Shown: positions 1 to 64,000 of the stretch, piece by piece
Numbering within the stretch: the stretch's first letter is position 1
Layout of the letters: the number at the start of each line of letters is the position of its first letter
DNA from: Pseudomonas paraeruginosa PA7
GTDB taxonomy: Bacteria; Pseudomonadota; Gammaproteobacteria; Pseudomonadales; Pseudomonadaceae
Length of the DNA stretch: 64,000 nt
Assembly: GCF_000017205.1 (NCBI RefSeq)
Contig: NC_009656.1
Location: 2,422,001-2,486,000 of the forward strand
Direction of reading: 5' to 3'
Made by a program: the position numbers and the translations under genes
The notes under the pieces: model-generated
The model's input: only the letters and a program-made list of their open reading frames with translations
Databases searched by the model: none
Told to the model about the DNA's origin: nothing

Positions 1-50
1 AGGCATGGTTGAATCGCCCACAGGGCGGCGTCCGGTGCTTGCTGGAAGAG

Positions 51-72
51 AAAGCGCCCCGGGTGGGGCGCT
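51..72 (-). terminator. Terminator of the leftward early operon
   Basis: GC-rich hairpin at 54-71 (arms GCGCCCC and GGGGCGC) followed on the minus strand by TTTCTCTT. It lies just past the stop of the Rad50-like gene, so it would end the leftward operon. Bases 1-50 show no gene. Confidence 0.6.
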
Positions 73-82
73 GTATCGAGGG

Positions 83-1828
83 TCAGGCCGCAGCCTGGTG
101 CTGCTGGTCGGCGAGTTGCCCGGCGTCGATCCAGACCGCTTGTAACCAGGCCGGCGTCTTCGCCATCGGTTCCTTGAGCGTGCCGGCGACGATCAGCGTG
201 TCGATCTCACCGCCGGCGGCCAGGCTCTGGAAGAGCTTCATCGCCTGCTGAGTGCGCGCAGGGATATCCAGCACGTCGAAGCGGTCCAGCAGCGCCAGGC
301 GCAGGCCGGAGATCGTCGCGATGGTCAGGGCCAGCGTCGCGTCGCACCGCCAGCGTTCGGACTCGGACAGCAGGCCGTAGAGCCGGCCGCCGAAGGTCAC
401 GTCGATGTCCGCGCTGATCTCCACTGGCGACCAGCCGGCGGTGCCGGACAGGCGCTGCAGCAGCTCGTTCACCGGTCCGATCGCGTCGGCCAGGATCTCC
501 GCCGGGATGCCGGTCGGTGACAACGCGTCGGCCATGCCGGTCCACGCCACCACGTCCTGGTGCGCGGCCTGCGCTTTCGCGATCGAGGCCTCGCGCTGGG
601 TAGCGGCTTCCAGGGCTTCCTGCAGGGCGACCAGCTTTGCGCGGCTCGCGTCGCGGGCCTGTCGCAGTTCGTTGATGGCCTGCTCGCCGTTGGCTATCGC
701 CTCGGCGCTGGGCGCTTCGACGGACTCTGCTTCCAGGGCCTTGATCTGCTCGGCGGCTGCCAGGCTCTCGTCCAGGTCACGCTGGCTGTTCGCGACGGTG
801 CGCTGGGCGCTGGCCAGATACTCGCGGTACTCGGGCAACCGGCGGGCGGCTTCGGCATCGGCGATCTGCTCCGGCGGCTGGTGCACCACCAGGGTCCCGG
901 CCTGCAGGTCGACCGCGCCCTGGCAGTGGGGGCAGGTCAGCGGCTGGTGCGGCACGCGGCCCGAGGAGGCCAGCTCGGCAGCCATGACCTTCTCGGACCA
1001 CTCGTCCTGGTTCCGCTCGTCGGTGGTCAGCTTGTTCCGGCGGCGCGGCTCCAGGTCGACCAGCTCGCGCAGCTTGGCGATGCGCTGGGCGCGGCCGTCG
1101 GCAGCCTGGCGGGCCTGCTTGCTGGCGCCCAGGGCCTGCTGGGCCTCGGCCAGATCGTCCTCGAGCAGCTGCAGGTTCTTACCGGCCTCGGCGACCTGGT
1201 CTTCGGTGACCACGGTGGCCAGCAACTCCGGCGCCCAGTCGACGGCCTTCTCGCTGCCGTAGTTCTCGCCGGTGATCATCTTCCAGGCGCCGCGCGCCTC
1301 GCTGGCGTAGGCCTTGGCCTGTTCAACCGCGGCCGGGAGCCCGGAGCGGAGCAGGGGCTTCACTTTCTCGAACAGCGCCAGGTCCAGGCCTTTGGCTTCC
1401 AGCCGCTTGCCGACCTCGGCAGGGCTGGCGCTGGCGCCGGTCAGGTCGAACAGCACCCGGCGGCGATCTTTGGCGTCCAGGGCGGCGAAGCGGCTGGCGT
1501 CGAGCACGTATGGCAGGAACAGCGAGTCGGCGAGCGGGGAGCCTTTGCCGCTGGGCAGCGCGACGCCGCAGGCCTGCACCTCGCCGGATTCGTCCAGCCA
1601 CTCGACACTGGACTCGCCCTTCTTGGCGCCCTCGGTGACCAGCTTGTCCATCTCCTTCTTCAGCGAGACGCGGCGCGGCTGGCCGTTGAAGGCCATGGCA
1701 ATGGCGTCCAGCAGCGAACTCTTGCCGGCGCCGTTGTGGCCGGCCACCAGAAGCACCGGCGCAGAAACATCAAGGGCCGCATGACGCAGCCCTTGGAAGT
1801 TGGTGATTTCGAGTTTCGTGATGCGCAT
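83..1828 (-). CDS. Rad50/SbcC-like ATPase with zinc hook
   Basis: 581 aa. The N-terminus is typical of SMC/Rad50 ATPases, with a Walker A motif GHNGAGKSS near residue 31. The middle is charged and coiled-coil-like, interrupted near residue 300 by CPHC, a Rad50-type zinc hook that would join two molecules. A Walker B-like LALLDRFD lies near the C-terminus. At 581 aa it is much shorter than bacterial SbcC, so the coils are short. It is the last gene of the leftward operon, downstream of RecT and an exonuclease, which suggests a role in end processing or recombination of phage DNA. No SbcD-like nuclease is seen in the window. Confidence 0.8.
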   Translation of the reverse strand: MRITKLEITNFQGLRHAALDVSAPVLLVAGHNGAGKSSLLDAIAMAFNGQPRRVSLKKEMDKLVTEGAKKGESSVEWLDESGEVQACGVALPSGKGSPLADSLFLPYVLDASRFAALDAKDRRRVLFDLTGASASPAEVGKRLEAKGLDLALFEKVKPLLRSGLPAAVEQAKAYASEARGAWKMITGENYGSEKAVDWAPELLATVVTEDQVAEAGKNLQLLEDDLAEAQQALGASKQARQAADGRAQRIAKLRELVDLEPRRRNKLTTDERNQDEWSEKVMAAELASSGRVPHQPLTCPHCQGAVDLQAGTLVVHQPPEQIADAEAARRLPEYREYLASAQRTVANSQRDLDESLAAAEQIKALEAESVEAPSAEAIANGEQAINELRQARDASRAKLVALQEALEAATQREASIAKAQAAHQDVVAWTGMADALSPTGIPAEILADAIGPVNELLQRLSGTAGWSPVEISADIDVTFGGRLYGLLSESERWRCDATLALTIATISGLRLALLDRFDVLDIPARTQQAMKLFQSLAAGGEIDTLIVAGTLKEPMAKTPAWLQAVWIDAGQLADQQHQAAA

Positions 1829-1831
1829 GGC

Positions 1832-2596
1832 TCACTCCAGATCGAGGGCGATATCCCCCGGCTTCTTGATGACGCGGTAGGTGTTCAGTTCGCGGGATTC
1901 CTCGTTCTCCTGCTCGAGCACGATGACGCCCTGGTCCAGCAGCTGGAGGACGACGCGCTCGGCTTCCTCGGTGGTGAGAGCGAAGCGCGATTGCAGCCAG
2001 GCCGCGTCGAACACGTCCTTCTTGGTGGCGACGCCGATGGCGATCTCGCCCAGGGTGTGGCCGGCGAAGCGCTCGACGGTGAGTTGCGGCAGCTCTTGGA
2101 ACTCGGCATCGACGACGTCGCTGTCGTCTGCTGGTTGCATACCGCCCCAGGCGCCGAGGTCTTCCATGTCATGGTCGCCGCCGTTCAGGTCCAGGGGCGT
2201 CTGGTCCGGGTCGGGCTTGACCTGGTCCATGCCCTCGGTGAACTCGTTGGCGCCACCGATGATGAGCAGGCAATCCTTGTTCACCGCGAACAGCAGGTCC
2301 TCCTTGTGAGGGCTGCTCGGATTCACCACGAATACGGCCTTCATCTTGTCCTTCGCGGTCATCGACTCCAGCTTGCCGTAGACCGTGTCGCGGTCGCCGC
2401 CGGCAATGGTGTGGACCGCGATGGTGGCGGCATTCCGTACCTGGCGTTCCAGGCGGTCGATAATGTCCTGCTGCTTGGCCTCGGGAAGCTTCTGCCAGCA
2501 GTCCGGCATGATCCGGATTTCCTGGATCAGACCCTGCAGCAAGCTTTTGCCGAGGGTGTCGGCGGTCATGTTCATGAAGTGCGAGTTGTTGCTCAT
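1832..2596 (-). CDS. Phage protein with FtsK-gamma-like C-terminus
   Basis: 254 aa, separated from the Rad50-like gene by 3 bases. I do not recognise the N-terminal 170 residues; the middle is acidic (DPDQ, GGDHDMED). The C-terminal 75 residues, including the stretch DAAWLQSRFALTTEEAERVV, resemble the winged-helix (gamma) domain of FtsK in spacing and in the LLDQGVIV strand. DNA binding is therefore plausible. The recombination operon context suggests an accessory recombination role, but the function is unknown. Confidence 0.65.
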   Translation of the reverse strand: MSNNSHFMNMTADTLGKSLLQGLIQEIRIMPDCWQKLPEAKQQDIIDRLERQVRNAATIAVHTIAGGDRDTVYGKLESMTAKDKMKAVFVVNPSSPHKEDLLFAVNKDCLLIIGGANEFTEGMDQVKPDPDQTPLDLNGGDHDMEDLGAWGGMQPADDSDVVDAEFQELPQLTVERFAGHTLGEIAIGVATKKDVFDAAWLQSRFALTTEEAERVVLQLLDQGVIVLEQENEESRELNTYRVIKKPGDIALDLE

Positions 2597-2607
2597 CGGG
2601 AAGGGTC

Positions 2608-2808
2608 CTATTCGTTGGCAATCCGCTCCAACTGCTCGAGTTGGGCGTCGCTGAGGTAGGTGTGGGCGCCGTAGCGCTGGAAGTTGCTGCGGAGGTCGGC
2701 CAGGAACTGCTCGTCCCAGTCCGTAGCGGCGTTGAGCTCAGCCGCGCCGAGTAGCGCGGCGAACTCCCCGACCTGGCCGTACCGCTCAAGGACAGTGAGG
2801 CTGGGCAT
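2608..2808 (-). CDS. Small hypothetical phage protein
   Basis: 66 aa, between RecT and the FtsK-gamma-like gene, with 6- and 11-base gaps. It is rich in Leu, Glu and Ala, with no recognisable motif. Tight spacing and codon use like its neighbours support a real gene. Function not known. Confidence 0.55.
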   Translation of the reverse strand: MPSLTVLERYGQVGEFAALLGAAELNAATDWDEQFLADLRSNFQRYGAHTYLSDAQLEQLERIANE

Positions 2809-2814
2809 GGCCGG

Positions 2815-3609
2815 TTACTCGAGATTGAGCTCGTCGGTGCCGGTGTCGCTGGTGTCCGGCTGCTGGCCCGGGGCGGGTTCGGTGATTTCGCCCGTCTCGG
2901 TGTTCACTCCGTCCGGCGGGGTTTCTTCGGCTGCTGCGGGGCTGCTTTTCGTGCCTGGCGACAGGTCTCGCAGGTCGTTCACGTTTACAGCAAAGCTGCC
3001 ACCGGTATCCTGCTGCGCGTCGTAGACGTCGCCTACCTCGTCGGCCGTTTGCAGGCCCATGGAGAGTTCCGGAGCAAAGGCCCGCGTCCACCAGGAGCCG
3101 GCGCGATACATCAGCATTTGCTGAGGCATCGTCTTCCATTTGCTGCCGTTCTTGCCGTACCAGCCCTCGGCCTTGGCGATCGCGATGGTGATATCGGCGC
3201 CGACCAGCTTCTCGTTGGTTGCGCGCTCGACCGCCCAGGCTCGGCAACCCCAGGTGTCGGTACCTTGCTCACCGAAGAACTCGAAGCGCAGCGCCGAGAA
3301 ACGGCCACTGGTGTTGACGGTGGCGATCAGGAACTGGCTGGACCAAGTCGGTCGGCCGTGGACGATCACCAGGTTCTGCATCACCTGGAGCGGGTCGGCA
3401 CCAATGCGCTGCGCCATGTTCAAGGCGATCACGCAGTTGGACAAGTTACCCTGGTATTCCTTGGGCACCAGCGTCGAGCTGGCGAGCAACTTGGCGCAGC
3501 GCTGGGCCAGTTCGAAGCCTTCGAGGTTGGTCATGCTGACCGCGAAGTTCTGCCGCGGCTTGGCAACTGCCGAGGTTTGCAGCTCGGACAATGAAGTGGT
3601 GTTGGTCAT
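2815..3609 (-). CDS. recT: RecT-family single-strand annealing protein
   Basis: 264 aa from the ATG at 3609, which overlaps the HNH stop by ATGA. The core region (residues about 40-200) matches the RecT/Bet annealase family, with the signature segments NMAQRIGADPLQVMQNLVIV, GRPTWSSQFLIA and MLMYRAGSWW. These proteins anneal complementary strands exposed by a partner 5'-3' exonuclease; the likely partner is the exonuclease at 4106-4909. The C-terminal 60 residues are Pro-, Glu- and Thr-rich and probably disordered. The long frame that continues upstream of 3609 belongs to a shadow of the HNH gene. Confidence 0.9.
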   Translation of the reverse strand: MTNTTSLSELQTSAVAKPRQNFAVSMTNLEGFELAQRCAKLLASSTLVPKEYQGNLSNCVIALNMAQRIGADPLQVMQNLVIVHGRPTWSSQFLIATVNTSGRFSALRFEFFGEQGTDTWGCRAWAVERATNEKLVGADITIAIAKAEGWYGKNGSKWKTMPQQMLMYRAGSWWTRAFAPELSMGLQTADEVGDVYDAQQDTGGSFAVNVNDLRDLSPGTKSSPAAAEETPPDGVNTETGEITEPAPGQQPDTSDTGTDELNLE

Positions 3610-4097
3610 GATGGGGTCCTTTGCGGTTTGCGACGATTTCGGTTCTGTTCGGTGCGGGTGGACCAGCAGCAGTTGGCCGGCTCGTAGTTGCCGTCGTTGT
3701 CGCGGCGATCCAGGGTTGTGCCTTCCGGCCGTGCGCCCATGTCTGCGAAGAAGGCTTCGAACTTCAGCCAGGGCGGGTGGACTGCGATGCCACGACCGCC
3801 GTAGTCCTTGAACTGTCGATGCCCTTTGTCGTGGCATCGGGCGAGCATTGCTCTCCAGCTTCGGTAGGTCGGCGAGGCATATTGGCCGTGAGTGGTTTTC
3901 TCGGCTGCCATCTTTTCGGATCGGGCGCAGCCGCAGGATGTTGTGTCGCCATTCCGGAGCGATGCGCCGCGGACAACCTTTCGGCCGCCGCAATCGCAGA
4001 GGCACAGGTAGGCGGTGGCAATGCCGATCGGCGCGACCTTGTCGACGACCAGCAGCCGGCCGAACCGCTTACCTTCAAGCGGGATTCTCTGGCTCAT
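3606..4097 (-). CDS. HNH-motif endonuclease, homing-type
   Basis: 163 aa. The N-terminus (GKRFGRLLVVDK, then CLCDCGG and SCGCARSEK) and the C-terminal motif TLDRRDNDGNYEPANC followed by W and RTEQ are typical of free-standing HNH proteins of phages. I chose the ATG at 4097 (MSQRIP) because it lies just past the exonuclease stop; the longer frame would overlap that gene. There is no good ribosome site, so translation may depend on coupling. The protein is probably a selfish or homing nuclease inserted between an exonuclease and its annealase. Confidence 0.75.
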   Translation of the reverse strand: MSQRIPLEGKRFGRLLVVDKVAPIGIATAYLCLCDCGGRKVVRGASLRNGDTTSCGCARSEKMAAEKTTHGQYASPTYRSWRAMLARCHDKGHRQFKDYGGRGIAVHPPWLKFEAFFADMGARPEGTTLDRRDNDGNYEPANCCWSTRTEQNRNRRKPQRTPS

Positions 4098-4105
4098 GGG
4101 GAGGA

Positions 4106-4909
4106 TCACTCGTGATATGGACACGATCCCCAACGGGGACAGTACTTCGGGCTGCAAAGTGGGCTTTGCGGGTTCGGGGGGAAGAGGCCGGAGCGGAACA
4201 TGTCCGCCGCGTAATCGATCAGGCCGCGGTGCGACTCGCTGCCAGCCATCATCTGGCGCGCGCCGACGATCTCGCCGACGGCCGCCTCGGGCTTGCCCTT
4301 GGTCTTCAAGCCGATGATCTCGGCCGGCGCGGTGATCGCATCGCCGGTGGTGTGCTCGTAGAGCAGTTCGTAGGTGCCGATCTGGGCCTTGTGTCCCTTG
4401 GTCTTGGCCACGCCCTGGCTCACCGCGGCGCCGCCAGTCTTCACGTCTGCGATGCCGACGCCGTGGCTATCGCGCTTGATGCGGGCGCGGTCGAGCTGGC
4501 CGGTCAGACGCACGATGATCCCGCCACCGCAGTCGATCTCCATCGGCTTGGTCGTCAACTCGACGGCGACGAAGTCGTAGCGCGGGCTGATGTCGTTGCA
4601 GTACTTCGTGTGCAGCGTCAGTCCGGTGGACTCGGCTTCGCGCGGGCTGATGTCGGAGCCGCGCCAGTCGACCTCGAACTCCGGCTGCTGCAGCGTGTGC
4701 ACCAGCAGTTCCGAGGCGTCGTAGGCGCTGATCGGCTCGCCGTTCACCCGTGCCGCGTCGAATGCTGCGGTGCTTGCGTGGATCGCGGTACCGAGCAGCG
4801 CCCGGGGGGATGAAGGGCTGCGCATCTTCAGGATGTGTACGCCTTCCCAGCGGAACGCGCAGTCGAACAGCGCGCCCCAGGATGAGGCGCGCACGGTGAT
4901 GGTTTGCAT
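4106..4909 (-). CDS. PD-(D/E)XK exonuclease with Cys cluster
   Basis: 267 aa. It has the RecB/Cas4-like order of nuclease motifs: a conserved GTAIHASTAAFD helix near residue 42, the LTGQLDRA strand with its Asp, then ADVKTGG (the D-x-K active-site strand) near residue 155. It ends in CSPKYCPRWGSC, which with C18 (FDCAFRW) could bind an iron-sulphur cluster as in Cas4 and AddB. It probably resects DNA ends for RecT. It opens the recombination block; the 45-aa membrane peptide gene ends 7 bases upstream. Confidence 0.8.
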   Translation of the reverse strand: MQTITVRASSWGALFDCAFRWEGVHILKMRSPSSPRALLGTAIHASTAAFDAARVNGEPISAYDASELLVHTLQQPEFEVDWRGSDISPREAESTGLTLHTKYCNDISPRYDFVAVELTTKPMEIDCGGGIIVRLTGQLDRARIKRDSHGVGIADVKTGGAAVSQGVAKTKGHKAQIGTYELLYEHTTGDAITAPAEIIGLKTKGKPEAAVGEIVGARQMMAGSESHRGLIDYAADMFRSGLFPPNPQSPLCSPKYCPRWGSCPYHE

Positions 4910-4916
4910 GGTTGGC

Positions 4917-5054
4917 TCACTTCCCGGCGATGGGTGCCGTGGCGGGTTGTTCGGCGGTGATCAGGCCGCCCCAGGCAGGGGCGAAGATGAGCAGGATGTA
5001 GAAGGCGGTCATGGCCAGTGCGCCGAGGAGGGTGGCTTTACGCTTGGCATTCAT
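4917..5054 (-). CDS. Small membrane protein, 45 aa
   Basis: 45 aa. A basic start (MNAKRK) is followed by one hydrophobic helix (LLGALAMTAFYILLIFAPAW) and a short polar tail. The ATG overlaps the stop of the zinc-finger gene (ATGA at 5051-5054), indicating translational coupling. A positive N-terminus followed by a helix predicts an inner-membrane single-span protein. Function unknown; small inner-membrane proteins of the early left operon in other lambdoid phages can affect host or superinfection functions. Confidence 0.6.
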   Translation of the reverse strand: MNAKRKATLLGALAMTAFYILLIFAPAWGGLITAEQPATAPIAGK

Positions 5055-5374
5055 GGCGCATGCCTCCCGGCCCCATTGCACTTCCAGCAGGAGGAGTAGG
5101 CAGAATGGTGCGGGCCGTGCGATACGGTGTTACCGGTGCCTTGACATACCCGGCAAACAACCTTTTCCCGCTCCTTCTCAAGTTTCTTGCGAAGCGAGTC
5201 GGCTTCGCGTGACCCCGGATCCTCCGGGGAATAGAAGGCTTGTCCAATGTTCTCTGCGAACAAGACAACGTCCCTGGCAATCGCCTTGATCTGTTCGCTG
5301 GTGGCCACCACGCCATGCTCTTCCAGCGACTCCCCAAGCCCTTCGGCGAAGTAGTCTTCCCGTGAGTAGCTCAT
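5051..5374 (-). CDS. DnaJ-type cysteine-repeat protein
   Basis: 107 aa from the ATG at 5374, which overlaps the upstream stop by ATGA. A helical N-terminus is followed by CRVCQGTG and, 16 residues later, CWKCNGAG. This is the CxxCxGxG pattern of the DnaJ zinc-binding domain, here with just two repeats, enough for one zinc. It may be a zinc-stabilised phage adaptor; no J domain is present. Function unknown. Confidence 0.65.
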   Translation of the reverse strand: MSYSREDYFAEGLGESLEEHGVVATSEQIKAIARDVVLFAENIGQAFYSPEDPGSREADSLRKKLEKEREKVVCRVCQGTGNTVSHGPHHSAYSSCWKCNGAGRHAP

Positions 5375-5550
5375 CGCCGCACCTCCAGGCACTTCCGGCC
5401 GCGCTTGATGGTCAGCGCCATGCGATGCGGCAGGTTCACCACCAGGGTCTCGCGCGGCAGGCCGAGCACAGCGGCGATATCGGCGCCGGCCGGCATCACC
5501 AGGTCGTCGAGCTGGTCGTCGATGATCGAGCGAACGGGGCGGGTGGTCAT
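5371..5550 (-). CDS. Small hypothetical protein, 59 aa
   Basis: 59 aa from MTTRPVRS at 5550; overlaps its upstream and downstream neighbours by 4 bases each. The sequence VNLPHRMALTIKRGRKCLEV is strand-rich and basic. The overlapping arrangement supports translation. Function not recognised. Confidence 0.55.
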   Translation of the reverse strand: MTTRPVRSIIDDQLDDLVMPAGADIAAVLGLPRETLVVNLPHRMALTIKRGRKCLEVRR

Positions 5551-5768
5551 AGGTCGATGCTCCTCAGTTCCTGCTGTCTCGCATCCGCTGCGGCGTCGAG
5601 CCGGCGGCGCATGTCGTCGTATTGCCGAGTGCCGATGGCGTCGAGGGTGTAGGCCATCTCGATCTGGCCGCGCCATACCAACTGGTCGTGGCGCGGGATC
5701 ACCGACCGACGCATTGCGACGATCGCTTCCTCGATCACGCCCTCGGCGCGCTCATTCGCCCAGGCCAT
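5547..5768 (-). CDS. Small helical hypothetical protein
   Basis: 73 aa from MAWANERAEG at 5768 (an alternative start is at 5774). Entirely helical, with charged repeats, and ending in RRRLDAAADARQQELRSIDL. It overlaps the upstream ORF stop by 17 bases and the downstream start by ATGA. No known family recognised. Confidence 0.55.
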   Translation of the reverse strand: MAWANERAEGVIEEAIVAMRRSVIPRHDQLVWRGQIEMAYTLDAIGTRQYDDMRRRLDAAADARQQELRSIDL

Positions 5769-5904
5769 CGTCATCCTCCTGCTCTTCGTCCTCGGACTCT
5801 GGATCTGGTTCCGGCTGGTCCCAGAGCGGGTCGACGGCACGGTCGTAAGCGAGTTGCGCGTTGCTGAAGGCCGCGCGGTTGCGGCGCTCGCGGTATGTCC
5901 ACAT
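5752..5904 (-). CDS. Small acidic protein, 50 aa
   Basis: 50 aa, starting at 5904 (MWTYRERRNR) behind a GGAG about 9 bases upstream, and overlapping the next gene by 17 bases. Basic N-terminal third, very acidic end (PESEDEEQEDDD). It appears to be the promoter-proximal gene of the operon running from 5904 to 83. Function unknown. Confidence 0.5.
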   Translation of the reverse strand: MWTYRERRNRAAFSNAQLAYDRAVDPLWDQPEPDPESEDEEQEDDDGLGE

Positions 5905-6005
5905 CGGGATGCTCTCCGTGGTTCACCTGCATTCGGCTGAATGCTCACGCCGCCGGGCTTGCCCGATGGGGAAGGCGGGGAGCGTTCATGCGAATGCGGG
6001 CGGTG

Positions 6006-6029
6006 AAAAAAGCCCGGCCGGAGCCGGGC
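6006..6029 (-). terminator. Strong minus-strand terminator of structured RNA
   Basis: Seven-base-pair stem GCCCGGC/GCCGGGC with a 4-base loop (6012-6029), followed on the minus strand by six U (6006-6011). It is a textbook Rho-independent terminator, lying directly downstream of the structured element at 6055-6178 and over 350 bases past the CsrA-like stop. Confidence 0.8.
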
Positions 6030-6054
6030 GAAGAGGGGGAACGCTGCTTGCACA

Positions 6055-6178
6055 GCGGGGAGTGATCGGCGCGAGGGCGTCCCCTCTGGCTCCGTCCGCG
6101 CCACCAGCCGGCGGCGTTGCTCGTTGGCTCGCCTGCTTACGAGGCAGGTGCCTGACTCGGCTGCCGATCACTCTCCGC
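6055..6178 (-). ncRNA. Candidate structured phage RNA
   Basis: Two 16-base arms (6055-6070 and 6163-6178) pair completely except for one position: a wobble on the plus strand, a mismatch on the minus strand. They enclose about 92 bases that fold further: a 5-bp stem with a 7-base loop (6132-6148), and a GGCGCG/CGCGCC stem (6068-6073 with 6097-6102) closing a GAGGG/CCCTC hairpin (6073-6086). The GGCGCG stem shares three bases with the long stem, so these two are partly alternative. No gene covers 5905-6398. The terminator at 6006-6029 points to minus-strand transcription. Several GGA triplets are present, the core CsrA-binding motif. Strand, ends and function are inferred. Confidence 0.5.
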
Positions 6179-6199
6179 TACGCCCTGGCTCCGCCAGGA

Positions 6200-6224
6200 A
6201 AGAGAAGGGCGCCGCCAAGCGCCC
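6200..6224 (-). terminator. Possible terminator after the CsrA-like gene
   Basis: Hairpin with arms GGGCGC/GCGCCC and a 6-base loop (6207-6224), followed on the minus strand by TTCTCTTT. It could end the CsrA-like transcript before the structured RNA. The interrupted U tract makes it weaker than the one at 6006. Confidence 0.45.
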
Positions 6225-6398
6225 TGTCTCCACTTACATGCACCGCCTTATGTGAAAGCGGTTGGGTACAGGCTCGACCGCATGTTGGCGATCTGCCGTT
6301 GGGGCTGGGCTACATGTCGAGGACCTCCGTTGTGCGCGCCGTTGGACCGGCGGGCGCTCGCCGTGGCGCATCGGCCGGCAATGGGCCAGGCGCCGAAG

Positions 6399-6770
6399 TC
6401 AGGAGATCGCGGTGCAGGCTCGCAACGCCACCGGCGCCGACTGGCCTTCGATCCAGATAACCGCCGCTCCGCCAAGCGATACGCTGGCCCGGCCGACGGT
6501 GCGGGTGCGCTGCGGGTCTGCCCCTCGGTACGGGCGGTACTCGATCAGGGCTGGCGCTGGGTGCTCTCGGTTCCAGGCCTCGACCAGCTCCGCCGGTGGC
6601 ACCGGACGGACGTTGCCGATCTGCTGGTAGATCTCGGAGCGGTGAATGGCGACGTCGTCCGGGGCGGTGATGCCGAGGCGCACCTGGTCGCCCTGGCTGC
6701 CGAGGACCGTCACGGTGATGTCGTCGCCAATGTGCAGGGTTTCGCCGACTCGGCGAGTGAGGATCAGCAT
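6399..6770 (-). CDS. CsrA-domain protein with C-terminal extension
   Basis: 123 aa. Residues 1-50 ([20 protein letters not shown], then [12 protein letters not shown]) are a full CsrA/RsmA domain; CsrA dimers bind GGA motifs in mRNA leaders and control translation. Normal CsrA ends near residue 60, but here about 70 residues follow, containing [23 protein letters not shown] and AAVIWIEG. The same block makes up the small protein encoded just upstream at 6805-7017. A good GGAGG lies 5 bases before the ATG. The protein probably modulates host or phage translation; what the extension does is unknown. Confidence 0.8.
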
Positions 6771-6804
6771 GTGTGCCTCCGTTCAGGATGCTGTGCGCGC
6801 GGGC

Positions 6805-7017
6805 TCAAGCCGGCTCGCAGTGGGAAAGGGCAACGCAACCGGACACGCCGGCGAGCCAGACGACAGCAGTGTGTCCGCCGAGCACCTGGGCTTCGGTTGT
6901 CGTCCGGGTGCGCTTCGGCGCCGCGCCGCGATGGAATCGGTAGTCGACCTCGGTGCCGACGGGGTATGCGGAATTCCAGGCAGCAACCGTCGCCGCCGGG
7001 TTGGCGTTCTTCTTCAT
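6805..7017 (-). CDS. Stand-alone paralogue of CsrA-fusion tail
   Basis: 70 aa. The sequence aligns with the C-terminal extension of the neighbouring CsrA-like protein: VAAWNSAYPVGTEVDYRFHR against [20 protein letters not shown], then RGAAPKRTRTTTEA against [14 protein letters not shown], then AVVWLAG against AVIWIEG. It lies 34 bases upstream in the same direction, so the two are probably co-transcribed. The fold is predicted to be small and strand-rich. It diverges from the IS-split gene across 76 bases. Function unknown. Confidence 0.65.
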   Translation of the reverse strand: MKKNANPAATVAAWNSAYPVGTEVDYRFHRGAAPKRTRTTTEAQVLGGHTAVVWLAGVSGCVALSHCEPA

Positions 7018-7245
7018 GGCAATGGATCTCCTATGGCCTATTGCCGCACTCCACTGATAGATTCGGAAGAGTCCTGGGAATGGAGGCCTATCTATGGATG
7101 AAAAGAATCTGGAAGTGCTTCGCCGACTAAAGGAGGCGATGGAGCGAGAGAAGCCTGTAGAGCAGCCCAAGAAACCGCATTGTAGTGGTCTACTGACCCC
7201 GGACACCGATTTAGGCGAGAATCCTCGCCGTGAGAGAGGTGTCTG

Positions 7246-8408
<1,163 letters not shown>

Positions 8409-8929
8409 CCACTACACATGTACCTGGGCAAGGCTTTAGCGAAGAGTCGGAGGAGATATTCAGAGAGCTAGCTCGGCACAAGCTTTCCAGGCCAACTAAC
8501 CAGGAGACCGCTGCGGCAAAACCTCCGAAGACTTCCGTACCTACTCAGCCGCCAGCGGTGAAAAAGATTTGTGCTGAATGTAAATCGGAGTATCCGACCG
8601 CTTCAGACAGGCCACCAAAGCGCGGTTGGCTATGTCATAACTGCCGTAACGCCAGACGCGAGAAGCGTCGGCAAAAGGTCGAAGAGAAGCGTGCTGCGCA
8701 GTACCTAGCAGCTAAAGGCTCAAAAATCGAACAGTTGGAGAGAAAAATCGCTGCAGTGAATACTCAGCTAGAACAGGCGCCGCTCGAGAGACAGCGCGGC
8801 CTGTTCAACCAACTAAAACAGCTAGAGCGCCAGCTCAGGCTCGAGCGGGTACACAAACTATCTCGCTTCAACAACATCCGCTATCACATCGTTTCTGGAA
8901 GCTACGGCTCTGGGAAACGAAGCAAGTAA

Positions 8930-9264
8930 TCAGTCCGCTGTTACACGCCACCTGCGGATGGGCGATTGTTTTCTCGGGGGACCTGAGGTCCCGACAGCCA
9001 GTCGCGGCTCGTCACCCACTGGCTCTCCCTTGATCTAGGGCCATCTACGCTGCTGGCCACGGGGCGAGGCTCCCCCTGAACCCGTTCTGCCTGTCGGCAA
9101 GGCCTTGGCTCGCTGCGGCCTGGCCAGCGGTATGGTGCTGGCGTTGAGGGAAAAGTAAGCCAATGCCTAATTTTTGTAAATAGCCAATGCCTAATTTTTA
9201 AGTTTGCGCACTAACTATCTGTGGGTAAGCGAGGCGGGCTTGCAGATTTTTCAAACAGAAAATA
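8930..9264. other. Non-coding stretch with operator-like repeats
   Basis: 335 bases without a supported gene between the IS-split gene and the LexA box. The left two thirds is GC-rich with small hairpins. From 9150 on it is AT-rich and holds the two direct repeats described separately, plus possible promoter elements (TTGAGG at 9144 with TAATTT at 9168, spacing 18). Confidence 0.5.
9158..9199 (+). repeat. Two 18-bp direct repeats, CI-operator-like
   Basis: The 18-mer AGCCAATGCCTAATTTTT occurs at 9158-9175 and again at 9182-9199, a 24-base period. Its core AATGCCTAA differs by one base from ATTGCCTAA, which occurs in both orientations in the cI-cro intergenic region (12884-12892 and 12915-12923). 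It is therefore a candidate second operator cluster for CI or Cro, overlapping a possible promoter. Confidence 0.55.
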
Positions 9265-9280
9265 CTGTATGAATAAACAG
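9265..9280 (+). promoter_or_regulatory. LexA (SOS) box upstream of DUF1654 gene
   Basis: CTGTATGAATAAACAG fits the gammaproteobacterial LexA box CTG-N10-CAG. It ends 16 bases before the proposed GTG start, where LexA would block transcription until DNA damage. Confidence 0.75.
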
Positions 9281-9296
9281 TATCTGGAGGATGGCT

Positions 9297-9623
9297 GTGC
9301 AGAAGAACAACCAAGGGAGAGGGCAGATCTCGCCAGTGGAGAAGGTGCGCCTACGGGTATCAGCGATGATCAGTAGCCCGCGGGCTCAGGCGGAGCGTCG
9401 GGCGTCGATCTGGAAGGCGCAGGGGGATTCGGAAGAGGCCTGGAAGCAGGTGCTGGAGGAATTGGCCGAAACCGATGGACTAGAGATGTCGCTGGGGGAG
9501 GACGGAGTGGTTACGCTCACCTGGGAGGCGGGAGACGAGGAGGGCGTTGAGGTGGTCGATGGGATCGAACTGGTGCAGGAGCCGGAAGTGATGGTTCAGC
9601 GTCTACATGAGGTGAGGATCTAG
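9297..9623 (+). CDS. DUF1654-like, SOS-controlled small protein
   Basis: 108 aa. The blocks PVEKVRLRVSAMISSPRAQA, WKQVLEELAETDGLEMS and DGVVTLTW match the DUF1654 family, which is common in Pseudomonas prophages. A GGAGG at 9286-9290 abuts the upstream ATG (9291) with no spacer, whereas the GTG at 9297 has an ideal 6-base spacing, so I prefer GTG. The LexA box predicts induction by DNA damage. The C-terminus is acidic. Molecular role not established from the sequence. Confidence 0.75.
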   Translation: MQKNNQGRGQISPVEKVRLRVSAMISSPRAQAERRASIWKAQGDSEEAWKQVLEELAETDGLEMSLGEDGVVTLTWEAGDEEGVEVVDGIELVQEPEVMVQRLHEVRI

Positions 9624-9659
9624 CGGAAGGAGAGCCCGCGCGTAGCGGGCTCCGAATCG

Positions 9660-9878
9660 CTATAGGTCATGGGTGCGACTGAAGGCGCTGTGCGCTGACG
9701 AGACCAAATCATCTACATAGAGCCCGGCTACAACGATGCGGCCAAGTCGTTTCTTGATAGTCATCAATCTGCGCGTCTTGGCAATGTCGTCGCATGAATG
9801 GAGAGGATGAGTATGCGGCATCGCATCAAGCAGGAGATTTGCTCGGGCGACGGTGGTGCGAATGTGACTGCGAGTCAT
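9660..9878 (-). CDS. Small basic hypothetical protein
   Basis: 72 aa behind a strong GAGGAGG 5 bases before the ATG. The sequence is basic and His-rich (SHIRTTVARANLLLDAMPHT, then TRRLMTIKKRLGRIVVAG). No family recognised. It converges with the DUF1654-like gene. The strong ribosome site is the main support. Confidence 0.5.
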   Translation of the reverse strand: MTRSHIRTTVARANLLLDAMPHTHPLHSCDDIAKTRRLMTIKKRLGRIVVAGLYVDDLVSSAHSAFSRTHDL

Positions 9879-9944
9879 GATGGCCTCCTCGGCCTGCTGG
9901 TTGAGGCCTAGATCATGCTGTCACGACTGTAGGGGGAGTAAACG

Positions 9945-9975
9945 AAAAGGCCGCGCTGGAGTCGAGGCGCGGCCT
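9945..9975 (-). terminator. Minus-strand terminator hairpin
   Basis: Arms GGCCGCGC/GCGCGGCC (9949-9974) around a 10-base loop, with TTTTCG following on the minus strand. It may back up the terminator at 10037 and insulate the gene at 9660-9878. Confidence 0.6.
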
Positions 9976-10036
9976 GTGCCGGACTGCTGTCTTCCCAGGC
10001 CGGCGGAGGGAATCTATCAAAGGTGGGTAGGAACGA

Positions 10037-10060
10037 AAAGCCCCGCGGGTGCGGGGCTTT
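10037..10060. terminator. Bidirectional terminator after P63C gene
   Basis: Ten-base arms AAAGCCCCGC/GCGGGGCTTT with a 4-base loop lie right at the 3' end of the P63C-domain gene. U tracts are possible on both strands. Confidence 0.75.
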
Positions 10061-10062
10061 GG

Positions 10063-11052
10063 TCACTTCCGAGCAGCTGGCAATGTGAGTGTGAGCTGAA
10101 CAGTTTTTCTGCCGTAGTGCTCCGCAACCTTGTCACGAAGCTCGCGTATGTGAGTGCATGGTTTTGCCATCCCGATTACCTCGAAGCACCGAGATACCAA
10201 CTGGCGAGCGCCTACATCTGCCGTCAATTGACGGTGCCAGTGGGTACCAGCCGGAGGCTTGTTCTCCCTCAAGTATTTCGCCACATCAGGGTCAAGGGTG
10301 TCGTAGATCAGCTCAATTACCAGCTTCCCCCACCATTTCGGCCTACTGTGCAAAGGGCCAGCCCAATTTGTCAGACGGCCAAATTCAGCCCAAAGCTCAT
10401 CTGGGAAGGTTTTCTCCCATTCTCTCAGCTCATCAGCTATGAATGCCCTCAGCTTTACTTGGAGGGCATCTTCAGCCCGCTCATATTGATAGCCAGTAGC
10501 CTCGTCGACAAGCGCATCCAGGCCAGTCCTAATGAGGCCGGCAGAAATGATTGCGCATTTCACGGCAATAGACTTCTGCCGATCAGTCAGCGTCTCTGGC
10601 GCCTCATGCAGAGCGCGAACATACGCCCTCAAAATCATCTCAAAGGTCTCTGTGGCGACGCCACCGCCCTTAAATTGAGTGCCGGGAATAGAAAACTCGA
10701 GGATTTCGGCCAGGACTAAGCCTTTGTTTATAAAGGGCTTCATAGACGAAACCCCAATAAACTTGGCCAGGTCTCCACTGTCCGCATCGGCGATGGATTT
10801 GACCACTGCACGAAGAGCAATTACCCGTTTCCCCGTGTTTAGCACATAGCAATCAACAGGCTCTCCTCCCAAGGAAATACTTCCCCTCCATTGGGCAAAC
10901 GGTGGTTCATCAGTGAGCGCCGGCTCGTCTTTTTTTGCCCAGCGCGCCTCTGCTGCAGCCTTTGCAATTGCTTTACGGCGCTCCTGCGTCATGGACTCCG
11001 CGCGCGCCTTCCCGCCTTTGGCCTTGCCCTTAATCACTTTCTCTTCGCTCAT
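10063..11052 (-). CDS. P63C-domain phage protein
   Basis: 329 aa from MSEEKVIKGK at 11052; AAGGGG lies about 6 bases upstream. A basic, Ala- and Lys-rich N-terminus (GKAKGGKARAES) precedes a middle region with LGGEPVDCYVLNTGKRVIAL. The C-terminal block FPDELWAEFGRLTNW through PKWWGKLVIELIYDTLDPDV matches the P63C domain, found in phage and phage-like bacterial proteins and of unknown function. The gene has its own terminator and a palindromic operator region upstream, so it is an independent and probably self-regulated lysogen-expressed unit. Confidence 0.75.
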   Translation of the reverse strand: MSEEKVIKGKAKGGKARAESMTQERRKAIAKAAAEARWAKKDEPALTDEPPFAQWRGSISLGGEPVDCYVLNTGKRVIALRAVVKSIADADSGDLAKFIGVSSMKPFINKGLVLAEILEFSIPGTQFKGGGVATETFEMILRAYVRALHEAPETLTDRQKSIAVKCAIISAGLIRTGLDALVDEATGYQYERAEDALQVKLRAFIADELREWEKTFPDELWAEFGRLTNWAGPLHSRPKWWGKLVIELIYDTLDPDVAKYLRENKPPAGTHWHRQLTADVGARQLVSRCFEVIGMAKPCTHIRELRDKVAEHYGRKTVQLTLTLPAARK

Positions 11053-11062
11053 GCGATGCCCC

Positions 11063-11116
11063 TTTGCAAGCATATGCTTGCAAAGAATGATGCATATGCT
11101 TGCATCGGCATGCAAG
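11063..11116 (-). promoter_or_regulatory. Palindromic operators of the P63C gene
   Basis: A perfect 22-base palindrome (11063-11084, half-site TTTGCAAGCAT) lies 10 bases upstream of the P63C start. A second inverted repeat with arms CTTGCAT/ATGCAAG and a 4-base spacer follows at 11099-11116. Both share the core TGCAAG, so one dimeric regulator could bind both and block transcription or translation. Confidence 0.6.
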
Positions 11117-11249
11117 AGGGAAGGGGGAATTTGTTAAGCCCACCGGCTCATGATCCGCCCATAGCTACAAATCCACCCCGCCAGATGATCTTGCCTATGA
11201 TGCGGTGCTTGTGAGCCCGCGCCCCATATTCGATGACGCCGCGCCTCAC

Positions 11250-11900
11250 CTAGACCAGATTGAACATCGAGGCCTGCCAGTGCTTCTCGCTGATGATTGC
11301 GATGGGATGGCCTTCCTCGCGCAGCTCGACAGCTCGCTTGATCTTGGTTCCATACGTACTGTGTAGCCACTGCTCGTTGCCGATCTCGCCGACGACCAGG
11401 TAGTGCACCTTTTTGCTGATGCCTGAGGCTATTCCCCCGCCGCGGTTGACGACGATCTCTTCGCAATGCTTTCTGGGGCCGTAGACCATGACGCCAGTGA
11501 AAACGTAGAGATGGCCCGACCACTCAAGCTTGGGAGCTGGATTGTTGAGCGGAAGAGCATTCGATGGAGTAAAGGCATTGTCGCTTGGTTTCGGCTTGGA
11601 AGCAGAGAGGCCACCAAATCCTCTAAGAATCTCAAGCAGTTCAGCAGACTCATCAGCGTCTAACACGCCATCGGACAGCATGTCTGAGAGCCTCCGGTAG
11701 AGGAGGTTGGTCACTGGATCGTCAAGATGGATCAGGTTCGTAGCGATCCAATCCTGTAGGAACTCGGCCTCATGCTGATTGATATGCCCATCAGCAGTGA
11801 TCCCAGCGGCCAGTCCTGAGAGCGCATCGACAGACCTTCGGTCTATGCGCTTCTCGTGGAAAATCCGACTTTTCCCAAATTCAGCGTGCCAGTCGACCAT
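11250..11900 (-). CDS. BRCT-domain protein in the rex position
   Basis: 216 aa, AAGGAGAG 5 bases upstream of the ATG. The C-terminal 85 residues form a BRCT domain like that of NAD-dependent DNA ligase: LYVFTGVMVY, the glycine turn NRGGGIASGISKKVHYLVVG, and WLHSTYGTKIKRAVELREEG. The N-terminal 100 residues are helical with acidic, calcium-site-like DADG/DADE stretches, resembling a TerB-like domain. A short Pro/Asn linker joins them. It lies just downstream of cI in the same direction, where lambda carries rexAB, so it is probably expressed in the lysogen. DNA-end or partner recognition and exclusion of other phages are possible roles. Confidence 0.75.
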   Translation of the reverse strand: MVDWHAEFGKSRIFHEKRIDRRSVDALSGLAAGITADGHINQHEAEFLQDWIATNLIHLDDPVTNLLYRRLSDMLSDGVLDADESAELLEILRGFGGLSASKPKPSDNAFTPSNALPLNNPAPKLEWSGHLYVFTGVMVYGPRKHCEEIVVNRGGGIASGISKKVHYLVVGEIGNEQWLHSTYGTKIKRAVELREEGHPIAIISEKHWQASMFNLV

Positions 11901-12033
11901 TGCTTCTCTCCTTGAACGTCAGGTGTCCATCACAACCTTTTCGCATTCCACACCAGCAGCACCTGGCATGTATGCTGGTCTTGGCCATGCTCGTCGCTTT
12001 ACATATCCCCGCTCCGCCAGATTACCTTGCCTG

Positions 12034-12885
12034 TCAAAGCTTTCTGAAATTCCAGGCTCCCAGCACCTTGGCCTGGAAATGGACGTCTTCCATACGGGCC
12101 TTCTGCGGCTCGAAGGACTTGTTGTCCGACACCAGGAGGTAGTGCTCGGCATCGTGGATCTGCACCCGCTTCACGAACAGGTGCTGCAGCCAGGTGAAGA
12201 CGTAGACGCCTTCCTCGACGAAGTCGGTGATGCCCACATCGACGATGATCAGGGACTTGTCATCGATGGTGCCCAGCATGCTCTGGCCCCACCCGGTGAT
12301 GATCTTGAGGTTGGTCGCATCGGAGTACTTCAGGCCGAGGTCATCCAGTTGGACCTTGTCGACGACCAGATTCCTGACGAACTCGCGGTACTCGGCCGGC
12401 ACCTGGCCGCCGCCCATTGCAGCGCGCACGTCGTACTGGGCGATTGAGATCGTATTTCCTTTCACCAGGGTGGTGCGGCTGAAGTCGGCGTGAATCACGT
12501 TCGATGTCGTCGATAGATCGCCATCGAGAGACTCGGCTACTGCCTGTGCGATTTTCGCTTTAGCTTCACCGCTCAGCCCTTTGCCGTGGCGTTGGAGCAT
12601 CTCCATCACCTTTTCCGCGGCCGATGAGCCAGGATGCTGATGTGAGCTACTCGGCGCAATAAGCTCCGCCTCCTTTTCGCTCAAGCCCCAGTGTTCTGCG
12701 CCAACAACGTCTGAGAAGAACGATATCAGTTCGATCAGCTTCGCTTTGTCGATCCTGCCGGTGTTGATCCATCCCTGAACAGAAGGGGGCTTCACGCCGA
12801 ACTGCTCTGCGAGAGCCTTTTTCGACATGTTTTTGGCGAGTCTGGCGGCCTCGATAGCGGCGCCGAGTTGGGGTCCGGTAAGCAT
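12034..12885 (-). CDS. CI-type repressor, HTH plus S24 protease
   Basis: 283 aa. The N-terminal helix-turn-helix (KALAEQFGVKPPSVQGWI, residues 24-41) binds the operators. The C-terminal LexA/CI-like S24 domain has the Ser in GQSMLGT (S202) and the Lys in FVKRVQ (K239), the Ser-Lys dyad for self-cleavage. The likely cleavage loop is VRAAMGGG near residue 157; the usual Ala-Gly is not exact, so the precise bond is uncertain. RecA-stimulated cleavage after DNA damage would induce the prophage. It diverges from the Cro-like gene, with operators between. Confidence 0.92.
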   Translation of the reverse strand: MLTGPQLGAAIEAARLAKNMSKKALAEQFGVKPPSVQGWINTGRIDKAKLIELISFFSDVVGAEHWGLSEKEAELIAPSSSHQHPGSSAAEKVMEMLQRHGKGLSGEAKAKIAQAVAESLDGDLSTTSNVIHADFSRTTLVKGNTISIAQYDVRAAMGGGQVPAEYREFVRNLVVDKVQLDDLGLKYSDATNLKIITGWGQSMLGTIDDKSLIIVDVGITDFVEEGVYVFTWLQHLFVKRVQIHDAEHYLLVSDNKSFEPQKARMEDVHFQAKVLGAWNFRKL

Positions 12886-12951
12886 TGCCTAATTTAACGT
12901 CAGTTGTGGTGTGGTTAGGCAATGGCTTGCCTGTAATTAGCTAATGCCTTA
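12884..12951. promoter_or_regulatory. cI-cro operator region (OR-like)
   Basis: The element ATTGCCTAA occurs at 12884-12892, its exact reverse complement TTAGGCAAT at 12915-12923, and a degenerate copy (TAATGCCTTA) at 12942-12951. They lie between and partly over the divergent starts, as expected for operators that balance CI and Cro. Confidence 0.65.
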
Positions 12952-12983
12952 CTCTTTTCTCCAACATTCCCCGGAGAAGAGAC

Positions 12984-13202
12984 ATGACTCCAGCAGAAGC
13001 AGTGCGCCAGGCCGCCGAGCTGTTGGGCAGTCGGGCCGAGTTGGCGCGAAAGCTCAATGTGAGAGCGCCCACCGTAAGTCAATGGTGTTCAGGCGTTCGA
13101 CCAATCCCCGCGAAACGTGCAGTTGAGATCGAGGCGCTCACCGCTGGCCGGGTCCTTCGAAGCGAACTGTGTCCGTCGTTCCCATGGGGTGCGGCTGCCT
13201 GA
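12984..13202 (+). CDS. Cro/YdaS-like DNA-binding protein
   Basis: 72 aa, GGAG 7 bases upstream. The helix-turn-helix AELARKLNVRAPTVSQWCSG is typical of YdaS/Cro-like regulators, which start the lytic rightward transcript and repress cI. It is followed by a YdaT/CII-like gene, matching the known ydaS-ydaT pairing. Confidence 0.85.
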   Translation: MTPAEAVRQAAELLGSRAELARKLNVRAPTVSQWCSGVRPIPAKRAVEIEALTAGRVLRSELCPSFPWGAAA

Positions 13203-13233
13203 ACGCACCTTACTGGCCAGGAGCCGCCACGTC

Positions 13234-13806
13234 ATGCGAAGCGAATCGCACACCCTGATCTCCACGCTGCTCGGCGTGGTGAACCAATGGCGCCGCCGAG
13301 AGGGGTGGAGCCGAGAGACCGCCGTCCAGCACATCGTGGAGGCGCACGAGCGCATCCAGGGAGCGCTGATCACCGGCATCGTCTTCGACCCGCCAACGCG
13401 CGATACAACCGAGAGGATGAAGGTCAACGCCGACCGCGTGTTCCGCTGGCTCGACGACGGCACCAAGGACACCAACCTGGTACCGGCGAACTTCGTACCC
13501 AGCATCCTCGCCGCGCTGCCGACTGACCTGAAGGTCCAGGCCCTAGGCGACATCCTGACGCCGCTGGGCGTGTCGGTGCGTCTGATCGGCGGCGATGCCG
13601 GCCAGCGGCCGGAGGTGCTCTGCATGCTCCGAACACTCATCAAGGAGAACGGTGAGGCGCAGCAGGCCGTTGCCAGCCTCGTTGACGGCGCCGATGACCA
13701 GGAGCTGCAGGAGGCCCACCGGGAGCTCTCCGAATCCAGGGCGGCGACCGATGAGGCGCTTCGGATGATCGACCAGATGCGCCGGCCGCGCCTTGTTCAG
13801 GGGTAG
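13234..13806 (+). CDS. YdaT/CII-like regulator
   Basis: 190 aa from the ATG at 13234 (MRSESHTLIS). The segment NADRVFRWLDDGTKDTNLVP followed by SILAALP matches YdaT, the CII-like DNA-binding partner of YdaS, which is toxic when overproduced in E. coli. The C-terminal third is a charged helix ending near RPRLVQG. Its position in lambda gene order, between cro and O, agrees. Longer in-frame starts would overlap the cro-like gene. Confidence 0.7.
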   Translation: MRSESHTLISTLLGVVNQWRRREGWSRETAVQHIVEAHERIQGALITGIVFDPPTRDTTERMKVNADRVFRWLDDGTKDTNLVPANFVPSILAALPTDLKVQALGDILTPLGVSVRLIGGDAGQRPEVLCMLRTLIKENGEAQQAVASLVDGADDQELQEAHRELSESRAATDEALRMIDQMRRPRLVQG

Positions 13807-13808
13807 CC

Positions 13809-14771
13809 GTGCCGTCCTTCCAGATCAACGACGAGGAGCGGGAGGCGCTCCGCGGCCTACCCATGCTTGCCCGCGAGATCTACGTGTTCGCCCTACGTCC
13901 GTTCATGGACTTCGCAACAGGCATTGTCGGAGAGCGGCGAGGGATCTCTTGGAAGTCGATCGCCGAGGAACTCTACGTCGAGCCGCACCAGGGCATCAAG
14001 GGCGGGGAGCCCTCCGAAAAGGAACTGCGGCGGGCGCTGGTCTGGCTGCAGAAGGTGGGTCTGGTAGGCCCCAATCTGGCCGAAAGGCGCCTGATTTTTG
14101 AGTTGCCGAAGGCTTCACGGGATCAATCCGTCCGAAAAAAAGTGGGCACTAAGTGGGCAGATGAAGCGGGCAGTTATGTGGAAGGGTCGGAGCCCAGTAA
14201 CTACGCGGCCTTCCCGGAAAAAGAGGGCAGATATGTGGGAGGGGGTGAAAGTGAAAAAGTGGGCACACCTCCGGTATCCGATATTCCTCCTACTACTCCA
14301 CCGCGCGAGGCCCCGCAGCCCGGACAGCGATTCCCCATGCATGACGCCTGGCTACCCAGCGCCAGGGGCTGGCCCGCGACACTGACCCGTAACGGCATGA
14401 AGAACTACCAGCTACGCGACGAGGATCTCCTCGAGTTCCGTAGCTACTGGATCAACCGCCCCGAGAAGTATCAGTCCCAGGGCCAGTGGGAACACGAACT
14501 TGCGCAGAACCTCCTCCGCAACCAGCGCTTCGACCAGAACAGGAGCAGCTATGGAAACCAAGCAGGAAACGCCGAAGGCCAAGCCGGCCATCGTGCCGCC
14601 AAGCGCGGCTTCTCTCATCGACAAGGCCCTCGCTCAGCCGTCGACCGCGTCAATGCCATCGTCGCAGCCAACGAGGCTGCCCGACAGGCTGCTGGAACGG
14701 CTCTGGGTGAAGATGACCGAGATGTACGGGCACCGCTGGACGTCGAGTTTTGGCGACAACCCGAACCCTGA
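13809..14771 (+). CDS. Replication protein O-like with DnaT domain
   Basis: 320 aa from GTG at 13809. The N-terminal 100 residues form a winged-helix-like segment (ISWKSIAEELYVEPHQGIKG, ELRRALVWLQKVGLVG). A Pro- and Gly-rich linker follows. The block WPATLTRNGMKNYQLRDEDL then FRSYWINRPEKY matches the DNA-binding domain of DnaT. It probably marks the phage origin and hands it to the P-like helicase loader. The last 73 codons overlap the P-like gene in another frame. Confidence 0.8.
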   Translation: MPSFQINDEEREALRGLPMLAREIYVFALRPFMDFATGIVGERRGISWKSIAEELYVEPHQGIKGGEPSEKELRRALVWLQKVGLVGPNLAERRLIFELPKASRDQSVRKKVGTKWADEAGSYVEGSEPSNYAAFPEKEGRYVGGGESEKVGTPPVSDIPPTTPPREAPQPGQRFPMHDAWLPSARGWPATLTRNGMKNYQLRDEDLLEFRSYWINRPEKYQSQGQWEHELAQNLLRNQRFDQNRSSYGNQAGNAEGQAGHRAAKRGFSHRQGPRSAVDRVNAIVAANEAARQAAGTALGEDDRDVRAPLDVEFWRQPEP

Positions 14772-15312
14772 CGGCGCCTGGGCTACGGTGCTCCAGGGGC
14801 TGACCGGCCAGCAACTCGCCCACGGGCTCAACATGCTGACGTTCATGGGCAGCCGGTTCGATTGGCCGCCGGCGGCGCCGACATTCCGGGAGCTCTGCTT
14901 GAGCGTCCAGCCGGAGTCGCTCGGCCTGCCGGACCACGACACCGCGTTCCATCAGGCTCTGGCGTGCCGCTACCGCCACCAGGTGGTCAAGGCCGCCGCC
15001 GAGGCTACCGGCGTTTTCGATCTGCGCACCGGCGAGGTGAACGACGATCGCCTCCGCAAGCGCTTCGGGTTCCACTACGCCGAGATGGTCCGGCGGTGGG
15101 CAAACAACATCCCGCTGAGCCAGCCCGTCGTCCACGCGATCGAGCATGACACCGGGAAGAGCTTGCTGGACCTGGCCGAGGATGAAGCCGAGCAGCAGCT
15201 CCGCCGGCGGATGCAGGCCCAGGGCCTGGATGGGCTCAGTGGCGCCCAGGCGCGGGAGCTGCTGCTGGCCAAGATGCGCCGGAAAGCGCCGGAGGTGCGC
15301 CGTGATGCATGA
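14551..15312 (+). CDS. Replication protein P-like helicase loader
   Basis: 253 aa from the ATG at 14551, AGGAG 5 bases upstream. After a Pro- and Ser-rich N-terminus comes a conserved block, LWVKMTEMYGHRWTSSFGDN, then WATVLQGLTGQQLAHGLNML and WPPAAPTFREL, as in lambda P-like replication proteins that load host DnaB. The 221-base overlap with the O-like gene is unusually long, but both frames look conserved and the start has a good ribosome site. Confidence 0.75.
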   Translation: METKQETPKAKPAIVPPSAASLIDKALAQPSTASMPSSQPTRLPDRLLERLWVKMTEMYGHRWTSSFGDNPNPDGAWATVLQGLTGQQLAHGLNMLTFMGSRFDWPPAAPTFRELCLSVQPESLGLPDHDTAFHQALACRYRHQVVKAAAEATGVFDLRTGEVNDDRLRKRFGFHYAEMVRRWANNIPLSQPVVHAIEHDTGKSLLDLAEDEAEQQLRRRMQAQGLDGLSGAQARELLLAKMRRKAPEVRRDA

Positions 15313-15754
15313 CCTCCGCCCGGTGGTGTTCACCGTACCCGGCGAGCCGGTGGGGAAGGGGAGGCCGCGTATCGGCCGCGTCGGCGCCCATGCCCGGATG
15401 TTCACGCCGGCGAAGACCGTGGCGTACGAAGGCCTGGTTGCCATGGCAGCCCAGGAAGCGCTCGCAGGTCGATCCCTGATCGCCGGCCCCGTGCTCATCG
15501 AACTGCGGATGTTCCACCCCATTCCGCGGTCTTGGTCGAAGAAGCGCCAGGCCATGGCCTTGGTCGGCGAGGTCATGCCCACCGTGAAATGCGATGCCGA
15601 CAACTGCCTGAAGGCGGTGTGTGACGCGCTCAACGGCGTTGCGTGGAAGGACGACACCCAGGTCGTCAATGTGATGCTCGCGAAGCGGTACGCCGAGGTG
15701 CCGCGTGTCGAGGTGAAGATTGTTCCGCTGATGGCCCAGGGAGCGCAGCGGTGA
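15305..15754 (+). CDS. rusA: RusA Holliday-junction resolvase
   Basis: 149 aa. It has the RusA pattern: PVGKGRPRIGRVGAHARMFTP near the start, then DADNCLKAVCDALNGVAWKDD with the catalytic Asp residues, and QVVNVMLAKRY. RusA dimers cut four-way junctions made during phage recombination and replication. ATG at 15305 is given; a GTG at 15302 has a better spacing from GGAGG and may be the true start. It overlaps the P-like stop. Confidence 0.92.
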   Translation: MHDLRPVVFTVPGEPVGKGRPRIGRVGAHARMFTPAKTVAYEGLVAMAAQEALAGRSLIAGPVLIELRMFHPIPRSWSKKRQAMALVGEVMPTVKCDADNCLKAVCDALNGVAWKDDTQVVNVMLAKRYAEVPRVEVKIVPLMAQGAQR

Positions 15755-15782
15755 CCACAGAAAACCACAGGGGAGAGTCGAA

Positions 15783-16652
15783 ATGAGACTGATCAGCGCG
15801 CGCCAGGCTTGGCACGACGCCTTCTACGAGAGTCGGAGCTCAGTGCTGGCGGTGGCGGCCGACAAGGCCGCGCTGGGCAAGAAGGGACGGGTCGCCAACG
15901 AGACGCCCCCCGACCGTAAGGACACCAATGGGCGTAGCGCCCACATGCTGGCCGCCGGCCTGGTGCAGGCTGCCATCCGTTCGCTGCCGAAGCCGCTGCA
16001 GCACTTCGGGCATACGCTGTACTCGCCGCTGGCCAACGGTGACGATGTGGCGATTGCTCACGGCTTGGTGTGGATCGGCGCCGGCATCGGCCAACTGACC
16101 CAGCGCCAGGGCGAGCGGGCCTACTGGATGGCGCTGGCGGCGATCAACTCGCACAAGCGGGCGGTGAACGGCCGCGACACACTGCGCCCGGGCGAGGTCT
16201 GCCTGTTCATCGAGGAGCGCCTCGGCTGCCGGATCGACCCCGGCAACTGGGCGCGGGACTACGCGAGCACCTGGGAGCGCTTGGCGCGCCATATCGACAA
16301 GCTCGACGCCCAGGTGCTGAGGCCGGTCGCCGAGGTAGTGGCGAAGCAGCGCGGGTTCCGGAAGGGCTCTGGATGGCGCTGGCAGCAGGTCGACCGGGAT
16401 GCGGTGGCGGTGCAGCGCGCCGAGGCCTACGCCAAGTGCCGTGAGCATCACCAGCAGCGCCTGGCCGAACGCCTGCGCGAAATGTCAGACCACCAGCTGA
16501 CAGCCTGGGCGGCGCGGATGAAGCGGTACGGAGAGGCCTACCGGGCAGAGTGGGGCGATGACGTCCTGGAACTGCCCGAGGTGCACCAGCGATACCACGA
16601 CCGCGTGGCGGCGTACTGGGCCCAGCGTGAGCGCCTTAAACAGGTCGCTTGA
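15783..16652 (+). CDS. Hypothetical protein in late-regulator position
   Basis: 289 aa behind a good GGGGAGAG. Helical and basic, with KTPRRK-like patches absent but many Arg/Gln residues (QQRLAERLREMSDHQLTAWA). No zinc or HTH motif is obvious and I do not recognise the family. It sits where lambdoid phages carry the Q antiterminator, directly before a promoter-terminator pair, so a late-gene regulator is possible. That is inferred from position only. Confidence 0.5.
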   Translation: MRLISARQAWHDAFYESRSSVLAVAADKAALGKKGRVANETPPDRKDTNGRSAHMLAAGLVQAAIRSLPKPLQHFGHTLYSPLANGDDVAIAHGLVWIGAGIGQLTQRQGERAYWMALAAINSHKRAVNGRDTLRPGEVCLFIEERLGCRIDPGNWARDYASTWERLARHIDKLDAQVLRPVAEVVAKQRGFRKGSGWRWQQVDRDAVAVQRAEAYAKCREHHQQRLAERLREMSDHQLTAWAARMKRYGEAYRAEWGDDVLELPEVHQRYHDRVAAYWAQRERLKQVA

Positions 16653-16678
16653 CGATTTGAAGAGCATTTGGGTATCGT
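16649..16678 (+). promoter_or_regulatory. Possible late promoter pR'
   Basis: TTGACG (16649-16654) and TATCGT (16673-16678), spacing 18, straddle the stop of the presumed late regulator. A terminator follows 43 bases later. This is the lambda pR'-tR' layout, where Q lets polymerase pass the terminator. Confidence 0.4.
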
Positions 16679-16720
16679 TTTGCCACTGTGCAGAATTACA
16701 CCCGCACGGCCCTACAAGCA

Positions 16721-16748
16721 AAAACCCCGGCCATCGAGCCGGGGTTTT
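16721..16748. terminator. Bidirectional terminator, possible tR'
   Basis: Eleven-base arms AAAACCCCGGC/GCCGGGGTTTT with a 6-base loop. It can stop both the rightward transcript and the convergent HicB-like gene. Confidence 0.85.
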
Positions 16749-16753
16749 TCGTT

Positions 16754-17449
16754 TCAGCGCGAGACGCTTCGGGGGCCCGACGTCGTCTCCAGCCAGAAGC
16801 TGAAGTAGCCGCGGGACTGGATCGAGTTCACCGCTTCTTCCACGTTCCACATCGCGTACCTGGCGCCGACTTCGAAATCGTCGACGGTGTCCTCGATCCT
16901 GCAGGGTGGTTCCTGCAGCCATTCGTACTGACGGGGGAGAGCCTTCGGGTCAGCGTCTCCCGCGATAACCAGCACACGACCTCGCTCCGTATTGGCGATG
17001 TACCGGAGCTTGACCATCTGGTTGCCGTAATAGGTGCGGACGCTGAGCTTCGTGTCCAGGGCGGCAAGGGCCTGTTCAAGCGCTTCCATCTTGGTGTTGT
17101 GCAGGAAGTCCACCAGGCGGTCACCCTGGGTCTGGGCGATGCCCAGGAGCTTGCACAGGTCGGACTTGCGCATTCCGCGCTTCATCATCTCGTTCCACAG
17201 CGCGATCTTTGCCACGGTGACGGCCGGAAGATGGACGACGTGCTCGCCTTCCTCCGGCGCAGTTGCTTCCGGGATCGGCTTGCGCGCATCAACGTAGAGC
17301 GACAGGGTCGTCTCGATGGCGTCCAGCGCCTCGCGGATTGCGTGTTCGCGGTCATCGCCGAAGCTGTTCAGCTCCGGCAAGTCTCGGCAAAAAACGGCGA
17401 CGCCAGGCGCGCTGTCGTCCTGTTCGAATCGAATTGCATAGTCGTACAT
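16754..17449 (-). CDS. HicB-like protein with long C-terminal extension
   Basis: 231 aa from the ATG at 17449, AAGGAG 5 bases upstream. Residues 1-130 match HicB antitoxins: a partial RNase-H-like fold (YAIRFEQDDSAPGVAVFCRD, AIREALDAIETTLSLYVDAR) and an HTH-like end (MRKSDLCKLLGIAQTQGDRL). About 100 extra residues follow (VRTYYGNQMVKLRYIANTER to the end) that usual HicB proteins lack. No hicA is present beside it. It may act as a stand-alone repressor; promoter-like repeats lie upstream at 17580-17630. It is the one minus-strand gene before the late operon. Confidence 0.65.
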   Translation of the reverse strand: MYDYAIRFEQDDSAPGVAVFCRDLPELNSFGDDREHAIREALDAIETTLSLYVDARKPIPEATAPEEGEHVVHLPAVTVAKIALWNEMMKRGMRKSDLCKLLGIAQTQGDRLVDFLHNTKMEALEQALAALDTKLSVRTYYGNQMVKLRYIANTERGRVLVIAGDADPKALPRQYEWLQEPPCRIEDTVDDFEVGARYAMWNVEEAVNSIQSRGYFSFWLETTSGPRSVSR

Positions 17450-17639
17450 GGTCACTCCTTCGGGGTGATCGTTCAGCGAGCAGGCGAGGGGGCTCGTTAG
17501 AGCCCCAGTTGCTTGATGATCGCCGTGCGGGTCGTCTGAATTCGCTGAACTTCATCACCTCGTCTCTGTTGTTTGGATGGGTCCACTATACAACAGATTT
17601 GTGGTGTCACAACACTTTTGTGGTATTCGAGGTTCGCCC
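17450..17639. promoter_or_regulatory. Divergent control region, HicB-like / holin
   Basis: 190 bases. Contains a hairpin (GGGGCTC/GAGCCCC near 17494-17512) and the repeated octamer TTTGTGGT at two places about 22 bases apart (near 17600 and 17620), good candidates for HicB-like operator half-sites. A possible GTG-started 27-codon ORF on the minus strand (ending with the residues IIKQLGL) is seen but unsupported. Confidence 0.4.
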
Positions 17640-17948
17640 ATGGAACCCACGTCAATCGGCGCAGGCGCACTGTTCGCCAAGTACAGCGTCGCCATTGCCG
17701 GATTCGCGGGGGCCATCCTCTCCTTGTCGTTCCTGCGCGGTCTGACCCGTAAGCAGGCAGGGGCGGCAGTCCTCACTGGTTTCCTGTCCTCCATCTTCAC
17801 CACTCCGCTGGTGGTGGCTTACTTCGGCTTGCCGGTTGATGCCGAGTCGAAGAACGGCGTCGCCTTCCTCATCGGCCTGCTGGCCATGAACATCATCCCC
17901 GCCATCAAGGCGGCTGCGGAGCGCCTTCTCGCAACCAAGGGTGCCTGA
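17640..17948 (+). CDS. Holin-like membrane protein
   Basis: 102 aa from the ATG at 17640, GAGG 7 bases upstream. Three hydrophobic stretches (YSVAIAGFAGAILSLSFL, VLTGFLSSIFTTPLVVAYFG, GVAFLIGLLAMNIIPAI) predict a small inner-membrane protein of holin size, which would time lysis by letting the endolysin out. The endolysin itself is 26 kb downstream, so the lysis genes are split. Confidence 0.65.
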   Translation: MEPTSIGAGALFAKYSVAIAGFAGAILSLSFLRGLTRKQAGAAVLTGFLSSIFTTPLVVAYFGLPVDAESKNGVAFLIGLLAMNIIPAIKAAAERLLATKGA

Positions 17949-17950
17949 CC

Positions 17951-18247
17951 ATGGTGACCTTCCTCATGGGCTTGGACGCCGTGCTTTGTGTTCTGGTGGT
18001 GCTGGCCGCGCTGGACTTCCTGCGCACCGTCCACCTGTTCGAGCACCCGATCCTGAGCCTTTCGTTCTACCTGGTCGCAGTCGGAGCCTTCGGCTTGCTG
18101 AATGAGCTGGCCAAAGGCTACTGGGTGAGTCCTTGGGCGGTGGTCATGCACTTGGGGATCGTCAGCTACGCCTGGTCACGCCGGAGTCAGATTTTTCAGC
18201 AGGACTGGCGGTGGGATGGGGCAGCGCGGCGGCGCTCGCGGGGGTGA
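17951..18247 (+). CDS. Small membrane protein next to the holin
   Basis: 98 aa, 2 bases after the holin-like stop. Three hydrophobic helices (FLMGLDAVLCVLVVLAALDF, LSLSFYLVAVGAFGLLN, WAVVMHLGIVSYAW) and a basic tail (AARRRSRG). Co-transcribed with the holin-like gene; it may be a holin partner or antiholin. No specific family recognised. Confidence 0.6.
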   Translation: MVTFLMGLDAVLCVLVVLAALDFLRTVHLFEHPILSLSFYLVAVGAFGLLNELAKGYWVSPWAVVMHLGIVSYAWSRRSQIFQQDWRWDGAARRRSRG

Positions 18248-18318
18248 TGGCCTAATGACTTGATTGCGCCATTACGTAGGCTAGGCTTGCGAAATCCTCG
18301 GATCACGGACGACCCACC

Positions 18319-18894
18319 ATGCTCAAACAAAATCTCCTGATCATCCTGGTTCTGCTCACGGGCTGTGCTTCTGCCGAGTCCGGGCACACATCTCCCTCGC
18401 CTACTGACCCTGATCTTGCTGCTCTGCACGTCGACGAAGACGGTCCGGTTCTCAAGGCGTACCCGATGTCAGCCCGAAACAACGAGAGCGCTCAGTTGCA
18501 GAAGGCAGCTGCACTGCTTGATTACCAAGTCGCCTCAGCAGACTGTTTGCGTGCGCAAAACTTCTATGAAGCGCGCTCGAAATCATCTGAGGGTGCGCGT
18601 TTGGGCGTAGGGGTCATAGGCGGGGTTGCAGGCTTTGTGGGGAGCATGTTGGCGGCGGCGGGAACGGGCGGGGTGTGGCCAGGCGTTAGTGCAGGTATTG
18701 CGGGCGTTGCGAGCACCACGCTTGGAGCCGCTGAAAAAGGTCCCCTCGCGCCGAGCGCCTACGCCGCGAACCGTGAGTTTGTCGCCAAAGCTATGGCCGT
18801 CTCTTCGGCAAAGCTTCCAACCTTGAGTTCAGCGGAAGAGATTTACCTGAGCGCTGTATCGCTTCAAGGAACCTGTGCAGCGCCGAACAAATAG
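18319..18894 (+). CDS. Prophage lipoprotein (moron candidate)
   Basis: 191 aa. Signal peptide with lipobox LLTGC (Cys about 16), a polar linker, then glycine-rich hydrophobic stretches (GARLGVGVIGGVAGFVGSML, AGTGGVWPGVSAGIAGVAST). A candidate promoter precedes it (TTGATT, 16 bases, TAGGCT around 18260) and a terminator follows at 18978, so it is a self-contained unit between holin and terminase genes. The export signal and the position suggest lysogenic conversion or receptor blocking at the envelope. Not required for virion assembly by position. Confidence 0.65.
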   Translation: MLKQNLLIILVLLTGCASAESGHTSPSPTDPDLAALHVDEDGPVLKAYPMSARNNESAQLQKAAALLDYQVASADCLRAQNFYEARSKSSEGARLGVGVIGGVAGFVGSMLAAAGTGGVWPGVSAGIAGVASTTLGAAEKGPLAPSAYAANREFVAKAMAVSSAKLPTLSSAEEIYLSAVSLQGTCAAPNK

Positions 18895-18977
18895 CGAGCA
18901 CAGGTCAATGCACTGTACCGGCATAGAGGTGAAACGTTCTTGACGCGCTCAATGGTGCGGCCCCACATGCCGAGATA

Positions 18978-19001
18978 AGCCCCGCATGCGCGGGGCTTTT
19001 T
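18978..19001 (+). terminator. Terminator between lipoprotein gene and terS
   Basis: Eight-base arms AGCCCCGC/GCGGGGCT with loop ATGC followed by TTTTT, just before the terS ribosome site. Confidence 0.8.
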
Positions 19002-19017
19002 ATTTACGAGGTCCCTC

Positions 19018-19617
19018 ATGGCGCTGAACAAGAAGCGGCGCCTGTTCGTCGAGGAGTACTTGGTCGACCTCAACGCGACGCAGGCAGCCATCCGCGCAGG
19101 GTACGCACCGAAGCGTGCGGCCGAGATGGGCTACGAACTGCTCCGAGTGCCGGAGGTGGCCGAGGCGATCGCCCAGGCCATGGCCGAGCGTTCGAAGCGC
19201 ACCGAGGTCGAAGCCGACTATGTGATCCGGCGGCTCCGCGAGATCGACGAGATGGACGTGCTTGACATCCTCGAGGACGACGGTTCGTTCCGGTCGATCC
19301 GCGACTGGCCCCGGGCCTGGCGCCAGTTCCTGTCCGGCATCGAGATCGCCGAGTTGTTCGAGGGCCGCGGTGACGACCGCCGCATCGCTGGCGTGCTCCG
19401 CAAGGTCAAGTGGCCGGACAAGCTCCGCAACCTGGAGTTGCTGAGCCGGCATGTCGGCACCGAGTCTGCCGCGCTCGACCTGGAGCTCAAGCGCCTGGAT
19501 GTCGCGAAGAAGCGGGCAGAGCTGAAGCTGCTGGAGAACCCCGAGGACGATGCGCCGCCGACCAGCGTCGCGGTGACCATCATCGATGCGAGGGTGCGCG
19601 ATGCCGACGCTGAATAG
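19018..19617 (+). CDS. terS: Terminase small subunit
   Basis: 199 aa, GAGG 6 bases upstream. The N-terminus KKRRLFVEEYLVDLNATQAA followed by IRAGYAPKRAAEMGYELL is the Terminase_2-type DNA-binding region. The rest is helical for oligomer formation. It recognises the packaging site and recruits the large subunit; its last 17 bases overlap terL. Confidence 0.9.
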   Translation: MALNKKRRLFVEEYLVDLNATQAAIRAGYAPKRAAEMGYELLRVPEVAEAIAQAMAERSKRTEVEADYVIRRLREIDEMDVLDILEDDGSFRSIRDWPRAWRQFLSGIEIAELFEGRGDDRRIAGVLRKVKWPDKLRNLELLSRHVGTESAALDLELKRLDVAKKRAELKLLENPEDDAPPTSVAVTIIDARVRDADAE

Positions 19618-20896
19618 GCCTCAGGCGAAGTTCCTGGCGCTTCCGCACAAGTTCTGCGGCTTTGTCGCTGGGTTCGGCTCCGGCAAGACGTGGGTGGGCT
19701 GCTCAGGGCTCGCCCAGCACGCCTGGGAGTGGCCGCGCATCAACGCCGGCTACTTCGCCCCGACCTACGCCCAGATCCGCGACATCTTCTATCCGACGAT
19801 GGAGGAGGTGGCTTTCGACTGGGGGCTGCGGACCAAGATCAACCAGGCGAACCATGAGGTTCACCTGTACAGCGGTAGCGCCTACCGCACGACGATCATC
19901 TGCCGCTCCATGGAGAAGCCGCAGACCATCGTCGGCTTCAAGGTCGGCCGGTCCCTGGTGGACGAGCTCGACGTGTTGTCGCTGGTCAAGGCCCAGCAGG
20001 CCTGGCGCAAGATCATCGCGCGGATGCGCTACAAGGTGGACGGCCTGCGCAACCGTGTCGACGTCACCACCACCCCGGAGGGCTTCAAGTTCGTCTTCCA
20101 GCAGTTCGTGAAGCAGTTGCGCGAGAAGCCGCACCTGCAGGACCTGTATGGCCTGGTCCAGGCCAGCACCTACGACAACGAGGCGAACCTTCCGGACGAC
20201 TACATCGATTCCCTGATGGAGTCGTACCCGCCGCAACTGATCGCGGCGTACCTGCGCGGCCAGTTCGTCAACCTGACGTCGGGCACCATCTACACCGCCT
20301 ACGATCGCACTCTCAACGCCTCGCAGGAGATGGTTCAGCCAGGCGAGCCGATATTCGTGGGTATGGACTTCAACGTCGGCAAGATGGCCGCCGTCGTGCA
20401 TGTGAAGCGCATGGGCCTGCCGCACGCGGTCGACGAGATCGTCAACGGGTACGACACCCCGGACATGATCCGCCAGATCAAGGAGCGGTTCTGGCTGTAC
20501 GCCGACGGCGAATATCGCCCTACACGTCAGATCAGGATCTACCCCGACGCCTCCGGCGACTCGCGCAAATCGGTACGGGCCAGCGAGACCGACATCGCGC
20601 TGCTCAAGCAGGCCGGCTTTATCGTCTCGGCGCCCGCAGCCAACCCGCCGGTCAAAGACCGGATCAACTCCATGAACGCCATGTTCTGCAACGCCAAAGG
20701 CGAGCGCCGGTATCGGGTCAACCCCGACCGGTGCCCGACCTATGCCGACGCCCTGGAACAGCAGGTGTGGGGCACAAACGGCGAGCCGGACAAGTCCGCC
20801 GACATCGACCACCCCAACGATGCGGCTGGCTACTTCATTCACAAGGAATTCCCGGTCGAGCGACCTGCGGCCGTTGTTACCACCCTGAGGTTCTGA
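19601..20896 (+). CDS. terL: Terminase large subunit
   Basis: 431 aa from MPTLNRPQ at 19601. ATPase half: Walker A AGFGSGKT (residues 23-30) and Walker B-like SLVDELDVLS, then TTTPEGF as coupling motif. Nuclease half: GMDFNVGKMAAVV with the first catalytic Asp and RIYPDASGDSRKS further on. It drives DNA into the prohead and cuts concatemers. Size and motifs are complete. Confidence 0.95.
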   Translation: MPTLNRPQAKFLALPHKFCGFVAGFGSGKTWVGCSGLAQHAWEWPRINAGYFAPTYAQIRDIFYPTMEEVAFDWGLRTKINQANHEVHLYSGSAYRTTIICRSMEKPQTIVGFKVGRSLVDELDVLSLVKAQQAWRKIIARMRYKVDGLRNRVDVTTTPEGFKFVFQQFVKQLREKPHLQDLYGLVQASTYDNEANLPDDYIDSLMESYPPQLIAAYLRGQFVNLTSGTIYTAYDRTLNASQEMVQPGEPIFVGMDFNVGKMAAVVHVKRMGLPHAVDEIVNGYDTPDMIRQIKERFWLYADGEYRPTRQIRIYPDASGDSRKSVRASETDIALLKQAGFIVSAPAANPPVKDRINSMNAMFCNAKGERRYRVNPDRCPTYADALEQQVWGTNGEPDKSADIDHPNDAAGYFIHKEFPVERPAAVVTTLRF

Positions 20897-20898
20897 CC

Positions 20899-22254
20899 AT
20901 GAGCGATTCCGTTTGCCAATGCTGCGCCGCTGTCGAGGAGATGCGCGAGCACTGGAAGCTGATCGATTGCATCAAGGGCGGCACCTCGGCCATGCGCGAG
21001 GCGGGGGAGGCGTATCTGCCCAAGCGGCAGCTCGAGACGAGGGAGGACTATGAAGCGCGGCTGAAGCTGGCGACGCTGCACCCCGCGTTCGAGGAAACGG
21101 TCGGCGCCATGGTGGGGCGGGTGTTTGCGAAGCCGGTCGTGATCGGTGATGACGTGCCGCAGGAGATCGCCGACCTGCTGACCGACGTGGATACGGAGGG
21201 ACGTGATCTGCAGGTGTTCGCCCAGGACTGGTTCCGCGGCGGGCTGGAGTATGGCCTGAAGTTCGCCCTGGTCGAGATACCGCAACGGCCAGAGGATCTG
21301 CCGAACACACGACAGGCCGAGCAACAGGCCGGCTTCAGGCCCTACGGGGTGCTGATCGAGCCTGGCCAGGTGCTGGGGTGGAAGACCGGCAAGGTTGCTG
21401 GTGTCGACAGCCTGACCCAGTTCCGTTTCCGGACGTGCCGGGTGGAGGAGGTGGACGAGTTCACCGACGAGTCCGTTGAGCAGATCCGCGTGATCGAGCC
21501 CCACCGGCATCGAGTGTTCGAGGAGGGCAAGGACGGGTGGGAGATGGTGTCGGACACGCCGAACACGCTCGGCTTCATCCCCTTGGTGCCGTATTACACC
21601 GCGCGTACCGGGTTCCTCACGGCGAAGCCACCACTGCTCGAACTCGCCCACCTGGTGGCAAAGCACTGGTGGCTCCAGTCCTCCCTGGACAGTCTGGTTG
21701 ATGTCGCCTGCGTGCCGATCCTGGTGATGACTGGCGTCGACTCCGGCGACGAGCTGGCCATCGGCGCGCGCTCCGCGGTGAAGTTGCCTCGGGAGGCCGA
21801 CATGAAGTACGTCGAGCACACCGGTGCCGCCATCAAGACCGCGCGGGAACAACTTGACTCACTGCAAGAGGAGATGCGGCAGGCCGGTGCGAAGCTGGTG
21901 GAGAAGTCTACCCAGGTCATGACGGCGAAGCAGTCTGGCGAGGAATCGGCGAAGGAGACCAGCAAACTGGCGATGATGTGCCAGGGCCTGCAGGACAGCC
22001 TGGTGCTGTTCTTATCGTACTTCTCCCTCGCACTGAACAACCGCGCCGAGGGCGGCACCGTGCAGCTCCAGCCGAATCTCGACCCGGATTACGCTCCGGC
22101 CGAGACCATGGGTGTGCTGCAGCGCATGCGTGATGGCGGCTCGTTGTCAGACCAAACCCTGTTCAATGAGGCCCAGCGGCGCGGCATGCTCGCCGAGGAC
22201 CTGGACTGGGAGTCGGAGCAGGAGCGGATCCGCAACCAGGAGCCTGCGATATGA
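20899..22254 (+). CDS. Portal protein (DUF4055 type)
   Basis: 451 aa from MSDSVCQC at 20899. The pattern YLPKRQLETREDYEARLKLA, GMVGRVFAKP-like start and the C-terminal QLQPNLDPDYAPAETMGVLQ are those of DUF4055 phage portals. Twelve copies form the DNA gateway at one capsid vertex. It follows terL by 2 bases and overlaps the Mu-F-like gene. Confidence 0.85.
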   Translation: MSDSVCQCCAAVEEMREHWKLIDCIKGGTSAMREAGEAYLPKRQLETREDYEARLKLATLHPAFEETVGAMVGRVFAKPVVIGDDVPQEIADLLTDVDTEGRDLQVFAQDWFRGGLEYGLKFALVEIPQRPEDLPNTRQAEQQAGFRPYGVLIEPGQVLGWKTGKVAGVDSLTQFRFRTCRVEEVDEFTDESVEQIRVIEPHRHRVFEEGKDGWEMVSDTPNTLGFIPLVPYYTARTGFLTAKPPLLELAHLVAKHWWLQSSLDSLVDVACVPILVMTGVDSGDELAIGARSAVKLPREADMKYVEHTGAAIKTAREQLDSLQEEMRQAGAKLVEKSTQVMTAKQSGEESAKETSKLAMMCQGLQDSLVLFLSYFSLALNNRAEGGTVQLQPNLDPDYAPAETMGVLQRMRDGGSLSDQTLFNEAQRRGMLAEDLDWESEQERIRNQEPAI

Positions 22255-23330
22255 CTCGCTTGGAGGTGCTGCTGGCGGAGCTGTATACCGACCATGGTAT
22301 CGATCTGATCAGGACCACGGCGGGCATGTCGAAGGAAGTCGAGGAGAAAATTACCGAACTCGCCGAGGAGTTGGTGACGCTGCTGCAGGGCCGCCGGTTG
22401 CCGCTGAAGAACGTCAAGGAGGTCAACGCGATCCTCGACGAGGCGGCCAAGGCAATCAAGGCGCAGTACACCGAGATCGCTGCGGCGCATGATGCCAATC
22501 TGCGGCAACTCGCGGTCATCGAAGGAGGCTTCGCGTCGAGCTCAGTCAACAGCCTGGTGAGCCGGCCAATCATGCTCGGCGTCGGCAAGAACCGACTCAG
22601 CGCCGTGGTTGCGAATACGCTCATCGAGGGTGCGCCGACCAAACAATGGTGGCTCAAGCAGGCTGCGGATGTGTCGTTCCGGTTCGCTGGTGTGGTGCGC
22701 AATGGCTTCGTGAACGGCGAGACCACGGAACAGATGGTCACCCAGATCGTCGGCCGCCGGGCTCGGGGCGACCAACCGCCGGTGAAGGGCTTCATGGATG
22801 TCAGCAAGCGCGCGGCTCGGACCTTGGTCCACAACAGCGCCCAAGCGGTGGCCAATGGCGCCAGGATGGAGGTCTACAAGGCCAATTCTGGCGAGAATGG
22901 ACCGGTGAAAGGGTATCGCCAGCTCAGCACCTTGGACTCGCACACCACGGAAATCTGCATGGTCTACGACCAGAAGACATGGGATCTGCAGTTCAGGCCT
23001 GTGGGGCACTCGTTGCCGTACAAGCAAGGTTGCCCGCGGCACTGGGGGTGTCGCAGTACCACTCTGCCTTGGCTGAAGACGATGCGTGAGCTAGGTATCG
23101 ACGTCGACGAGGTGAAGAGCACCCGGGCGTCGATGGACGGCCAGGTGCCGGCCAGTCTGAACTTCGAGACATGGCTCAAGGGTAAGTCGAAGGCCTTCCA
23201 GGACGAGAAGCTGGGGTCCGGCCGCGCCGACCTCTGGCGCCGAGGTGTCATCACCTTGAGCGACCTGTTGGACCAGCGGGGCAACCCGCTGAGCCTGGCC
23301 CAACTCAAGTCGCTGTACGCGCCCGACTGA
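22251..23330 (+). CDS. Minor head protein, Mu gpF / SPP1 gp7-like
   Basis: 359 aa, overlapping the portal stop. The C-terminal half holds the Phage_Mu_F signature: DVSKRAARTLVHNSAQAVAN, GYRQLSTLDSHTTEICMVYD and PYKQGCPRHWGCRST. These proteins bind the portal and take part in head assembly or DNA ejection. Confidence 0.88.
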   Translation: MTRLEVLLAELYTDHGIDLIRTTAGMSKEVEEKITELAEELVTLLQGRRLPLKNVKEVNAILDEAAKAIKAQYTEIAAAHDANLRQLAVIEGGFASSSVNSLVSRPIMLGVGKNRLSAVVANTLIEGAPTKQWWLKQAADVSFRFAGVVRNGFVNGETTEQMVTQIVGRRARGDQPPVKGFMDVSKRAARTLVHNSAQAVANGARMEVYKANSGENGPVKGYRQLSTLDSHTTEICMVYDQKTWDLQFRPVGHSLPYKQGCPRHWGCRSTTLPWLKTMRELGIDVDEVKSTRASMDGQVPASLNFETWLKGKSKAFQDEKLGSGRADLWRRGVITLSDLLDQRGNPLSLAQLKSLYAPD

Positions 23331-23351
23331 TCTGATCACCAATTCGTGTAG

Positions 23352-23377
23352 GCCCCGGCAACGTCCGGGGCTTTTTT
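23352..23377 (+). terminator. Terminator between head genes
   Basis: Seven-base arms GCCCCGG/CCGGGGC, 6-base loop, six T. It probably adjusts expression of portal-side genes relative to scaffold and capsid. Confidence 0.8.
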
Positions 23378-23458
23378 ATGCCTGCGTTTCGGATGGAGCG
23401 GGGCGCCTTCCGGGCCGGATGGCCCATCGCAATGGCCGGATGGCCGGAGAAAGACGAG

Positions 23459-24202
23459 ATGAAACTGAAGACTGTCGAAGTCGATGGCAAGCAATACGCC
23501 GAGGTCCAGGATGGCAAGCCGGTTTACGTGGAGGATGACGGCAAGGAGATCGCGTTCGATGCGGTCGGTACCCGAGCCACCATCACTCGCTTGAACGGAG
23601 AGGCCAAGCAGCACCGCGAGCGGGCGGAGAAGGCCGAGAAGATCGCAAAAGACTTCGAAGGCATCGAGGACCCGGCCGCAGCGCGTAAAGCCCTGGAAAC
23701 CGTCGCCAACCTCGACGCGAAGAAGCTGGTGGATGCCGGTGAGATCGAGAAGGTGAAGGCTGAAATCGGCAAGGCCTACGACACCAAGCTGACCGAGGCC
23801 ACCACGCGCGCGGAGCAGTTGGAGCAGCAGCTCTACGCCGAGAAGATCGGCGGCAGCTTCTCCCGCTCGAAGTTCGTGGCAGACCGCCTGGCTGTTCCGG
23901 CCGACATGGTGCAGTCCGTGTTCGGTAAGCACCTGAAAATCGAGGACGGCAATGTCGTGGCCTACGACGCCCACGGCAACAAGCTGTACAGCAAGGCCCG
24001 TCCCGGCGAGGCCGCCGACTTCGATGAAGCGCTGGAGATTCTCGTCGACCAGTACCCCTACCGCGACCAGATCCTGAAGGGCTCTGGCCACTCCGGCGGC
24101 GGAACGCCCCCGGGCGGCAAGCCCTCCGGCAGCACGGCCAAGTCGCTCGCCGACTGCAAGACCGAGGCCGAGAAGGTCGCCTACCTCGAAACGATCAAGT
24201 AA
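23459..24202 (+). CDS. Scaffold-like head protein
   Basis: 247 aa from MKLKTVEVDG at 23459 (GGAG about 9 bases upstream). Charged coiled-coil middle (HRERAEKAEKIAKDFEGIED, then KVKAEIGKAYDTKLTEATTR), a compact region, a glycine-rich hinge (GSGHSGGGTPPGGKPSGS) and a short helical end. Its place just before the major capsid gene and this make-up fit a scaffolding protein that guides prohead assembly. The upstream extension of the frame is not conserved-looking. Confidence 0.75.
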   Translation: MKLKTVEVDGKQYAEVQDGKPVYVEDDGKEIAFDAVGTRATITRLNGEAKQHRERAEKAEKIAKDFEGIEDPAAARKALETVANLDAKKLVDAGEIEKVKAEIGKAYDTKLTEATTRAEQLEQQLYAEKIGGSFSRSKFVADRLAVPADMVQSVFGKHLKIEDGNVVAYDAHGNKLYSKARPGEAADFDEALEILVDQYPYRDQILKGSGHSGGGTPPGGKPSGSTAKSLADCKTEAEKVAYLETIK

Positions 24203-24211
24203 GGAGGCCAC

Positions 24212-25183
24212 ATGGCTTTCGATCTCGCTGTATTCAACAAGCAAACCTACACGGCTCTGACCGAAACCGTCGCCCAGGCGATCGACAAATTCAACCAGGC
24301 ATCCGCCGGCACCATCGTCCTGCAGAACGCGCCGGCGCAGGGCGACTTCGACATCAAGGCCAGCTTCAAGCTGATCGCCAATCTGGTGCGCCGCCGCAAC
24401 GTCTACGGCAACGGCGACGTGGCTGCGACTCGTCTGACGCAGTTGCTCAACGCCGCGGTGAAGGTCGCCGCCGGCACGCCACCGATCGAGTATGAGGCGG
24501 CCCAGTACAACTGGGTGTTGCAGAACCCGGCGTTGGCGGCCCTGACCATCGGTGAGCAACTGGGTAAAGCACGGGTCGCGGACATGCTGAACACCGCCAT
24601 CCGCGGCGCGGTGGCTGCGATCAGTGGTCACACCGACGCGACCCATGGCAGCGCTACCGAGACCGCAACCTTCCGCACCCTGAACAAGGCGGCGTTCAAG
24701 TTCGGCGACCGCGCCAACGCCATCGCGGCCTGGGTGTTCCACTCCAGCGTGGTCAGCGATCTCTACGACAACGCTCTTGCGAACGCCGAGAACCTGTTCA
24801 CCTACGACGGCGTGAACGTGATGCGCGACCCGTTCGGCCGCCTGTTCGTGGTGACCGACGCCGACTCGCTGATCGTGCCGGCTGGCGCCGACCCCGAGGC
24901 CAACCCGGCTTCGTTCCGCTCGCTGGGCCTGGTGCAGAGCTCGGTGCTGGTGACCGGCAACAACGACTTCGACGCTGTTCTGAACCGTACTACCGGCAAG
25001 GAGAACCTGGGTTCGGTTTACCAGGCCGAGTGGAGCTACAACCTGGGCGTGCTCGGTTACACCTGGAAGACCGGTACGGGCGGCGCTTCGCCGAACGATA
25101 CCGCGATCGGCACCGCGGCGAATTGGGAGCGCACCGCCTCCAGCGTCAAGGACACCGCCGGCGTTCTCGTGCTGAGCAAGTAA
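24212..25183 (+). CDS. Major capsid protein
   Basis: 323 aa behind AAGGAGG. No protease precedes it. Composition (Ala, Asn, Thr rich, no Cys) and context between scaffold and head-tail genes identify the capsid shell protein. Segments such as FTYDGVNVMRDPFGRLFVVT and NRTTGKENLGSVYQAEWSY are typical of phage coat proteins of HK97-like fold, though I infer the fold rather than see it. Confidence 0.85.
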   Translation: MAFDLAVFNKQTYTALTETVAQAIDKFNQASAGTIVLQNAPAQGDFDIKASFKLIANLVRRRNVYGNGDVAATRLTQLLNAAVKVAAGTPPIEYEAAQYNWVLQNPALAALTIGEQLGKARVADMLNTAIRGAVAAISGHTDATHGSATETATFRTLNKAAFKFGDRANAIAAWVFHSSVVSDLYDNALANAENLFTYDGVNVMRDPFGRLFVVTDADSLIVPAGADPEANPASFRSLGLVQSSVLVTGNNDFDAVLNRTTGKENLGSVYQAEWSYNLGVLGYTWKTGTGGASPNDTAIGTAANWERTASSVKDTAGVLVLSK

Positions 25184-25190
25184 CCGCAGA

Positions 25191-25210
25191 GGGGCCGCCA
25201 GGCCCCTTTT
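25191..25210 (+). terminator. Terminator after capsid gene
   Basis: GGGGCC, 4-base loop, GGCCCC, TTTT directly after the capsid stop; allows high capsid output. Confidence 0.75.
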
Positions 25211-25223
25211 CATGAGGTGGACA

Positions 25224-25709
25224 ATGACCAAGAAGATTCTGTGGTTCGTAGCTGGCCCGGCGACCTCGGACCAGATGGACTACGCCCAACGCAATGGGCT
25301 GACGATTCGGGACCCGCTCGCCTATCGCCAGGGTGACTTCCTCGAACAGGCCGATGCGGTGGCCGGCGAGGTGCCGCGGGCATACTCGGCGGCCTACGCC
25401 CTGATCGAACTGCAAACCAGCGGTGCTGCGAAGGCTTCGGGCGGCCAGGACGGCGAGCCAACCCTCGACGAAATCAAGGCTGACCTGAAGACCCTCGGCG
25501 TTGCGTTCGATGGGCGTGCAGGCAAGGCTGCGTTGGCGAAACTGCTCGCCGAGGCGAAGGCGGCCCAGGAGCACTCGCCGTTGAACGACGAGCAGGTGCT
25601 GGCGCGTCTCGTTGAACTGGGTGTCGAGGTGCCGGAAGGCGCCACGCCCGATTCGCTGCGCGAGCTCCTGAAGGCGACCGAGGAGAAAGCCAATGGCGGT
25701 GGTGACTGA
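25224..25709 (+). CDS. Small head-region protein with HeH/LEM-like repeats
   Basis: 161 aa from MTKKILWFVA at 25224. A strand-rich N-terminus is followed by two helix-extended-loop-helix units, IKADLKTLGVAFDGRAGKAA and LARLVELGVEVPEGATPDSL, similar to the HeH/LEM modules often found at the ends of phage head proteins. Overlaps the next gene by 17 bases. Possibly a capsid decoration or head-joining accessory. Confidence 0.6.
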   Translation: MTKKILWFVAGPATSDQMDYAQRNGLTIRDPLAYRQGDFLEQADAVAGEVPRAYSAAYALIELQTSGAAKASGGQDGEPTLDEIKADLKTLGVAFDGRAGKAALAKLLAEAKAAQEHSPLNDEQVLARLVELGVEVPEGATPDSLRELLKATEEKANGGGD

Positions 25710-26157
25710 GGGTGACAGCGCCAACAGCTACGTCTCCGTCGACCAGGCTACCGAGTATCACGCTCAGCGCGGCAATGCTGCCTGGGCGTCGGCCTCCCAT
25801 GACAGCCGCTCCTCGGCACTAATCAGGGCGACCGACTACATCGACCGCAGCTATCAATTCCGAGGCTCGAAGGTCGACCCGGACCAGCCGTTGGAGTTTC
25901 CACGCACCGGCCTGGCCTGGCCGAACCGGAAGCTGCAGGCCGCAACGTGCGAACTGGCCCTGTTGGCGCTCGACGGGCCGCTGGATACGGTACAGCAGGC
26001 CTCCGCCGTGAAATCCGAGACAGTGGGGCCCCTCACCACGGTCTACGCCGATCCGGTGAACCAGGGGCAGCCGCGCTACGTTGCAGTGGATCGGCTTCTG
26101 GAGGCGCTGACCGTCGGCGGCGGCATGTTCAACGTCAGGGTGTCGAGGATGAGCTGA
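25693..26157 (+). CDS. Head-tail connector, DnaT-like ssDNA-binding family
   Basis: 154 aa. The pattern ANSYVSVDQATEYHAQRGNA, ALIRATDYIDRSYQFRGSKV and LEFPRTGL matches the family annotated as putative DnaT-like ssDNA-binding proteins in phages; by position it is the head-completion adaptor under the portal. Stop and next start overlap (TGATG). Confidence 0.75.
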   Translation: MAVVTEGDSANSYVSVDQATEYHAQRGNAAWASASHDSRSSALIRATDYIDRSYQFRGSKVDPDQPLEFPRTGLAWPNRKLQAATCELALLALDGPLDTVQQASAVKSETVGPLTTVYADPVNQGQPRYVAVDRLLEALTVGGGMFNVRVSRMS

Positions 26158-26546
26158 TGGCTGATATCTACGACCGTTCCCGGACGATGGCCATTCGTAT
26201 GCTGGCACCGCGGAGTAAGGGCGGTAAGGGGCTTGAGCTACGCCTGACCAAGTTCGAGCAGGGCGAATACGACCCGGCTACCGGTGGAAGTCCAACCATC
26301 GAGCGCCGCTTCGATGGTTCCGGCATGCGCCAGGACTACGATGTGCGGGTTATCGACGGCTCGCTGATCCAACAGGGTGATGTCGAGATCATCATGTCTC
26401 CAGTGCAACTCGGGGGGCAGGACATGCCGGCGCCGAGGAACGGCGACCGTATCGAGTTCGACGGCGAGGCCTTCAAGGTGGTGACTGCGAAAGCCTGGAA
26501 TTATGCCGGCCTGGACATCGGCATCGTCGCGCAGGCGAGGAGGTAG
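26157..26546 (+). CDS. Head-tail joining protein
   Basis: 129 aa of mainly beta pattern (DGSLIQQGDVEIIMSPVQLG, RIEFDGEAFKVVTAKAWNYA). It corresponds in size and place to head-closure (stopper) proteins of siphoviruses. No motif beyond that. Confidence 0.65.
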   Translation: MADIYDRSRTMAIRMLAPRSKGGKGLELRLTKFEQGEYDPATGGSPTIERRFDGSGMRQDYDVRVIDGSLIQQGDVEIIMSPVQLGGQDMPAPRNGDRIEFDGEAFKVVTAKAWNYAGLDIGIVAQARR

Positions 26547-26549
26547 CGT

Positions 26550-27224
26550 ATGGCCCGTGGCTCTCGCATGCGTCAACGCTACTCGGGGCGCCAGGGCAGC
26601 TTCGCTGCAGCGGTGGCGCAGTTCCGCGACCAAGCCTTGGCTGCCGGCGATGCGATCTACCAGCGGATCATGTTGGACCTGTCGGTCAAGGTGATCGAGA
26701 AATCTCCAGTCGGTGACCCGGAGCGGTGGGCCGCGAACGTCGCTTACCGCCAGAGGGCGAGCGCCGCGGCGGACCGCTACGACGAGAGCGTCGCGATTCG
26801 CAACACCCTGATCAACCTGAATCCGAGCAACTTCACCAGGAACGGGAATCTGCGTCGAGGCGTGAAGCACGCAAAGCCGCTGACCAAGGCGGAGCGTGAC
26901 CAGAACTTCGATGTCAACGGGATGGTGGCCGGGCGCGGGTATGTTGGCGGACGCTTTCGGGCCAACTGGCAGTTCAGCATTGGCACGGCCGCACCGGGGG
27001 AGATTGATGACATCGACCCGACTGGCAGCAAGGCAATTTCTGCAGTGACCGCTGGGGTCCAGCCGCTGAAGCTCGGTGATACCGCCTATCTGGTGAACAA
27101 CCTGCCGTATGCGGTACCGCTCGAGTACGGGCACTCCAGCCAGGCGCCGGCTGGCATGGTCCGGGTGACCATCGCTGAATTCCAGCAGATTGTGGAGGCC
27201 GCCGTCAGGGCGAACCAGGTATGA
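26550..27224 (+). CDS. Tail completion protein, HK97 gp10-like
   Basis: 224 aa, longer than the usual 140. The helical start QFRDQALAAGDAIYQRIMLD with VIEKSPVGDP, then GRFRANWQFSIG, and NNLPYAVPLEYGHSSQAP are characteristic of HK97 gp10-like neck proteins. An inserted stretch (residues about 70-130) accounts for the extra length. Confidence 0.8.
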   Translation: MARGSRMRQRYSGRQGSFAAAVAQFRDQALAAGDAIYQRIMLDLSVKVIEKSPVGDPERWAANVAYRQRASAAADRYDESVAIRNTLINLNPSNFTRNGNLRRGVKHAKPLTKAERDQNFDVNGMVAGRGYVGGRFRANWQFSIGTAAPGEIDDIDPTGSKAISAVTAGVQPLKLGDTAYLVNNLPYAVPLEYGHSSQAPAGMVRVTIAEFQQIVEAAVRANQV

Positions 27225-27631
27225 GTCACGAGATCATTCAGCAACTGTTCGAGGCTCGCCTGGACGTCTGGGCGAAGGCCAAGGGTATCCCGGTCGCGTA
27301 CCCGAATGTGACGTTCGAACCGACGCCGGGTGCCATCTATCTGCGCTGCTTCACGCTGCCCGCTGGCACTACCAGTAGCGACTTGGGCGGCTACCACCGG
27401 GGCTTCACCGGTGTGTTCCAGATCAGCATCGTGGTCCCTGGTGGGCAGGGCACCGGCGTTGCCGCAGACATCATCGCCGGGTTGGGTCAGCAGTTCCCTC
27501 TCTACAGCGAGTTGTCCCGCCCCGGTTTCTCTGTGCAGGTGGTGAGCCCCCCAGCGCCGGGACCCTGGATATCGGGGGACATCGCCGATACCAAGCCAGT
27601 CTCCATCGGCTATCGCGCCGACATCTTCTGA
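27221..27631 (+). CDS. Tail terminator-like protein (DUF4128 type)
   Basis: 136 aa overlapping the previous stop. The pattern RCFTLPAGTTSSDLGGYHRG, FQISIVVPGGQG and GYRADIF agrees with DUF4128-type tail terminators, which cap the tail tube and join it to the head. Confidence 0.75.
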   Translation: MSHEIIQQLFEARLDVWAKAKGIPVAYPNVTFEPTPGAIYLRCFTLPAGTTSSDLGGYHRGFTGVFQISIVVPGGQGTGVAADIIAGLGQQFPLYSELSRPGFSVQVVSPPAPGPWISGDIADTKPVSIGYRADIF

Positions 27632-27653
27632 TCGCCCGCATGGGCACACCAGC

Positions 27654-27675
27654 ACCCGCCATGAGCGGGTTTTTT
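27654..27675 (+). terminator. Terminator before tail tube gene
   Basis: ACCCGC, 5-base loop, GCGGGT followed by a T run, between tail terminator and tail tube genes. Confidence 0.75.
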
Positions 27676-27698
27676 CATTTCCACACGAGGAAAACTCC

Positions 27699-28352
27699 AT
27701 GTCCGCAAGCCTCCCCAACGGCGCGCTGCTGGCCATTGCTGCCACCTACGGCCCGGCTATTCCGGTTACCGCTGTCTCCAACGCCAAGCCAGCGGTTGCT
27801 ACCGCAGATGCTCACGGCCTGCTGGTCGGTGACGTCGTGTCGCTGGTGTCCGGCTGGACCGGCCTGAACGGCCGAGCCGTCAAGGTCGCAGCTTCCACCG
27901 AGGACACCTTCTCCCTGGGCAATATCGATACCACGGATGTGATCCGCTACCCGGCCGGTGGCGGCATCGGTTCGGCGAAGAAGGTCCTCACCTGGCAGCA
28001 GATCCAGCAGGTGATGAACCCGACCACCTCCGGCGGCGAGCAGCAGTTCGTCCAGTACCAGTACCTCGAGGACGATGACCAGCGCCAGTTGCCTACCTTC
28101 CGCAACGCGCAGTCGTTCTCGATGCCGATCGCCGACGACCCCAACTTGCCGCAGTGGGCGGTGATTGAGGCGGCGGACCAGAGTAAGGCGCTGCAGGTGA
28201 TCCGCCTGACGCTGCGCAACGGATCGGAGGTTTTCTACAACGGCTACGTCTCGGTCAGCGACACCCCGACCCTGAACGTCAACGAAATCATGACCCGGAC
28301 CCTGACCATCGCTCTCGATGGCCGTCCGGTTCGCTACAACCCGGCCCCCTAA
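27699..28352 (+). CDS. Major tail tube protein
   Basis: 217 aa. An N-terminal small domain (KPAVATADAHGLLVGDVVSL, an Ig-like/ubiquitin-fold add-on) is followed by the tube domain (SFSMPIADDPNLPQWAVIEA, GSEVFYNGYVSVSDTPTLNV). By position before the frameshifted chaperone pair it is the tube subunit, stacked in hexameric rings. Confidence 0.85.
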   Translation: MSASLPNGALLAIAATYGPAIPVTAVSNAKPAVATADAHGLLVGDVVSLVSGWTGLNGRAVKVAASTEDTFSLGNIDTTDVIRYPAGGGIGSAKKVLTWQQIQQVMNPTTSGGEQQFVQYQYLEDDDQRQLPTFRNAQSFSMPIADDPNLPQWAVIEAADQSKALQVIRLTLRNGSEVFYNGYVSVSDTPTLNVNEIMTRTLTIALDGRPVRYNPAP

Positions 28353-28361
28353 GGAACTGTC

Positions 28362-28742
28362 ATGGCGAAGAAGTTCAGCATCGCGCAGGCGCCCACCTTC
28401 GAATCCAGTGTGGAGATTCCCCGCCTCGGCGGGGAGTCCATCAAGGTGCCATTCACCTTCAAGTACCTGGATCGTGAAGCGCTGGCCGACCTCTACAGCA
28501 GTTGGGGAGAGCGGTTCGAGCGCCTGGTCGAGGAGACTCGCGAGCAGTCTCTGGAAGCGTTCACCACGGCTCAGATCGACCTCCAGGTCGAGCAGGTACA
28601 AGCCGTTGTGGCCGGGTGGGGGTTCGACGAGGCGTTCACCGAGGCCAACGTCCGGCTGCTGGTGTCCTCCCTGGTCAGCGTGCCCGAGGCCATCCTCGAG
28701 GCTTACCAGAGCGCCTACAGCAGAGGGCGCTTGGGAAACTGA
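28362..28742 (+). CDS. Tail assembly chaperone (lambda G analogue)
   Basis: 126 aa. Helical, acidic protein (RLVEETREQSLEAFTTAQID). It ends LG-N-stop directly on the slippery heptamer GGGAAAC, so a share of ribosomes moves to the -1 frame and makes the longer G-T form. It chaperones the tape measure during tail assembly. Confidence 0.85.
   Translation: MAKKFSIAQAPTFESSVEIPRLGGESIKVPFTFKYLDREALADLYSSWGERFERLVEETREQSLEAFTTAQIDLQVEQVQAVVAGWGFDEAFTEANVRLLVSSLVSVPEAILEAYQSAYSRGRLGN
28733..28739 (+). promoter_or_regulatory. Programmed -1 frameshift site GGGAAAC
   Basis: Canonical XXXYYYZ heptamer in the right phase (TTG GGA AAC TGA), with the stop codon immediately after it. Same arrangement as lambda G-T. 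Confidence 0.85.
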
Positions 28743-29068
28743 AGCGCGCCGCACAAGAACTCTATCGGCCTGCAGCCAGCGCCCAGGAGCTGGCGCGGTT
28801 CGGATTGTCGCCGGATGACTTCGACGAAAGCGACGAGCAGATGGAACTCTGGCCCTGCAACTGGACGGCCTTCATCGTCTTCGAGGCGATGAGTACCCAG
28901 TGGCGGGCTGGCATGTGTGGCGCAACGGGCCTGGACTACACCGCTTTGCCGGTGGTGATGCAGATGTGCGGCGTAGCCGCTGGTGAGCAAGCCGCGGTGT
29001 TCGCAGATATCCGGGTAATGGAAGACGCCGCTCTGCGGACCTTCCGCGAGCAGAGGGAGTCGGGATGA
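28739..29068 (+). CDS. T part of frameshifted tail chaperone
   Basis: 109 codons in the -1 frame after the heptamer, giving a G-T fusion of about 235 aa. The sequence ARFGLSPDDFDESDEQMELW and WRAGMCGATGLDYTALP match DUF1799-type T domains, which recruit the tape measure. No independent start is needed. It overlaps the tape measure start by 4 bases. Confidence 0.8.
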   Translation: MKRAAQELYRPAASAQELARFGLSPDDFDESDEQMELWPCNWTAFIVFEAMSTQWRAGMCGATGLDYTALPVVMQMCGVAAGEQAAVFADIRVMEDAALRTFREQRESG

Positions 29069-32000
29069 GCAACTTCGCCGAACTGGGCATCAAGGTCGAT
29101 TCGAGCCCGGCCGCCAAGGCGGTCGAGGACCTCGACAAGCTGGTCGACTCCGCCGATCAGGCCGAACAGGCGATCGACAACCTGTCCGACGCCAGCAAGG
29201 GCCTCGAGCAGGCCACCAAGGGAGTTTCGCGCGCGGAGGAGGATGCTGCGCGCAGTGTCGACAAGGCGGCCGGTGCGCGTGAACGCCAGGCTGCTGCCAG
29301 CCGGAAGGTATACGACAGCGCCGCTGGCGAGATATCCATTATCAGCCAGTTGGAACGGGCGCTCTCCGGAAACGTCGCCAACATCGATGATCTGATTCGC
29401 GCCGAGAGCTTGCTCGAGCGGGCGCGCAAGGCCGGCCTGACCACGCTGCAGGACGAAGCGCAGTATCAGGATCGCCTGGGTGCGGCCTATGACCGGTTGC
29501 AGAAGGCGGAAACCAAGGAGGCCGCCGAGAAGCAGCGCCTGGTCGCGGCGCAGAACCGTCAGATCGAAGCGATGCAACGCACGGTCAACAGCATCGATCC
29601 GGTGACCGCCGCGTTGGCCAGGCTTGAGAAGCAGGAAGCCGCGTTGCGTGGGCTGCGCGCCGCCGGCGGGCTGGATGACGCCGGATTGGCCGCCGGCCTG
29701 GAGAAGATCGCGGCGAAGCGGCGGGACATCGAAGGGACCGGCGGCGCGATCAACAAGCTCGGGCTGACCAGCAAGGAAGCGCGCGAGAACGTGCTGCAGT
29801 TGGGTAACGCCCTCTCCACCGGTAACTGGCGGGTCGCCGCCCACAACATCGCCGAGATCGGTGTGAACGCCGGCGGCGCCGCTCGCGGTGTTATCGGCGT
29901 CCTGGCCCCGATTGGGCTGCTGGCAGCGGCGATCGGTGGTGTGACTGCGGCGGCGTACCTGGGAAGCAAGGAACAGGGCGAATACAACAAGGCGCTGATC
30001 ATGACCGGCAACTACGCTGGTACCAGTGCCTCTGGACTGGGCGAAATGGCGCGCCAAGTCAGCAATACGGTTGGCACGACCGGAGCTGCTGCCGAAGTGC
30101 TGGCCACCCTGGCGGGCAAGGGAGACTTGGCCAGCGAAAGCTTCGTTGCCATCACTCAGGCCGCGCTGTCGATGGAAGAGGCGACTGGCCGCGCGGTGGG
30201 GGATACCGTCGCCGAGTTCGTGAGGCTGGGAGAGGACCCTGTGAAGGCCTCGAAGGCCCTGAACGAGCAGTACAACTACCTCACCGCATCCGTCTACTCG
30301 CAGATCAAGGCGCTGGAGGAGCAGGGGGATCACGCCGGCGCGGTGAAGCTGGCGACCGAGGCCTACGCTGACGCAATCAACCAGCGGACCCCGAAGATTC
30401 TGGAGAACCTGGGTTGGATTGAGCGTGCTTGGGATGGAGTCGCACGTGCTGCGAAGCGCGCATGGGATGATGCCAAGAGCATTGGTCGCCAGGACATCGA
30501 CTCCCAGATCGCCGACGTGGAGCGGCGCCTTGCCCAGTTCGATCAAGGTGGTTTCGGCCTGGTCGGCAACCGCGACGAGAGCCGGAACCGCCTGCGCGAA
30601 GAGCTCGACATGCTCCGCGAGCGGAAGAAGGCGATGGAGGACGATGCCAGAACCGCCGGCGAGCGCGCTCGGGCTGAACAGGCCGCCCAGAATGCTATTG
30701 ACCGGATCGACGCTCGTTCCAGGGCGGCGCTGACCAACCAGCAGAAGCGCGCCAAGGAGTTGGAGCAGTACAAGAAGGATCTACAGGCGATCCGCGAGGT
30801 GAACCCGAACGATGACCGCCTGCAGCAGGCGACCATCGATCGCGAGATCGCCAACATCAACGCCAAGTACAAGGACCAGAAGGGCTCCGCCGGTTCGGTG
30901 GATCTACGCGCGGCCAACGCCGCGAAGAACAGCTTGGCCGAGATCACCGCGACCTACCGTAATGCGCAAAAGGAATTGGAGGCATCCCAGCGCGCAGGCG
31001 TGATCAGCGCGGAAAGTTACGCGCAGCAGCGCATCTCGATCATCCAGCAGGAGCGGGATGAGGTCACCCATGCCTACGAGCGTGAAATCGCAGCGCTGGA
31101 GGCTGCCAGGGCGAAGCAAGGAACCTCGGCTGCTCAGCGAATCCAACTCGACCAGAAGATCGCCGACGCCAGGACGGCGCTGGTCAAGGCGCAGCAGGAC
31201 GCCGATTCACAGCTCAACCAGATCGAACTCAGCGAGCAGGGGCGGCTACGGCGACAGGAGCAGTCAGTGCAGCGCTATACGCAGGCGCTGCAGGCGCAGG
31301 TCGATGCGTTGCGCCTGGAGGGCGAGCGCGCTGCGGCCGGAGTCAGTATGGGCGGACGAGAGCGGTCCCGCTTCGAGCAGTTGAACAGTCTCGACGACCG
31401 CTACAACCAGCAACTGATGGACCTGGAGAACCAGCGCTCCGATCCCAGTCGGCAAATGTCGGACGAGGAGTACGAGAAACGTCTGGCTGCGCTCAGAAAG
31501 GCGCATCAGGACCTGCGAGACACCGTGGTCAGCAACTACGACCAGATGACCGCAGCCCAGTCAGACTGGAGCAACGGAGCGAGCGGAGCCTGGAACGACT
31601 ATCTCGAAAGCGCCAGGAATGTTGCTGGGCAGACGCATGATCTGTTCACCAACGCGTTCCGCGCTATGGAGGATGCAGTCGCTACCTTCGCCACGACCGG
31701 CAAGTTGTCGTTCTCCGACTTCGCCAAGAGCATCCTGGCGGACATGGCGCGGATTGCAACGCGCGCCGCTGCCTCGCAGGCCCTTTCGTCCCTCTTCGGC
31801 GGCTTCTTCGGCGGTGGAAACGCTGCCGCGCAGTCGGGTGTCGACAACCTGGTGAGCAACAGCGGGCTGTTCGCCAACGGTGGTGCGTTCGCCGGCGGCG
31901 TGCAGATGTTCGCCACTGGCGGGGCCTTCACCAACAGCGTGGTCAGCACGCCTACTGCGTTCGGCATGAGCGGCGGCCGCCTGGGTGTGATGGGCGAAGC

Positions 32001-32256
32001 GGGGCCAGAGGCAGTAATGCCGCTGACCAGAACTTCGTCCGGCGCCCTCGGTGTGCGCGCTATGGGCGGTGGTAGCTCGCAGATCAACGTCGAGGTGAAC
32101 ATTGCCTCGGATGGTTCAGCCAACGTCTCCAGCAGCCAGCCTGGCCTGGACCAGTTCGGTCGCGACATCGGGACGTTCGTCGAGCAGAAATACCGACAAC
32201 TCCTGGCGCGTGATCTGCGGCGTGACGGTGCGATCGGCCGCGCCATCAACGGGTAG
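29065..32256 (+). CDS. Tape measure protein
   Basis: 1063 aa, the expected giant of the tail operon, setting tail length (roughly 1.5 angstrom per residue by the usual rule). N-terminal coiled coil, a hydrophobic segment (GVIGVLAPIGLLAAAIGGVT, residues about 275-300), a lambda GpH-like stretch (GNYAGTSASGLGEMARQVSN), long coiled coils and a C-terminal domain (FTNAFRAMEDAVATFATTGK, FGGGNAAAQ) as in lambda-type tape measures. Confidence 0.93.
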   Translation: MSNFAELGIKVDSSPAAKAVEDLDKLVDSADQAEQAIDNLSDASKGLEQATKGVSRAEEDAARSVDKAAGARERQAAASRKVYDSAAGEISIISQLERALSGNVANIDDLIRAESLLERARKAGLTTLQDEAQYQDRLGAAYDRLQKAETKEAAEKQRLVAAQNRQIEAMQRTVNSIDPVTAALARLEKQEAALRGLRAAGGLDDAGLAAGLEKIAAKRRDIEGTGGAINKLGLTSKEARENVLQLGNALSTGNWRVAAHNIAEIGVNAGGAARGVIGVLAPIGLLAAAIGGVTAAAYLGSKEQGEYNKALIMTGNYAGTSASGLGEMARQVSNTVGTTGAAAEVLATLAGKGDLASESFVAITQAALSMEEATGRAVGDTVAEFVRLGEDPVKASKALNEQYNYLTASVYSQIKALEEQGDHAGAVKLATEAYADAINQRTPKILENLGWIERAWDGVARAAKRAWDDAKSIGRQDIDSQIADVERRLAQFDQGGFGLVGNRDESRNRLREELDMLRERKKAMEDDARTAGERARAEQAAQNAIDRIDARSRAALTNQQKRAKELEQYKKDLQAIREVNPNDDRLQQATIDREIANINAKYKDQKGSAGSVDLRAANAAKNSLAEITATYRNAQKELEASQRAGVISAESYAQQRISIIQQERDEVTHAYEREIAALEAARAKQGTSAAQRIQLDQKIADARTALVKAQQDADSQLNQIELSEQGRLRRQEQSVQRYTQALQAQVDALRLEGERAAAGVSMGGRERSRFEQLNSLDDRYNQQLMDLENQRSDPSRQMSDEEYEKRLAALRKAHQDLRDTVVSNYDQMTAAQSDWSNGASGAWNDYLESARNVAGQTHDLFTNAFRAMEDAVATFATTGKLSFSDFAKSILADMARIATRAAASQALSSLFGGFFGGGNAAAQSGVDNLVSNSGLFANGGAFAGGVQMFATGGAFTNSVVSTPTAFGMSGGRLGVMGEAGPEAVMPLTRTSSGALGVRAMGGGSSQINVEVNIASDGSANVSSSQPGLDQFGRDIGTFVEQKYRQLLARDLRRDGAIGRAING

Positions 32257-32261
32257 AGCAC

Positions 32262-32600
32262 ATGGCAATCGAAACCTTCACTTGGGCCACCGAGAGCGGT
32301 GGCGAGGGCGACATAACCTTCGCCACCAGGTCCGCGCAATTCGGTGACGGCTACAAGCAGTTGGTGAGCGAAGGTCTGAACAGCAAGTCCCAGAGCTGGC
32401 CGGTGTCCATCACCGGGCCGGCGGCGACCATCAAGGCCGTGATGGACTTCCTGGACCGCCACACCGGAGCGCGTGCATTTCTCTGGACGCCGCCCTTGGG
32501 CGGCCTGGGCTTCTACACCTGTGCGGGCTACCGGCCCGTCAACCTCGGCGGCCGGGTCTACCGGCTGACCGCGACCTTTGAACAGGCATTCCATCCATGA
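32262..32600 (+). CDS. Minor tail protein M-like
   Basis: 112 aa with the lambda M pattern: ATRSAQFGDGYKQLVSEGLN, TGARAFLWTPPLG and YRLTATFEQAF. It builds the tail tip with L, K, I and J. Overlaps the L gene by 4 bases. Confidence 0.88.
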   Translation: MAIETFTWATESGGEGDITFATRSAQFGDGYKQLVSEGLNSKSQSWPVSITGPAATIKAVMDFLDRHTGARAFLWTPPLGGLGFYTCAGYRPVNLGGRVYRLTATFEQAFHP

Positions 32601-33346
32601 CACTGATCACCGATATCCAGAAGCTGGAGCCGGGCGGCGAGGTCGTGCTGTTCGAGCTCGACGGCAGCAACTTCGGCGCCGACGTGGTCCGGTTCCACGG
32701 TCACGCTATCCCGCACAGTCCGCAGGAACTGACCGCCGCCGGCGCCAACGCCGACCAGTTGCCGGCGAAATCGATCTGGTGGCAGGGCCACGAATACGCG
32801 GCCTGGCCGGTACAGATCGAGGGCATCGAGGCCAACAGCGATGGTACTGCGGCGCGGCCGAGCTTCACCGCCGGCAACGTCAATGGCCGGATTACGGCGC
32901 TCTGCCTGGCGTTCGAGGACCTGCTCCAGTTCCGCCTCACCATCCGGACGACGCTGGCGAAGTATCTGGACGCGGCGAACTTCCCTGGCGGCAATTCCGA
33001 CGCTGATCCCTCCCAGGAGATCGTCGAGATCTGGTACTTGGACCAGAAAACCAACGAGGACGGCCAGTACGTGGCTTGGGAACTGGCCTCGCCAGGCGAC
33101 GTTGGCGGCGAGCAGGTCGGCCGGCAGATGACCACCCTGTGCCATTGGGCGATGACGGGCGGGTATCGCGGACCCGACTGCGGCTACACCGGCCCGTACT
33201 TCGACATCGACGGCAACCCCACCGATGATCCAGCCCGGGACGAGTGTGATGGCTGCCTGGGCACCGGTTGCATCCCGCGCTTCGGTGAAGGCAACCAACT
33301 GCCCTTCGGCGGCTTCCCTGCCGTCTCGATCATCGCCAGGAGCTGA
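32597..33346 (+). CDS. Minor tail protein L-like, Fe-S cysteines
   Basis: 249 aa. N-terminal half as in lambda L (LEPGGEVVLFELDGSNFGAD, IWWQGHEYAAWPVQIEGIEA). The C-terminal part carries CHWAMTGGYRGPDCGY and CDGCLGTGC; in lambda L comparable cysteines hold an iron-sulphur cluster. Tail-tip component. Confidence 0.88.
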   Translation: MTLITDIQKLEPGGEVVLFELDGSNFGADVVRFHGHAIPHSPQELTAAGANADQLPAKSIWWQGHEYAAWPVQIEGIEANSDGTAARPSFTAGNVNGRITALCLAFEDLLQFRLTIRTTLAKYLDAANFPGGNSDADPSQEIVEIWYLDQKTNEDGQYVAWELASPGDVGGEQVGRQMTTLCHWAMTGGYRGPDCGYTGPYFDIDGNPTDDPARDECDGCLGTGCIPRFGEGNQLPFGGFPAVSIIARS

Positions 33347-33348
33347 CC

Positions 33349-34143
33349 ATGCTCAAGCACATCCTGTCTGCCGTGCAGAAGCATGCTGCGGCAGAGTATC
33401 CGCGCGAGTGCTGCGGACTGATCATCCGTTCTGGCCGGAGCCAGCGATACGTTCCCTGCGAAAACACCGCTTCCGACGCCGGTGAGGAGTTCCGCATCGC
33501 ACCGGAGGCGTATGCAGAGGCAGAGGATCAGGGAGAGATCGTCGCCGTGGTGCACAGCCACCCCGATGCCACCAGCCGACCGAGTGCCGCAGATGTCGCG
33601 ATGTGCAACGCCTCGGGCCTGACATGGCACATCCTGAGCTGGCCGGAGGGCGACCTGCGTACCATCGAGCCCGTCGATCAGGTGCCGCTGCTCGGGCGCG
33701 CATTCGTGCATGGGGTGCAGGACTGCTGGCAGGTCTGCTCGGACTGGTACCAGAGGGTGTGGGGCATCGAGTTCCCGCACTTCGAGCGTGCCGATGGCTG
33801 GTGGGAGCGGGCAGACGGTCCAAGCCTCTACGAGCAGCGGTTCGAGGGGGCCGGCTTCATCCGGGTGGACCGGCCGCAGCGCGGCGACATGATCGTGATG
33901 GCGGTGGGGCGCACCGCGCACCCGAACCACGCCGGGATCTACCTGGCGGACGACCCATCACTACCTGGCGAGGATGCGCAGCACTTCGGCGCCGGGCCGT
34001 TCCTGATGCACCACCTGTATGGGAAACCCTCAGAAATCATCGTCTTCGGCGGGCCGTGGCTCGATCGGATGCGACTGGTGCTGCGGCACCGAGAATCGCT
34101 GAACGACGCACGTCGGCAAAGTCAACCGGAAAATCCACGGTAG
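33349..34143 (+). CDS. Tail tip protein K-like, JAMM plus NlpC/P60
   Basis: 264 aa. The N-terminal Mov34/JAMM metal site (PRECCGLII, then VHSHPDATSRPSAADVAMC) is joined to an NlpC/P60 peptidase with the catalytic Cys in VQDCWQVC and His in HPNHAGIYL. It is thought to act in tail-tip assembly or in local peptidoglycan opening. Both active sites look complete. Confidence 0.92.
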   Translation: MLKHILSAVQKHAAAEYPRECCGLIIRSGRSQRYVPCENTASDAGEEFRIAPEAYAEAEDQGEIVAVVHSHPDATSRPSAADVAMCNASGLTWHILSWPEGDLRTIEPVDQVPLLGRAFVHGVQDCWQVCSDWYQRVWGIEFPHFERADGWWERADGPSLYEQRFEGAGFIRVDRPQRGDMIVMAVGRTAHPNHAGIYLADDPSLPGEDAQHFGAGPFLMHHLYGKPSEIIVFGGPWLDRMRLVLRHRESLNDARRQSQPENPR

Positions 34144-34220
34144 ACCTCCCGGCATTTCTTTGGTGACGGAAAAAAAATACTCCGGGCACCTACCGGGTAT
34201 TTCTTGCGGCAATCGAAAAA
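34125..34220 (+). repeat. Imperfect tandem repeat after K gene
   Basis: Two imperfect copies of about 45-48 bases, each with CGGAAAA, a CC(C/G)GGC/CCGGGT block and ATTTCTT. The first copy overlaps the end of the K-like gene. No gene is supported here. Confidence 0.4.
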
Positions 34221-34256
34221 CCAACTGGTCAGACTTTCTTCACCGGCCAAAAAAGC

Positions 34257-34292
34257 AAAACCCCCGAGAGCTGGCCGGCTTCGGGGGTTTTT
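34257..34292. terminator. Terminator after tail K gene
   Basis: CCCCCGA/TCGGGGG arms (34261-34287) with A run on the left and T run on the right, so active in both directions. Confidence 0.75.
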
Positions 34293-34372
34293 GTTTCCAC
34301 CCCTTGGGAAGGACAAGGAGCAGAACATTGTTCAATTATAGACCCAAGCATCGGGTCAAGGTAGATGGAAAA

Positions 34373-34489
34373 ATGAACGCAACTGATGCCGGAATCGTTG
34401 GTAAGCGCCTGGCCAACGCCGCACTCATCCTAGCCACAGGCGTAGCTATTGCATCCATCATAGCAGCCATCGGAGTTGCGCTGGGTTGA
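34373..34489 (+). CDS. Small single-span membrane peptide
   Basis: 38 aa. After MNATDAGIVGKRLAN the rest is one hydrophobic helix (AALILATGVAIASIIAAIGV). Too small for family assignment. It lies with cargo genes between tail K and I, after a terminator. A longer in-frame start cannot be excluded. Possibly an exclusion or membrane-acting peptide, by place only. Confidence 0.45.
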   Translation: MNATDAGIVGKRLANAALILATGVAIASIIAAIGVALG

Positions 34490-34546
34490 TAGACCAGTCG
34501 CGGCTGTAGGGAGCCTTGGAGGCAGGTCTGCAAGGAGGTAAATCTG

Positions 34547-34861
34547 TTACTTACCGTCCTTCTCGCGCCCCTCTCTCAATAGGCGAACTTCTTCGGCTAG
34601 TTCGTGAATGATTTTGAACAGCTCTTTCGGGGACGGACCGGCAAAAAAGGTTCGCTCGGTACCGTCTTCCGATATGGAGACACCACGAACTGGTCGATCG
34701 ATGTTGCTATCCAAGTCAAAGCTAGACTCGAGGCGAGCAACGATCTCCGCATTGAGAGATCGGTGATTCTGGCTGGCGGCTTCCTCAACCTTCGCCCGGA
34801 GGGCTGGCTGCATACGGAGTCCGAATGGATTTATGTTGCGGATCAGGTCGTCGTCTTTCAT
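34547..34861 (-). CDS. Arc-family ribbon-helix-helix repressor
   Basis: 104 aa from MKDDDLIRNI at 34861. INPFGLRMQPALRAKVEEAA followed by NHRSLNAEIVARLESSF is the Arc/Mnt ribbon-helix-helix fold; dimers insert a beta sheet into the DNA groove. A coiled C-terminal tail (ELFKIIHELAEEVRLLREGR) may form tetramers. It diverges from a second RHH gene, with a clear palindrome between. In P22, Arc and Mnt control the antirepressor in the same way. Confidence 0.8.
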   Translation of the reverse strand: MKDDDLIRNINPFGLRMQPALRAKVEEAASQNHRSLNAEIVARLESSFDLDSNIDRPVRGVSISEDGTERTFFAGPSPKELFKIIHELAEEVRLLREGREKDGK

Positions 34862-34888
34862 AGCTACACACTGTAACCACTTTTTTTG

Positions 34889-34926
34889 TTGACACATAGA
34901 CACACGATGTTATCGTTACATCGTGT
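34889..34926 (+). promoter_or_regulatory. Promoter and operator of the antirepressor unit
   Basis: TTGACA (34889-34894), 16 bases, TATCGT (34911-34916). An inverted repeat with perfect arms ACACGATG/CATCGTGT and 9-base spacer (34902-34926) covers the -10, so bound RHH protein would block the antirepressor promoter. Confidence 0.65.
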
Positions 34927-34957
34927 AGTCACTGCGTGCAACCTACTGGAGAGCCAA

Positions 34958-35104
34958 ATGGAAGAGATCATGCGCACCCAGGTGCGAATCCCGCGAGACC
35001 TGATGGAGTGGCTGAAGCAACAGGCGAAGGAGCAGAGTCGCTCGATGAATGGGCAGCTTGTTGAAGTGCTGAAGCTGGTAAAGCGAGGACAGGCAAATGC
35101 CTGA
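34958..35104 (+). CDS. Second Arc/Mnt-like RHH protein
   Basis: 48 aa from MEEIMRTQVR (GGAG 6 bases upstream). RTQVRIPRDLMEWLKQQAKE and QSRSMNGQLVEVLKLV give a complete ribbon-helix-helix of Arc size. It overlaps or abuts the leader of the antirepressor gene and is probably co-transcribed with it. Confidence 0.75.
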   Translation: MEEIMRTQVRIPRDLMEWLKQQAKEQSRSMNGQLVEVLKLVKRGQANA

Positions 35105-35177
35105 AATGAAGAAGCCCCAGGTGCTGCAACACCCAGGGCTTCGGGGAAACGTCGAAATCTACGAGGAAAACAACGTC

Positions 35178-36044
35178 ATGCACGATCATAGCACAACGAC
35201 CGCTCAGGTCATCCCGTTCCGCCAGAAGGAACTCCTGCTGGTGGGCAATGCAGGGGAGCCCTTCGTGCCGATGAAGCCGGTGGTGGAGGGCATGGGGCTG
35301 GCCTGGCAGAGCCAGCACCGCAAGCTGATGGCAGGGCGGTTCGCCTCAACCATCACCGAAATGGTGATAGTTGCCCAAGACGGGAAGCAGCGTGAAATGA
35401 CCTGCCTCCCGCTCCGCAAGCTCACCGGCTGGCTGATGTCGATCCACCCGAACAAGGTCCGCCCGGCGCTGCGCGAGGGCATCATCGCCTACCAGAACGA
35501 GTGCGACGACGTGCTCTGGGCCTACTGGAACGAGGGAGCCGCTGTTCGGCGTGATGACCGGACCGCGGCCAGCGTACTCGCCACCACAATCGGAACCGAT
35601 GGCTTCCACTGCCTGGCTGCCGTCGTCGATGGCAAGGTGCGGCGCCTGCCGTCGGCGATTCGCCGAGGTGCCAAGAACCACCTCTGGAGCCAGGTGCACA
35701 AGGCATTCAGCGTCGTGACCGCCGAGGATATTCCGGCCGACCAGCTCGACAGTGCGCGGAACTTCATCGCCGCCTACGCCTTGGAAGGCGAGTGGCTGCC
35801 GAAGGATAGAGTCGCGTCGGCCGTCGACACCTGCTCGTGGTCGAACATTGCGTTTCTGGTCGACTGCGTGGAGAAGTGCTGGAAGATCGTTGAGAGCCGT
35901 CGCCTGGCCACTCATCTCAGCGGGCTCGGTTGTAATGCTGGCGTCGAGTTGGCGGGCTTTCTGTGGGAAGGGCTGGGTTCCGCAGCGCACGTGAGGAAGT
36001 ACTGTGCCAAGCAACTGAACTGGCCGACGCGGGCTTCGGCATGA
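35178..36044 (+). CDS. Antirepressor (P22_AR_N type)
   Basis: 288 aa from MHDHSTTTAQ at 35178. Residues about 10-115 match the phage antirepressor N-terminal domain: LLLVGNAGEPFVPMKPVVEG, GLAWQSQHRKL and PLRKLTGWLMSIHPNKVRPA with YQNECDDVLWAYW. The C-terminal half (GAKNHLWSQVHKAF, VDTCSWSNIAFLVDCVEKCW) is not one I recognise. Antirepressors bind and disable CI-type repressors, inducing the prophage. The two RHH genes beside it give P22 immI-like control. Confidence 0.82.
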   Translation: MHDHSTTTAQVIPFRQKELLLVGNAGEPFVPMKPVVEGMGLAWQSQHRKLMAGRFASTITEMVIVAQDGKQREMTCLPLRKLTGWLMSIHPNKVRPALREGIIAYQNECDDVLWAYWNEGAAVRRDDRTAASVLATTIGTDGFHCLAAVVDGKVRRLPSAIRRGAKNHLWSQVHKAFSVVTAEDIPADQLDSARNFIAAYALEGEWLPKDRVASAVDTCSWSNIAFLVDCVEKCWKIVESRRLATHLSGLGCNAGVELAGFLWEGLGSAAHVRKYCAKQLNWPTRASA

Positions 36045-36087
36045 GCATGGAACTGCTCATCCTAGGGTATGGGCCGTAAACGGCATG

Positions 36088-36120
36088 GAGAGAGCGCCTT
36101 CAGGCGCCCTCTCTGTTTCT
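36088..36120 (+). terminator. Terminator after antirepressor
   Basis: Hairpin GAGAGCGCC/GGCGCCCTCTC with TTCA loop and a 2-base bulge, then TGTTTCT. Confidence 0.55.
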
Positions 36121-36191
36121 GCCGAATGAGCCCTGGGTTTTGATGCTGGCTATTTGGTATCCTCCGCCACAATTATATTGTGGAGAGTCGT

Positions 36192-36596
36192 ATGGATGCC
36201 GACGAAAAGAAATGCCCCTTCTGCGCTGAAGTAATCAAGGCTGAAGCGATTAAGTGCAGGTACTGTGGCGAAGCACTTAATGAGGAAGTAGGGCTGCCGC
36301 AAAATCTTCAAAAGCCCACTGTGGGGGCTGCAAAGAAATTACTGGTCTGTTTAGTGTTAATACCAATAGGCGCTCTGGTGCTTCTCCTAGTTCTTGGTGC
36401 AATTCTAGAAAGCACAGAGACCCCTGAGTCCAGGGATAAGGATAGGGCTCGAGTAGCTATCGATTTGTGCTGGAAAGATGTTGATGATCGACTTTTAGAC
36501 ATGTCGGCTAGGCGTTTCGCTAAGTCGGTATGCCAGAAACTGGCTGCTGATTATGAGGCGAAGTACGGTCGATCATCCTTCATACGGAAGGAATGA
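36192..36596 (+). CDS. Zinc-ribbon plus membrane-span protein (cargo)
   Basis: 134 aa from ATG 36192, GGAG 6 bases upstream. The N-terminus carries [20 protein letters not shown], a zinc ribbon; then one strong membrane helix ([20 protein letters not shown]) and a polar C-terminal part with two more cysteines. AT content is higher than in the tail genes. Its own terminator follows at 36608. An AT-rich promoter-like stretch precedes it. It is a moron-type unit, possibly expressed in the lysogen. Function unknown. Confidence 0.65.
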
Positions 36597-36607
36597 ATAA
36601 TCGCATA

Positions 36608-36630
36608 AACCGCCTCCGGGCGGTTTTTTA
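36608..36630 (+). terminator. Terminator before tail I gene
   Basis: AACCGCC, TCCG, GGCGGTT, T run; ends the 36.2-kb cargo gene. Confidence 0.8.
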
Positions 36631-36646
36631 TTACCTGGAGAAACGC

Positions 36647-37258
36647 ATGACCGCCGCAGCGCACCACACTCCGATGACCACCATCAAACTCTACGGCGCG
36701 CTCCGGCAGTTCGGCCGGGAGTACCGTATGCTCGTCGGGTCGACTGCGGAAGCGATCAAGGCCTTGTGTGTGCAGATTCCTGGCCTCGAGCGCTTCCTCG
36801 CCAATGCCCACCTGCGAGGCATGGAGTTCGCGGTATTCCGCGGGAAACGGAACATTTCCCAAGATGAGCTGCAGTTCGGGGGCGCCGAGGAAATTCGCAT
36901 TGCTCCGGTCATGCATGGCCGGAAACGTGGCGGGTTGGTGCAGTCGATTGTGGGCGTTGCCCTTATCGTAGCGGCGACCATCATGGCCGGCCCTGGTGGG
37001 TTTGCCGCTGCTGGTGGTCTGACTGGGGCGATGGGGACCGCCGGTGTGGCGATGGCGATCGGCGGCGTCATCCAAATGCTCAGCCCCCAGGCCCAGGGCC
37101 TGAAGCAGAGCGCGGCGCCTGAGAACCAGCCCAGCTACGCCTTCGGCAGCGCCAGAAACACTACCGCCAGCGGGAACCCGGTGCCGATCTGCTATGGGAA
37201 GCGCCGCTGGGGCGGGGCGATTATTTCGGCGTCGATTTATTCGGAAGACAAAATTTAA
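36647..37258 (+). CDS. Tail assembly protein I-like
   Basis: 203 aa from MTAAAHHTPM at 36647. IKLYGALRQFGREYRMLVGS is the ubiquitin-like N-terminus of lambda I; a glycine-rich hydrophobic centre (GLVQSIVGVALIVAATIMAG) and the C-terminal NPVPICYGKRRWGGAIISAS follow. Works with K and J in tail-tip assembly. Separated from K and J by cargo on both sides. Confidence 0.88.
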   Translation: MTAAAHHTPMTTIKLYGALRQFGREYRMLVGSTAEAIKALCVQIPGLERFLANAHLRGMEFAVFRGKRNISQDELQFGGAEEIRIAPVMHGRKRGGLVQSIVGVALIVAATIMAGPGGFAAAGGLTGAMGTAGVAMAIGGVIQMLSPQAQGLKQSAAPENQPSYAFGSARNTTASGNPVPICYGKRRWGGAIISASIYSEDKI

Positions 37259-37779
37259 TTAGGAATGTTTTCTTGCTTGTTTAGAGAATATCTGTAAGAG
37301 AATTTTTTGCCATATATAGATCTGAAGTCTATTTGATAGTCGAAACTTGTGTTTGGCGGCTGTAATGTTGCGAATATAAGCCTTGAGGTCGTGCACTCTT
37401 TGTTGTCGTGGATATCTACAAGGATGATTTCCTCCCCTGTTTTTAGTGAGTCGTTGGGGCGAGGCATTCCGGCAATTGCGCAGTATGGGGGCACTCCTTG
37501 TTTAGCTAGTGCGTGTAGAATGTTTCCATCTATTTCCTTGCCATTCTCGTAGAATGTTACTTTGTCTATATATGCTGGCCCTAGTCCGTTATTGAATATT
37601 ATCATTTTGTAATCATCTTTAAGGGATAGGTATGAGTTTACCCTTGGTTCGACGCTTATGTAGTTGTGTTCCTTAAGTGTATAGGCTTGATATGCGCTTA
37701 GGGTTACGGCAGTTATTGAAGTGATCAGGGCGCACCACTCAATCCAGTGTGATCGTGAGGCCTTCTCTTGGTTGCTCAT
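37255..37779 (-). CDS. AT-rich membrane-anchored cargo protein
   Basis: 174 aa from MSNQEKASRS at 37779; AAGGA 9 bases upstream. One N-terminal membrane helix (WIEWCALITSITAVTLSAYQ) is followed by a beta-rich domain (YKMIIFNNGLGPAYIDKVTF, GEEIILVDIHDNKECTTSRL) ending in basic residues. The gene is far more AT-rich than its neighbours and faces against the tail operon, overlapping the I stop by 4 bases. It was evidently acquired separately. Family and function not recognised. Confidence 0.7.
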   Translation of the reverse strand: MSNQEKASRSHWIEWCALITSITAVTLSAYQAYTLKEHNYISVEPRVNSYLSLKDDYKMIIFNNGLGPAYIDKVTFYENGKEIDGNILHALAKQGVPPYCAIAGMPRPNDSLKTGEEIILVDIHDNKECTTSRLIFATLQPPNTSFDYQIDFRSIYGKKFSYRYSLNKQENIPN

Positions 37780-37903
37780 GATTTTCATTCCTTGAAAGTG
37801 AAGTTGAATTTCCAATTTATATAGATAAACCCGCTAAGTGAATTTCTACTAGCACTTTAGATAGCCCGCTTATGTGCGAGCTATTTCATGCCCGGAGGAA
37901 AGC

Positions 37904-40900
37904 ATGGGCGCAGTTCACCAGCACCTAGCCGGCCGCAAGGGCGGCAGTAGCAAGCCGAAACAGCCGGTCGAGGCACCCGACAGCCTGCGCTCGGTCGCGA
38001 TGGCCAAGATCCTGCTCGCCGTGGGCGAGGGCGAGTTCGCCGGCGTTCCGAGCGAGCGCGACATCTACCTCGACAACACCCCGCTGATGGACCCGAGCGG
38101 TAACCTGAACTTCCCGAACGTTAAGTGGGAGTGGCGCGCGGGAGCGGTGGACCAGGACTACATCCCGGGCATCCCTGCCGTTGAGAACGAAACCAGCGTC
38201 AATGTCGAGTTGCGCAGCGATACGCCCTGGGTGCGCTCGCTGAGCAATACCCAGCTTTCCGCAGTGCGTCTGCGCTTCGCCTGGCCGGCGCTCCAGCAGC
38301 AGGACACCAACGGCAACATCGGCGGCTACCGGATCGAATACGCCGTAGATCTGGCCACCGACGGAGGCGCCTATCAGGAGGTGCTGCGCGAGGCCGTCGA
38401 TGGCAAGACCACCACCCGCTACGAGCGCTCCCGCCGGATCGACCTGCCGGTGGCCACTAGTGGCTGGCAGTTGCGCGTGCGGCGCCTGACGCCGAACCAG
38501 AACAACAACCGTATCGCCGACACCATGCTGATCGCCGGCTACACCGAGGTGATCGACGCGAAGCTGCGCTACCCGAACACTGCGCTGCTGTACGTCGAGT
38601 TCAGCGCAGAGCAGTTCAGCAACATCCCGGCTGTCACAGTCGACTGCCGCGGGCGGAAGGTTCAAGTGCCGAGCAATTACGATCCAGAGAGTCGGGCCTA
38701 CCTCGGCATCTGGGACGGCACGATGAAACAGGCCTGGACCGACAACCCGGTCTGGCACACCTACGACATCGTGACCAACGATCGTTTCGGTGTGGGTAAA
38801 CGCATCAAGGCCTGGATGGTCGATCGCTGGGAGATGTACCGGATTTCCCAGTACTGCGACCAGTTGGTGCCGGATGGGAAGGGTGGCCAGGAGCCGCGAC
38901 ACACCTGCAACCTGAACCTGCAAAGCCGCGCCGGGGCCTGGGAGCTGCTGCGCGACCTCACCGCTATCTACCGCGGCATGGCGTACTGGGCCCAGGGCCA
39001 ATTGAAGATCCAGGCGGATATTCCGCGCGCCACCGACGTCGATTTCGCCTACACCCGGGCCAATGTCATCGACGGCCGCTTCAGCTACGGTTCGGCCAGT
39101 GAGCGCACTCGCTACAGCCGTGCCTTGGTCAGCTACGACAATCCGGCGAACAACTACGACACCGACGTGGCTGTGGCCACCGATAAGCGCCTGCAGCGGC
39201 GTTACGGCGACAACCCGGTCGAGGTGGCAGCCATTGGCTGCACCCGCGAGAGTGAGGCCCAGCGGCGCGGAAAATGGGCGATCCTGACCAACAGCCAGGA
39301 TCGCACGGTAACGTTCCGTACCGGGATGGATGGAGCGATACCGCTGCCGGGATGGGTGATTCCGGTGGCTGATGCGCTGTTGGCTGGACGGGAGATCGGC
39401 GGGAGGATCTCTGCGGTTGCTGGCCGAGCGATCACCTTGGATCGTGACACCCAGGTGAAAGCTGGCGACCGGCTGTTCCTGAACCTGCCCAGTGGTAAGG
39501 CTGAGGCGCGAACCGTGCAGACGGTCGCCGGGCGCGCGGTGACCGTGACGACAGCCTACAGCGAGACCCCGCTACCGGAACTGGTCTGGACCCTCGATGC
39601 CGCCGACCTGGCGGTGCCGCTCTACCGTGTGATGAAAGTCAGCCAGCCGGAGCGGGGTGTCTTCGAGATCACCGCTCTGCAGTACGAGCCTGGGAAGTTC
39701 TCAGCGATCGACACTGGCGCTAAGTTGGAGAGCCGCCCGATCAGCGTCATCCCGATCACCACGGTGCCTCCGCCGGCGAGCGTCACGCTGACCTCGCACT
39801 ACCAGTTCGATCAGGGGTTGGCGGTAAGCACGATGACCATCGCCTGGCCCCCCGTGGAAGGGGCTGTCGCCTACGACGTGGAGTGGAAGAAGGACAGCGG
39901 CAACTGGATCCGCCTGCCGCGTGCCGGCACCACCAGCGTCGATGTGACCGGCATCTACGCTGGTGGCTATCTGGCGCGGGTGCGCGCGGTGTCGGCGTTC
40001 GACATCACGTCGGTCTGGAAGAGTTCGATCCTGACCCAGCTCAGCGGTAAGACCGGCGCGCCGCCGACGCTGGCGTTCCTGCGTACCACCAGCGGACCGT
40101 GGAAGATCGGCCTGGAATGGGGATTCCCGGCCAGTGGCGCAGCGGACACCGCCTACACCGAGATCCAGCAGTCGGTCACCCCGGGCGGCAGCGACCAGAA
40201 CGCAACTGCCCTGGGCTTGTTTGCGTACCCGACCGACACCCACACGCTGACCTCGCTGGCGGCCGGCACTCGCCTGGCCTTCCGCGGGCGGCTGATCGAC
40301 CGGACCGGCAATGTCGGCCCCTGGTCGGCCTGGGTCGACGGCATAAGCTCGACGGATGCGAGCGAGTACAACGAGCTGATCACCAGGGAGTACGTCGAGT
40401 CCGCGCTGGGCGAGCAGTTCTTCGCCGACATCGATCAGATGCAGGTCGATATCACTGGCCTGCAGGACCAGATCGACAATCTGACCGATGTGCTGGCCTA
40501 CGACCCGACGAAGCCCTACGCGAAGAACGATGTCGTGCGGGTCGGCAACCGGCTGTATCAAGCGAAGCAGGCGGTGCCGCTCAACGCCTCGCCGCCGAAC
40601 GCGACCTACTGGGCCGACATCGGACAGTCGATCGAGACGGCCAACGGCTTGGCCCAGCAGGTGGCCACCAACACCGCGGATATCACCGAGCTCGACGGTA
40701 AGGTCGAGGCGGCTGCTTCGAGCCTAGATGTTCTGCAGGTTGCTGCCCGCCGGGAGCCGGCGACCGGAGAGAAGGCCGATGCGCTGAAGGGCTGGGACAC
40801 CATTGCTCGAGCCGCCACCGAAGTCACCGTGCGGGCGAACGAGGACGAAGCGCAGGCGAAGCGGACGAGCCTGTTGGAGGCCAGGACGGCAACTGCAGAA

Positions 40901-41470
40901 GGGCGCATTACCACCGTTGAGCAGGTGACCGCTAGCGACAGACAAGCCACTGCCCAGCGCATCGACCAACTGTCAGCGGAGGTGGGTAGTAACAGTGCGG
41001 CAATCCAGACGACGTCCCAGGCAGTGGCCTCCCTGGATGGGAACGTTCAGGCGCTCTACAGCGTGAAGCTCCAGGCGCATGCCAACGGCCAGAAGTACGC
41101 CGCTGGCTGGCAACTGGGCTTCGACAGCGGTACCAGCGTGACGACCATGGCGTTCCAGGCTGATCGGTTCCTCTGGTTCAACAGTTCCAGCGGGCAGACC
41201 GTGGCGCCGGTCTCGATCGTCGGCGGCCAGATGTTCATCAACAACGCGATGATCCAGGACGGCTCGATCACCAACGCGAAGATCGGCAACGTGATTCAGT
41301 CGACCGCCCTCGGTGCCAACGGCGAGCCGCTGTGGAAGCTGGATAAAGCGGGGAGCTTGACGATGAACAGCGCTACGTCCGGTGGTTTCATGAGGCAGAC
41401 AGCGGAGGCCACCAAGGTCTACGACGCGAATCTTGTGCTGCGGGTACAGATCGGGAATCTCGACGTATGA
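37904..41470 (+). CDS. Tail tip / host specificity protein J-like
   Basis: 1188 aa from MGAVHQHLAG, GGAGG 5 bases upstream. The N-terminal 400 residues match lambda J (SLRSVAMAKILLAVGEGEFA, RDIYLDNTPL, GTMKQAWTDNPVWHTYDIVT); fibronectin-like repeats follow, then a DUF1983-type C-terminal region (VQALYSVKLQAHANGQKYAA, GQMFINNAMIQDGSI). It contacts the host receptor at the tail tip. Confidence 0.92.
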   Translation: MGAVHQHLAGRKGGSSKPKQPVEAPDSLRSVAMAKILLAVGEGEFAGVPSERDIYLDNTPLMDPSGNLNFPNVKWEWRAGAVDQDYIPGIPAVENETSVNVELRSDTPWVRSLSNTQLSAVRLRFAWPALQQQDTNGNIGGYRIEYAVDLATDGGAYQEVLREAVDGKTTTRYERSRRIDLPVATSGWQLRVRRLTPNQNNNRIADTMLIAGYTEVIDAKLRYPNTALLYVEFSAEQFSNIPAVTVDCRGRKVQVPSNYDPESRAYLGIWDGTMKQAWTDNPVWHTYDIVTNDRFGVGKRIKAWMVDRWEMYRISQYCDQLVPDGKGGQEPRHTCNLNLQSRAGAWELLRDLTAIYRGMAYWAQGQLKIQADIPRATDVDFAYTRANVIDGRFSYGSASERTRYSRALVSYDNPANNYDTDVAVATDKRLQRRYGDNPVEVAAIGCTRESEAQRRGKWAILTNSQDRTVTFRTGMDGAIPLPGWVIPVADALLAGREIGGRISAVAGRAITLDRDTQVKAGDRLFLNLPSGKAEARTVQTVAGRAVTVTTAYSETPLPELVWTLDAADLAVPLYRVMKVSQPERGVFEITALQYEPGKFSAIDTGAKLESRPISVIPITTVPPPASVTLTSHYQFDQGLAVSTMTIAWPPVEGAVAYDVEWKKDSGNWIRLPRAGTTSVDVTGIYAGGYLARVRAVSAFDITSVWKSSILTQLSGKTGAPPTLAFLRTTSGPWKIGLEWGFPASGAADTAYTEIQQSVTPGGSDQNATALGLFAYPTDTHTLTSLAAGTRLAFRGRLIDRTGNVGPWSAWVDGISSTDASEYNELITREYVESALGEQFFADIDQMQVDITGLQDQIDNLTDVLAYDPTKPYAKNDVVRVGNRLYQAKQAVPLNASPPNATYWADIGQSIETANGLAQQVATNTADITELDGKVEAAASSLDVLQVAARREPATGEKADALKGWDTIARAATEVTVRANEDEAQAKRTSLLEARTATAEGRITTVEQVTASDRQATAQRIDQLSAEVGSNSAAIQTTSQAVASLDGNVQALYSVKLQAHANGQKYAAGWQLGFDSGTSVTTMAFQADRFLWFNSSSGQTVAPVSIVGGQMFINNAMIQDGSITNAKIGNVIQSTALGANGEPLWKLDKAGSLTMNSATSGGFMRQTAEATKVYDANLVLRVQIGNLDV

Positions 41471-41751
41471 GTTACGGCATCCGCCTGAGAAATGCGGCCG
41501 GTTCCATCCTGATGGAGCTCACCGGCCAATCGGCGCGCACGGTTTACCGGCAGTCGCTCGGCGCCATCACCAATGGGATGACGGTGACGGTGCCGGGTTT
41601 CGATCCTGCGCGCGGTGTTGTGTTCATCATTGCGAGCGGAAACGCATTCGGTGAAGTGCCCCTATACACAATTTCCGGAAACGTGGTGACGTTCCACTGG
41701 AACGGTTCATCCGGAACAACCTATGTACTGCATGCGGTGATGTTCTCATGA
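41467..41751 (+). CDS. Small tail protein, MSYG family
   Basis: 94 aa overlapping the J stop and the next start by 4 bases. Starts MSYGIRLRNAAGSILMELTG; mostly beta. The next gene starts in a similar way (MSYGVLIRGDTGQ), so they look like paralogues or a split distal fibre protein. Probably a DUF6453-like tail component. Confidence 0.65.
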   Translation: MSYGIRLRNAAGSILMELTGQSARTVYRQSLGAITNGMTVTVPGFDPARGVVFIIASGNAFGEVPLYTISGNVVTFHWNGSSGTTYVLHAVMFS

Positions 41752-42413
41752 GCTACGGAGTATTAATTCGCGGGGATACTGGGCAAACAATAATCGACGA
41801 CAGTAATCCATGTATTCACTTCGCTGCGTCGGGAGCTTATGGACATACGACCGGCAGAGAAACTGTTATTCAATATGCCTCTCCAATACAGTCCCCGTAT
41901 GAGCCGTATGTCTTCGTGCGCCCAAATGGTCCGCATCAAATCTATTTGTTCAGACATATCGGCGCCCCGGGGAACTGGACTGGATTTGCATTCTGGCAGA
42001 CGATCTATCTGGACGTGGGCCCTCCAATCTACGGCGGAAAGTGGAAAGCTGGCGCGGTCATGTTGCCGAAAACCGGTGGGTGGGGAATGCAGGTTTTCGA
42101 CTCCCAGTCGCGTGTGATGTTCGACAGTAACCGGGACATCGTTCGCTATGTCGGTGGCGCACAGGTTTGGAATAAGTATTCGTACAACCCGAACTGGCCA
42201 GGCGGGATGGCACTACAAACGTGGTATCTGCCGTTCACATATGGAGTTGAGGCCTACTTCCAAGTCAGCCATTTCAATGTCAAAGCATTCATAACGTTAG
42301 AAGCACCGCGCATAGGTTTTCTTGAGAACTCAATGAGCTTGATATTTGTTTCATCAATTGTTCGGTCGGAAACTAATCAGCAATTCAATTGGCCGCTTAT
42401 TGTAGTGGCGTAA
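41748..42413 (+). CDS. Larger MSYG-family tail protein
   Basis: 221 aa, beta-rich and rich in Tyr, Trp and Gly (PYEPYVFVRPNGPHQIYLFR, WKAGAVMLPKTGGWGMQVFD). It shares the opening MSYGxxIRxxxGxxI with the preceding gene but is more AT-rich, suggesting a different origin. Probable exchangeable tail-tip or fibre part that contacts the host surface. Confidence 0.6.
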   Translation: MSYGVLIRGDTGQTIIDDSNPCIHFAASGAYGHTTGRETVIQYASPIQSPYEPYVFVRPNGPHQIYLFRHIGAPGNWTGFAFWQTIYLDVGPPIYGGKWKAGAVMLPKTGGWGMQVFDSQSRVMFDSNRDIVRYVGGAQVWNKYSYNPNWPGGMALQTWYLPFTYGVEAYFQVSHFNVKAFITLEAPRIGFLENSMSLIFVSSIVRSETNQQFNWPLIVVA

Positions 42414-42431
42414 ATATATCTGGAGGACTAT

Positions 42432-43223
42432 ATGGCTTGGTATTCCACAGGCACGGTTGCTGTCACGCTGAACTCGCCGACAGTCACCGGCACTGGGACC
42501 GCATTCTCCGCCAACGTCCGGGTCGGCGATGCTTTTCGAGGCCCCGATGGACGTTGGTACGAGGTCACAAACGTCGCCAGTTCGACGGTCATTTCGATCA
42601 AGCCCAACTACCAGGGCGGCGCGGCTAGCGGCCAGTCCTATGCGGTGGCGCCGATGCTGGGCTACGACAAGGACCTGTCAGATCGTTTCAACCAGATCGC
42701 GATGGATTGGGGAGCGACGCTGGCAGGCATAAAGCCCTGGGCGCTCTCTGCAAATGCCGCAGCGGCGCGGGGGGATCTCGGCCTCGGCAGCGCGGCGGTA
42801 CGGGAGGCACTTGGTAGCTCGGGGGCTTTGTACTCTCGAGACAGTATTCTCGGCACGGTTTCGCAGGCGAGCGGCGTACCCACCGGTGCGGTGATCCAGT
42901 GCGGGAGCAACGCGAACGGAGAGTTCGTGCGGTTTGCGGACGGAACTCAGATATGCGCTGGCGTTAGCAGTACCGCTTTGGTGTGCAGCGTTGCGACCGG
43001 GGGTGGGTTTCAGTCGGGGGGCGTTGCTGCGCTCTATTTTCCTGCTGCGTTTTCTGCTGCGCCATCTGTTTCACCGGTTCCGGCGTTTAGAGAGGGCGCA
43101 ACAGCTCGTGCATGGCTTTCGATGAACCCTCCGTCGGCTTCTGTTGTGACGCTGATTTCTCACGGATTTGTTGATAGGGCCGAGGTTATGCCCGGATACA
43201 TCGCGTTTGGGAGATGGTACTGA
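42432..43223 (+). CDS. Tail fibre protein
   Basis: 263 aa. N-terminal attachment part (TVTGTGTAFSANVRVGDAFR, GPDGRWYEVTNVASS), a short shaft, then IQCGSNANGEFVRFADGTQI, the motif that opens the receptor-binding tip of many fibres. The C-terminus (MPGYIAFGRWY) is the usual aromatic end. Short for a fibre, so it may sit on the J tip. Confidence 0.75.
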   Translation: MAWYSTGTVAVTLNSPTVTGTGTAFSANVRVGDAFRGPDGRWYEVTNVASSTVISIKPNYQGGAASGQSYAVAPMLGYDKDLSDRFNQIAMDWGATLAGIKPWALSANAAAARGDLGLGSAAVREALGSSGALYSRDSILGTVSQASGVPTGAVIQCGSNANGEFVRFADGTQICAGVSSTALVCSVATGGGFQSGGVAALYFPAAFSAAPSVSPVPAFREGATARAWLSMNPPSASVVTLISHGFVDRAEVMPGYIAFGRWY

Positions 43224-43525
43224 TGATCATCACATTGTCACCGTACTATCCGCTGCCAGGCAGCGGCGAGCACCTATCGCTGAGCAGGGCTGGCGATGTG
43301 CTCACCGTGAACGGCCAGGCGTTCGACTTCACTCCGTTACCGGAGGGTGGCGAACTGCCGGCCGAGGCGATTGGATCAGAGTGGTTCGCTGGTCCCGCAG
43401 TGCGACGTGCCGACCGGCTGGAACTGAGCCTGCGGTTCCCGCTGGCTGATGATGCAAGTGCCGCCGCTCGCATCCCTGAACCGTTGCTGATCGATGCCGA
43501 TGGACCTGTGGAGTTACCGCGATGA
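43223..43525 (+). CDS. Tail fibre-associated protein
   Basis: 100 aa, start overlapping the fibre stop. PLPGSGEHLSLSRAGDVLTV and FDFTPLPEGGELPAEAI are typical of a small protein found after fibre genes in Pseudomonas phages. Possibly a fibre assembly factor. Confidence 0.6.
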   Translation: MIITLSPYYPLPGSGEHLSLSRAGDVLTVNGQAFDFTPLPEGGELPAEAIGSEWFAGPAVRRADRLELSLRFPLADDASAAARIPEPLLIDADGPVELPR

Positions 43526-43749
43526 TCGACTGGAGCAAGGTAAAGACCGCTGAACAGCAGGCGCAAGAGCGCAGGCAGGCTGAGTACGATGCCGCAGCCG
43601 TGGCGCGGGCAAATGCATACCGCCTGGAGAGTGACCTGCTCAAGACCGAGGCTGAATTCGATGCGATCAAGGCCGGTACCGAGCCGGACTACTCTGCCTG
43701 GATCGCCAAGGTCGAGGAGATCAAAGCACGTTTCCCGTTGCCAGATTAA
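43522..43749 (+). CDS. Tail fibre assembly-like protein
   Basis: 75 aa, helical (KTAEQQAQERRQAEYDAAAV, FDAIKAGTEPDYSAWIAKVE). Charged coiled coil, overlapping the previous gene by 4 bases. Similar to XkdW-type or tail-fibre chaperone tails. Confidence 0.55.
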   Translation: MIDWSKVKTAEQQAQERRQAEYDAAAVARANAYRLESDLLKTEAEFDAIKAGTEPDYSAWIAKVEEIKARFPLPD

Positions 43750-43775
43750 ACCTGACAAAACCTATCGACGAACGA

Positions 43776-43806
43776 AAGCCCGCCCTGCGCGGGCTTCGTC
43801 GTTTTT
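43776..43806 (+). terminator. Terminator between fibre and endolysin genes
   Basis: AAGCCCGC/GCGGGCTT arms with a 5-base loop, then CGTCGTTTTT. Confidence 0.65.
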
Positions 43807-43815
43807 GGAGCACAT

Positions 43816-44445
43816 ATGCCTATCACTGAGCAGCAGCTGCTGCAGATATTTCCGAACGCCGGCCCGCAAGCCGGCGTTTTTGTTGGTGCGCTGAACCGCG
43901 GGATGACTCGCTTCGGTATCACTTCGCTGGTGCGCGCGGCGGCGTTCCTCGCCCAGGTCGGCCACGAGAGCGCCCAGCTGACCCGCCTGATGGAAAACCT
44001 CAACTACAGCGCGCGGGGCCTGGCGGCGACCTGGCCGAGCCGTTATCGCGATGCCGACGGCCAGCCCAATGCCCTGGCGCAGCGCCTGGCGCGCAACCCC
44101 CGGGCCATCGCCGACAACGCCTACGCCGCGCGCAACGGCAACGGAGACGAGGCGTCCGGCGACGGCTGGCGGTACCGCGGGCGCGGCCTGCTGCAGATCA
44201 CCGGCCGGGCGAACTACCGCGCCGCCGGCGTCGGGCTGGGCCAGCCGCTGGAGCAGGAACCGGAGCTTCTCGAGCAACCGGAGTGGGCGGCGATCTCGGC
44301 GGCCTGGTGGTGGTCGACGCACGGCCTGAACGACCTGGCCGACCGCGGCGAGTTCGCCGCCATCACTCGGCGCATCAACGGCGGCACGAACGGCCAGGCG
44401 GAGCGCCTGGCGCTGTGGGAGCGGGCGAAGAGGGTGCTGTCGTGA
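43816..44445 (+). CDS. Endolysin, glycoside hydrolase 19
   Basis: 209 aa. GH19 features: AAFLAQVGHESAQLTRLMEN with catalytic Glu51 (in HES) and a second Glu at 60, then GDGWRYRGRGLLQITGRANY and RRINGGTNG. No signal peptide, so it needs a holin. It cuts glycan strands of peptidoglycan for lysis. Rz and Rz1 follow at once. Confidence 0.93.
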   Translation: MPITEQQLLQIFPNAGPQAGVFVGALNRGMTRFGITSLVRAAAFLAQVGHESAQLTRLMENLNYSARGLAATWPSRYRDADGQPNALAQRLARNPRAIADNAYAARNGNGDEASGDGWRYRGRGLLQITGRANYRAAGVGLGQPLEQEPELLEQPEWAAISAAWWWSTHGLNDLADRGEFAAITRRINGGTNGQAERLALWERAKRVLS

Positions 44446-44810
44446 TCCCTTGGCGCTGGGCAACCATCGCGCTGGCCTGCCTGCTGCTGGTCGGCCTCGG
44501 TGCCGTTGGCGGTGTCTGGCTCGGCGCGCGGCACTACCGCCCGCAACTCGACGCCGCGCGGTCGGACCTGGTTGCCTGCCGTGCCGCCCGGGGAGAGTTG
44601 GAGGCCGCAGTGGCGGAGCAGGGCAGGCAGGTCGTCGCGCTGCGCCTGGCCGGCGAGCAGCGCGCCCGGGATGCCGCGCAGGCTGTGGATCGGGGGCGGC
44701 AGCAGGCCGCCGAACAGTATGCCGCGGCACAGCGCCTGCTGAGCCAGAGAACTGCCGGCGAGCAGTGCGCGGCCGCCGAGGCGGTCATCGATCGGGAGCT
44801 GGGTCTATGA
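44442..44810 (+). CDS. Rz-like inner-membrane spanin
   Basis: 122 aa from GTG at 44442, overlapping the endolysin stop. An N-terminal signal anchor (WATIALACLLLVGLGAVGGV) and a periplasmic coiled coil (ARSDLVACRAARGELEAAVA) are the usual i-spanin plan. With Rz1 it fuses inner and outer membranes in lysis. Confidence 0.82.
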   Translation: MIPWRWATIALACLLLVGLGAVGGVWLGARHYRPQLDAARSDLVACRAARGELEAAVAEQGRQVVALRLAGEQRARDAAQAVDRGRQQAAEQYAAAQRLLSQRTAGEQCAAAEAVIDRELGL

Positions 44811-45070
44811 GGGCGGTGCTGATGTTGGTGGTATTCGCGCTGGCGGGATGCGCCGGCCGGCAGGACGCCGAGCCGCGCACGGTGCGCGTAGAAGTGCCCC
44901 TTGCTGTGCCGTGCCGAGTGTCGGCGGTGGAAGTGCCGGCATGGGCAGCGGCAGGACTGAAGAAGAGCGACGATCTCCAGACCAAGGTCCGTGCGCTGCT
45001 GGCCGAGCGGCGGCAACGGATCGGTTACGAGGCGCAGCTCCTGGCTGCGAATCAGGCCTGTCAGGATTAG
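44807..45070 (+). CDS. Rz1-like outer-membrane lipoprotein spanin
   Basis: 87 aa, ATG overlapping the Rz stop (ATGA). Lipobox LAGC at residues 12-15 followed by a Pro- and Val-rich stretch (VEVPLAVPCRVSAVEVPAWA), typical of o-spanins. Here Rz1 mostly follows Rz rather than being nested in it. Confidence 0.82.
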   Translation: MRAVLMLVVFALAGCAGRQDAEPRTVRVEVPLAVPCRVSAVEVPAWAAAGLKKSDDLQTKVRALLAERRQRIGYEAQLLAANQACQD

Positions 45071-45105
45071 GAGTAGACTACGGCCTTTTCCTACGAGGGC
45101 GGGGC

Positions 45106-45369
45106 ATGCTGGTGATTCGATTCAAGGGCTGGTCGGTGAAACTCGACCATCAGGTGGGCAGCGCTGGGAAATTCGGCATCTGGTCGTTCCACGGCTCGGA
45201 GAGCAGCTACGTCCCGGACATGATGACCATTCTCCGGCATGCAGCGATCCGGCCAGCGGAGCCGAAGGAGGGCGGCGAAGTCGAGGTATTCATCTGTGAT
45301 GCACGGATGGCGCAGGACGACTGGCGGTCGGTAGGGACTGGCGTCGCCGCTTACGAAGCTGAGCGCTGA
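45106..45369 (+). CDS. Small hypothetical protein
   Basis: 87 aa. GKFGIWSFHGSESSYVPDMM and EVEVFICDARMAQDDW; no known family. It converges on the SRAP gene with 19 bases of overlap at the 3' ends. Function unknown. Confidence 0.55.
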   Translation: MLVIRFKGWSVKLDHQVGSAGKFGIWSFHGSESSYVPDMMTILRHAAIRPAEPKEGGEVEVFICDARMAQDDWRSVGTGVAAYEAER

Positions 45370-46043
45370 GGCTCGATTAGATGGGCGCCCTGGTTCCGGA
45401 CGTTGCCCACGTCGCGGCTGACCGCGTACCACCGGAACGACTCGCTCGGCTCGCCCTGGTGGAGCACGATCTGCTCCGCGCGCTCCGGCGTTGTCGCCGG
45501 GTCAATCCACTCCCGGGCCAACTCGGGCGGCAGCACAACCGGTCTCCGGTCGTGAATATCGACCAGGCCGCCGACGCTATCGGCGGTGATAATGACGAAC
45601 CCATGCTGCTCGGCCTGCTCATCATCGAGCCCGGGGAACTGGCCAATCGCGGCGCAGAGGATCGGTGAGCCGTCGGCGTGCTGGATGTGATACGGCTGTT
45701 TCCGCGTGCCGCCGTCTTCATCGACCACCCACTCGAACCATCCTGAAACGGGGCAAAGCGCGCGATGGCGCCAAGCTGCGCTGAAGAAGCGTCCATGCGC
45801 CACTTTCTCGACCCGAGCGTTGATCGGCGCCGCGCGATCACGGGCCCAGAACGGCCTCCAGCCCCAGCGAATGGCCTGGGCGACCAGCGCGTCCCCTTCG
45901 AGTCGGAACGTTGTAACTTGGGTCGATGGCGCTACGTTGTAGCGCTCGGGCTGCTCGCCGACCAGGTTGACCAGCATGGCCGGCATCGACAGCGCGTCGA
46001 CGAACTCGTGAAGCCCCGTGTACTGCGAAAGCCTGCCGCACAT
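45351..46043 (-). CDS. SRAP (YedK/HMCES) abasic-site protein
   Basis: 230 aa from MCGRLSQYTG at 46043. All SRAP motifs are there: Cys2 directly after Met1, ERYNVAPSTQ, RWGWRPFWARD, NARVEKVAHG, CPVSGWFEWVVDEDG and VDIHDRRPVVLP. Cys2 forms a thiazolidine link to abasic sites in single-stranded DNA and so shields them. It is second in an operon with a LexA box, so it is made after DNA damage, when the prophage is induced. Confidence 0.93.
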   Translation of the reverse strand: MCGRLSQYTGLHEFVDALSMPAMLVNLVGEQPERYNVAPSTQVTTFRLEGDALVAQAIRWGWRPFWARDRAAPINARVEKVAHGRFFSAAWRHRALCPVSGWFEWVVDEDGGTRKQPYHIQHADGSPILCAAIGQFPGLDDEQAEQHGFVIITADSVGGLVDIHDRRPVVLPPELAREWIDPATTPERAEQIVLHQGEPSESFRWYAVSRDVGNVRNQGAHLIEPQRSAS

Positions 46044-46083
46044 CGCATCGCTCCAGCCGAAGTGAGTGTGCGGTAAGGGTAGT

Positions 46084-46596
46084 TCACGTGGGCCAACGCC
46101 ACGGCCGGAAGTCATCAGGGATCTGCTCGGCGAGTTGCAGCGTCCCGCCAGCGTCGAGTTCGATCACGAGTCCACGCACAACGCCCGCCCGCGCGAGCGC
46201 CTGTCCCAGGCGCAGATAGACCTGCCCATCCACGGGATCACGGCCGAGGTAGCCCAGGCGCTGGCGGCCTGGCGCGGCATGGTAGATGCCCTCGTTGTCT
46301 ACGCTCCCGACAACACGCTCGCCGTCGATCACGTTGTAGCAGCAGTCGGCGCAGTAGTGCGTCTCGCGCGTGATGCTGTGCTCGATCGCCCATGAGTACA
46401 TGCCGAGGGCGTCGGTGACCATATCGTGCCGGTCCTGCAGGTTCACGATTCCGCACTGGTAGAGCTCGTTGGCCTCGCCCACAAGGTACACGTACTGCTC
46501 ATCCGCGGCATACAGCCAGGCGGCATGCTGACGGATCGCAGCGAGCCATCGTGTGACACGTTCGTGCTGGCGGCGGCGGGGGGCGGAGTAGGACAT
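46084..46596 (-). CDS. Hypothetical first gene of the SOS operon
   Basis: 170 aa, GGAG 6 bases upstream. Contains four cysteines in or near HYCADCCYNVIDGE and an aromatic, helical N-terminus (RVTRWLAAIRQHAAWLYAAD). Not a family I recognise. A perfect LexA box lies 37 bases upstream, and the SRAP gene follows after 40 bases, so both probably respond to damage. Confidence 0.65.
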   Translation of the reverse strand: MSYSAPRRRQHERVTRWLAAIRQHAAWLYAADEQYVYLVGEANELYQCGIVNLQDRHDMVTDALGMYSWAIEHSITRETHYCADCCYNVIDGERVVGSVDNEGIYHAAPGRQRLGYLGRDPVDGQVYLRLGQALARAGVVRGLVIELDAGGTLQLAEQIPDDFRPWRWPT

Positions 46597-46632
46597 GGAA
46601 ATCTCCGGCGGGCGAGTGGGCCGGAAATTATG

Positions 46633-46648
46633 CTGTATGAATATACAG
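46633..46648. promoter_or_regulatory. LexA box of the SRAP operon
   Basis: CTGTATGAATATACAG: near-perfect LexA site (CTG-N10-CAG with an AT-rich alternating core), better than the one at 9265. Positioned to control the minus-strand operon and possibly the tiny plus-strand ORF. Confidence 0.85.
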
Positions 46649-46668
46649 TCATCCTCAGGAGGCGACGA

Positions 46669-46719
46669 GTGGAAAGCTGGTCGGAGGAGAAGCGGTCGTG
46701 TCAGTGGAGGGACTGGTAA
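46669..46719 (+). CDS. Possible 16-residue peptide ORF
   Basis: GTG start 6 bases after AGGAGG, encoding 16 residues rich in Trp (VESWSEEKRSCQWRDW) before TAA. It lies 20 bases right of the LexA box. The ideal ribosome site is the only support. Confidence 0.3.
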   Translation: MESWSEEKRSCQWRDW

Positions 46720-46741
46720 AAAATGCTCGCCCTGGAGGGGC

Positions 46742-46840
46742 TTGCTACGAATTTGCTACAGCAAATTGAATTTATTTCGTATCTATATGATTTTATTAGG
46801 TAATTTTTTCTAGTTTGACCGATCCATCATCGGCGCAACG
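46742..46840. other. Prophage right end / attR region
   Basis: Phage-side AT-rich DNA with direct repeats TTGCTAC (46742-46748 and 46753-46759) and a palindrome AATTTGCT-AC-AGCAAATT (46750-46767), reminiscent of integrase arm or Xis sites, leads into the dusA sequence. The core crossover must lie in or near GCGCCGATGATGGAT (minus strand, about 46823-46838), since dusA-like coding is lost after it. The exact core cannot be fixed without attL. Confidence 0.6.
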
Positions 46841-46890
46841 GAGAAGCGGCGGGAGAGGGCGGCGTGGTCGGTGGTCGGTTCTGGGCGCAT
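46810..46890 (-). pseudogene. dusA: dusA 5' fragment, cut by prophage
   Basis: 26 codons from ATG at 46890. The end ALSRRFSVAPMMD is the start of tRNA-dihydrouridine synthase A, where the family continues WTDRHCR; here it runs into phage DNA (RSN, stop). DusA reduces uridines in the tRNA D-loop. The 5' end of dusA is a known integration hotspot for prophages with dusA-associated integrases. The rest of dusA should lie beyond attL, left of the window. Confidence 0.85.
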
Positions 46891-47578
46891 CGGGACTTCG
46901 GCAAGAAGAGTGGAGCAGGGCGGGGATTCTATCAGGGATGGGGGAAGGCGGGGGCTGGGAGCGGTTGATCCAGCGCTGGTGGGTTCCCTTGATTGAAAAC
47001 TAGAGTACGGAAATAGATCCGACCCCTTCCATCGCTCGGTTTGCGAGGTAATCACACAATGGTGCGCGCAGATTATTGTGCTGTCGATCATGTCGGCGGT
47101 GCGAACCCGCATAGGTATCGGCCACAAGCACGCGTCGAGCATTGTCGTCTCGACCTGGCGCCGGTAGCAACCGGAACGCACGGTTGTATTAATTCTTCAG
47201 CCGGCAGGCGGCTATGCGATCCCGCCCGAGCGATCCGCATCATCCACGCCCCTAATATGGACGATTATCGCCCGCAAGCTGGCCACCGCATCCCCGCTCC
47301 GATGGCTGCGGTGGTATGAATAGTGCTCATTAACATCCGAAACACCGGATCGTTCGCCATGCTCTGCTCTCATAAAGCAGCCTGAAACACTGGTATCACG
47401 CACTCCGACTTGTCCATGAAACGGCGTTCTCGTGCTGAATGTCGATACGGTCCAGGTTATCCCCGGCACGAGTAATGGGGCGAATCGCGAGGCGTCCTAG
47501 AGGACGCCGGATTTGTTTGTTGTGACATCCAGCTAGTTCATCACTGCGATAGATGCTGCGCGTAGGAGAAATGCCATT
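46891..47578. other. Gene-poor chromosomal stretch upstream of dusA
   Basis: 688 bases. The right-hand part near 46891-46950 should hold the dusA promoter (TAGAAT near 46930 on the minus strand). A hairpin GGCGTCC-TAGA-GGACGCC (47491-47508) then ATTTGTTTG could be a terminator. Short ORFs of 60-92 codons are present on both strands, but none has a ribosome site or family match, so I call no gene. It looks like degraded DNA. Confidence 0.5.
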
Positions 47579-48180
47579 TCAGCGGAAAACAGGGATTGTC
47601 CCCGATGGCGTGTTCCGATTGCCAGCTTCCTCCATCAGTTGCGCCAGCTCAGCGATGCGGCGCTGGCCTTTCTCGAGCGCCTGCGCCGAGGTATGCACCG
47701 AGTAGTTGCCCAAGTGCAGATCGTGCGGATGCGGCACCGCCGAGGCGAGCAGGAACACAGAGTCGAGGCTGCCAGAGGCTTCGAGGGTGATCGGCGTTTC
47801 GCCCGGCTCGAATACCACCAGCTCGCCAGTACGGATAGACGCGCCGACTTCAAGCTGGCCCTTGGCGAGTGCCAGCCAGCCGACGGTATGCCCGGCAGGC
47901 GGCTGATACGTCCAGCGTTCGCCGGGACGCAGGGTGATGAGCAGGCAGTTGATGCCCTGCGGCGCGGGCACTGGGCTTTGTGCGCCTTCGTACAGGCCAG
48001 TGATGATGCGTGCCGGGCCAACCTGGGGCGTTTGCTCGGCTTCGATGAAGCGGCCGTCCGGCTCGCTGTTTTCGAGTTCGGGGGTAAAGCCAACCAGAGT
48101 TGAAAGCCTTGGGTCCGCGGAGCGTCAGAGGCCGACAGTTCCTTGCCGTGCCAGATGCCGTTGCCGGCGCTCATCCCTTT
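47579..48180 (-). pseudogene. Pirin-family remnant, truncated and frameshifted
   Basis: Two frames together give a pirin C-terminal two thirds: first KGMSAGNGIWHGKELSASDA and RTQGFQLWLALPP, then, after a 1-base loss near 48075, ELENSEPDGRFIEAEQTPQV, PAPQGINCLLITLRPGERWT and the second cupin down to SGTIPVFR. The first cupin half with its metal-binding His residues is missing. Pirins are cupin proteins of about 230-290 aa. Non-functional; a relic of an earlier insertion or rearrangement. Confidence 0.75.
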
Positions 48181-48331
48181 GACGACGCAGACGAAGGCTG
48201 CTCCTGCCGGGTTCCCTGCCAGGTGTTTAGTTCGTTTCCGCTGCCGGGCTAGTTCATCTGCAATATTGCGCTCCCACCCCCACTCAGTAATATGGCTGCT
48301 CCATGCCCCAGCCTCTGTCAAGGATCGATAC

Positions 48332-49372
48332 ATGAGACTGCCTCGCCCGCGTTTAGCCCTGCCCGCCGCCTTGCTGCTTTCCCTTTCCCTCTCAGGCTGC
48401 GTGTCGGACCTCGATTCGGGCGTCTACGGCAGCATGGACGATCCGCGCAACGCGCAGATGCTGGACCTGGTGGACCAGGCGCTGAAGGGGAACATGGCCG
48501 TGGTGCTGGTGGCCGACGTGATGCCGCACAAGTCACTGAGCGATGCCCTGACCATGACCCAATGGACGCCTACGGCGATCTGGGAGTACGAGAAGGACCC
48601 TAAGGTGACCTTCGGCCGCAAGTTCCAGACTAACGCGCTACAGCGGAAGCCCGACGAGACCTACCTGTTCAAGGCCTTCGAGGTGCATATCCTGCCGCCC
48701 GGCAAATACCTGCTGACCGGCGGCGACGACTATCAGATCCATGGCTTGCTCGACCAGGTCGGTGCCCGCGGCGGTCCGCCCGGCTCGGGCCGTGGCGCCA
48801 ACGGCACCGCGTACCTGTCCCCGGAGCTGTATCGCGAGTACTACCGGGAAGACGTCTGGAAAGATGCCACCTATGGCAGCGAGATCAAGACCGAGAAGGT
48901 CTGTACCGCCGTGCATATGGCCTCGGGCGCCTGCGTGAGCTGGGGCGAGCAGCAATACACGCAGACGACCCAAGGCTCCCAGGCCGGCTATTACCAGCAG
49001 ACCGACTCCCGCGACGTGCCCTCGATCAAGGTTCAGGCGCGGCTGCCGCTCGACAAGGCGCTGGCCAGCTTCACCGTGCAGGGCGGGCAGTTGCTGCTGG
49101 CGCCGCGCATGCACCTGAAGACCCCCGGCTACAAGTACCAGCAGTCGAAGTGCCGGGCCATCGATCCGAAGAAGATCGAGTGCCCGCTCGAGAACCTGAC
49201 CGTCTACACCTGGCCGGCGCCGATGGAGTTCACGCAGTCCCTGATCGCGCAGCGGAGCCTGGGCGACAGGCACCGGCAACTGCTGTCCAGGCTCCAGCCC
49301 CTGCAGATCACGCCGCTGCGCAAGCAGGGCATGGAGGACCCGGTCTGGGGTGTGCCGCTGTCATTGAAATAG
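48332..49372 (+). CDS. Conserved exported lipoprotein
   Basis: 346 aa from MRLPRPRLAL (AAGGA 7 bases upstream). Signal peptide with lipobox LSGC (Cys 25), then DLDSGVYGSMDDPRNAQMLD and a mainly beta periplasmic domain (FEVHILPPGKYLLTGGDDYQ, VCTAVHMASGACVSWGEQQY) with six or more cysteines. No family recognised. The next gene is also exported, so both may serve one envelope function. Confidence 0.8.
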   Translation: MRLPRPRLALPAALLLSLSLSGCVSDLDSGVYGSMDDPRNAQMLDLVDQALKGNMAVVLVADVMPHKSLSDALTMTQWTPTAIWEYEKDPKVTFGRKFQTNALQRKPDETYLFKAFEVHILPPGKYLLTGGDDYQIHGLLDQVGARGGPPGSGRGANGTAYLSPELYREYYREDVWKDATYGSEIKTEKVCTAVHMASGACVSWGEQQYTQTTQGSQAGYYQQTDSRDVPSIKVQARLPLDKALASFTVQGGQLLLAPRMHLKTPGYKYQQSKCRAIDPKKIECPLENLTVYTWPAPMEFTQSLIAQRSLGDRHRQLLSRLQPLQITPLRKQGMEDPVWGVPLSLK

Positions 49373-49446
49373 CGCTATTCGTTCAGGGCGCAGGGTGCCG
49401 CCCCTGCCCACTATCGACAGGGCGTATTTCCCCACAGGAAGGCGAC

Positions 49447-50043
49447 ATGAACGTATATCGCAAGGTTTCCCGCAGCGCCGCGACTTGGCTGTGCGCCGCC
49501 CTGCTGGCCGCCTCCGGCCATGCCTGGGCCGAAGACTGGTGGGTGGTACGCAAGGGCGACGACCCTGCCGAGCTTGACGTATTCCTGGCCGATGCCGACT
49601 CGCTGGCCCCGGTGCCAGGCATCGAGAACGCCTGGCAATTGCAGATCGCCATGCTGTTCGACTCCTTCCATCTGCTCAGTGCGCACCAGTACCGCTGCGA
49701 TACGCGAGAGGTGAAGGTAGTCAACGCCAAGACCTTCTCCAACCGCGGGGAACCCACGAACCTCCAGTTCACCTTCGCCAAGGGCTGGACCCCGCTGCCC
49801 AACGAAAGCCATGAAGCAGCCCTACGGTTCATCTGCGCGCCGCAGGAACGCGAACGCAACGGCATGCGTTCCGCCGGCAGGGGCGTGCCGTTGCAGGCGG
49901 TGATCACCGCCGTTGGCATGGTCGAGATGGAGCGTGCCCAGGCCAATCTCGCCGAGGCCCGGCGCAAGCTCGAGGAGGCGAAGAACGATCGCGTCATGGG
50001 TGAACTCGATCGTCTGCTCGGCAACGAGCCCCGGAAACCCTGA
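49447..50043 (+). CDS. Exported hypothetical protein
   Basis: 198 aa. Signal peptide cut after SGHAWA, then EDWWVVRKGDDPAELDVFLA and two conserved-looking cysteines (YRCDTREV, RFICAPQE). A C-terminal coiled coil (ERAQANLAEARRKLEEAKND) follows. Surface-adhesion-like small periplasmic protein; function unknown. Confidence 0.75.
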   Translation: MNVYRKVSRSAATWLCAALLAASGHAWAEDWWVVRKGDDPAELDVFLADADSLAPVPGIENAWQLQIAMLFDSFHLLSAHQYRCDTREVKVVNAKTFSNRGEPTNLQFTFAKGWTPLPNESHEAALRFICAPQERERNGMRSAGRGVPLQAVITAVGMVEMERAQANLAEARRKLEEAKNDRVMGELDRLLGNEPRKP

Positions 50044-50096
50044 ACCGTCCCGACCGGACCCGATATCGGTCGAGGGGCTCGGAGGATGTCGATGAA

Positions 50097-50318
50097 GTGC
50101 TATGGCCGCATCAGCCGGGGCTCAGCTTCGCGCTGGTGGCCGCTTTCCTGGTGCCGTGCTGGCTAGCGCTCGACAACCACGGCGACTCCTCCATGAATGC
50201 GCCCGGGCTGCTCGCCTGCCTGCTGGTCTTCCCTGTCTGCGCCCTGTTGCTGCCCTCCAGCGCGGCGGCGTGCGTGCCCCAGCCGGCAGTACCGGAGAAA
50301 GAGCGCTGCGCTGGATGA
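50097..50318 (+). CDS. Small two-helix membrane protein
   Basis: 73 aa if started at GTG 50097, 41 aa if at ATG 50193. Two hydrophobic segments (LSFALVAAFLVPCWLAL, LLACLLVFPVCALLLPSSAA). A GGAGG lies 11 bases before the GTG. Weakly supported. Confidence 0.4.
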   Translation: MLWPHQPGLSFALVAAFLVPCWLALDNHGDSSMNAPGLLACLLVFPVCALLLPSSAAACVPQPAVPEKERCAG

Positions 50319-50454
50319 TCGACCTCGTGCCTTGGAGGGAACCGCTGCATTACGCGCTCGCCAATCGCCAGGGCGGTGCGCGGCCCGGGCAGGCGGCGGG
50401 CGGCGCGCCTGGTCGTTTGCCGACCTGGGCACGCAGCGCGAGCGATGAGCGGGC

Positions 50455-50838
50455 TCAGCGCTTCGGTGCAAACACCATCCGCACCGGAGCCTTGCCCTGC
50501 TGGCGCGATATCTCCGGCCCGTACTGGGGATTGAACGTCGGGTGCCAGGCGCGGAACTCGGTATTGGACAGCCACTCCAGCTGCAATTCATCCGCGGTGG
50601 CGCGCAGGTCGAACTGCGCGAGGGCGTTCAGTGCCGAGCTGCACTTTTCCGAGACGCCGGCTACGAGCAGGGAAACCTGTATCACTTCGCCTCGGCTCAA
50701 CAAGCCGTTCTCCGGGCATTTGCGCAGCTCGACGTGGTATCGCCCGTCGGGCGACGGCAGGTCGGAAACCAGCTGGTCGGGACCGCAGGCCGCGAGGAGC
50801 AGGGCCAGCGTCAGCAGAAGAAAGGGGCTTTTGTTCAT
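50455..50838 (-). CDS. Small lipoprotein
   Basis: 127 aa, GAGG 6 bases upstream of ATG 50838. Signal peptide with lipobox LAAC (Cys 18), then VSDLPSPDGRYHVELRKCPE and HPTFNPQYGPEI. A periplasm-facing lipoprotein of unknown role. Confidence 0.75.
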   Translation of the reverse strand: MNKSPFLLLTLALLLAACGPDQLVSDLPSPDGRYHVELRKCPENGLLSRGEVIQVSLLVAGVSEKCSSALNALAQFDLRATADELQLEWLSNTEFRAWHPTFNPQYGPEISRQQGKAPVRMVFAPKR

Positions 50839-50959
50839 CCATGGCCTCTGTCGTTCATCGGAAAAGGTCCGTCTCTTCCCCTCGGGAGAAAGGCAGCTAC
50901 AGGTGCGCAGCGTGACCGATCTGTGCCCGGGACGCCATAGCCCTGGCGTACCCGCGGCT

Positions 50960-51052
50960 TCAGATGGCGCCGAGCGCTTTCAGGATCAGATAGGTGCACA
51001 TGAGCACCCCGGCCATGGCCAGCAGGCTCACGGCGACAATGCTGAGTTTCAT
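50960..51052 (-). CDS. Single-span membrane peptide, 30 aa
   Basis: 30 aa behind GAGG with a 7-base spacing. MKLSIVAVSLLAMAGVLMCT and onward is one continuous membrane helix. It lies 121 bases upstream of the small lipoprotein on the same strand and may be co-transcribed. Function unknown. Confidence 0.5.
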   Translation of the reverse strand: MKLSIVAVSLLAMAGVLMCTYLILKALGAI

Positions 51053-51517
51053 CGTTTGTCCTCGTTGAACGGCGAAAGGCTGCTGTATCAAGGAGGAGAG
51101 AGGCAGCAGGGCGGGGGAAGCCCCGGGGGGATGAGCGACCCCCGGGGACTTCCGTGACCACCATAGGAGAAAGTCACAAGGATAAGGCTAGTCGTGTTTC
51201 GCCATGCGGCAAGCGAAGCGGTGCGGGCTTTCGCTCGCGCGCGAGGCTCCGTTGAGGCCGAGGGGCCTGGGCAGCGCGCTTCCAGGTGATCTCCGTGCGA
51301 GCCGTTGGAGAGTGGCGTAGGCGTTCATGCCGGCCTGGCGTGCTCGAACATGGAGCGCCACTGGCGCGGCGGTGCTGGCTGGCGGCGATGACCGTTGGTG
51401 GCGCGGCTGGTCACCGGCGAGACCCTGCGCGAGCAGCCGCTGGCGGATGGCCCGCGGCTGAGCGGCGCCTGCGTGGCCCATCGCTGCCGGCTGAGCCCGC
51501 GCTAGCCGCGCGCAACC
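51053..51517. other. Intergenic stretch with strong hairpin
   Basis: 465 bases. A hairpin with 9-base arms CCCCGGGGG/CCCCCGGGG lies near 51121-51147. A 97-codon minus frame (51188-51481) has no ribosome site and a shadow-like Arg/Pro/Ala composition, so I do not call it. Confidence 0.45.
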
Positions 51518-52597
51518 TCAGGGGGCCTCGCCGACGTCCAGTTCGATGAAGTCGAGAATCCCGGCCTCGCGATTGCCGAGTCGTTCCAGCTCTCGTCCGT
51601 CCAGCGCCTGCAACAGCGAAGCGCCATGCTCCAGGCGTGCGCCGGAGGTGTGCCGGGCCGCTTCGTGGCCGGGACTGAACAACCACGCCTGGGGATGCCG
51701 CGTGTGCCAGGCGGCGCGCGGCGAAAGGCTGACCTCGGTGCCGGCCGGATAGTGCCAATCGCCCAGTTGCAGTGGTGCGGCCAGCAGCGTGCCGCCGAGA
51801 CCGTAGAGCTTGCGCTGGCGATCGAAGGCCAGCGCCCCGCCGCTCAGCGCGATGCCGTGCACCGAGACCTGCTGGCCTGTTTCCGGCATCACCCGCCAGC
51901 GCTCGGCGTCGCGGTAGCCGTCGGTGTAGACCATGCCGTCGCTGGCGAACAGGCGCGCGCCGGCGGGCAACTCGATGGCGCCGGCGCGGTTGCCGGCCGC
52001 CAGGCTGCAATGCTCGAAGGCGGCGGGGCGACCGTCGCGCTCGCTGGCGAAGGCGATTTCCTGGCTGGCGTCGCAGCGCCAGCCGTCGATCTCGGCGACG
52101 CCGTCGCCGCGCAGGCGGATCGAGGTGGGATGGACGCCGGTGGTTGTCCAGGGTTCCTGCGGGTTCTCGTGCTCGCTCTGCAGCCAGCGTTGCAGGTGGC
52201 GGGTGGCGACGCCGCGGATCATCACCGGCGCGGGGAACTCGGCTTCGCGGAAGCTTTCCGGCTGCTGCCTGAGCTCCAGCTTCAAGCGGGTGCCGGCGGG
52301 CATCCCGATGCCGCCCAGGCGGGCCGGGTGCTCGAGTACCGCGGTATGCGCCGCCTCTTCGCGCGCCCGTTCGCGCTGGTACTGCCAGAGGCCGATCTCC
52401 AGCCAGGCGCGCAGCCCGAGCGGGACCAGCAGGAGCACCAGCAGCAGGCCGCGGCTCGGCCAGTGGCGGCGCAGGCGCTGGCGCGCGCGTGGGCTGAAGG
52501 CCAGGAGCAACAGCCAGGCCAGCAGCCAGAGGCCGGCGACCGTGGAGAGCAGGTAGATCAGCAGGACAGTCAGGGAAATCGGAGCGACGGGGATCAC
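51518..52597 (-). CDS. Membrane-anchored hypothetical protein
   Basis: 359 aa from GTG 52597, with AAGGA 7 bases upstream; frames before that have no site. Two N-terminal membrane helices (SLTVLLIYLLSTVAGLWLLA, GLLLVLLLVPLGLRAWLEIG), then a large periplasmic domain of beta pattern (LKLELRQQPESFREAEFPAP, FASDGMVYTDGYRDAERWRV). Family not recognised. Divergent from mcpN. Confidence 0.75.
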   Translation of the reverse strand: MIPVAPISLTVLLIYLLSTVAGLWLLAWLLLLAFSPRARQRLRRHWPSRGLLLVLLLVPLGLRAWLEIGLWQYQRERAREEAAHTAVLEHPARLGGIGMPAGTRLKLELRQQPESFREAEFPAPVMIRGVATRHLQRWLQSEHENPQEPWTTTGVHPTSIRLRGDGVAEIDGWRCDASQEIAFASERDGRPAAFEHCSLAAGNRAGAIELPAGARLFASDGMVYTDGYRDAERWRVMPETGQQVSVHGIALSGGALAFDRQRKLYGLGGTLLAAPLQLGDWHYPAGTEVSLSPRAAWHTRHPQAWLFSPGHEAARHTSGARLEHGASLLQALDGRELERLGNREAGILDFIELDVGEAP

Positions 52598-52844
52598 GCG
52601 GGCATCCTTGCGGGCAGTAGTTCCTGGGCGCCGCCGGCGCGGCTGGCGCCGGACGACCTGCCAGAGTTTACAGGGCGCGTCCGGTTGCCGCAGCGGCAAA
52701 CTGCCTTGAAACCCCGCCGGCCGCGGGCTGGCGCCGTGGTGACGGGCGCCGCCGCGGCGCACGCGCGGGAGTGGCTGCTCAAGCCGGGACGCGCCGGGCC
52801 GATGGGGTGGTTATCGGTTTCTGTAGTCCAGTGGGGAAAAGCCA

Positions 52845-54440
52845 ATGAACGAAAGCGTCGCCAGAGTGTTCGATCGGATCCTGCGGGGGCTCGGGCTGAA
52901 GACCCTGAACGCCCAGTTCCTGCTGTCCTACGCGTTGATGTTCGGCCTGGCTGCCTGCGCGTCGGTGGCGTTGTACCTGAGCATGTCGGTCTCGCCGGAA
53001 ACCATCAACGTGGCCGGGGCGCAGCGCATGCTCAGCCAGAAGATGGCCAGCGAGGCCCTGCAGTTGCGCCTCGGTGCCGGCGACGCGCAGGCGCTGGCCG
53101 CGACCATCGCCCAGTACGAGCGTTCGGCCGCCGACCTGGAGGCGGGCAACGCCGAGCGCAACGTCAGCCGGATGGGCGCGCCGGAGATCGCCACCCAGCG
53201 GCGGAAGGTCGAGCAGATATGGGGCGGCTACCGGACGTTGCTCGACCAGGTGGCGCAGCCCGCCAGCCGGGTCGACCTGCATGATTTCGCGCAGCGTTCC
53301 GCCGAGCTGCTGCGCGAGCTGAACAGCCAGGTGTCGCTGATGAGCGCGCGCGCCGACAGCGTCCAGCACCGCCAGATGTGGATCGCCTTCGGCTGCCTGC
53401 TGGCGATCCTGGTGCTGGTGGTGCTCGGCCGGCAGTTCGGCCTGGCGCCGCTGATGCGCCAACTGCGCGGGCTGGAGGTGGCGCTGACCGAGGTCGGCGC
53501 GGCGAACTTCACCCATGCCCTGGCGGCGGGCCACGCCGACAACGAGATCGGGCGCATCGTCGCCGGCTACGAGCGGATGCGCCAGGACGTCAGCGGCCTG
53601 CTGGCCGACGTCAAGCGCAGCGCGGAGCAGACCGACCGCGACGTGGCCGAGGCGCTGGAACAGGCGCTCGGCGCCGGCGACCAGGTGGCGCGCCAGCACC
53701 AGGATCTCGACCAGGTGGCCACCGCGATGAACGAGATGAGCGCCACCGTCGCCGAGGTCGCCCGTCACGCCAACCATGCGGCGCAGTCCACCCGCGACGC
53801 CGCGGCCCTGGCCCACGAGGGGCGGCGCCTGGTGGAGCACGCCAGCGGCCAGACCGGCGCGCTGGCGGCAGAACTGGAACACACCGCTCTGGCGCTGAAC
53901 ACCCTGCACCAGCATGCCGGCAGCGTCGGCCAGGTACTGACGGTGATCAGCAGCATCGCCGAGCAGACCAACCTGCTCGCGCTCAACGCCGCCATCGAGG
54001 CGGCGCGGGCAGGGGAGGCCGGGCGCGGCTTCGCGGTGGTGGCGGACGAGGTGCGCTCGCTGGCCAACCGCACCCAGCAGTCGACCCAGGAGATCCAGGG
54101 CCTGATCGAGCAGTTGCAGGATGGCGCCAACCAGGCGGTCGCCGCCATGCGTGGCAGCGCCAGCCACGCCCAGAGCAACCTCGCCGAGGCCGACAGCGCG
54201 GCCCAGGCGCTGGGGCGGATCGTCGGCACCGTCGAGGAACTGGATGGCCTCAACCAGCAGATCGCCACCGCCGCCGAAGAGCAGAGTCAGGTGGCCCAGG
54301 ACATCGACCGCAACATCACCAACGTTTCCGGACTCTCCGAGCAGGCCCACGAAGGGACCGCGGCGGTGCTCTCGGCCAACCAGCGGGTCAAGGAGCACAT
54401 GGCTGGCTTGCGCGTGGTGCTCGGCCGCTTCCGCACCTGA
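52845..54440 (+). CDS. mcpN: Chemoreceptor with PilJ sensor, McpN
   Basis: 531 aa. TM1 (residues about 24-46), a PilJ-type periplasmic sensor ([20 protein letters not shown]), TM2 (about 180-200), HAMP, then the MCP signalling domain with the hairpin tip [20 protein letters not shown]. In P. aeruginosa this receptor (PA2788, McpN) binds nitrate through its PilJ domain and mediates nitrate chemotaxis. Identity is from recall of the gene and its neighbours. Confidence 0.88.
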
Positions 54441-54468
54441 GGCTGAACCACGCTCACCGGCGTCGACG

Positions 54469-55698
54469 CTAGTCGGCGGACAAGCTGCGGATCAGCGCTA
54501 CCGTCAGGTACAGGCGCGGGGCGATGCTGGACAGTTCGAGGTATTCCGCCTCGCTGTGCAGGCCGGCGCCGACCACGCCGAGGGTTTCCAGTACCGCCGG
54601 CCCGTCGCTGCCGGGCTGGTAGGCGTAGCCGGCGTCGGTGCCGAAACGCATGGCCACCGGTTCGATGCGCTTGCCGATTCGGCTGTAGAGCACCTGCGCG
54701 GTTTCCGCCAGGCGCTGCGAGGCGGGGTTCTTCACCAGCGGTGGGCGGCCCTTGTCGAGACGCACGCTGACCTGGGTACCGGCGACCAGGCGTTCGCCGA
54801 TCAGCTTCCGGGCGTCGGCCAGCACCCTTTCGCTCTCGGCCGGGTCCGAATAACGCATGTCGGCTTCCGCCGAGGCCTCTGCGGGGATGATGTTGCGTTT
54901 CTCGCCGCCGCTGGCGAGGGTCCAGTTCACCGTGGTGCCTTTCGCCGGATCGCCGAGGTCCTTGAGACGCAGCAGCTGGTGCGACAGTTCGAGAAGAGCG
55001 TTGCGGCCCTGCTCGGGCGCCGAGCCGGCGTGCGAGGCACGGCCCTTCACATCGAGGAACAGGCCGTTGATGCCGTTGGTGGCGATGGTCACCGCGTCCC
55101 GGTCCGGTGGCTCGTAGGAAAAGACGTAATCCTGCTGGCGGGCCAGCTCGGCGATCAGTTGCCTCGAGCCGGCGGAACCGGTTTCCTCGTCGGGATTGAA
55201 CAGCACGGTGATCCGCCCGTAGTCCTTGAAGCCTTGCTGCTTGAGCAGGGCCAGGGCGTGCAGCACCATCGCCACGCCACCCTTGGCGTCGGCCACGCCG
55301 GGTCCATAGGCGCGCCCGGCGTCCTGGCGGAAGGGACGCGCGGCGGCGCTGCCGGCGGCGAACACGGTGTCGTAGTGGATCATCAGCAGGAAGCGCTTGC
55401 TGCCGGTGCCGTCGAAGGTGGCTACCAGGTTGTCGCCGGCCGAGGGTGTCGCCGGTGCGCTGCGTACCTGTGCGCCGAGGGCTTGCAGGCGTTCGGCGAG
55501 CAGCGCGGACAACTGGCCCAGGCCTTCGGCCTGGCCGGTGCCGCTGTCCACCGCCACCAGTTGCCGGAGCGTGTCGAGGTAGGCCGGGCGTTCGGCCTCG
55601 GCCTGGCGCAGCAACTCGGCGGCTGGCGGAGCGGCGGCGAAGGCGCCGGGAGCGAGCAGGAAGGAAAGGGTGAGGGGCAGCAGGCGATGGGCGTGCAC
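54469..55698 (-). CDS. cpg2: Glutamate carboxypeptidase, CPG2-type M20
   Basis: 409 aa with signal peptide (LLPLTLSFLLAPGAFA). M20 zinc site in order: LLMIHYDTVF, GPGVADAKGG (bridging Asp), NPDEETGSAGS (Glu base and ligand) and GAGLHSEAEY (last His). Dimerisation domain in between. Releases C-terminal glutamate from folate-like substrates in the periplasm. Convergent with mcpN. Confidence 0.9.
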   Translation of the reverse strand: MHAHRLLPLTLSFLLAPGAFAAAPPAAELLRQAEAERPAYLDTLRQLVAVDSGTGQAEGLGQLSALLAERLQALGAQVRSAPATPSAGDNLVATFDGTGSKRFLLMIHYDTVFAAGSAAARPFRQDAGRAYGPGVADAKGGVAMVLHALALLKQQGFKDYGRITVLFNPDEETGSAGSRQLIAELARQQDYVFSYEPPDRDAVTIATNGINGLFLDVKGRASHAGSAPEQGRNALLELSHQLLRLKDLGDPAKGTTVNWTLASGGEKRNIIPAEASAEADMRYSDPAESERVLADARKLIGERLVAGTQVSVRLDKGRPPLVKNPASQRLAETAQVLYSRIGKRIEPVAMRFGTDAGYAYQPGSDGPAVLETLGVVGAGLHSEAEYLELSSIAPRLYLTVALIRSLSAD

Positions 55699-55839
55699 GG
55701 AAGGTCCTCGTCTGGCGGTCGGCGGCTGGCTGGGAACCGCAAGGTTCCGCGCCGTTTACCCGATTGACCTTAGGTCATGGGGCGCTTTCCGCCAACCGTG
55801 CCTCGACTTGCGCAGCGCCTCCAGCTGCGGGGCGGGCCA

Positions 55840-56016
55840 CTATTCCGGCAGGTCCGCCGGCCGGGACTCCAGGCGGACTCCGCCGGGGCATGCCGGGATC
55901 TCGGACAGCAGGGCGGCCCAGCGCTGGATGGGTGCGATCACCTTCACCGAGGCGGCGGCGAAGACTGAGCGGTTCCTCATGGACGGGGCGATGGTGTGGT
56001 GAAACGATGAGTTCAT
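55840..56016 (-). CDS. Possible small ORF or gene remnant
   Basis: 58 aa from ATG 56016. MNSSFHHTIAPSMRNRSVFA then APIQRWAALLSEIPACPGGV. No ribosome site or family. It lies between mep72 and cpg2, where I expect small hypothetical genes in other strains. Low confidence; could be a remnant. Confidence 0.25.
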   Translation of the reverse strand: MNSSFHHTIAPSMRNRSVFAAASVKVIAPIQRWAALLSEIPACPGGVRLESRPADLPE

Positions 56017-56079
56017 GATCGAGGCCAGGCGCCGGCGCTCCCGTCCGTGCCCAACGGATGGGCACGGACGGGAACCGGA

Positions 56080-57879
56080 TCACTGCTGGAGCAACTGGAC
56101 GTTGTCGATGAACATCGACTCCTGGCGGTTACCGCTGAGGATCATCAGCTCGGCGCGCTTGATCCGGCCTTTCGGCAGCTGCAGCCGGCCGCGCAGGCTG
56201 GCCCAGCGGCCACTGTCGACCACCTGGTAGCCCAGTGGCAGGTAGGTGCCGGGCCGGCCTTCGCTTTCCAGGTAGAGATAGGCGTAGGTCATCGCGCGCG
56301 GGCCGCGACCGTCTCCGACCCGCACAGCGGCGCTGAACGCGTATGCCTTGCCTTCCTCCAGGTTGCCCAGCAGGCTGGTACTGGCGCCGGTGCCGTCATG
56401 GCGCCGCTGGTAGGCTTCCAGGGCCAGGCGGCCGGCGGCGGCGGTACGGCTGGCACGGGCGTCGGCGTGAAGGCCGCTCCAGCCGCCGATGCCTTGCTCG
56501 AAGTCATAGGCGATGCGTTGCGCCGCCGGCGGTACGCCGGGCGGCGTGGCCTGGGCTTCCTGCAGGTTCATCTCGTCGACCAGCAGGCTGGCGCCGCTGT
56601 CGCTCCAGATCGCCACGTAGAGGTTGCGCTGGTCGGCGGCGGGGCGGTAGTCGAACGCCTTCTCCAGGCGGCTGAACTCGTTGCCGGCGACCGACAGCTG
56701 AACGCTCTGCGCCGAACTGTAGGCCAGGGCGCCGCGGGCGTTTTCGCTGAGCAGGGCCATGCGTACCGTGTCGCGGGTATTGGCGGCCCTGAGCATGACC
56801 TTGCCGCTGAGCCGGTAGCGGGTTCCCGCGCGCAGGTCGACGGGGCGGACCAGCAGGTCGAAGCCTCGGTTGTCGAGCAGCAGGGCATTGTCGCGGCAGC
56901 CCTTGGCGACGTTCACCAGGCTCAGCCGGGCCTGGCCGAACAGCGCGCGCCAACCGTCCATGACGGCGAACTCGCCATCGCCGAGCAGGCCGCCGAGCCC
57001 GGTTTTCTCGCACCATGGCAGTTCCGGCTGGGTCGGTGTGTCGCCGTCGTCCGGCCCGGGGTTGGCCGTGCCAGGCACCCTGGTCGGTCGGAAGTCGGCG
57101 ATCTGCGTGGCCATGCTGTTGAGTGCGCGCACCGCATCGGCGTGGTCCTCACGACCGCAGGGCTGGCCGGCGCATTCGGCGTTGACCAGGCGTGGGTTGG
57201 CGAAGAACGGTGCCTGCCTGTAGGTGCCGAAGGCGTGCGGGTAGGCCATGATGGTGGCGAAGCGGCCCTGCACGCCGTAGCCGCGGCTCCACTCGTGGGT
57301 GCCGCTGTGGGCGTAGCGCGGGTCGTAGTAGCGCGACTCCTGGTCCTGCTCGTAGGAGTGGCGCAGGCCCATGTTGTGGCCCGCCTCGTGGGCGAAGGTG
57401 TTGAGGCCGCAGTCGACGCCGGTGAGGTTGTAGGCGATGTCCTTGGCGTTGCTGAAGAAACGCCCGCTGTTCTTCTCGCCCGAGCCCATGTAGCCGATGC
57501 CGCAGGTGGTATAGCCGTTGCCGCTGCTCTGCGCCAGGTTGACCAGGCTGACCAGGTCGGCACCGTATTGCTCGCGCAGGCGCTGCACCTGTGGGTCGCT
57601 CCTGAGGCGATCGAGGTTGGCGCTGGTCACCGTGGGGTAGTCGGCCCAGTCGAGACGCTGCTTGTGCACCAGGCGCAGGCGCAGGTCGACGCCGCTCTTC
57701 TCGTAGGCGGTATTGGCGAACTCGATGTAGCTGGCGATCCGCGCGTCGATGTCGCGGCCGTTGACGGTCTGGGTTGCCGCGGGGGTATAGAGGACCATGA
57801 TGTCGACGGTCTTCGGCGCGGCCTGGGCGGCGGAGGCCGCCACCAGGGCGAGGGTGGAGCAGAGCAGGGATGTCTTCAT
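56080..57879 (-). CDS. mep72: Metzincin protease Mep72
   Basis: 599 aa from MKTSLLCSTL with signal peptide ending SAAQA. Reprolysin-like M12 domain with the metzincin zinc site HEAGHNMGLRH (residues 164-174). Two C-terminal beta-rich domains, each ending in the phrase SxxxLVDEMNLQEA or ESMFIDNVQLLQ, are likely carbohydrate-binding modules. In P. aeruginosa PA2783 (Mep72) is secreted mainly in biofilms and cleaves flagellum-related proteins. It follows bamI on the same strand after 76 bases. Confidence 0.9.
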   Translation of the reverse strand: MKTSLLCSTLALVAASAAQAAPKTVDIMVLYTPAATQTVNGRDIDARIASYIEFANTAYEKSGVDLRLRLVHKQRLDWADYPTVTSANLDRLRSDPQVQRLREQYGADLVSLVNLAQSSGNGYTTCGIGYMGSGEKNSGRFFSNAKDIAYNLTGVDCGLNTFAHEAGHNMGLRHSYEQDQESRYYDPRYAHSGTHEWSRGYGVQGRFATIMAYPHAFGTYRQAPFFANPRLVNAECAGQPCGREDHADAVRALNSMATQIADFRPTRVPGTANPGPDDGDTPTQPELPWCEKTGLGGLLGDGEFAVMDGWRALFGQARLSLVNVAKGCRDNALLLDNRGFDLLVRPVDLRAGTRYRLSGKVMLRAANTRDTVRMALLSENARGALAYSSAQSVQLSVAGNEFSRLEKAFDYRPAADQRNLYVAIWSDSGASLLVDEMNLQEAQATPPGVPPAAQRIAYDFEQGIGGWSGLHADARASRTAAAGRLALEAYQRRHDGTGASTSLLGNLEEGKAYAFSAAVRVGDGRGPRAMTYAYLYLESEGRPGTYLPLGYQVVDSGRWASLRGRLQLPKGRIKRAELMILSGNRQESMFIDNVQLLQQ

Positions 57880-57955
57880 GGGTTGCCTGTGTTCGGACAA
57901 TAGGAGGCCATGGCGCCCCGAGGGCACCGTTGCAAAAGGCCTGGGAAAGAGCGCC

Positions 57956-58615
57956 TCAGCCCTGGGCGGGCGGCGGCATCGGCGGCAGTTCGGCGAACGG
58001 CGCGTCGACGTGGTCGCCGTGCGGATCGCTGCGCGCGGCGAGGTCGTTCTCGTCGATCACGCGGGTCTTGCCGCTGCGGTTGTCGACGATGATCGAATAG
58101 CTGCCATCGAGGGTGGCGACGTTGATGTGGGTCTCCAGGCTGCCACGCACCACGGTCAGGCTTTCCGCCTCGTCGCCGTCCACCAGGCCGCCGCGCCAGA
58201 CCGGCAGGCCGGCGCTGTTGTGGGTGCTCGCCAGGCGCGCCTGCAAGGGGCGCTCGCGGCCGGGCAGGCTCATTTCCAGGACCTGGCCGAGCGCCAGCGC
58301 GTCGAGCTGTTCGGGCTCGACCTGGGTCTGGTATTCCGGGATGCCCTGGGCGTTGTCGCGGCTGCGCAGCTGTCCGCTCCAGAGCGTCACCCGCTGCGGG
58401 GCGGTCGGTGTCGCGACGGGGGCCGGGGCGAGGCTGCCGGAGTTCGCCAGCGGCAGCGTCGCGCTCGCCGCGGACGGCGGAGCGGCCGGGGCAACGGCGG
58501 GGGCCTGGCGGGCCTGCGAGGGAGCCTCCGGTGGCGCCGGGTCGAGCAGCCAGCCGCCAACCAGCGCACCGCCGATGGCGGCGGCCGAGGCGGCGTAGAT
58601 CCATGTCTTGGCCAC
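57956..58615 (-). CDS. bamI: Mep72 partner BamI
   Basis: 219 aa from GTG 58615 behind GAGGAG (7-base spacing). One N-terminal hydrophobic anchor (WIYAASAAAIGGALVGGWLL), a long Pro/Ala linker and a compact domain (VTLWSGQLRSRDNAQGIPEY, ETHINVATLDGSYSIIVDN). In PAO1 the gene beside mep72 (PA2782, bamI) encodes the protein that binds and inhibits Mep72 before export; the order here agrees. Confidence 0.85.
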   Translation of the reverse strand: MAKTWIYAASAAAIGGALVGGWLLDPAPPEAPSQARQAPAVAPAAPPSAASATLPLANSGSLAPAPVATPTAPQRVTLWSGQLRSRDNAQGIPEYQTQVEPEQLDALALGQVLEMSLPGRERPLQARLASTHNSAGLPVWRGGLVDGDEAESLTVVRGSLETHINVATLDGSYSIIVDNRSGKTRVIDENDLAARSDPHGDHVDAPFAELPPMPPPAQG

Positions 58616-58792
58616 GTTGTTTCTCCTCTGAGTGAAGGTGGCGCGGAGTCTAGGAAGAAGCCCCGCCGGTAGAGGCGGCAGCCGTTCACATTTGCGCCAG
58701 GCGGCGTCGCGGCGTGGCGAAACTGCGAATCAGGCCGGCACGGCGCGGGTTGCAGGTCACGTGCGCTCTGTGCGCTGCGGCAAGGCTGGCAA

Positions 58793-59692
58793 TCAGCCGC
58801 CACGCTGCTCGCGGCGGAAGGCGCCGGGCACCTGGCCGGTCTCGCGCTTGAAGAACTTGACGAAGTTACTTGGCTCGTCGAAGCCGAGGCGTTCGGCGAT
58901 GGCCGCCACCGTTTCGTCGGTATGCGCGAGCAGGCGCCTGGCCTCCAGGGCGATCCGCGCCGACAGCCAGGCCTTCGCGGTGACCCCGGCCACCGCCTGG
59001 CTGGCGCGGCTCAGGCTGCGTTCGGAAATACCGAGCAGACGGGCGTACTCGCCGATCCGGTGATGACGCTGGAAGTTTCCCGTCACCGCCTCCCTGAAGC
59101 GGTTGAAGCGCTGCAGTTCGGCGCCGCTGGCGAGCGGCGCGAGCCGGGAGTCGCGGGCGACCAGGTCGAGGCGCAGGAGCAGTGCCTGCAACTGGTGGCG
59201 CAGCAGGCTGTGGCGCACGGCGCGGCTTTGCCGGAGCCGGGCGTCGCGGGCCATCTGCCGCAGCGCCTGCAAGCAGCTGCGTCGCTCGTCGGCGGCGGGC
59301 GCGAGGAGCGCGGGCAGGGCCTCGAGGCAGACGCCGACCGCCAGTTCCTCGGCCGTTCCGCCGCGCCCGGGCGGGGCGAGGAACTCGGGGCGGAACAGCA
59401 GCAGCCAGCCGGACCAGTCGGCGCTGCCGTCGAAACGATGCACCTGGCCAGGCTGGATGACCAGCCAGTTGCCGGCTTCCGCGCGGTGCGGGCGGAAGTC
59501 GATCCAGTGGGTGCAGCATCCGCGGGTGACGGCCAGCAACAGGTGGAAGTCGGTGCGTTGCAAGGCGTGCAGGTGGGCCGGGGTGGTACGCCGACGCAAT
59601 TCGTCGAAGGCGACGACCTCCAGGTCGAGGGCATATTCGCCCGGCGGCGCGTAGCGCACCTGCTCGACCGTACGGGAAAGGGAAGGCTGCAC
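58793..59692 (-). CDS. AraC-family regulator
   Basis: 299 aa if started at GTG 59692; longer starts (59779, 59827) would run into the divergent flavodoxin gene. An N-terminal cupin-like sensor (CCTHWIDFRPHRAEAGNWLV, IQPGQVHRFD) and a C-terminal pair of HTH motifs (RIGEYARLLGISERSLSRAS, VAAIAERLGFDEPSNFVKFF). Divergent position over 133 bases suggests that it controls the flavodoxin-dehydrogenase pair. Effector unknown. Confidence 0.82.
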   Translation of the reverse strand: MQPSLSRTVEQVRYAPPGEYALDLEVVAFDELRRRTTPAHLHALQRTDFHLLLAVTRGCCTHWIDFRPHRAEAGNWLVIQPGQVHRFDGSADWSGWLLLFRPEFLAPPGRGGTAEELAVGVCLEALPALLAPAADERRSCLQALRQMARDARLRQSRAVRHSLLRHQLQALLLRLDLVARDSRLAPLASGAELQRFNRFREAVTGNFQRHHRIGEYARLLGISERSLSRASQAVAGVTAKAWLSARIALEARRLLAHTDETVAAIAERLGFDEPSNFVKFFKRETGQVPGAFRREQRGG

Positions 59693-59825
59693 GAGATTGT
59701 CCAGTTTCGACCATCCAGGGGCCTGAATATACCTCGTCCGCCAGGTGCCGGCTGCGCACAATCCCGGCGGACGGCGCATCCCATCCGGGACCGCCGGATC
59801 CGACCAGGTATTGCGGGAGACGAGC

Positions 59826-60401
59826 ATGAGTGCGATTGCGATCGTGTATTACAGTGGCTACGGGCATACCGCCCGGTTGGCCGAAGCGGTGCGGGAAGGC
59901 GCGCAGTCGGTGCCCGGGAGCCGGGTCAGCGTGCACGCCATCGATCCCGAAGGAAACCTCTCCGAGGCGTCCTGGCAGGCACTGGAAGAGGCCGACGCCA
60001 TCGTCTATGGCAGCCCGACCTACATGGGCGGGCCGGCCTGGCAGTTCAAGAAGTTCGCCGACGCCACCGCCAAGGCCTGGTTCGTCCAGCGCTGGAAGGA
60101 CAAGGTGGCCGCAGGCTTCACCAATTCCGCCTCGGTGAACGGCGACAAGTTCGCCACCATCGCCTATTTCTTCACCTTGTCCCAGCAGCACGGACAGCTC
60201 TGGGTCGGCACCGGGTTGCTGCCGGCGAATACCCGCGCCAACGGCCCCGCGGACGTCAACTGGAGCGGAGGCTTCGCCGGGGTGCTGGCGATCTCGCCGT
60301 CGGACGCGACGGCGGACGAGGCGCCGCGCGGCGGCGACTTGCAGACCGCGCGCCTGCTCGGCGCGCGGGTGGCCGAGGTCGGGGCGCGCCTGGCCGCCTG
60401 A
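59826..60401 (+). CDS. Flavodoxin / NAD(P)H:quinone oxidoreductase-like
   Basis: 191 aa, GGGAG 6 bases upstream. Flavodoxin phosphate loop YYSGYGHTARLAEAV (residues 8-22) and flavin-binding GSPTYMGGPAWQFKKF identify a WrbA-type FMN enzyme. Two-electron reduction of quinones is the family activity. Followed after 52 bases by the dehydrogenase. Confidence 0.85.
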   Translation: MSAIAIVYYSGYGHTARLAEAVREGAQSVPGSRVSVHAIDPEGNLSEASWQALEEADAIVYGSPTYMGGPAWQFKKFADATAKAWFVQRWKDKVAAGFTNSASVNGDKFATIAYFFTLSQQHGQLWVGTGLLPANTRANGPADVNWSGGFAGVLAISPSDATADEAPRGGDLQTARLLGARVAEVGARLAA

Positions 60402-60453
60402 ACCCACCTGGCCGACGCGCCGCGCCGGCCTTCGTTGCCCTGGGAGGTAAGCG

Positions 60454-61227
60454 ATGTTGCACGACAAGCGTTTTCTGGTGACCGGCGTCAGCTCCGGAAT
60501 CGGCGAAGCCACCGCGGCGTTGCTGGGAGCCGCCGGCGCGCGGGTGATCGGAGTGGATGTCCGACCGCCGAGGATCGAGCTGGAATCCTTCATCGGCGCC
60601 GACCTTGGACGTGGCGAGAGCATCGACGAGTTGGTCCGGCAGTTGCCGGAAGGTCTCGACGGACTGGCCAACATCGCCGGCGTGCCGCCGACGCAACCGG
60701 TGGAGGCGGTGCTGCGGGTCAACCTGGTGGGACTGAAGTACCTGACGCGGCAGGTAGTGCCGCGCCTGGCGAATGGCGCCGCGATCGTCAACCTGGCATC
60801 GCTGGCCGGGGTCGGCTGGCCGGACGCGCTGGAGTCGATACGTGCCGCGGAAAACCTGGATTTCGACGAGGTCGGCGAATTCGCCCGGCGCGAGGGGATC
60901 GGCAGCCCGCGCAGCTATTTCTTCAGCAAGGAGGCGTTGCTGGCCTGGACCCTGCAGAACCGCTGGACCTGGCGCGAACGCGGGATCCGCATGAACGCGG
61001 TGAGCCCGGGGCCGGTGGATACGCCGATCCTCGGCGATTTCCTGCAGACGCTGGGCGAGCGCGCCGAAGAGGACATGCGTACCCTCGGCCGGCCCGGACG
61101 GGCCGAAGACATCGCGCCGGTGGTGGCATTCCTGCTCGACGATGCCTCGCGCTGGCTGTGGGGCGTCAACATCCCGGTCGACGGCGGCATGTCCGCCCAC
61201 CTCCAGGCGACCCGGTACGGCCTCTAG
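60454..61227 (+). CDS. Short-chain dehydrogenase, coniferyl/3-alpha-HSD type
   Basis: 257 aa, GGGAGG before the ATG. Rossmann TGVSSGIG (residues 10-17), NIAGV, catalytic SLAG and YFFSK (Tyr-x-x-x-Lys), and the C-terminal SRWLWGVNIPVDGG. The insert AAENLDFDEVGEFARREGIG before the Tyr is typical of coniferyl-alcohol dehydrogenase and 3-alpha-hydroxysteroid dehydrogenase relatives. Substrate not known. Confidence 0.85.
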   Translation: MLHDKRFLVTGVSSGIGEATAALLGAAGARVIGVDVRPPRIELESFIGADLGRGESIDELVRQLPEGLDGLANIAGVPPTQPVEAVLRVNLVGLKYLTRQVVPRLANGAAIVNLASLAGVGWPDALESIRAAENLDFDEVGEFARREGIGSPRSYFFSKEALLAWTLQNRWTWRERGIRMNAVSPGPVDTPILGDFLQTLGERAEEDMRTLGRPGRAEDIAPVVAFLLDDASRWLWGVNIPVDGGMSAHLQATRYGL

Positions 61228-61237
61228 CGCCGCCGTT

Positions 61238-61579
61238 TCAGCCGCGGGCCAGTTGCAGGAGACGGGCGCGCTCCTGCATCAGCGGCCGGCAACTGCGGAT
61301 GCCCTCGACGATGCTGTAGAGGCTTTCGATCTGTTGCGGGCTGAGACTGTTGTTCTGCGCCCAGCCGAGCAATTGCAGCCAGGTCCAGCGGGCGATGGTC
61401 TCGCTCTGCGTCTCGGTCTTCCGACGGTCGTCGCCATCGCTCTGGCCGACCAGGGTCTCCACCAGTCCCGAGGCACACAGCGGCAGCAGTTCCCGGTACT
61501 GTTCCGGGTGCGTGTCGCGCAGGCGCCGCAGGGCCATGATCGCGGTGGTTATCGAATCTGAATCCAAGCTCTTGTTCAC
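61238..61579 (-). CDS. Hypothetical protein downstream of bswR
   Basis: 113 aa, start overlapping the bswR stop by 4 bases. Helical, with HPEQYRELLPLCASGLVETL and WLQLLGWAQNNSLSPQQIES. Coupled translation suggests a BswR partner. No known family. Confidence 0.7.
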   Translation of the reverse strand: MNKSLDSDSITTAIMALRRLRDTHPEQYRELLPLCASGLVETLVGQSDGDDRRKTETQSETIARWTWLQLLGWAQNNSLSPQQIESLYSIVEGIRSCRPLMQERARLLQLARG

Positions 61580-61920
61580 AATTCACTCCTTGTGCGTACA
61601 GGCTGGCGGCCGAGGGCGCCCTGGGCGGCCAGCAACTGTTCGATGAAACGCGTCAGCTCTTTCTTGAATTCGGGTGTCAGGCTGGACACCTTGAGGATGA
61701 GCTCGGCCAGCTCATCCTCGGGACAATAGAGGTAGGCCATGGGGACCTGGAGGACCATGGCCAGTTGCTGGGAAGTCCGCATGTTGGGGGAGTGCCGTTC
61801 GCGTTCGTATTGGTTCATCCGTGCGCTGGCGGAAAACTCGTCCATTCCGACCAGCATGCCCAACTGTTTTTGCGAGTATCCCGCTCTGATTCTTGCGGCT
61901 TTTAGCCGGGTACCTAGCAT
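61576..61920 (-). CDS. bswR: XRE-type swarming regulator BswR
   Basis: 114 aa from MLGTRLKAAR at 61920 (GGGAG 8 bases upstream). HTH: YSQKQLGMLVGMDEFSASAR, typical of XRE repressors, then a helical C-terminal domain (ELAELILKVSSLTPEFKKEL). In P. aeruginosa BswR (PA2780) affects swarming, biofilm and small-RNA control through MvaT. Identification from recalled sequence and context. Confidence 0.85.
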   Translation of the reverse strand: MLGTRLKAARIRAGYSQKQLGMLVGMDEFSASARMNQYERERHSPNMRTSQQLAMVLQVPMAYLYCPEDELAELILKVSSLTPEFKKELTRFIEQLLAAQGALGRQPVRTRSEL

Positions 61921-62327
61921 CCATACAACTCCCGTCCCGTTGGCCCGCCCGCTCAAGGTTGGGCAAATATGGACAAGATGGAAGCTCAGGAATCCTTAGT
62001 TTTCGCTGTGCCGGAGGCTCTGCCGTCCGGGGCGGCGCACGGTTTCTACGCCGCCTGCGAGGCTGCGGCGGGGATATGCGTCGATGTCGCCGAGATCGCG
62101 CATGCTCCGGTTTCCTCGTGGAGACCGGGAGTATATGCGAATTGCATAAAGGCGGGCGCCGTTTCGTCGCCCGGGTTCGCCGGGCCGCCATGCCTCCCTG
62201 GCTGCGGGCAACGCTGTCGAGGCGGCGGAAAACGGCGACCGGGACGATACTTGGAGACGGTGGGCGATGCGGAACCAAGCTTCGCCCCGCATGACTAATA
62301 GCCGGGTTTCACGCAGAGGTCATTCCC
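61921..62327. other. Divergent promoter region bswR / PA2779-like
   Basis: 407 bases without a supported gene. The part next to bswR is AT-rich and should hold its promoter; an ATATGCGAATTGCATAA stretch near 62132 could be a promoter for the rightward pair. Plus-strand frames here lack ribosome sites. Confidence 0.4.
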
Positions 62328-62726
62328 ATGAGAACAACAACAGGTATCCGCCGTGTCGCCGCCGTCCTGGCTGCGCTTCATCTATTCTCCTTCGCCCAGT
62401 TGCCGGTGGCCCAGGCGGCCATGATCGGCACCGCCGAAGTCATGCAGCAGCAACAGCACAATCTCGATCGCCAGCAATTGCTGAAGATGCTCGACGACCA
62501 GGGCGTGCAGAAGAAGCTGGAGTCCATGGGCGTGCCGCGCGACCAGGTGGCGACTCGCATCAACAGCCTGACCAACGCCGAGCTGGCGCAGTTCAACCGG
62601 CAACTGGACCAGGCCCCCGCGGGCGGCATCATCGGCATCATCGTGCTGTTCCTGGTGATCTTCATCATCACCGACATGCTTTGTGCCACGGATATCTTCA
62701 GCTTCATCAAATGCATCAACCGTTGA
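62328..62726 (+). CDS. PA2779-family exported protein
   Basis: 132 aa. Signal peptide (VAAVLAALHLFSFAQLPVAQA), a helical region with QQQQHNLDRQQLLKMLDDQG and GVPRDQVATRINSLTNAELA, and a C-terminal membrane helix (GGIIGIIVLFLVIFIITDML). It matches the PA2779 family, always paired with the PA2778-family peptidase that follows with a 16-base overlap. Confidence 0.85.
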   Translation: MRTTTGIRRVAAVLAALHLFSFAQLPVAQAAMIGTAEVMQQQQHNLDRQQLLKMLDDQGVQKKLESMGVPRDQVATRINSLTNAELAQFNRQLDQAPAGGIIGIIVLFLVIFIITDMLCATDIFSFIKCINR

Positions 62727-63691
62727 AGCGGCTGGCAGCGGCACTGCTGGTCGCCACCTGGCTCGGCGGCTGCGCGCAGCCGCCGAGGCTGCCGCCGCAA
62801 AGCGCGGCGCTGCCCGTACGGATGGAACTGGGTGAAGTGCCGTTCTTCCCCCAGGAGGCCTACCAGTGCGGTCCCGCGGCGCTGGCGACGATGCTCGGCC
62901 AGCGCGGCCTGGGGTTGACCCCGGGACAGTTGAAGGACGAGGTGTTCATTCCCGGTCGCGAAGGCAGCCTGCAACTGGAAATGGTCGCCGCGGCGCGCCG
63001 CCACGGCATGCTCGCCTATCCGCTGCAAGGCGGGCTGGAGAGCGTGCTGGCGGAGGTCGCGGCGGGCAATCCGGTGCTGGTGCTGCAGAACCAGGCCTTC
63101 TCCTGGTGGCCACGCTGGCATTTCGCGGTGGTGGTCGGGTTCGATCGCGAACGTCGCGAGCTGGTCCTGCGCTCCGGCATCACCCGGCGCTGGGTCACCG
63201 ATTTCACCAGCTTCGAATCGACCTGGAAACGCGCGGGACATTGGGCGCTGCTGACCCTCCCGGGCGACCGCCTGCCGGCCACGGCCTCCGCGGTGCCCTG
63301 GCTGAAGGCGGCCAGCGACAGCGAGGAAACCGGCCATCCGGCGGTCGCCCGGCGCGCCTACGAAGAAGCCGTGCGACGCTGGCCGGACAACCCCTTCGCC
63401 TGGTTCGCCCTGGGCAACAATCGCTATGGCGCCGGCGATTCCGCCGGTGCCGAACAGGCCCTGCGCGCGAGCATCGAGCGGCAGCCGGCGTTCGCCGCGG
63501 GTTGGTTCAACCTGTCCCAGCTGCTGGCCGAGCGTGGCTGCGCAGCGCCGGCGCGGGAAGCGCAAGCCTGCGCGCGGAGCCTGCGCCCGGAGGACACGCG
63601 CTTCGCCGCGCCGCTACCCCGGGCGATCGCCGCGGGCAGCGACTGCGCGGCCGTGCCGGCCTGTCCGGCCACCGTCGGTTCCGCACGCTAG
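62711..63691 (+). CDS. PA2778-family cysteine peptidase lipoprotein
   Basis: 326 aa from MHQPLKRLAA. Lipobox LGGC (Cys 20). C39-like papain fold with catalytic Cys in AYQCGPAALATML, His in PRWHFAVVVGFD, and then a TPR-like C-terminus (NPFAWFALGNNRYGAGDSAG, FNLSQLLAERG). C39 peptidases usually cut after double glycine; the substrate here is unknown, and the co-encoded PA2779-like protein is a candidate. Confidence 0.87.
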   Translation: MHQPLKRLAAALLVATWLGGCAQPPRLPPQSAALPVRMELGEVPFFPQEAYQCGPAALATMLGQRGLGLTPGQLKDEVFIPGREGSLQLEMVAAARRHGMLAYPLQGGLESVLAEVAAGNPVLVLQNQAFSWWPRWHFAVVVGFDRERRELVLRSGITRRWVTDFTSFESTWKRAGHWALLTLPGDRLPATASAVPWLKAASDSEETGHPAVARRAYEEAVRRWPDNPFAWFALGNNRYGAGDSAGAEQALRASIERQPAFAAGWFNLSQLLAERGCAAPAREAQACARSLRPEDTRFAAPLPRAIAAGSDCAAVPACPATVGSAR

Positions 63692-63732
63692 GGCGGGACC
63701 GCGACGCGCCGGAACCCTGTTCCAGCGGAACG

Positions 63733-63769
63733 GCTCTATACCTGAGTGGATTCCTCTCAGGTATAGAGC
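63733..63769 (+). repeat. Perfect 14-bp inverted repeat before a start codon
   Basis: Arms GCTCTATACCTGAG (63733-63746) and CTCAGGTATAGAGC (63756-63769), 9-base spacer. The right arm ends one base before the ATG at 63770, so there is no room for a standard ribosome site. Confidence 0.8.
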
Positions 63770-64000
63770 ATGGCCAACGACAAGCAGACTCCCACCGCCG
63801 GTTCCCGGCAAACCGCCAAAGGCGTCGCAGGCAAGGGCCGCGGGCGTGCCGCTGGGCGGGCGCGCAAGCCCGGGGCGCCGGGCGACGAGCGGGAGAACAA
63901 GCCGGAGGATGGCCACTCGGCCACCGCGCTGACCGCCAACGAACAGCGCGAGATCGATGACAAGCAGCCACCGCGCGCCGCCGTCCTGCACGAAGTGATC
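63770..64000 (+). CDS. Partial gene with basic disordered N-terminus
   Basis: 77 codons to the window edge, open throughout. MANDKQTPTAGSRQTAKGVA, then GRGRAAGRARKPGAPGDERE, is Lys/Arg/Gly-rich and disordered, ending in LHEVI. I cannot assign a function; some membrane transporters of the formate/nitrite family have similar polar leaders, but the diagnostic part is outside the window. Confidence 0.6.
   Translation, partial: MANDKQTPTAGSRQTAKGVAGKGRGRAAGRARKPGAPGDERENKPEDGHSATALTANEQREIDDKQPPRAAVLHEVI

Follow-up and report, generated by a model that had tools for sequence, protein, structure and literature searches.

A paired clamp with exchangeable inserts at an early locus of temperate Pseudomonas phages, possibly a carrier of RNA decoys

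The window, that is, the whole stretch of 64,000 nucleotides of Pseudomonas paraeruginosa PA7 that was analysed, contains a noncoding element in which two pairing arms (the clamp) enclose an interior (the payload) that differs from phage to phage. Conservation of the clamp, independence of the payload and exchange between near-identical flanks are well supported by sequence comparison. The element is best read as a minus-strand noncoding RNA from a temperate Pseudomonas phage, part of its early leftward (P_L-like) operon, and the clamp would hold exchangeable decoys mimicking host RNA. We put this reading forward tentatively, at somewhat below an even chance. The features of the element are given in table 1.

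Table 1. Features of the clamped element and its upstream neighbour (positions in the window)
Feature	Position	Strand	Basis or remark
Clamp 3' arm GCCGATCACTCCCCGCT	6054..6070	-	Arm-pair search; pair counts over 59 arm pairs
Clamp 5' arm AGCGGAGAGTGATCGGC	6163..6179	-	Arm-pair search; pair counts over 59 arm pairs
Payload, class T0, 92 nt between the arms	6071..6162	-	Other payloads in phages with near-identical flanks
Payload hairpin GGC-A-CCUGC-CUCGUAA-GCAGG-CGA-GCC, anticodon-arm-like (5 bp, 7-nt loop)	6126..6152	-	Alignment columns 30-56
Payload hairpin 2	6100..6115	-	Alignment columns 67-82
Payload hairpin 3, GAGGG-GACG-CCCUC	6073..6086	-	Alignment pair 101-106
Chassis hairpin CCTGG-CGGAG-CCAGG, immediately 5' of clamp	6184..6198	-	Loop variable among relatives
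Additional 5' hairpin, terminator-like pattern	6207..6224	-	Terminator scan
Hairpin GCTGTGCAAGCAGC	6043..6056	-	Located by stem search, noticed by eye; would compete with the clamp's outer pairs
Intrinsic terminator	6006..6029	-	Terminator scan; hairpin 6029-6012 + T6
CsrA-domain gene ('bci'/carbon storage regulator of related phages)	6399..6770	-	E 1.1e-24; upstream neighbour

The original prediction had claimed pairing arms with a terminator behind them on the minus strand and no coding sequence, and both claims held. The closing stem is 17 nt long, with 16 of 17 positions paired (94% complementary) and 92 nt between the arms; its sole mismatch is an A opposite a C. It was the only stem with at least 16/17 Watson-Crick pairs and 60-300 nt spacing on the minus strand of the window, and equally good stems numbered one in the second of ten shuffled windows and none in the other nine. 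The terminator lies about 25 nt past the closing stem on the minus strand; it is one of four terminator-like sites in a 2.4-kb scan, where 1.1 were expected, and is retained in the P. aeruginosa-phage relatives read, with or without payload. No sigma-70-like promoter was found within 4900-7300. The majority of the matching phage records (10 of 12) have no annotated feature here, while two (phi297 and vB_PaeS-D14P) have a hypothetical ORF annotated under the element, and interior lengths vary without frame retention. Between the terminator and the next gene there is a second inverted repeat (5926-5946/5980-6000, minus strand, 21 nt, 81%); by eye, relatives have the same outer CATTCG/CGAATG pairs and a different inner helix, and this repeat may be a second exchangeable structured element.

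The terminator, the direction of the operon and the mostly sense orientation of tRNA arms point to the minus strand. Folding was better than in 200 shuffles on both strands (z -3.2 on the minus strand, -3.85 on the plus strand), thus energy cannot pick the strand. The G-U versus A-C statistics do not settle it either, with 49 G-U-variable pairs on either reading. The Watson-Crick search of clamps gave 21 G-U versus 44 A-C cells, leaning to the opposite strand (17 arm pairs carry A-C at the one recurrent A-C position); the G-U-favouring search gave 49 versus 14; and double changes within payload classes were equally many on the other strand (22 vs 21).

Considering relatives, scans of viral contigs gave 95 stretches for the 3' arm of P. 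aeruginosa type plus its flank, and at least 120 for the P. syringae-type arm. We found that loci retrieved by the 3' arm alone had the partner 5' arm in 177 of 177 cases among the matches listed (111/111 and 66/66), while permuted arms on the same loci found a partner in 6 (3 and 3); this test covered newly found loci with at least 200 nt upstream and left out 9 shorter sites. In 59 distinct arm pairs, 94.5% of the cells were paired, against 23-47% in slid registers, and double changes occurred in 7 of 19 clamp pairs (4.6 in shuffles, as high in 4 of 500) and in 48 cells (10.9 in shuffles), counts that are biased toward pairing because the search pattern set the 3' arm and at least 13/15 pairs were demanded. 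At pair 9-34 of this alignment, A stands opposite C in 30 of the 59 rows; the recurrent A-C position is found in both phage lineages, is polymorphic inside payload classes, and may be a deliberate mismatch.

The fairer tests of the clamp are the arm-only partner search and the sites found by an upstream motif alone. An independent search with this conserved motif, blind to arms and payload, gave at least 158 distinct sites, not counting 11 with less than 330 nt of sequence, which the stem test left out. A stem of at least 16 pairs was present at 135 of 158 sites among the matches listed, and in 1 of 140 control stretches. Since 76 of the 158 lie in loci that had been fetched otherwise (61 by arm), the fair set is the 82 motif-only sites, and 64 of these had such a stem among the matches listed, the inner sequence being the usual one in 24 and another in 40; the remaining 18 had 9-15 pairs. 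The other inner helices comprised 25 distinct 9-mers, about five of them near the usual one, and outer CATCGG-type pairs were present in 130 of the 135 stems (both among the matches listed). Because the inner 9-mers vary beneath mostly constant outer pairs, the clamp (a closing helix some 15-25 bp long) keeps its pairing despite changes of its inner sequence and cargo. That inner helices take about 20 other sequences and yet stay paired is unlike a fixed recombination site, and it weighs against an element acting as DNA only, in which inverted repeats promote the exchange of short inserts and the RNA has no function. The arms are indeed inverted repeats, exchange does occur between conserved arms, and the strand statistics are undecided, but almost all recognisable tRNA arms point the same way and the T0 payload covaries internally; we regard a mere DNA cassette as very improbable.

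This covariation emerged when seven cores of P. aeruginosa type were aligned with seven of P. syringae type, the core being 76-77% identical (blastn) in the P. syringae phages Cruim01 and Medea1. Double-sided changes were found in 6 of 37 predicted pairs, 3 of the 6 inside the payload, all as a contrast between two clades only. In the anticodon-arm-like hairpin the last pair of the inner stem covaries (C-G/A-U), and in payload hairpin 3 a G-C becomes U-A in the P. syringae phages. The covariation that the original prediction had proposed to look for in homologues was thus seen, with compensatory changes in the closing stem and in three interior pairs across two phage lineages. Class T0 itself occurs in both clamp lineages.

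The distribution was examined in genomes as well. Within Pseudomonadaceae, 24 of 398 genomes matched the P. syringae-type arm pattern at no more than 1 mismatch, 22 matched the reversed control pattern, and the partner arm confirmed 23 of the 24. Among 194 genomes of the order outside the family none had the exact P. syringae-type arm, a pattern that does not fit the window's P. aeruginosa-type arm, and plasmids gave no match to the window element or to one other payload. Tandem clamped RNAs, two or three per intergenic region, were observed in L431 (Aurca01, about 2540-3120) and in L309, and one of them carries, by eye, the clamp GCAGATG/CATCTGC. In P. aeruginosa phage CF63a (L015 1966-2445) there are two small ORFs at the payload position, with flank remnants and no clamp.

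The payloads change as wholes. Phages such as phi297, AUS531phi, D14H and YMC P52 keep the flanks and closing stem but have another interior. Sixteen pairs of payload classes had both flanks at least 90% identical across at least 300 nt among the matches listed; T0 is a member of four (with T1, T4, T20 and T25), and the pair T1/T21 differs by an internal deletion. Among the matches listed, 52 classes were counted in the first set and 73-77, depending on the clustering rule, in the union, where lengths were 14-183 nt with a median of 88; the union uses two trimming schemes and therefore counts some payloads twice among its 275 sequences. Of 308 frames, 181 were kept as sense-oriented, 11 unclear ones were dropped, and flank rules removed 116 that were taken to be palindromic stems read in reverse. 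T30 (the reverse of T31) and T43 (two tandem clamps) were dropped before most later tests, leaving 50 classes, and two-strand clustering of the classes revealed no further orientation error. About ten classes have a 5' hairpin GCGC-AGGCUGAU-GCGC around a variable centre and mostly add a 3' hairpin GCCGG-AGAUCAGCA-CCGGC. Payloads folded no more stably than DNA in their vicinity (mean z -0.31 for 50 payloads, -0.38 for 94 nearby stretches).

A base-pairing sRNA that regulates host messages, with payloads varying along with hosts and targets, would suit the terminator at the 3' end, and comparable prophage sRNAs have been reported, such as svsR (PMC12803456). The exchange of whole payloads rather than seed regions argues against it, and we consider this reading improbable.

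The gene neighbourhood bears on the remaining explanations. The gene order of the window matches that of phi297, in which cI, csrA, the element and recombination genes follow in succession. phi297, Medea1 and PseuP_224 have a cI repressor gene upstream of the element and on its strand, and Cruim01 has one for a C2-type repressor, whereas in MD8 and phiAH14a the element adjoins different genes. Downstream of the window element are small ORFs, a PD-(D/E)XK nuclease (E 1.5e-17) and another gene, which has a weak RecT match below the cut-off. Upstream of csrA we noted an IS3-type insertion with two ORFs (7246-8408, plus strand, named from sequence by eye), which may interrupt the early operon in the PA7 lysogen. 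Elsewhere in the window, at 35107-35176 (minus strand), there is an Rfam match to sar RNA, the P22 antisense RNA, above the gathering score (46.6 bits).

The early-operon location, together with the terminator behind the element in P. aeruginosa phages and the hairpins at both clamp ends that, judged by eye, could compete with it, is what a cis-acting leader would have. The clamp would then switch the operon at the RNA level, by attenuation, regulated processing or antitermination like that of HK022 put, with the payload as mere filler. Payloads are nevertheless kept within classes, with compensatory changes in T0. Moreover, Cruim01 and Medea1 have no terminator-like site near the clamp, L333 has only one, about 350 nt further, and the four phages in which the element is absent at this position (LKA5, PP9W, E220 and JBD90) still have the terminator. 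A leader of this kind is therefore quite unlikely.

The same four phages bear CsrA, and their lack of the RNA concerns another claim. The original prediction had taken the GGA triplets and the CsrA-domain gene next door as signs of a CsrA decoy resembling RsmY/RsmZ. The gene adjoins the element and GGA occurs in the loop of one chassis hairpin of the window. However, this loop is not conserved among relatives, and the six GGA triplets in the 235 nt of the window RNA include one ANGGA only, which is absent from 12 of 17 variants (including all P. syringae-type ones) and present in 5. Over 52 class representatives, GGA was at chance (127 seen, 128 expected) and ANGGA below it (20 vs 30 expected). 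Element and annotated CsrA also occur apart in the other direction: Cruim01 and Medea1 carry the RNA in stretches of 10 and 6 kb with no CsrA gene, as judged by annotation. RsmY/RsmZ-type sponges are likewise terminator-ended small RNAs in Pseudomonas, but the criterion for a Csr/Rsm sponge is multiple ANGGA motifs in hairpin loops (PMC7366521), and the window RNA has no such conserved loops. A CsrA/RsmA decoy is hence scarcely credible, and the CsrA-domain gene is a neighbour of the RNA rather than a demonstrated partner. This gene (bci) has been studied in AUS531phi (PMC7546807), whose payload is of the T1 type.

Skipping-rope RNA is phage-borne and has a long closing stem with a large loop, features that the element shares and for which the original prediction had named it. 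Its model, RF02924 (80 positions), was not among the Rfam hits to E 10 in 5500-7100, and it had no match genome-wide, in a search whose controls also stayed silent. Thus the reading as a structured, terminator-ended phage RNA with a covarying stem stood, while the two specific families proposed for it fell away. With Rfam 15, neither the window element nor the clamps in 18 loci matched any family at gathering level, and relaxed thresholds gave nothing convincing in twelve loci (two among the 18); the best relaxed hit of the window, which overlay the terminator end, was SorX, with 20 bits against a cut-off of 46.6. RT-15 RNA (RF03018, 177.9 bits) was observed on the same contig as a clamp (L276 6488-6679, plus strand).

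P4 CI and P1/P7 C4 are short, stem-closed phage RNAs that lie near the repressor, are processed by RNase P, and represent one RNA type each with an antisense target. The element resembles them in being short, stem-closed, phage-borne and close to the repressor, and its hypervariability and a tRNA-like shape suited to RNase P processing would fit an immunity or exclusion RNA of this type. The processed payload would then base-pair with leader targets, either in its own phage or in a competing one, and differences among payloads would set the immunity groups. Here, by contrast, about 75 payload classes share one clamp, and the C4 model had no gathering-level match in the window or the 18 loci. 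Complementarity of payloads to their own locus did not exceed that to other loci (42 classes, up to 14 kb, mean z -0.36), a test in which pairings of about 10 nt are undetectable. We regard an immunity RNA as unlikely.

Likeness to tRNA was found in a minority of the payloads, about 7 of about 75 classes. The tRNA profile matched eight distinct classes to E 1, 7 of 8 in sense. In T18 and T20, stems carry T-loops identical to those of the host; shuffles averaged 0.01 class with such loops, and none of 300 reached the observed count. L528 has a nearly complete tRNA shape within another payload (E 2e-5). By eye, phiAH14a and L478 (tRNA profile E 0.009) show both a D-arm and a T-arm, the clamp taking the place of the acceptor stem. 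The loop CUCGUAA of the window payload is one base from that of host tRNA-Thr(CGU), and the P. syringae-phage variant of T0 has a weak tRNA profile match in the D-to-anticodon part (E 0.28). None of the 50 classes, T0 included, has an exact host anticodon loop, and an 18-letter anticodon-loop pattern matched 92 bacterial-genome stretches, none with the T0 core or the clamp 3' arm. The window RNA is not a recognised tRNA (ARAGORN found 0 genes in the window, and RF00005 was absent among hits to E 10), nor did ARAGORN call any payload a tRNA in eight loci, L434 and L433 included. An ARAGORN tRNA-Met(CAT) gene lies about 400 nt downstream of the clamp in L008 (Medea1, 3531-3608, plus strand). Overall, alignment scores showed payloads unlike host tRNA, rRNA, RNase P, SRP, tmRNA and 6S RNA, the mean best score being 23.2 in sense and 22.0 in antisense against 23.4 for the coding control, and they gave no support to a by-eye impression that T12 is a piece of 23S rRNA.

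GOLLD and ROOL RNAs contain tRNA, an association that the element shares. They are likewise structured phage RNAs with variable regions (PMC12286853), but they are much larger, and the element had no Rfam match. For CRISPR-repeat mimicry, three repeats, which we take to be from P. aeruginosa, scored no better than shuffled repeats, and this candidate was rejected. Racr RNA anti-CRISPRs are small phage RNAs that imitate host RNA to occupy host proteins (PMC10651486), a manner of action that the payloads may share; Racrs are single CRISPR repeats, and the abstract of that report mentions no clamp. Among the matches listed in the open-access literature, no title or beginning of an abstract describes such an element, subscription papers and preprint servers being largely outside this coverage.

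Based on the early position, the exchangeable cargo and the mimicry in some classes, exchangeable decoys fit best. The RNA would be transcribed early. Its clamp comprises the 5' hairpin, the closing helix and the 3' hairpin, with the terminator added in P. aeruginosa phages, and stays constant around a small payload that passes among phages as a cassette. The double-stranded clamp may be trimmed by RNase III and/or, for tRNA-like payloads, by RNase P, and would protect the payload. We suppose that the payload then acts in trans as a decoy or inhibitor imitating host RNA, through tRNA parts in some classes and perhaps an anticodon arm in T0, and ties up an RNA-binding enzyme of the host, most probably a nuclease or toxin used in defence. 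The many alternatives at one position would then reflect an arms race.

Swapped cassettes at early phage loci are a hallmark of anti-host functions, and the known ones are mostly proteins. To our knowledge, no RNA family has a fixed clamp carrying dozens of different swappable inserts, and we therefore rate the architecture as new in kind; the claim of function is separate and unproven. It is conceivable, though we are doubtful, that the element is a platform dedicated to RNA, with a double-stranded clamp fixed at an early locus and swapped mimics that each disarm a different RNA-dependent defence of the host, for example tRNA-cleaving nucleases. In that case the catalogue of payloads would already list anti-defence RNAs. 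Should the payloads be inhibitors, a direct screen of the catalogue against defence systems would be possible, and the clamp would offer a natural scaffold with which to deliver stable RNAs in Pseudomonas.
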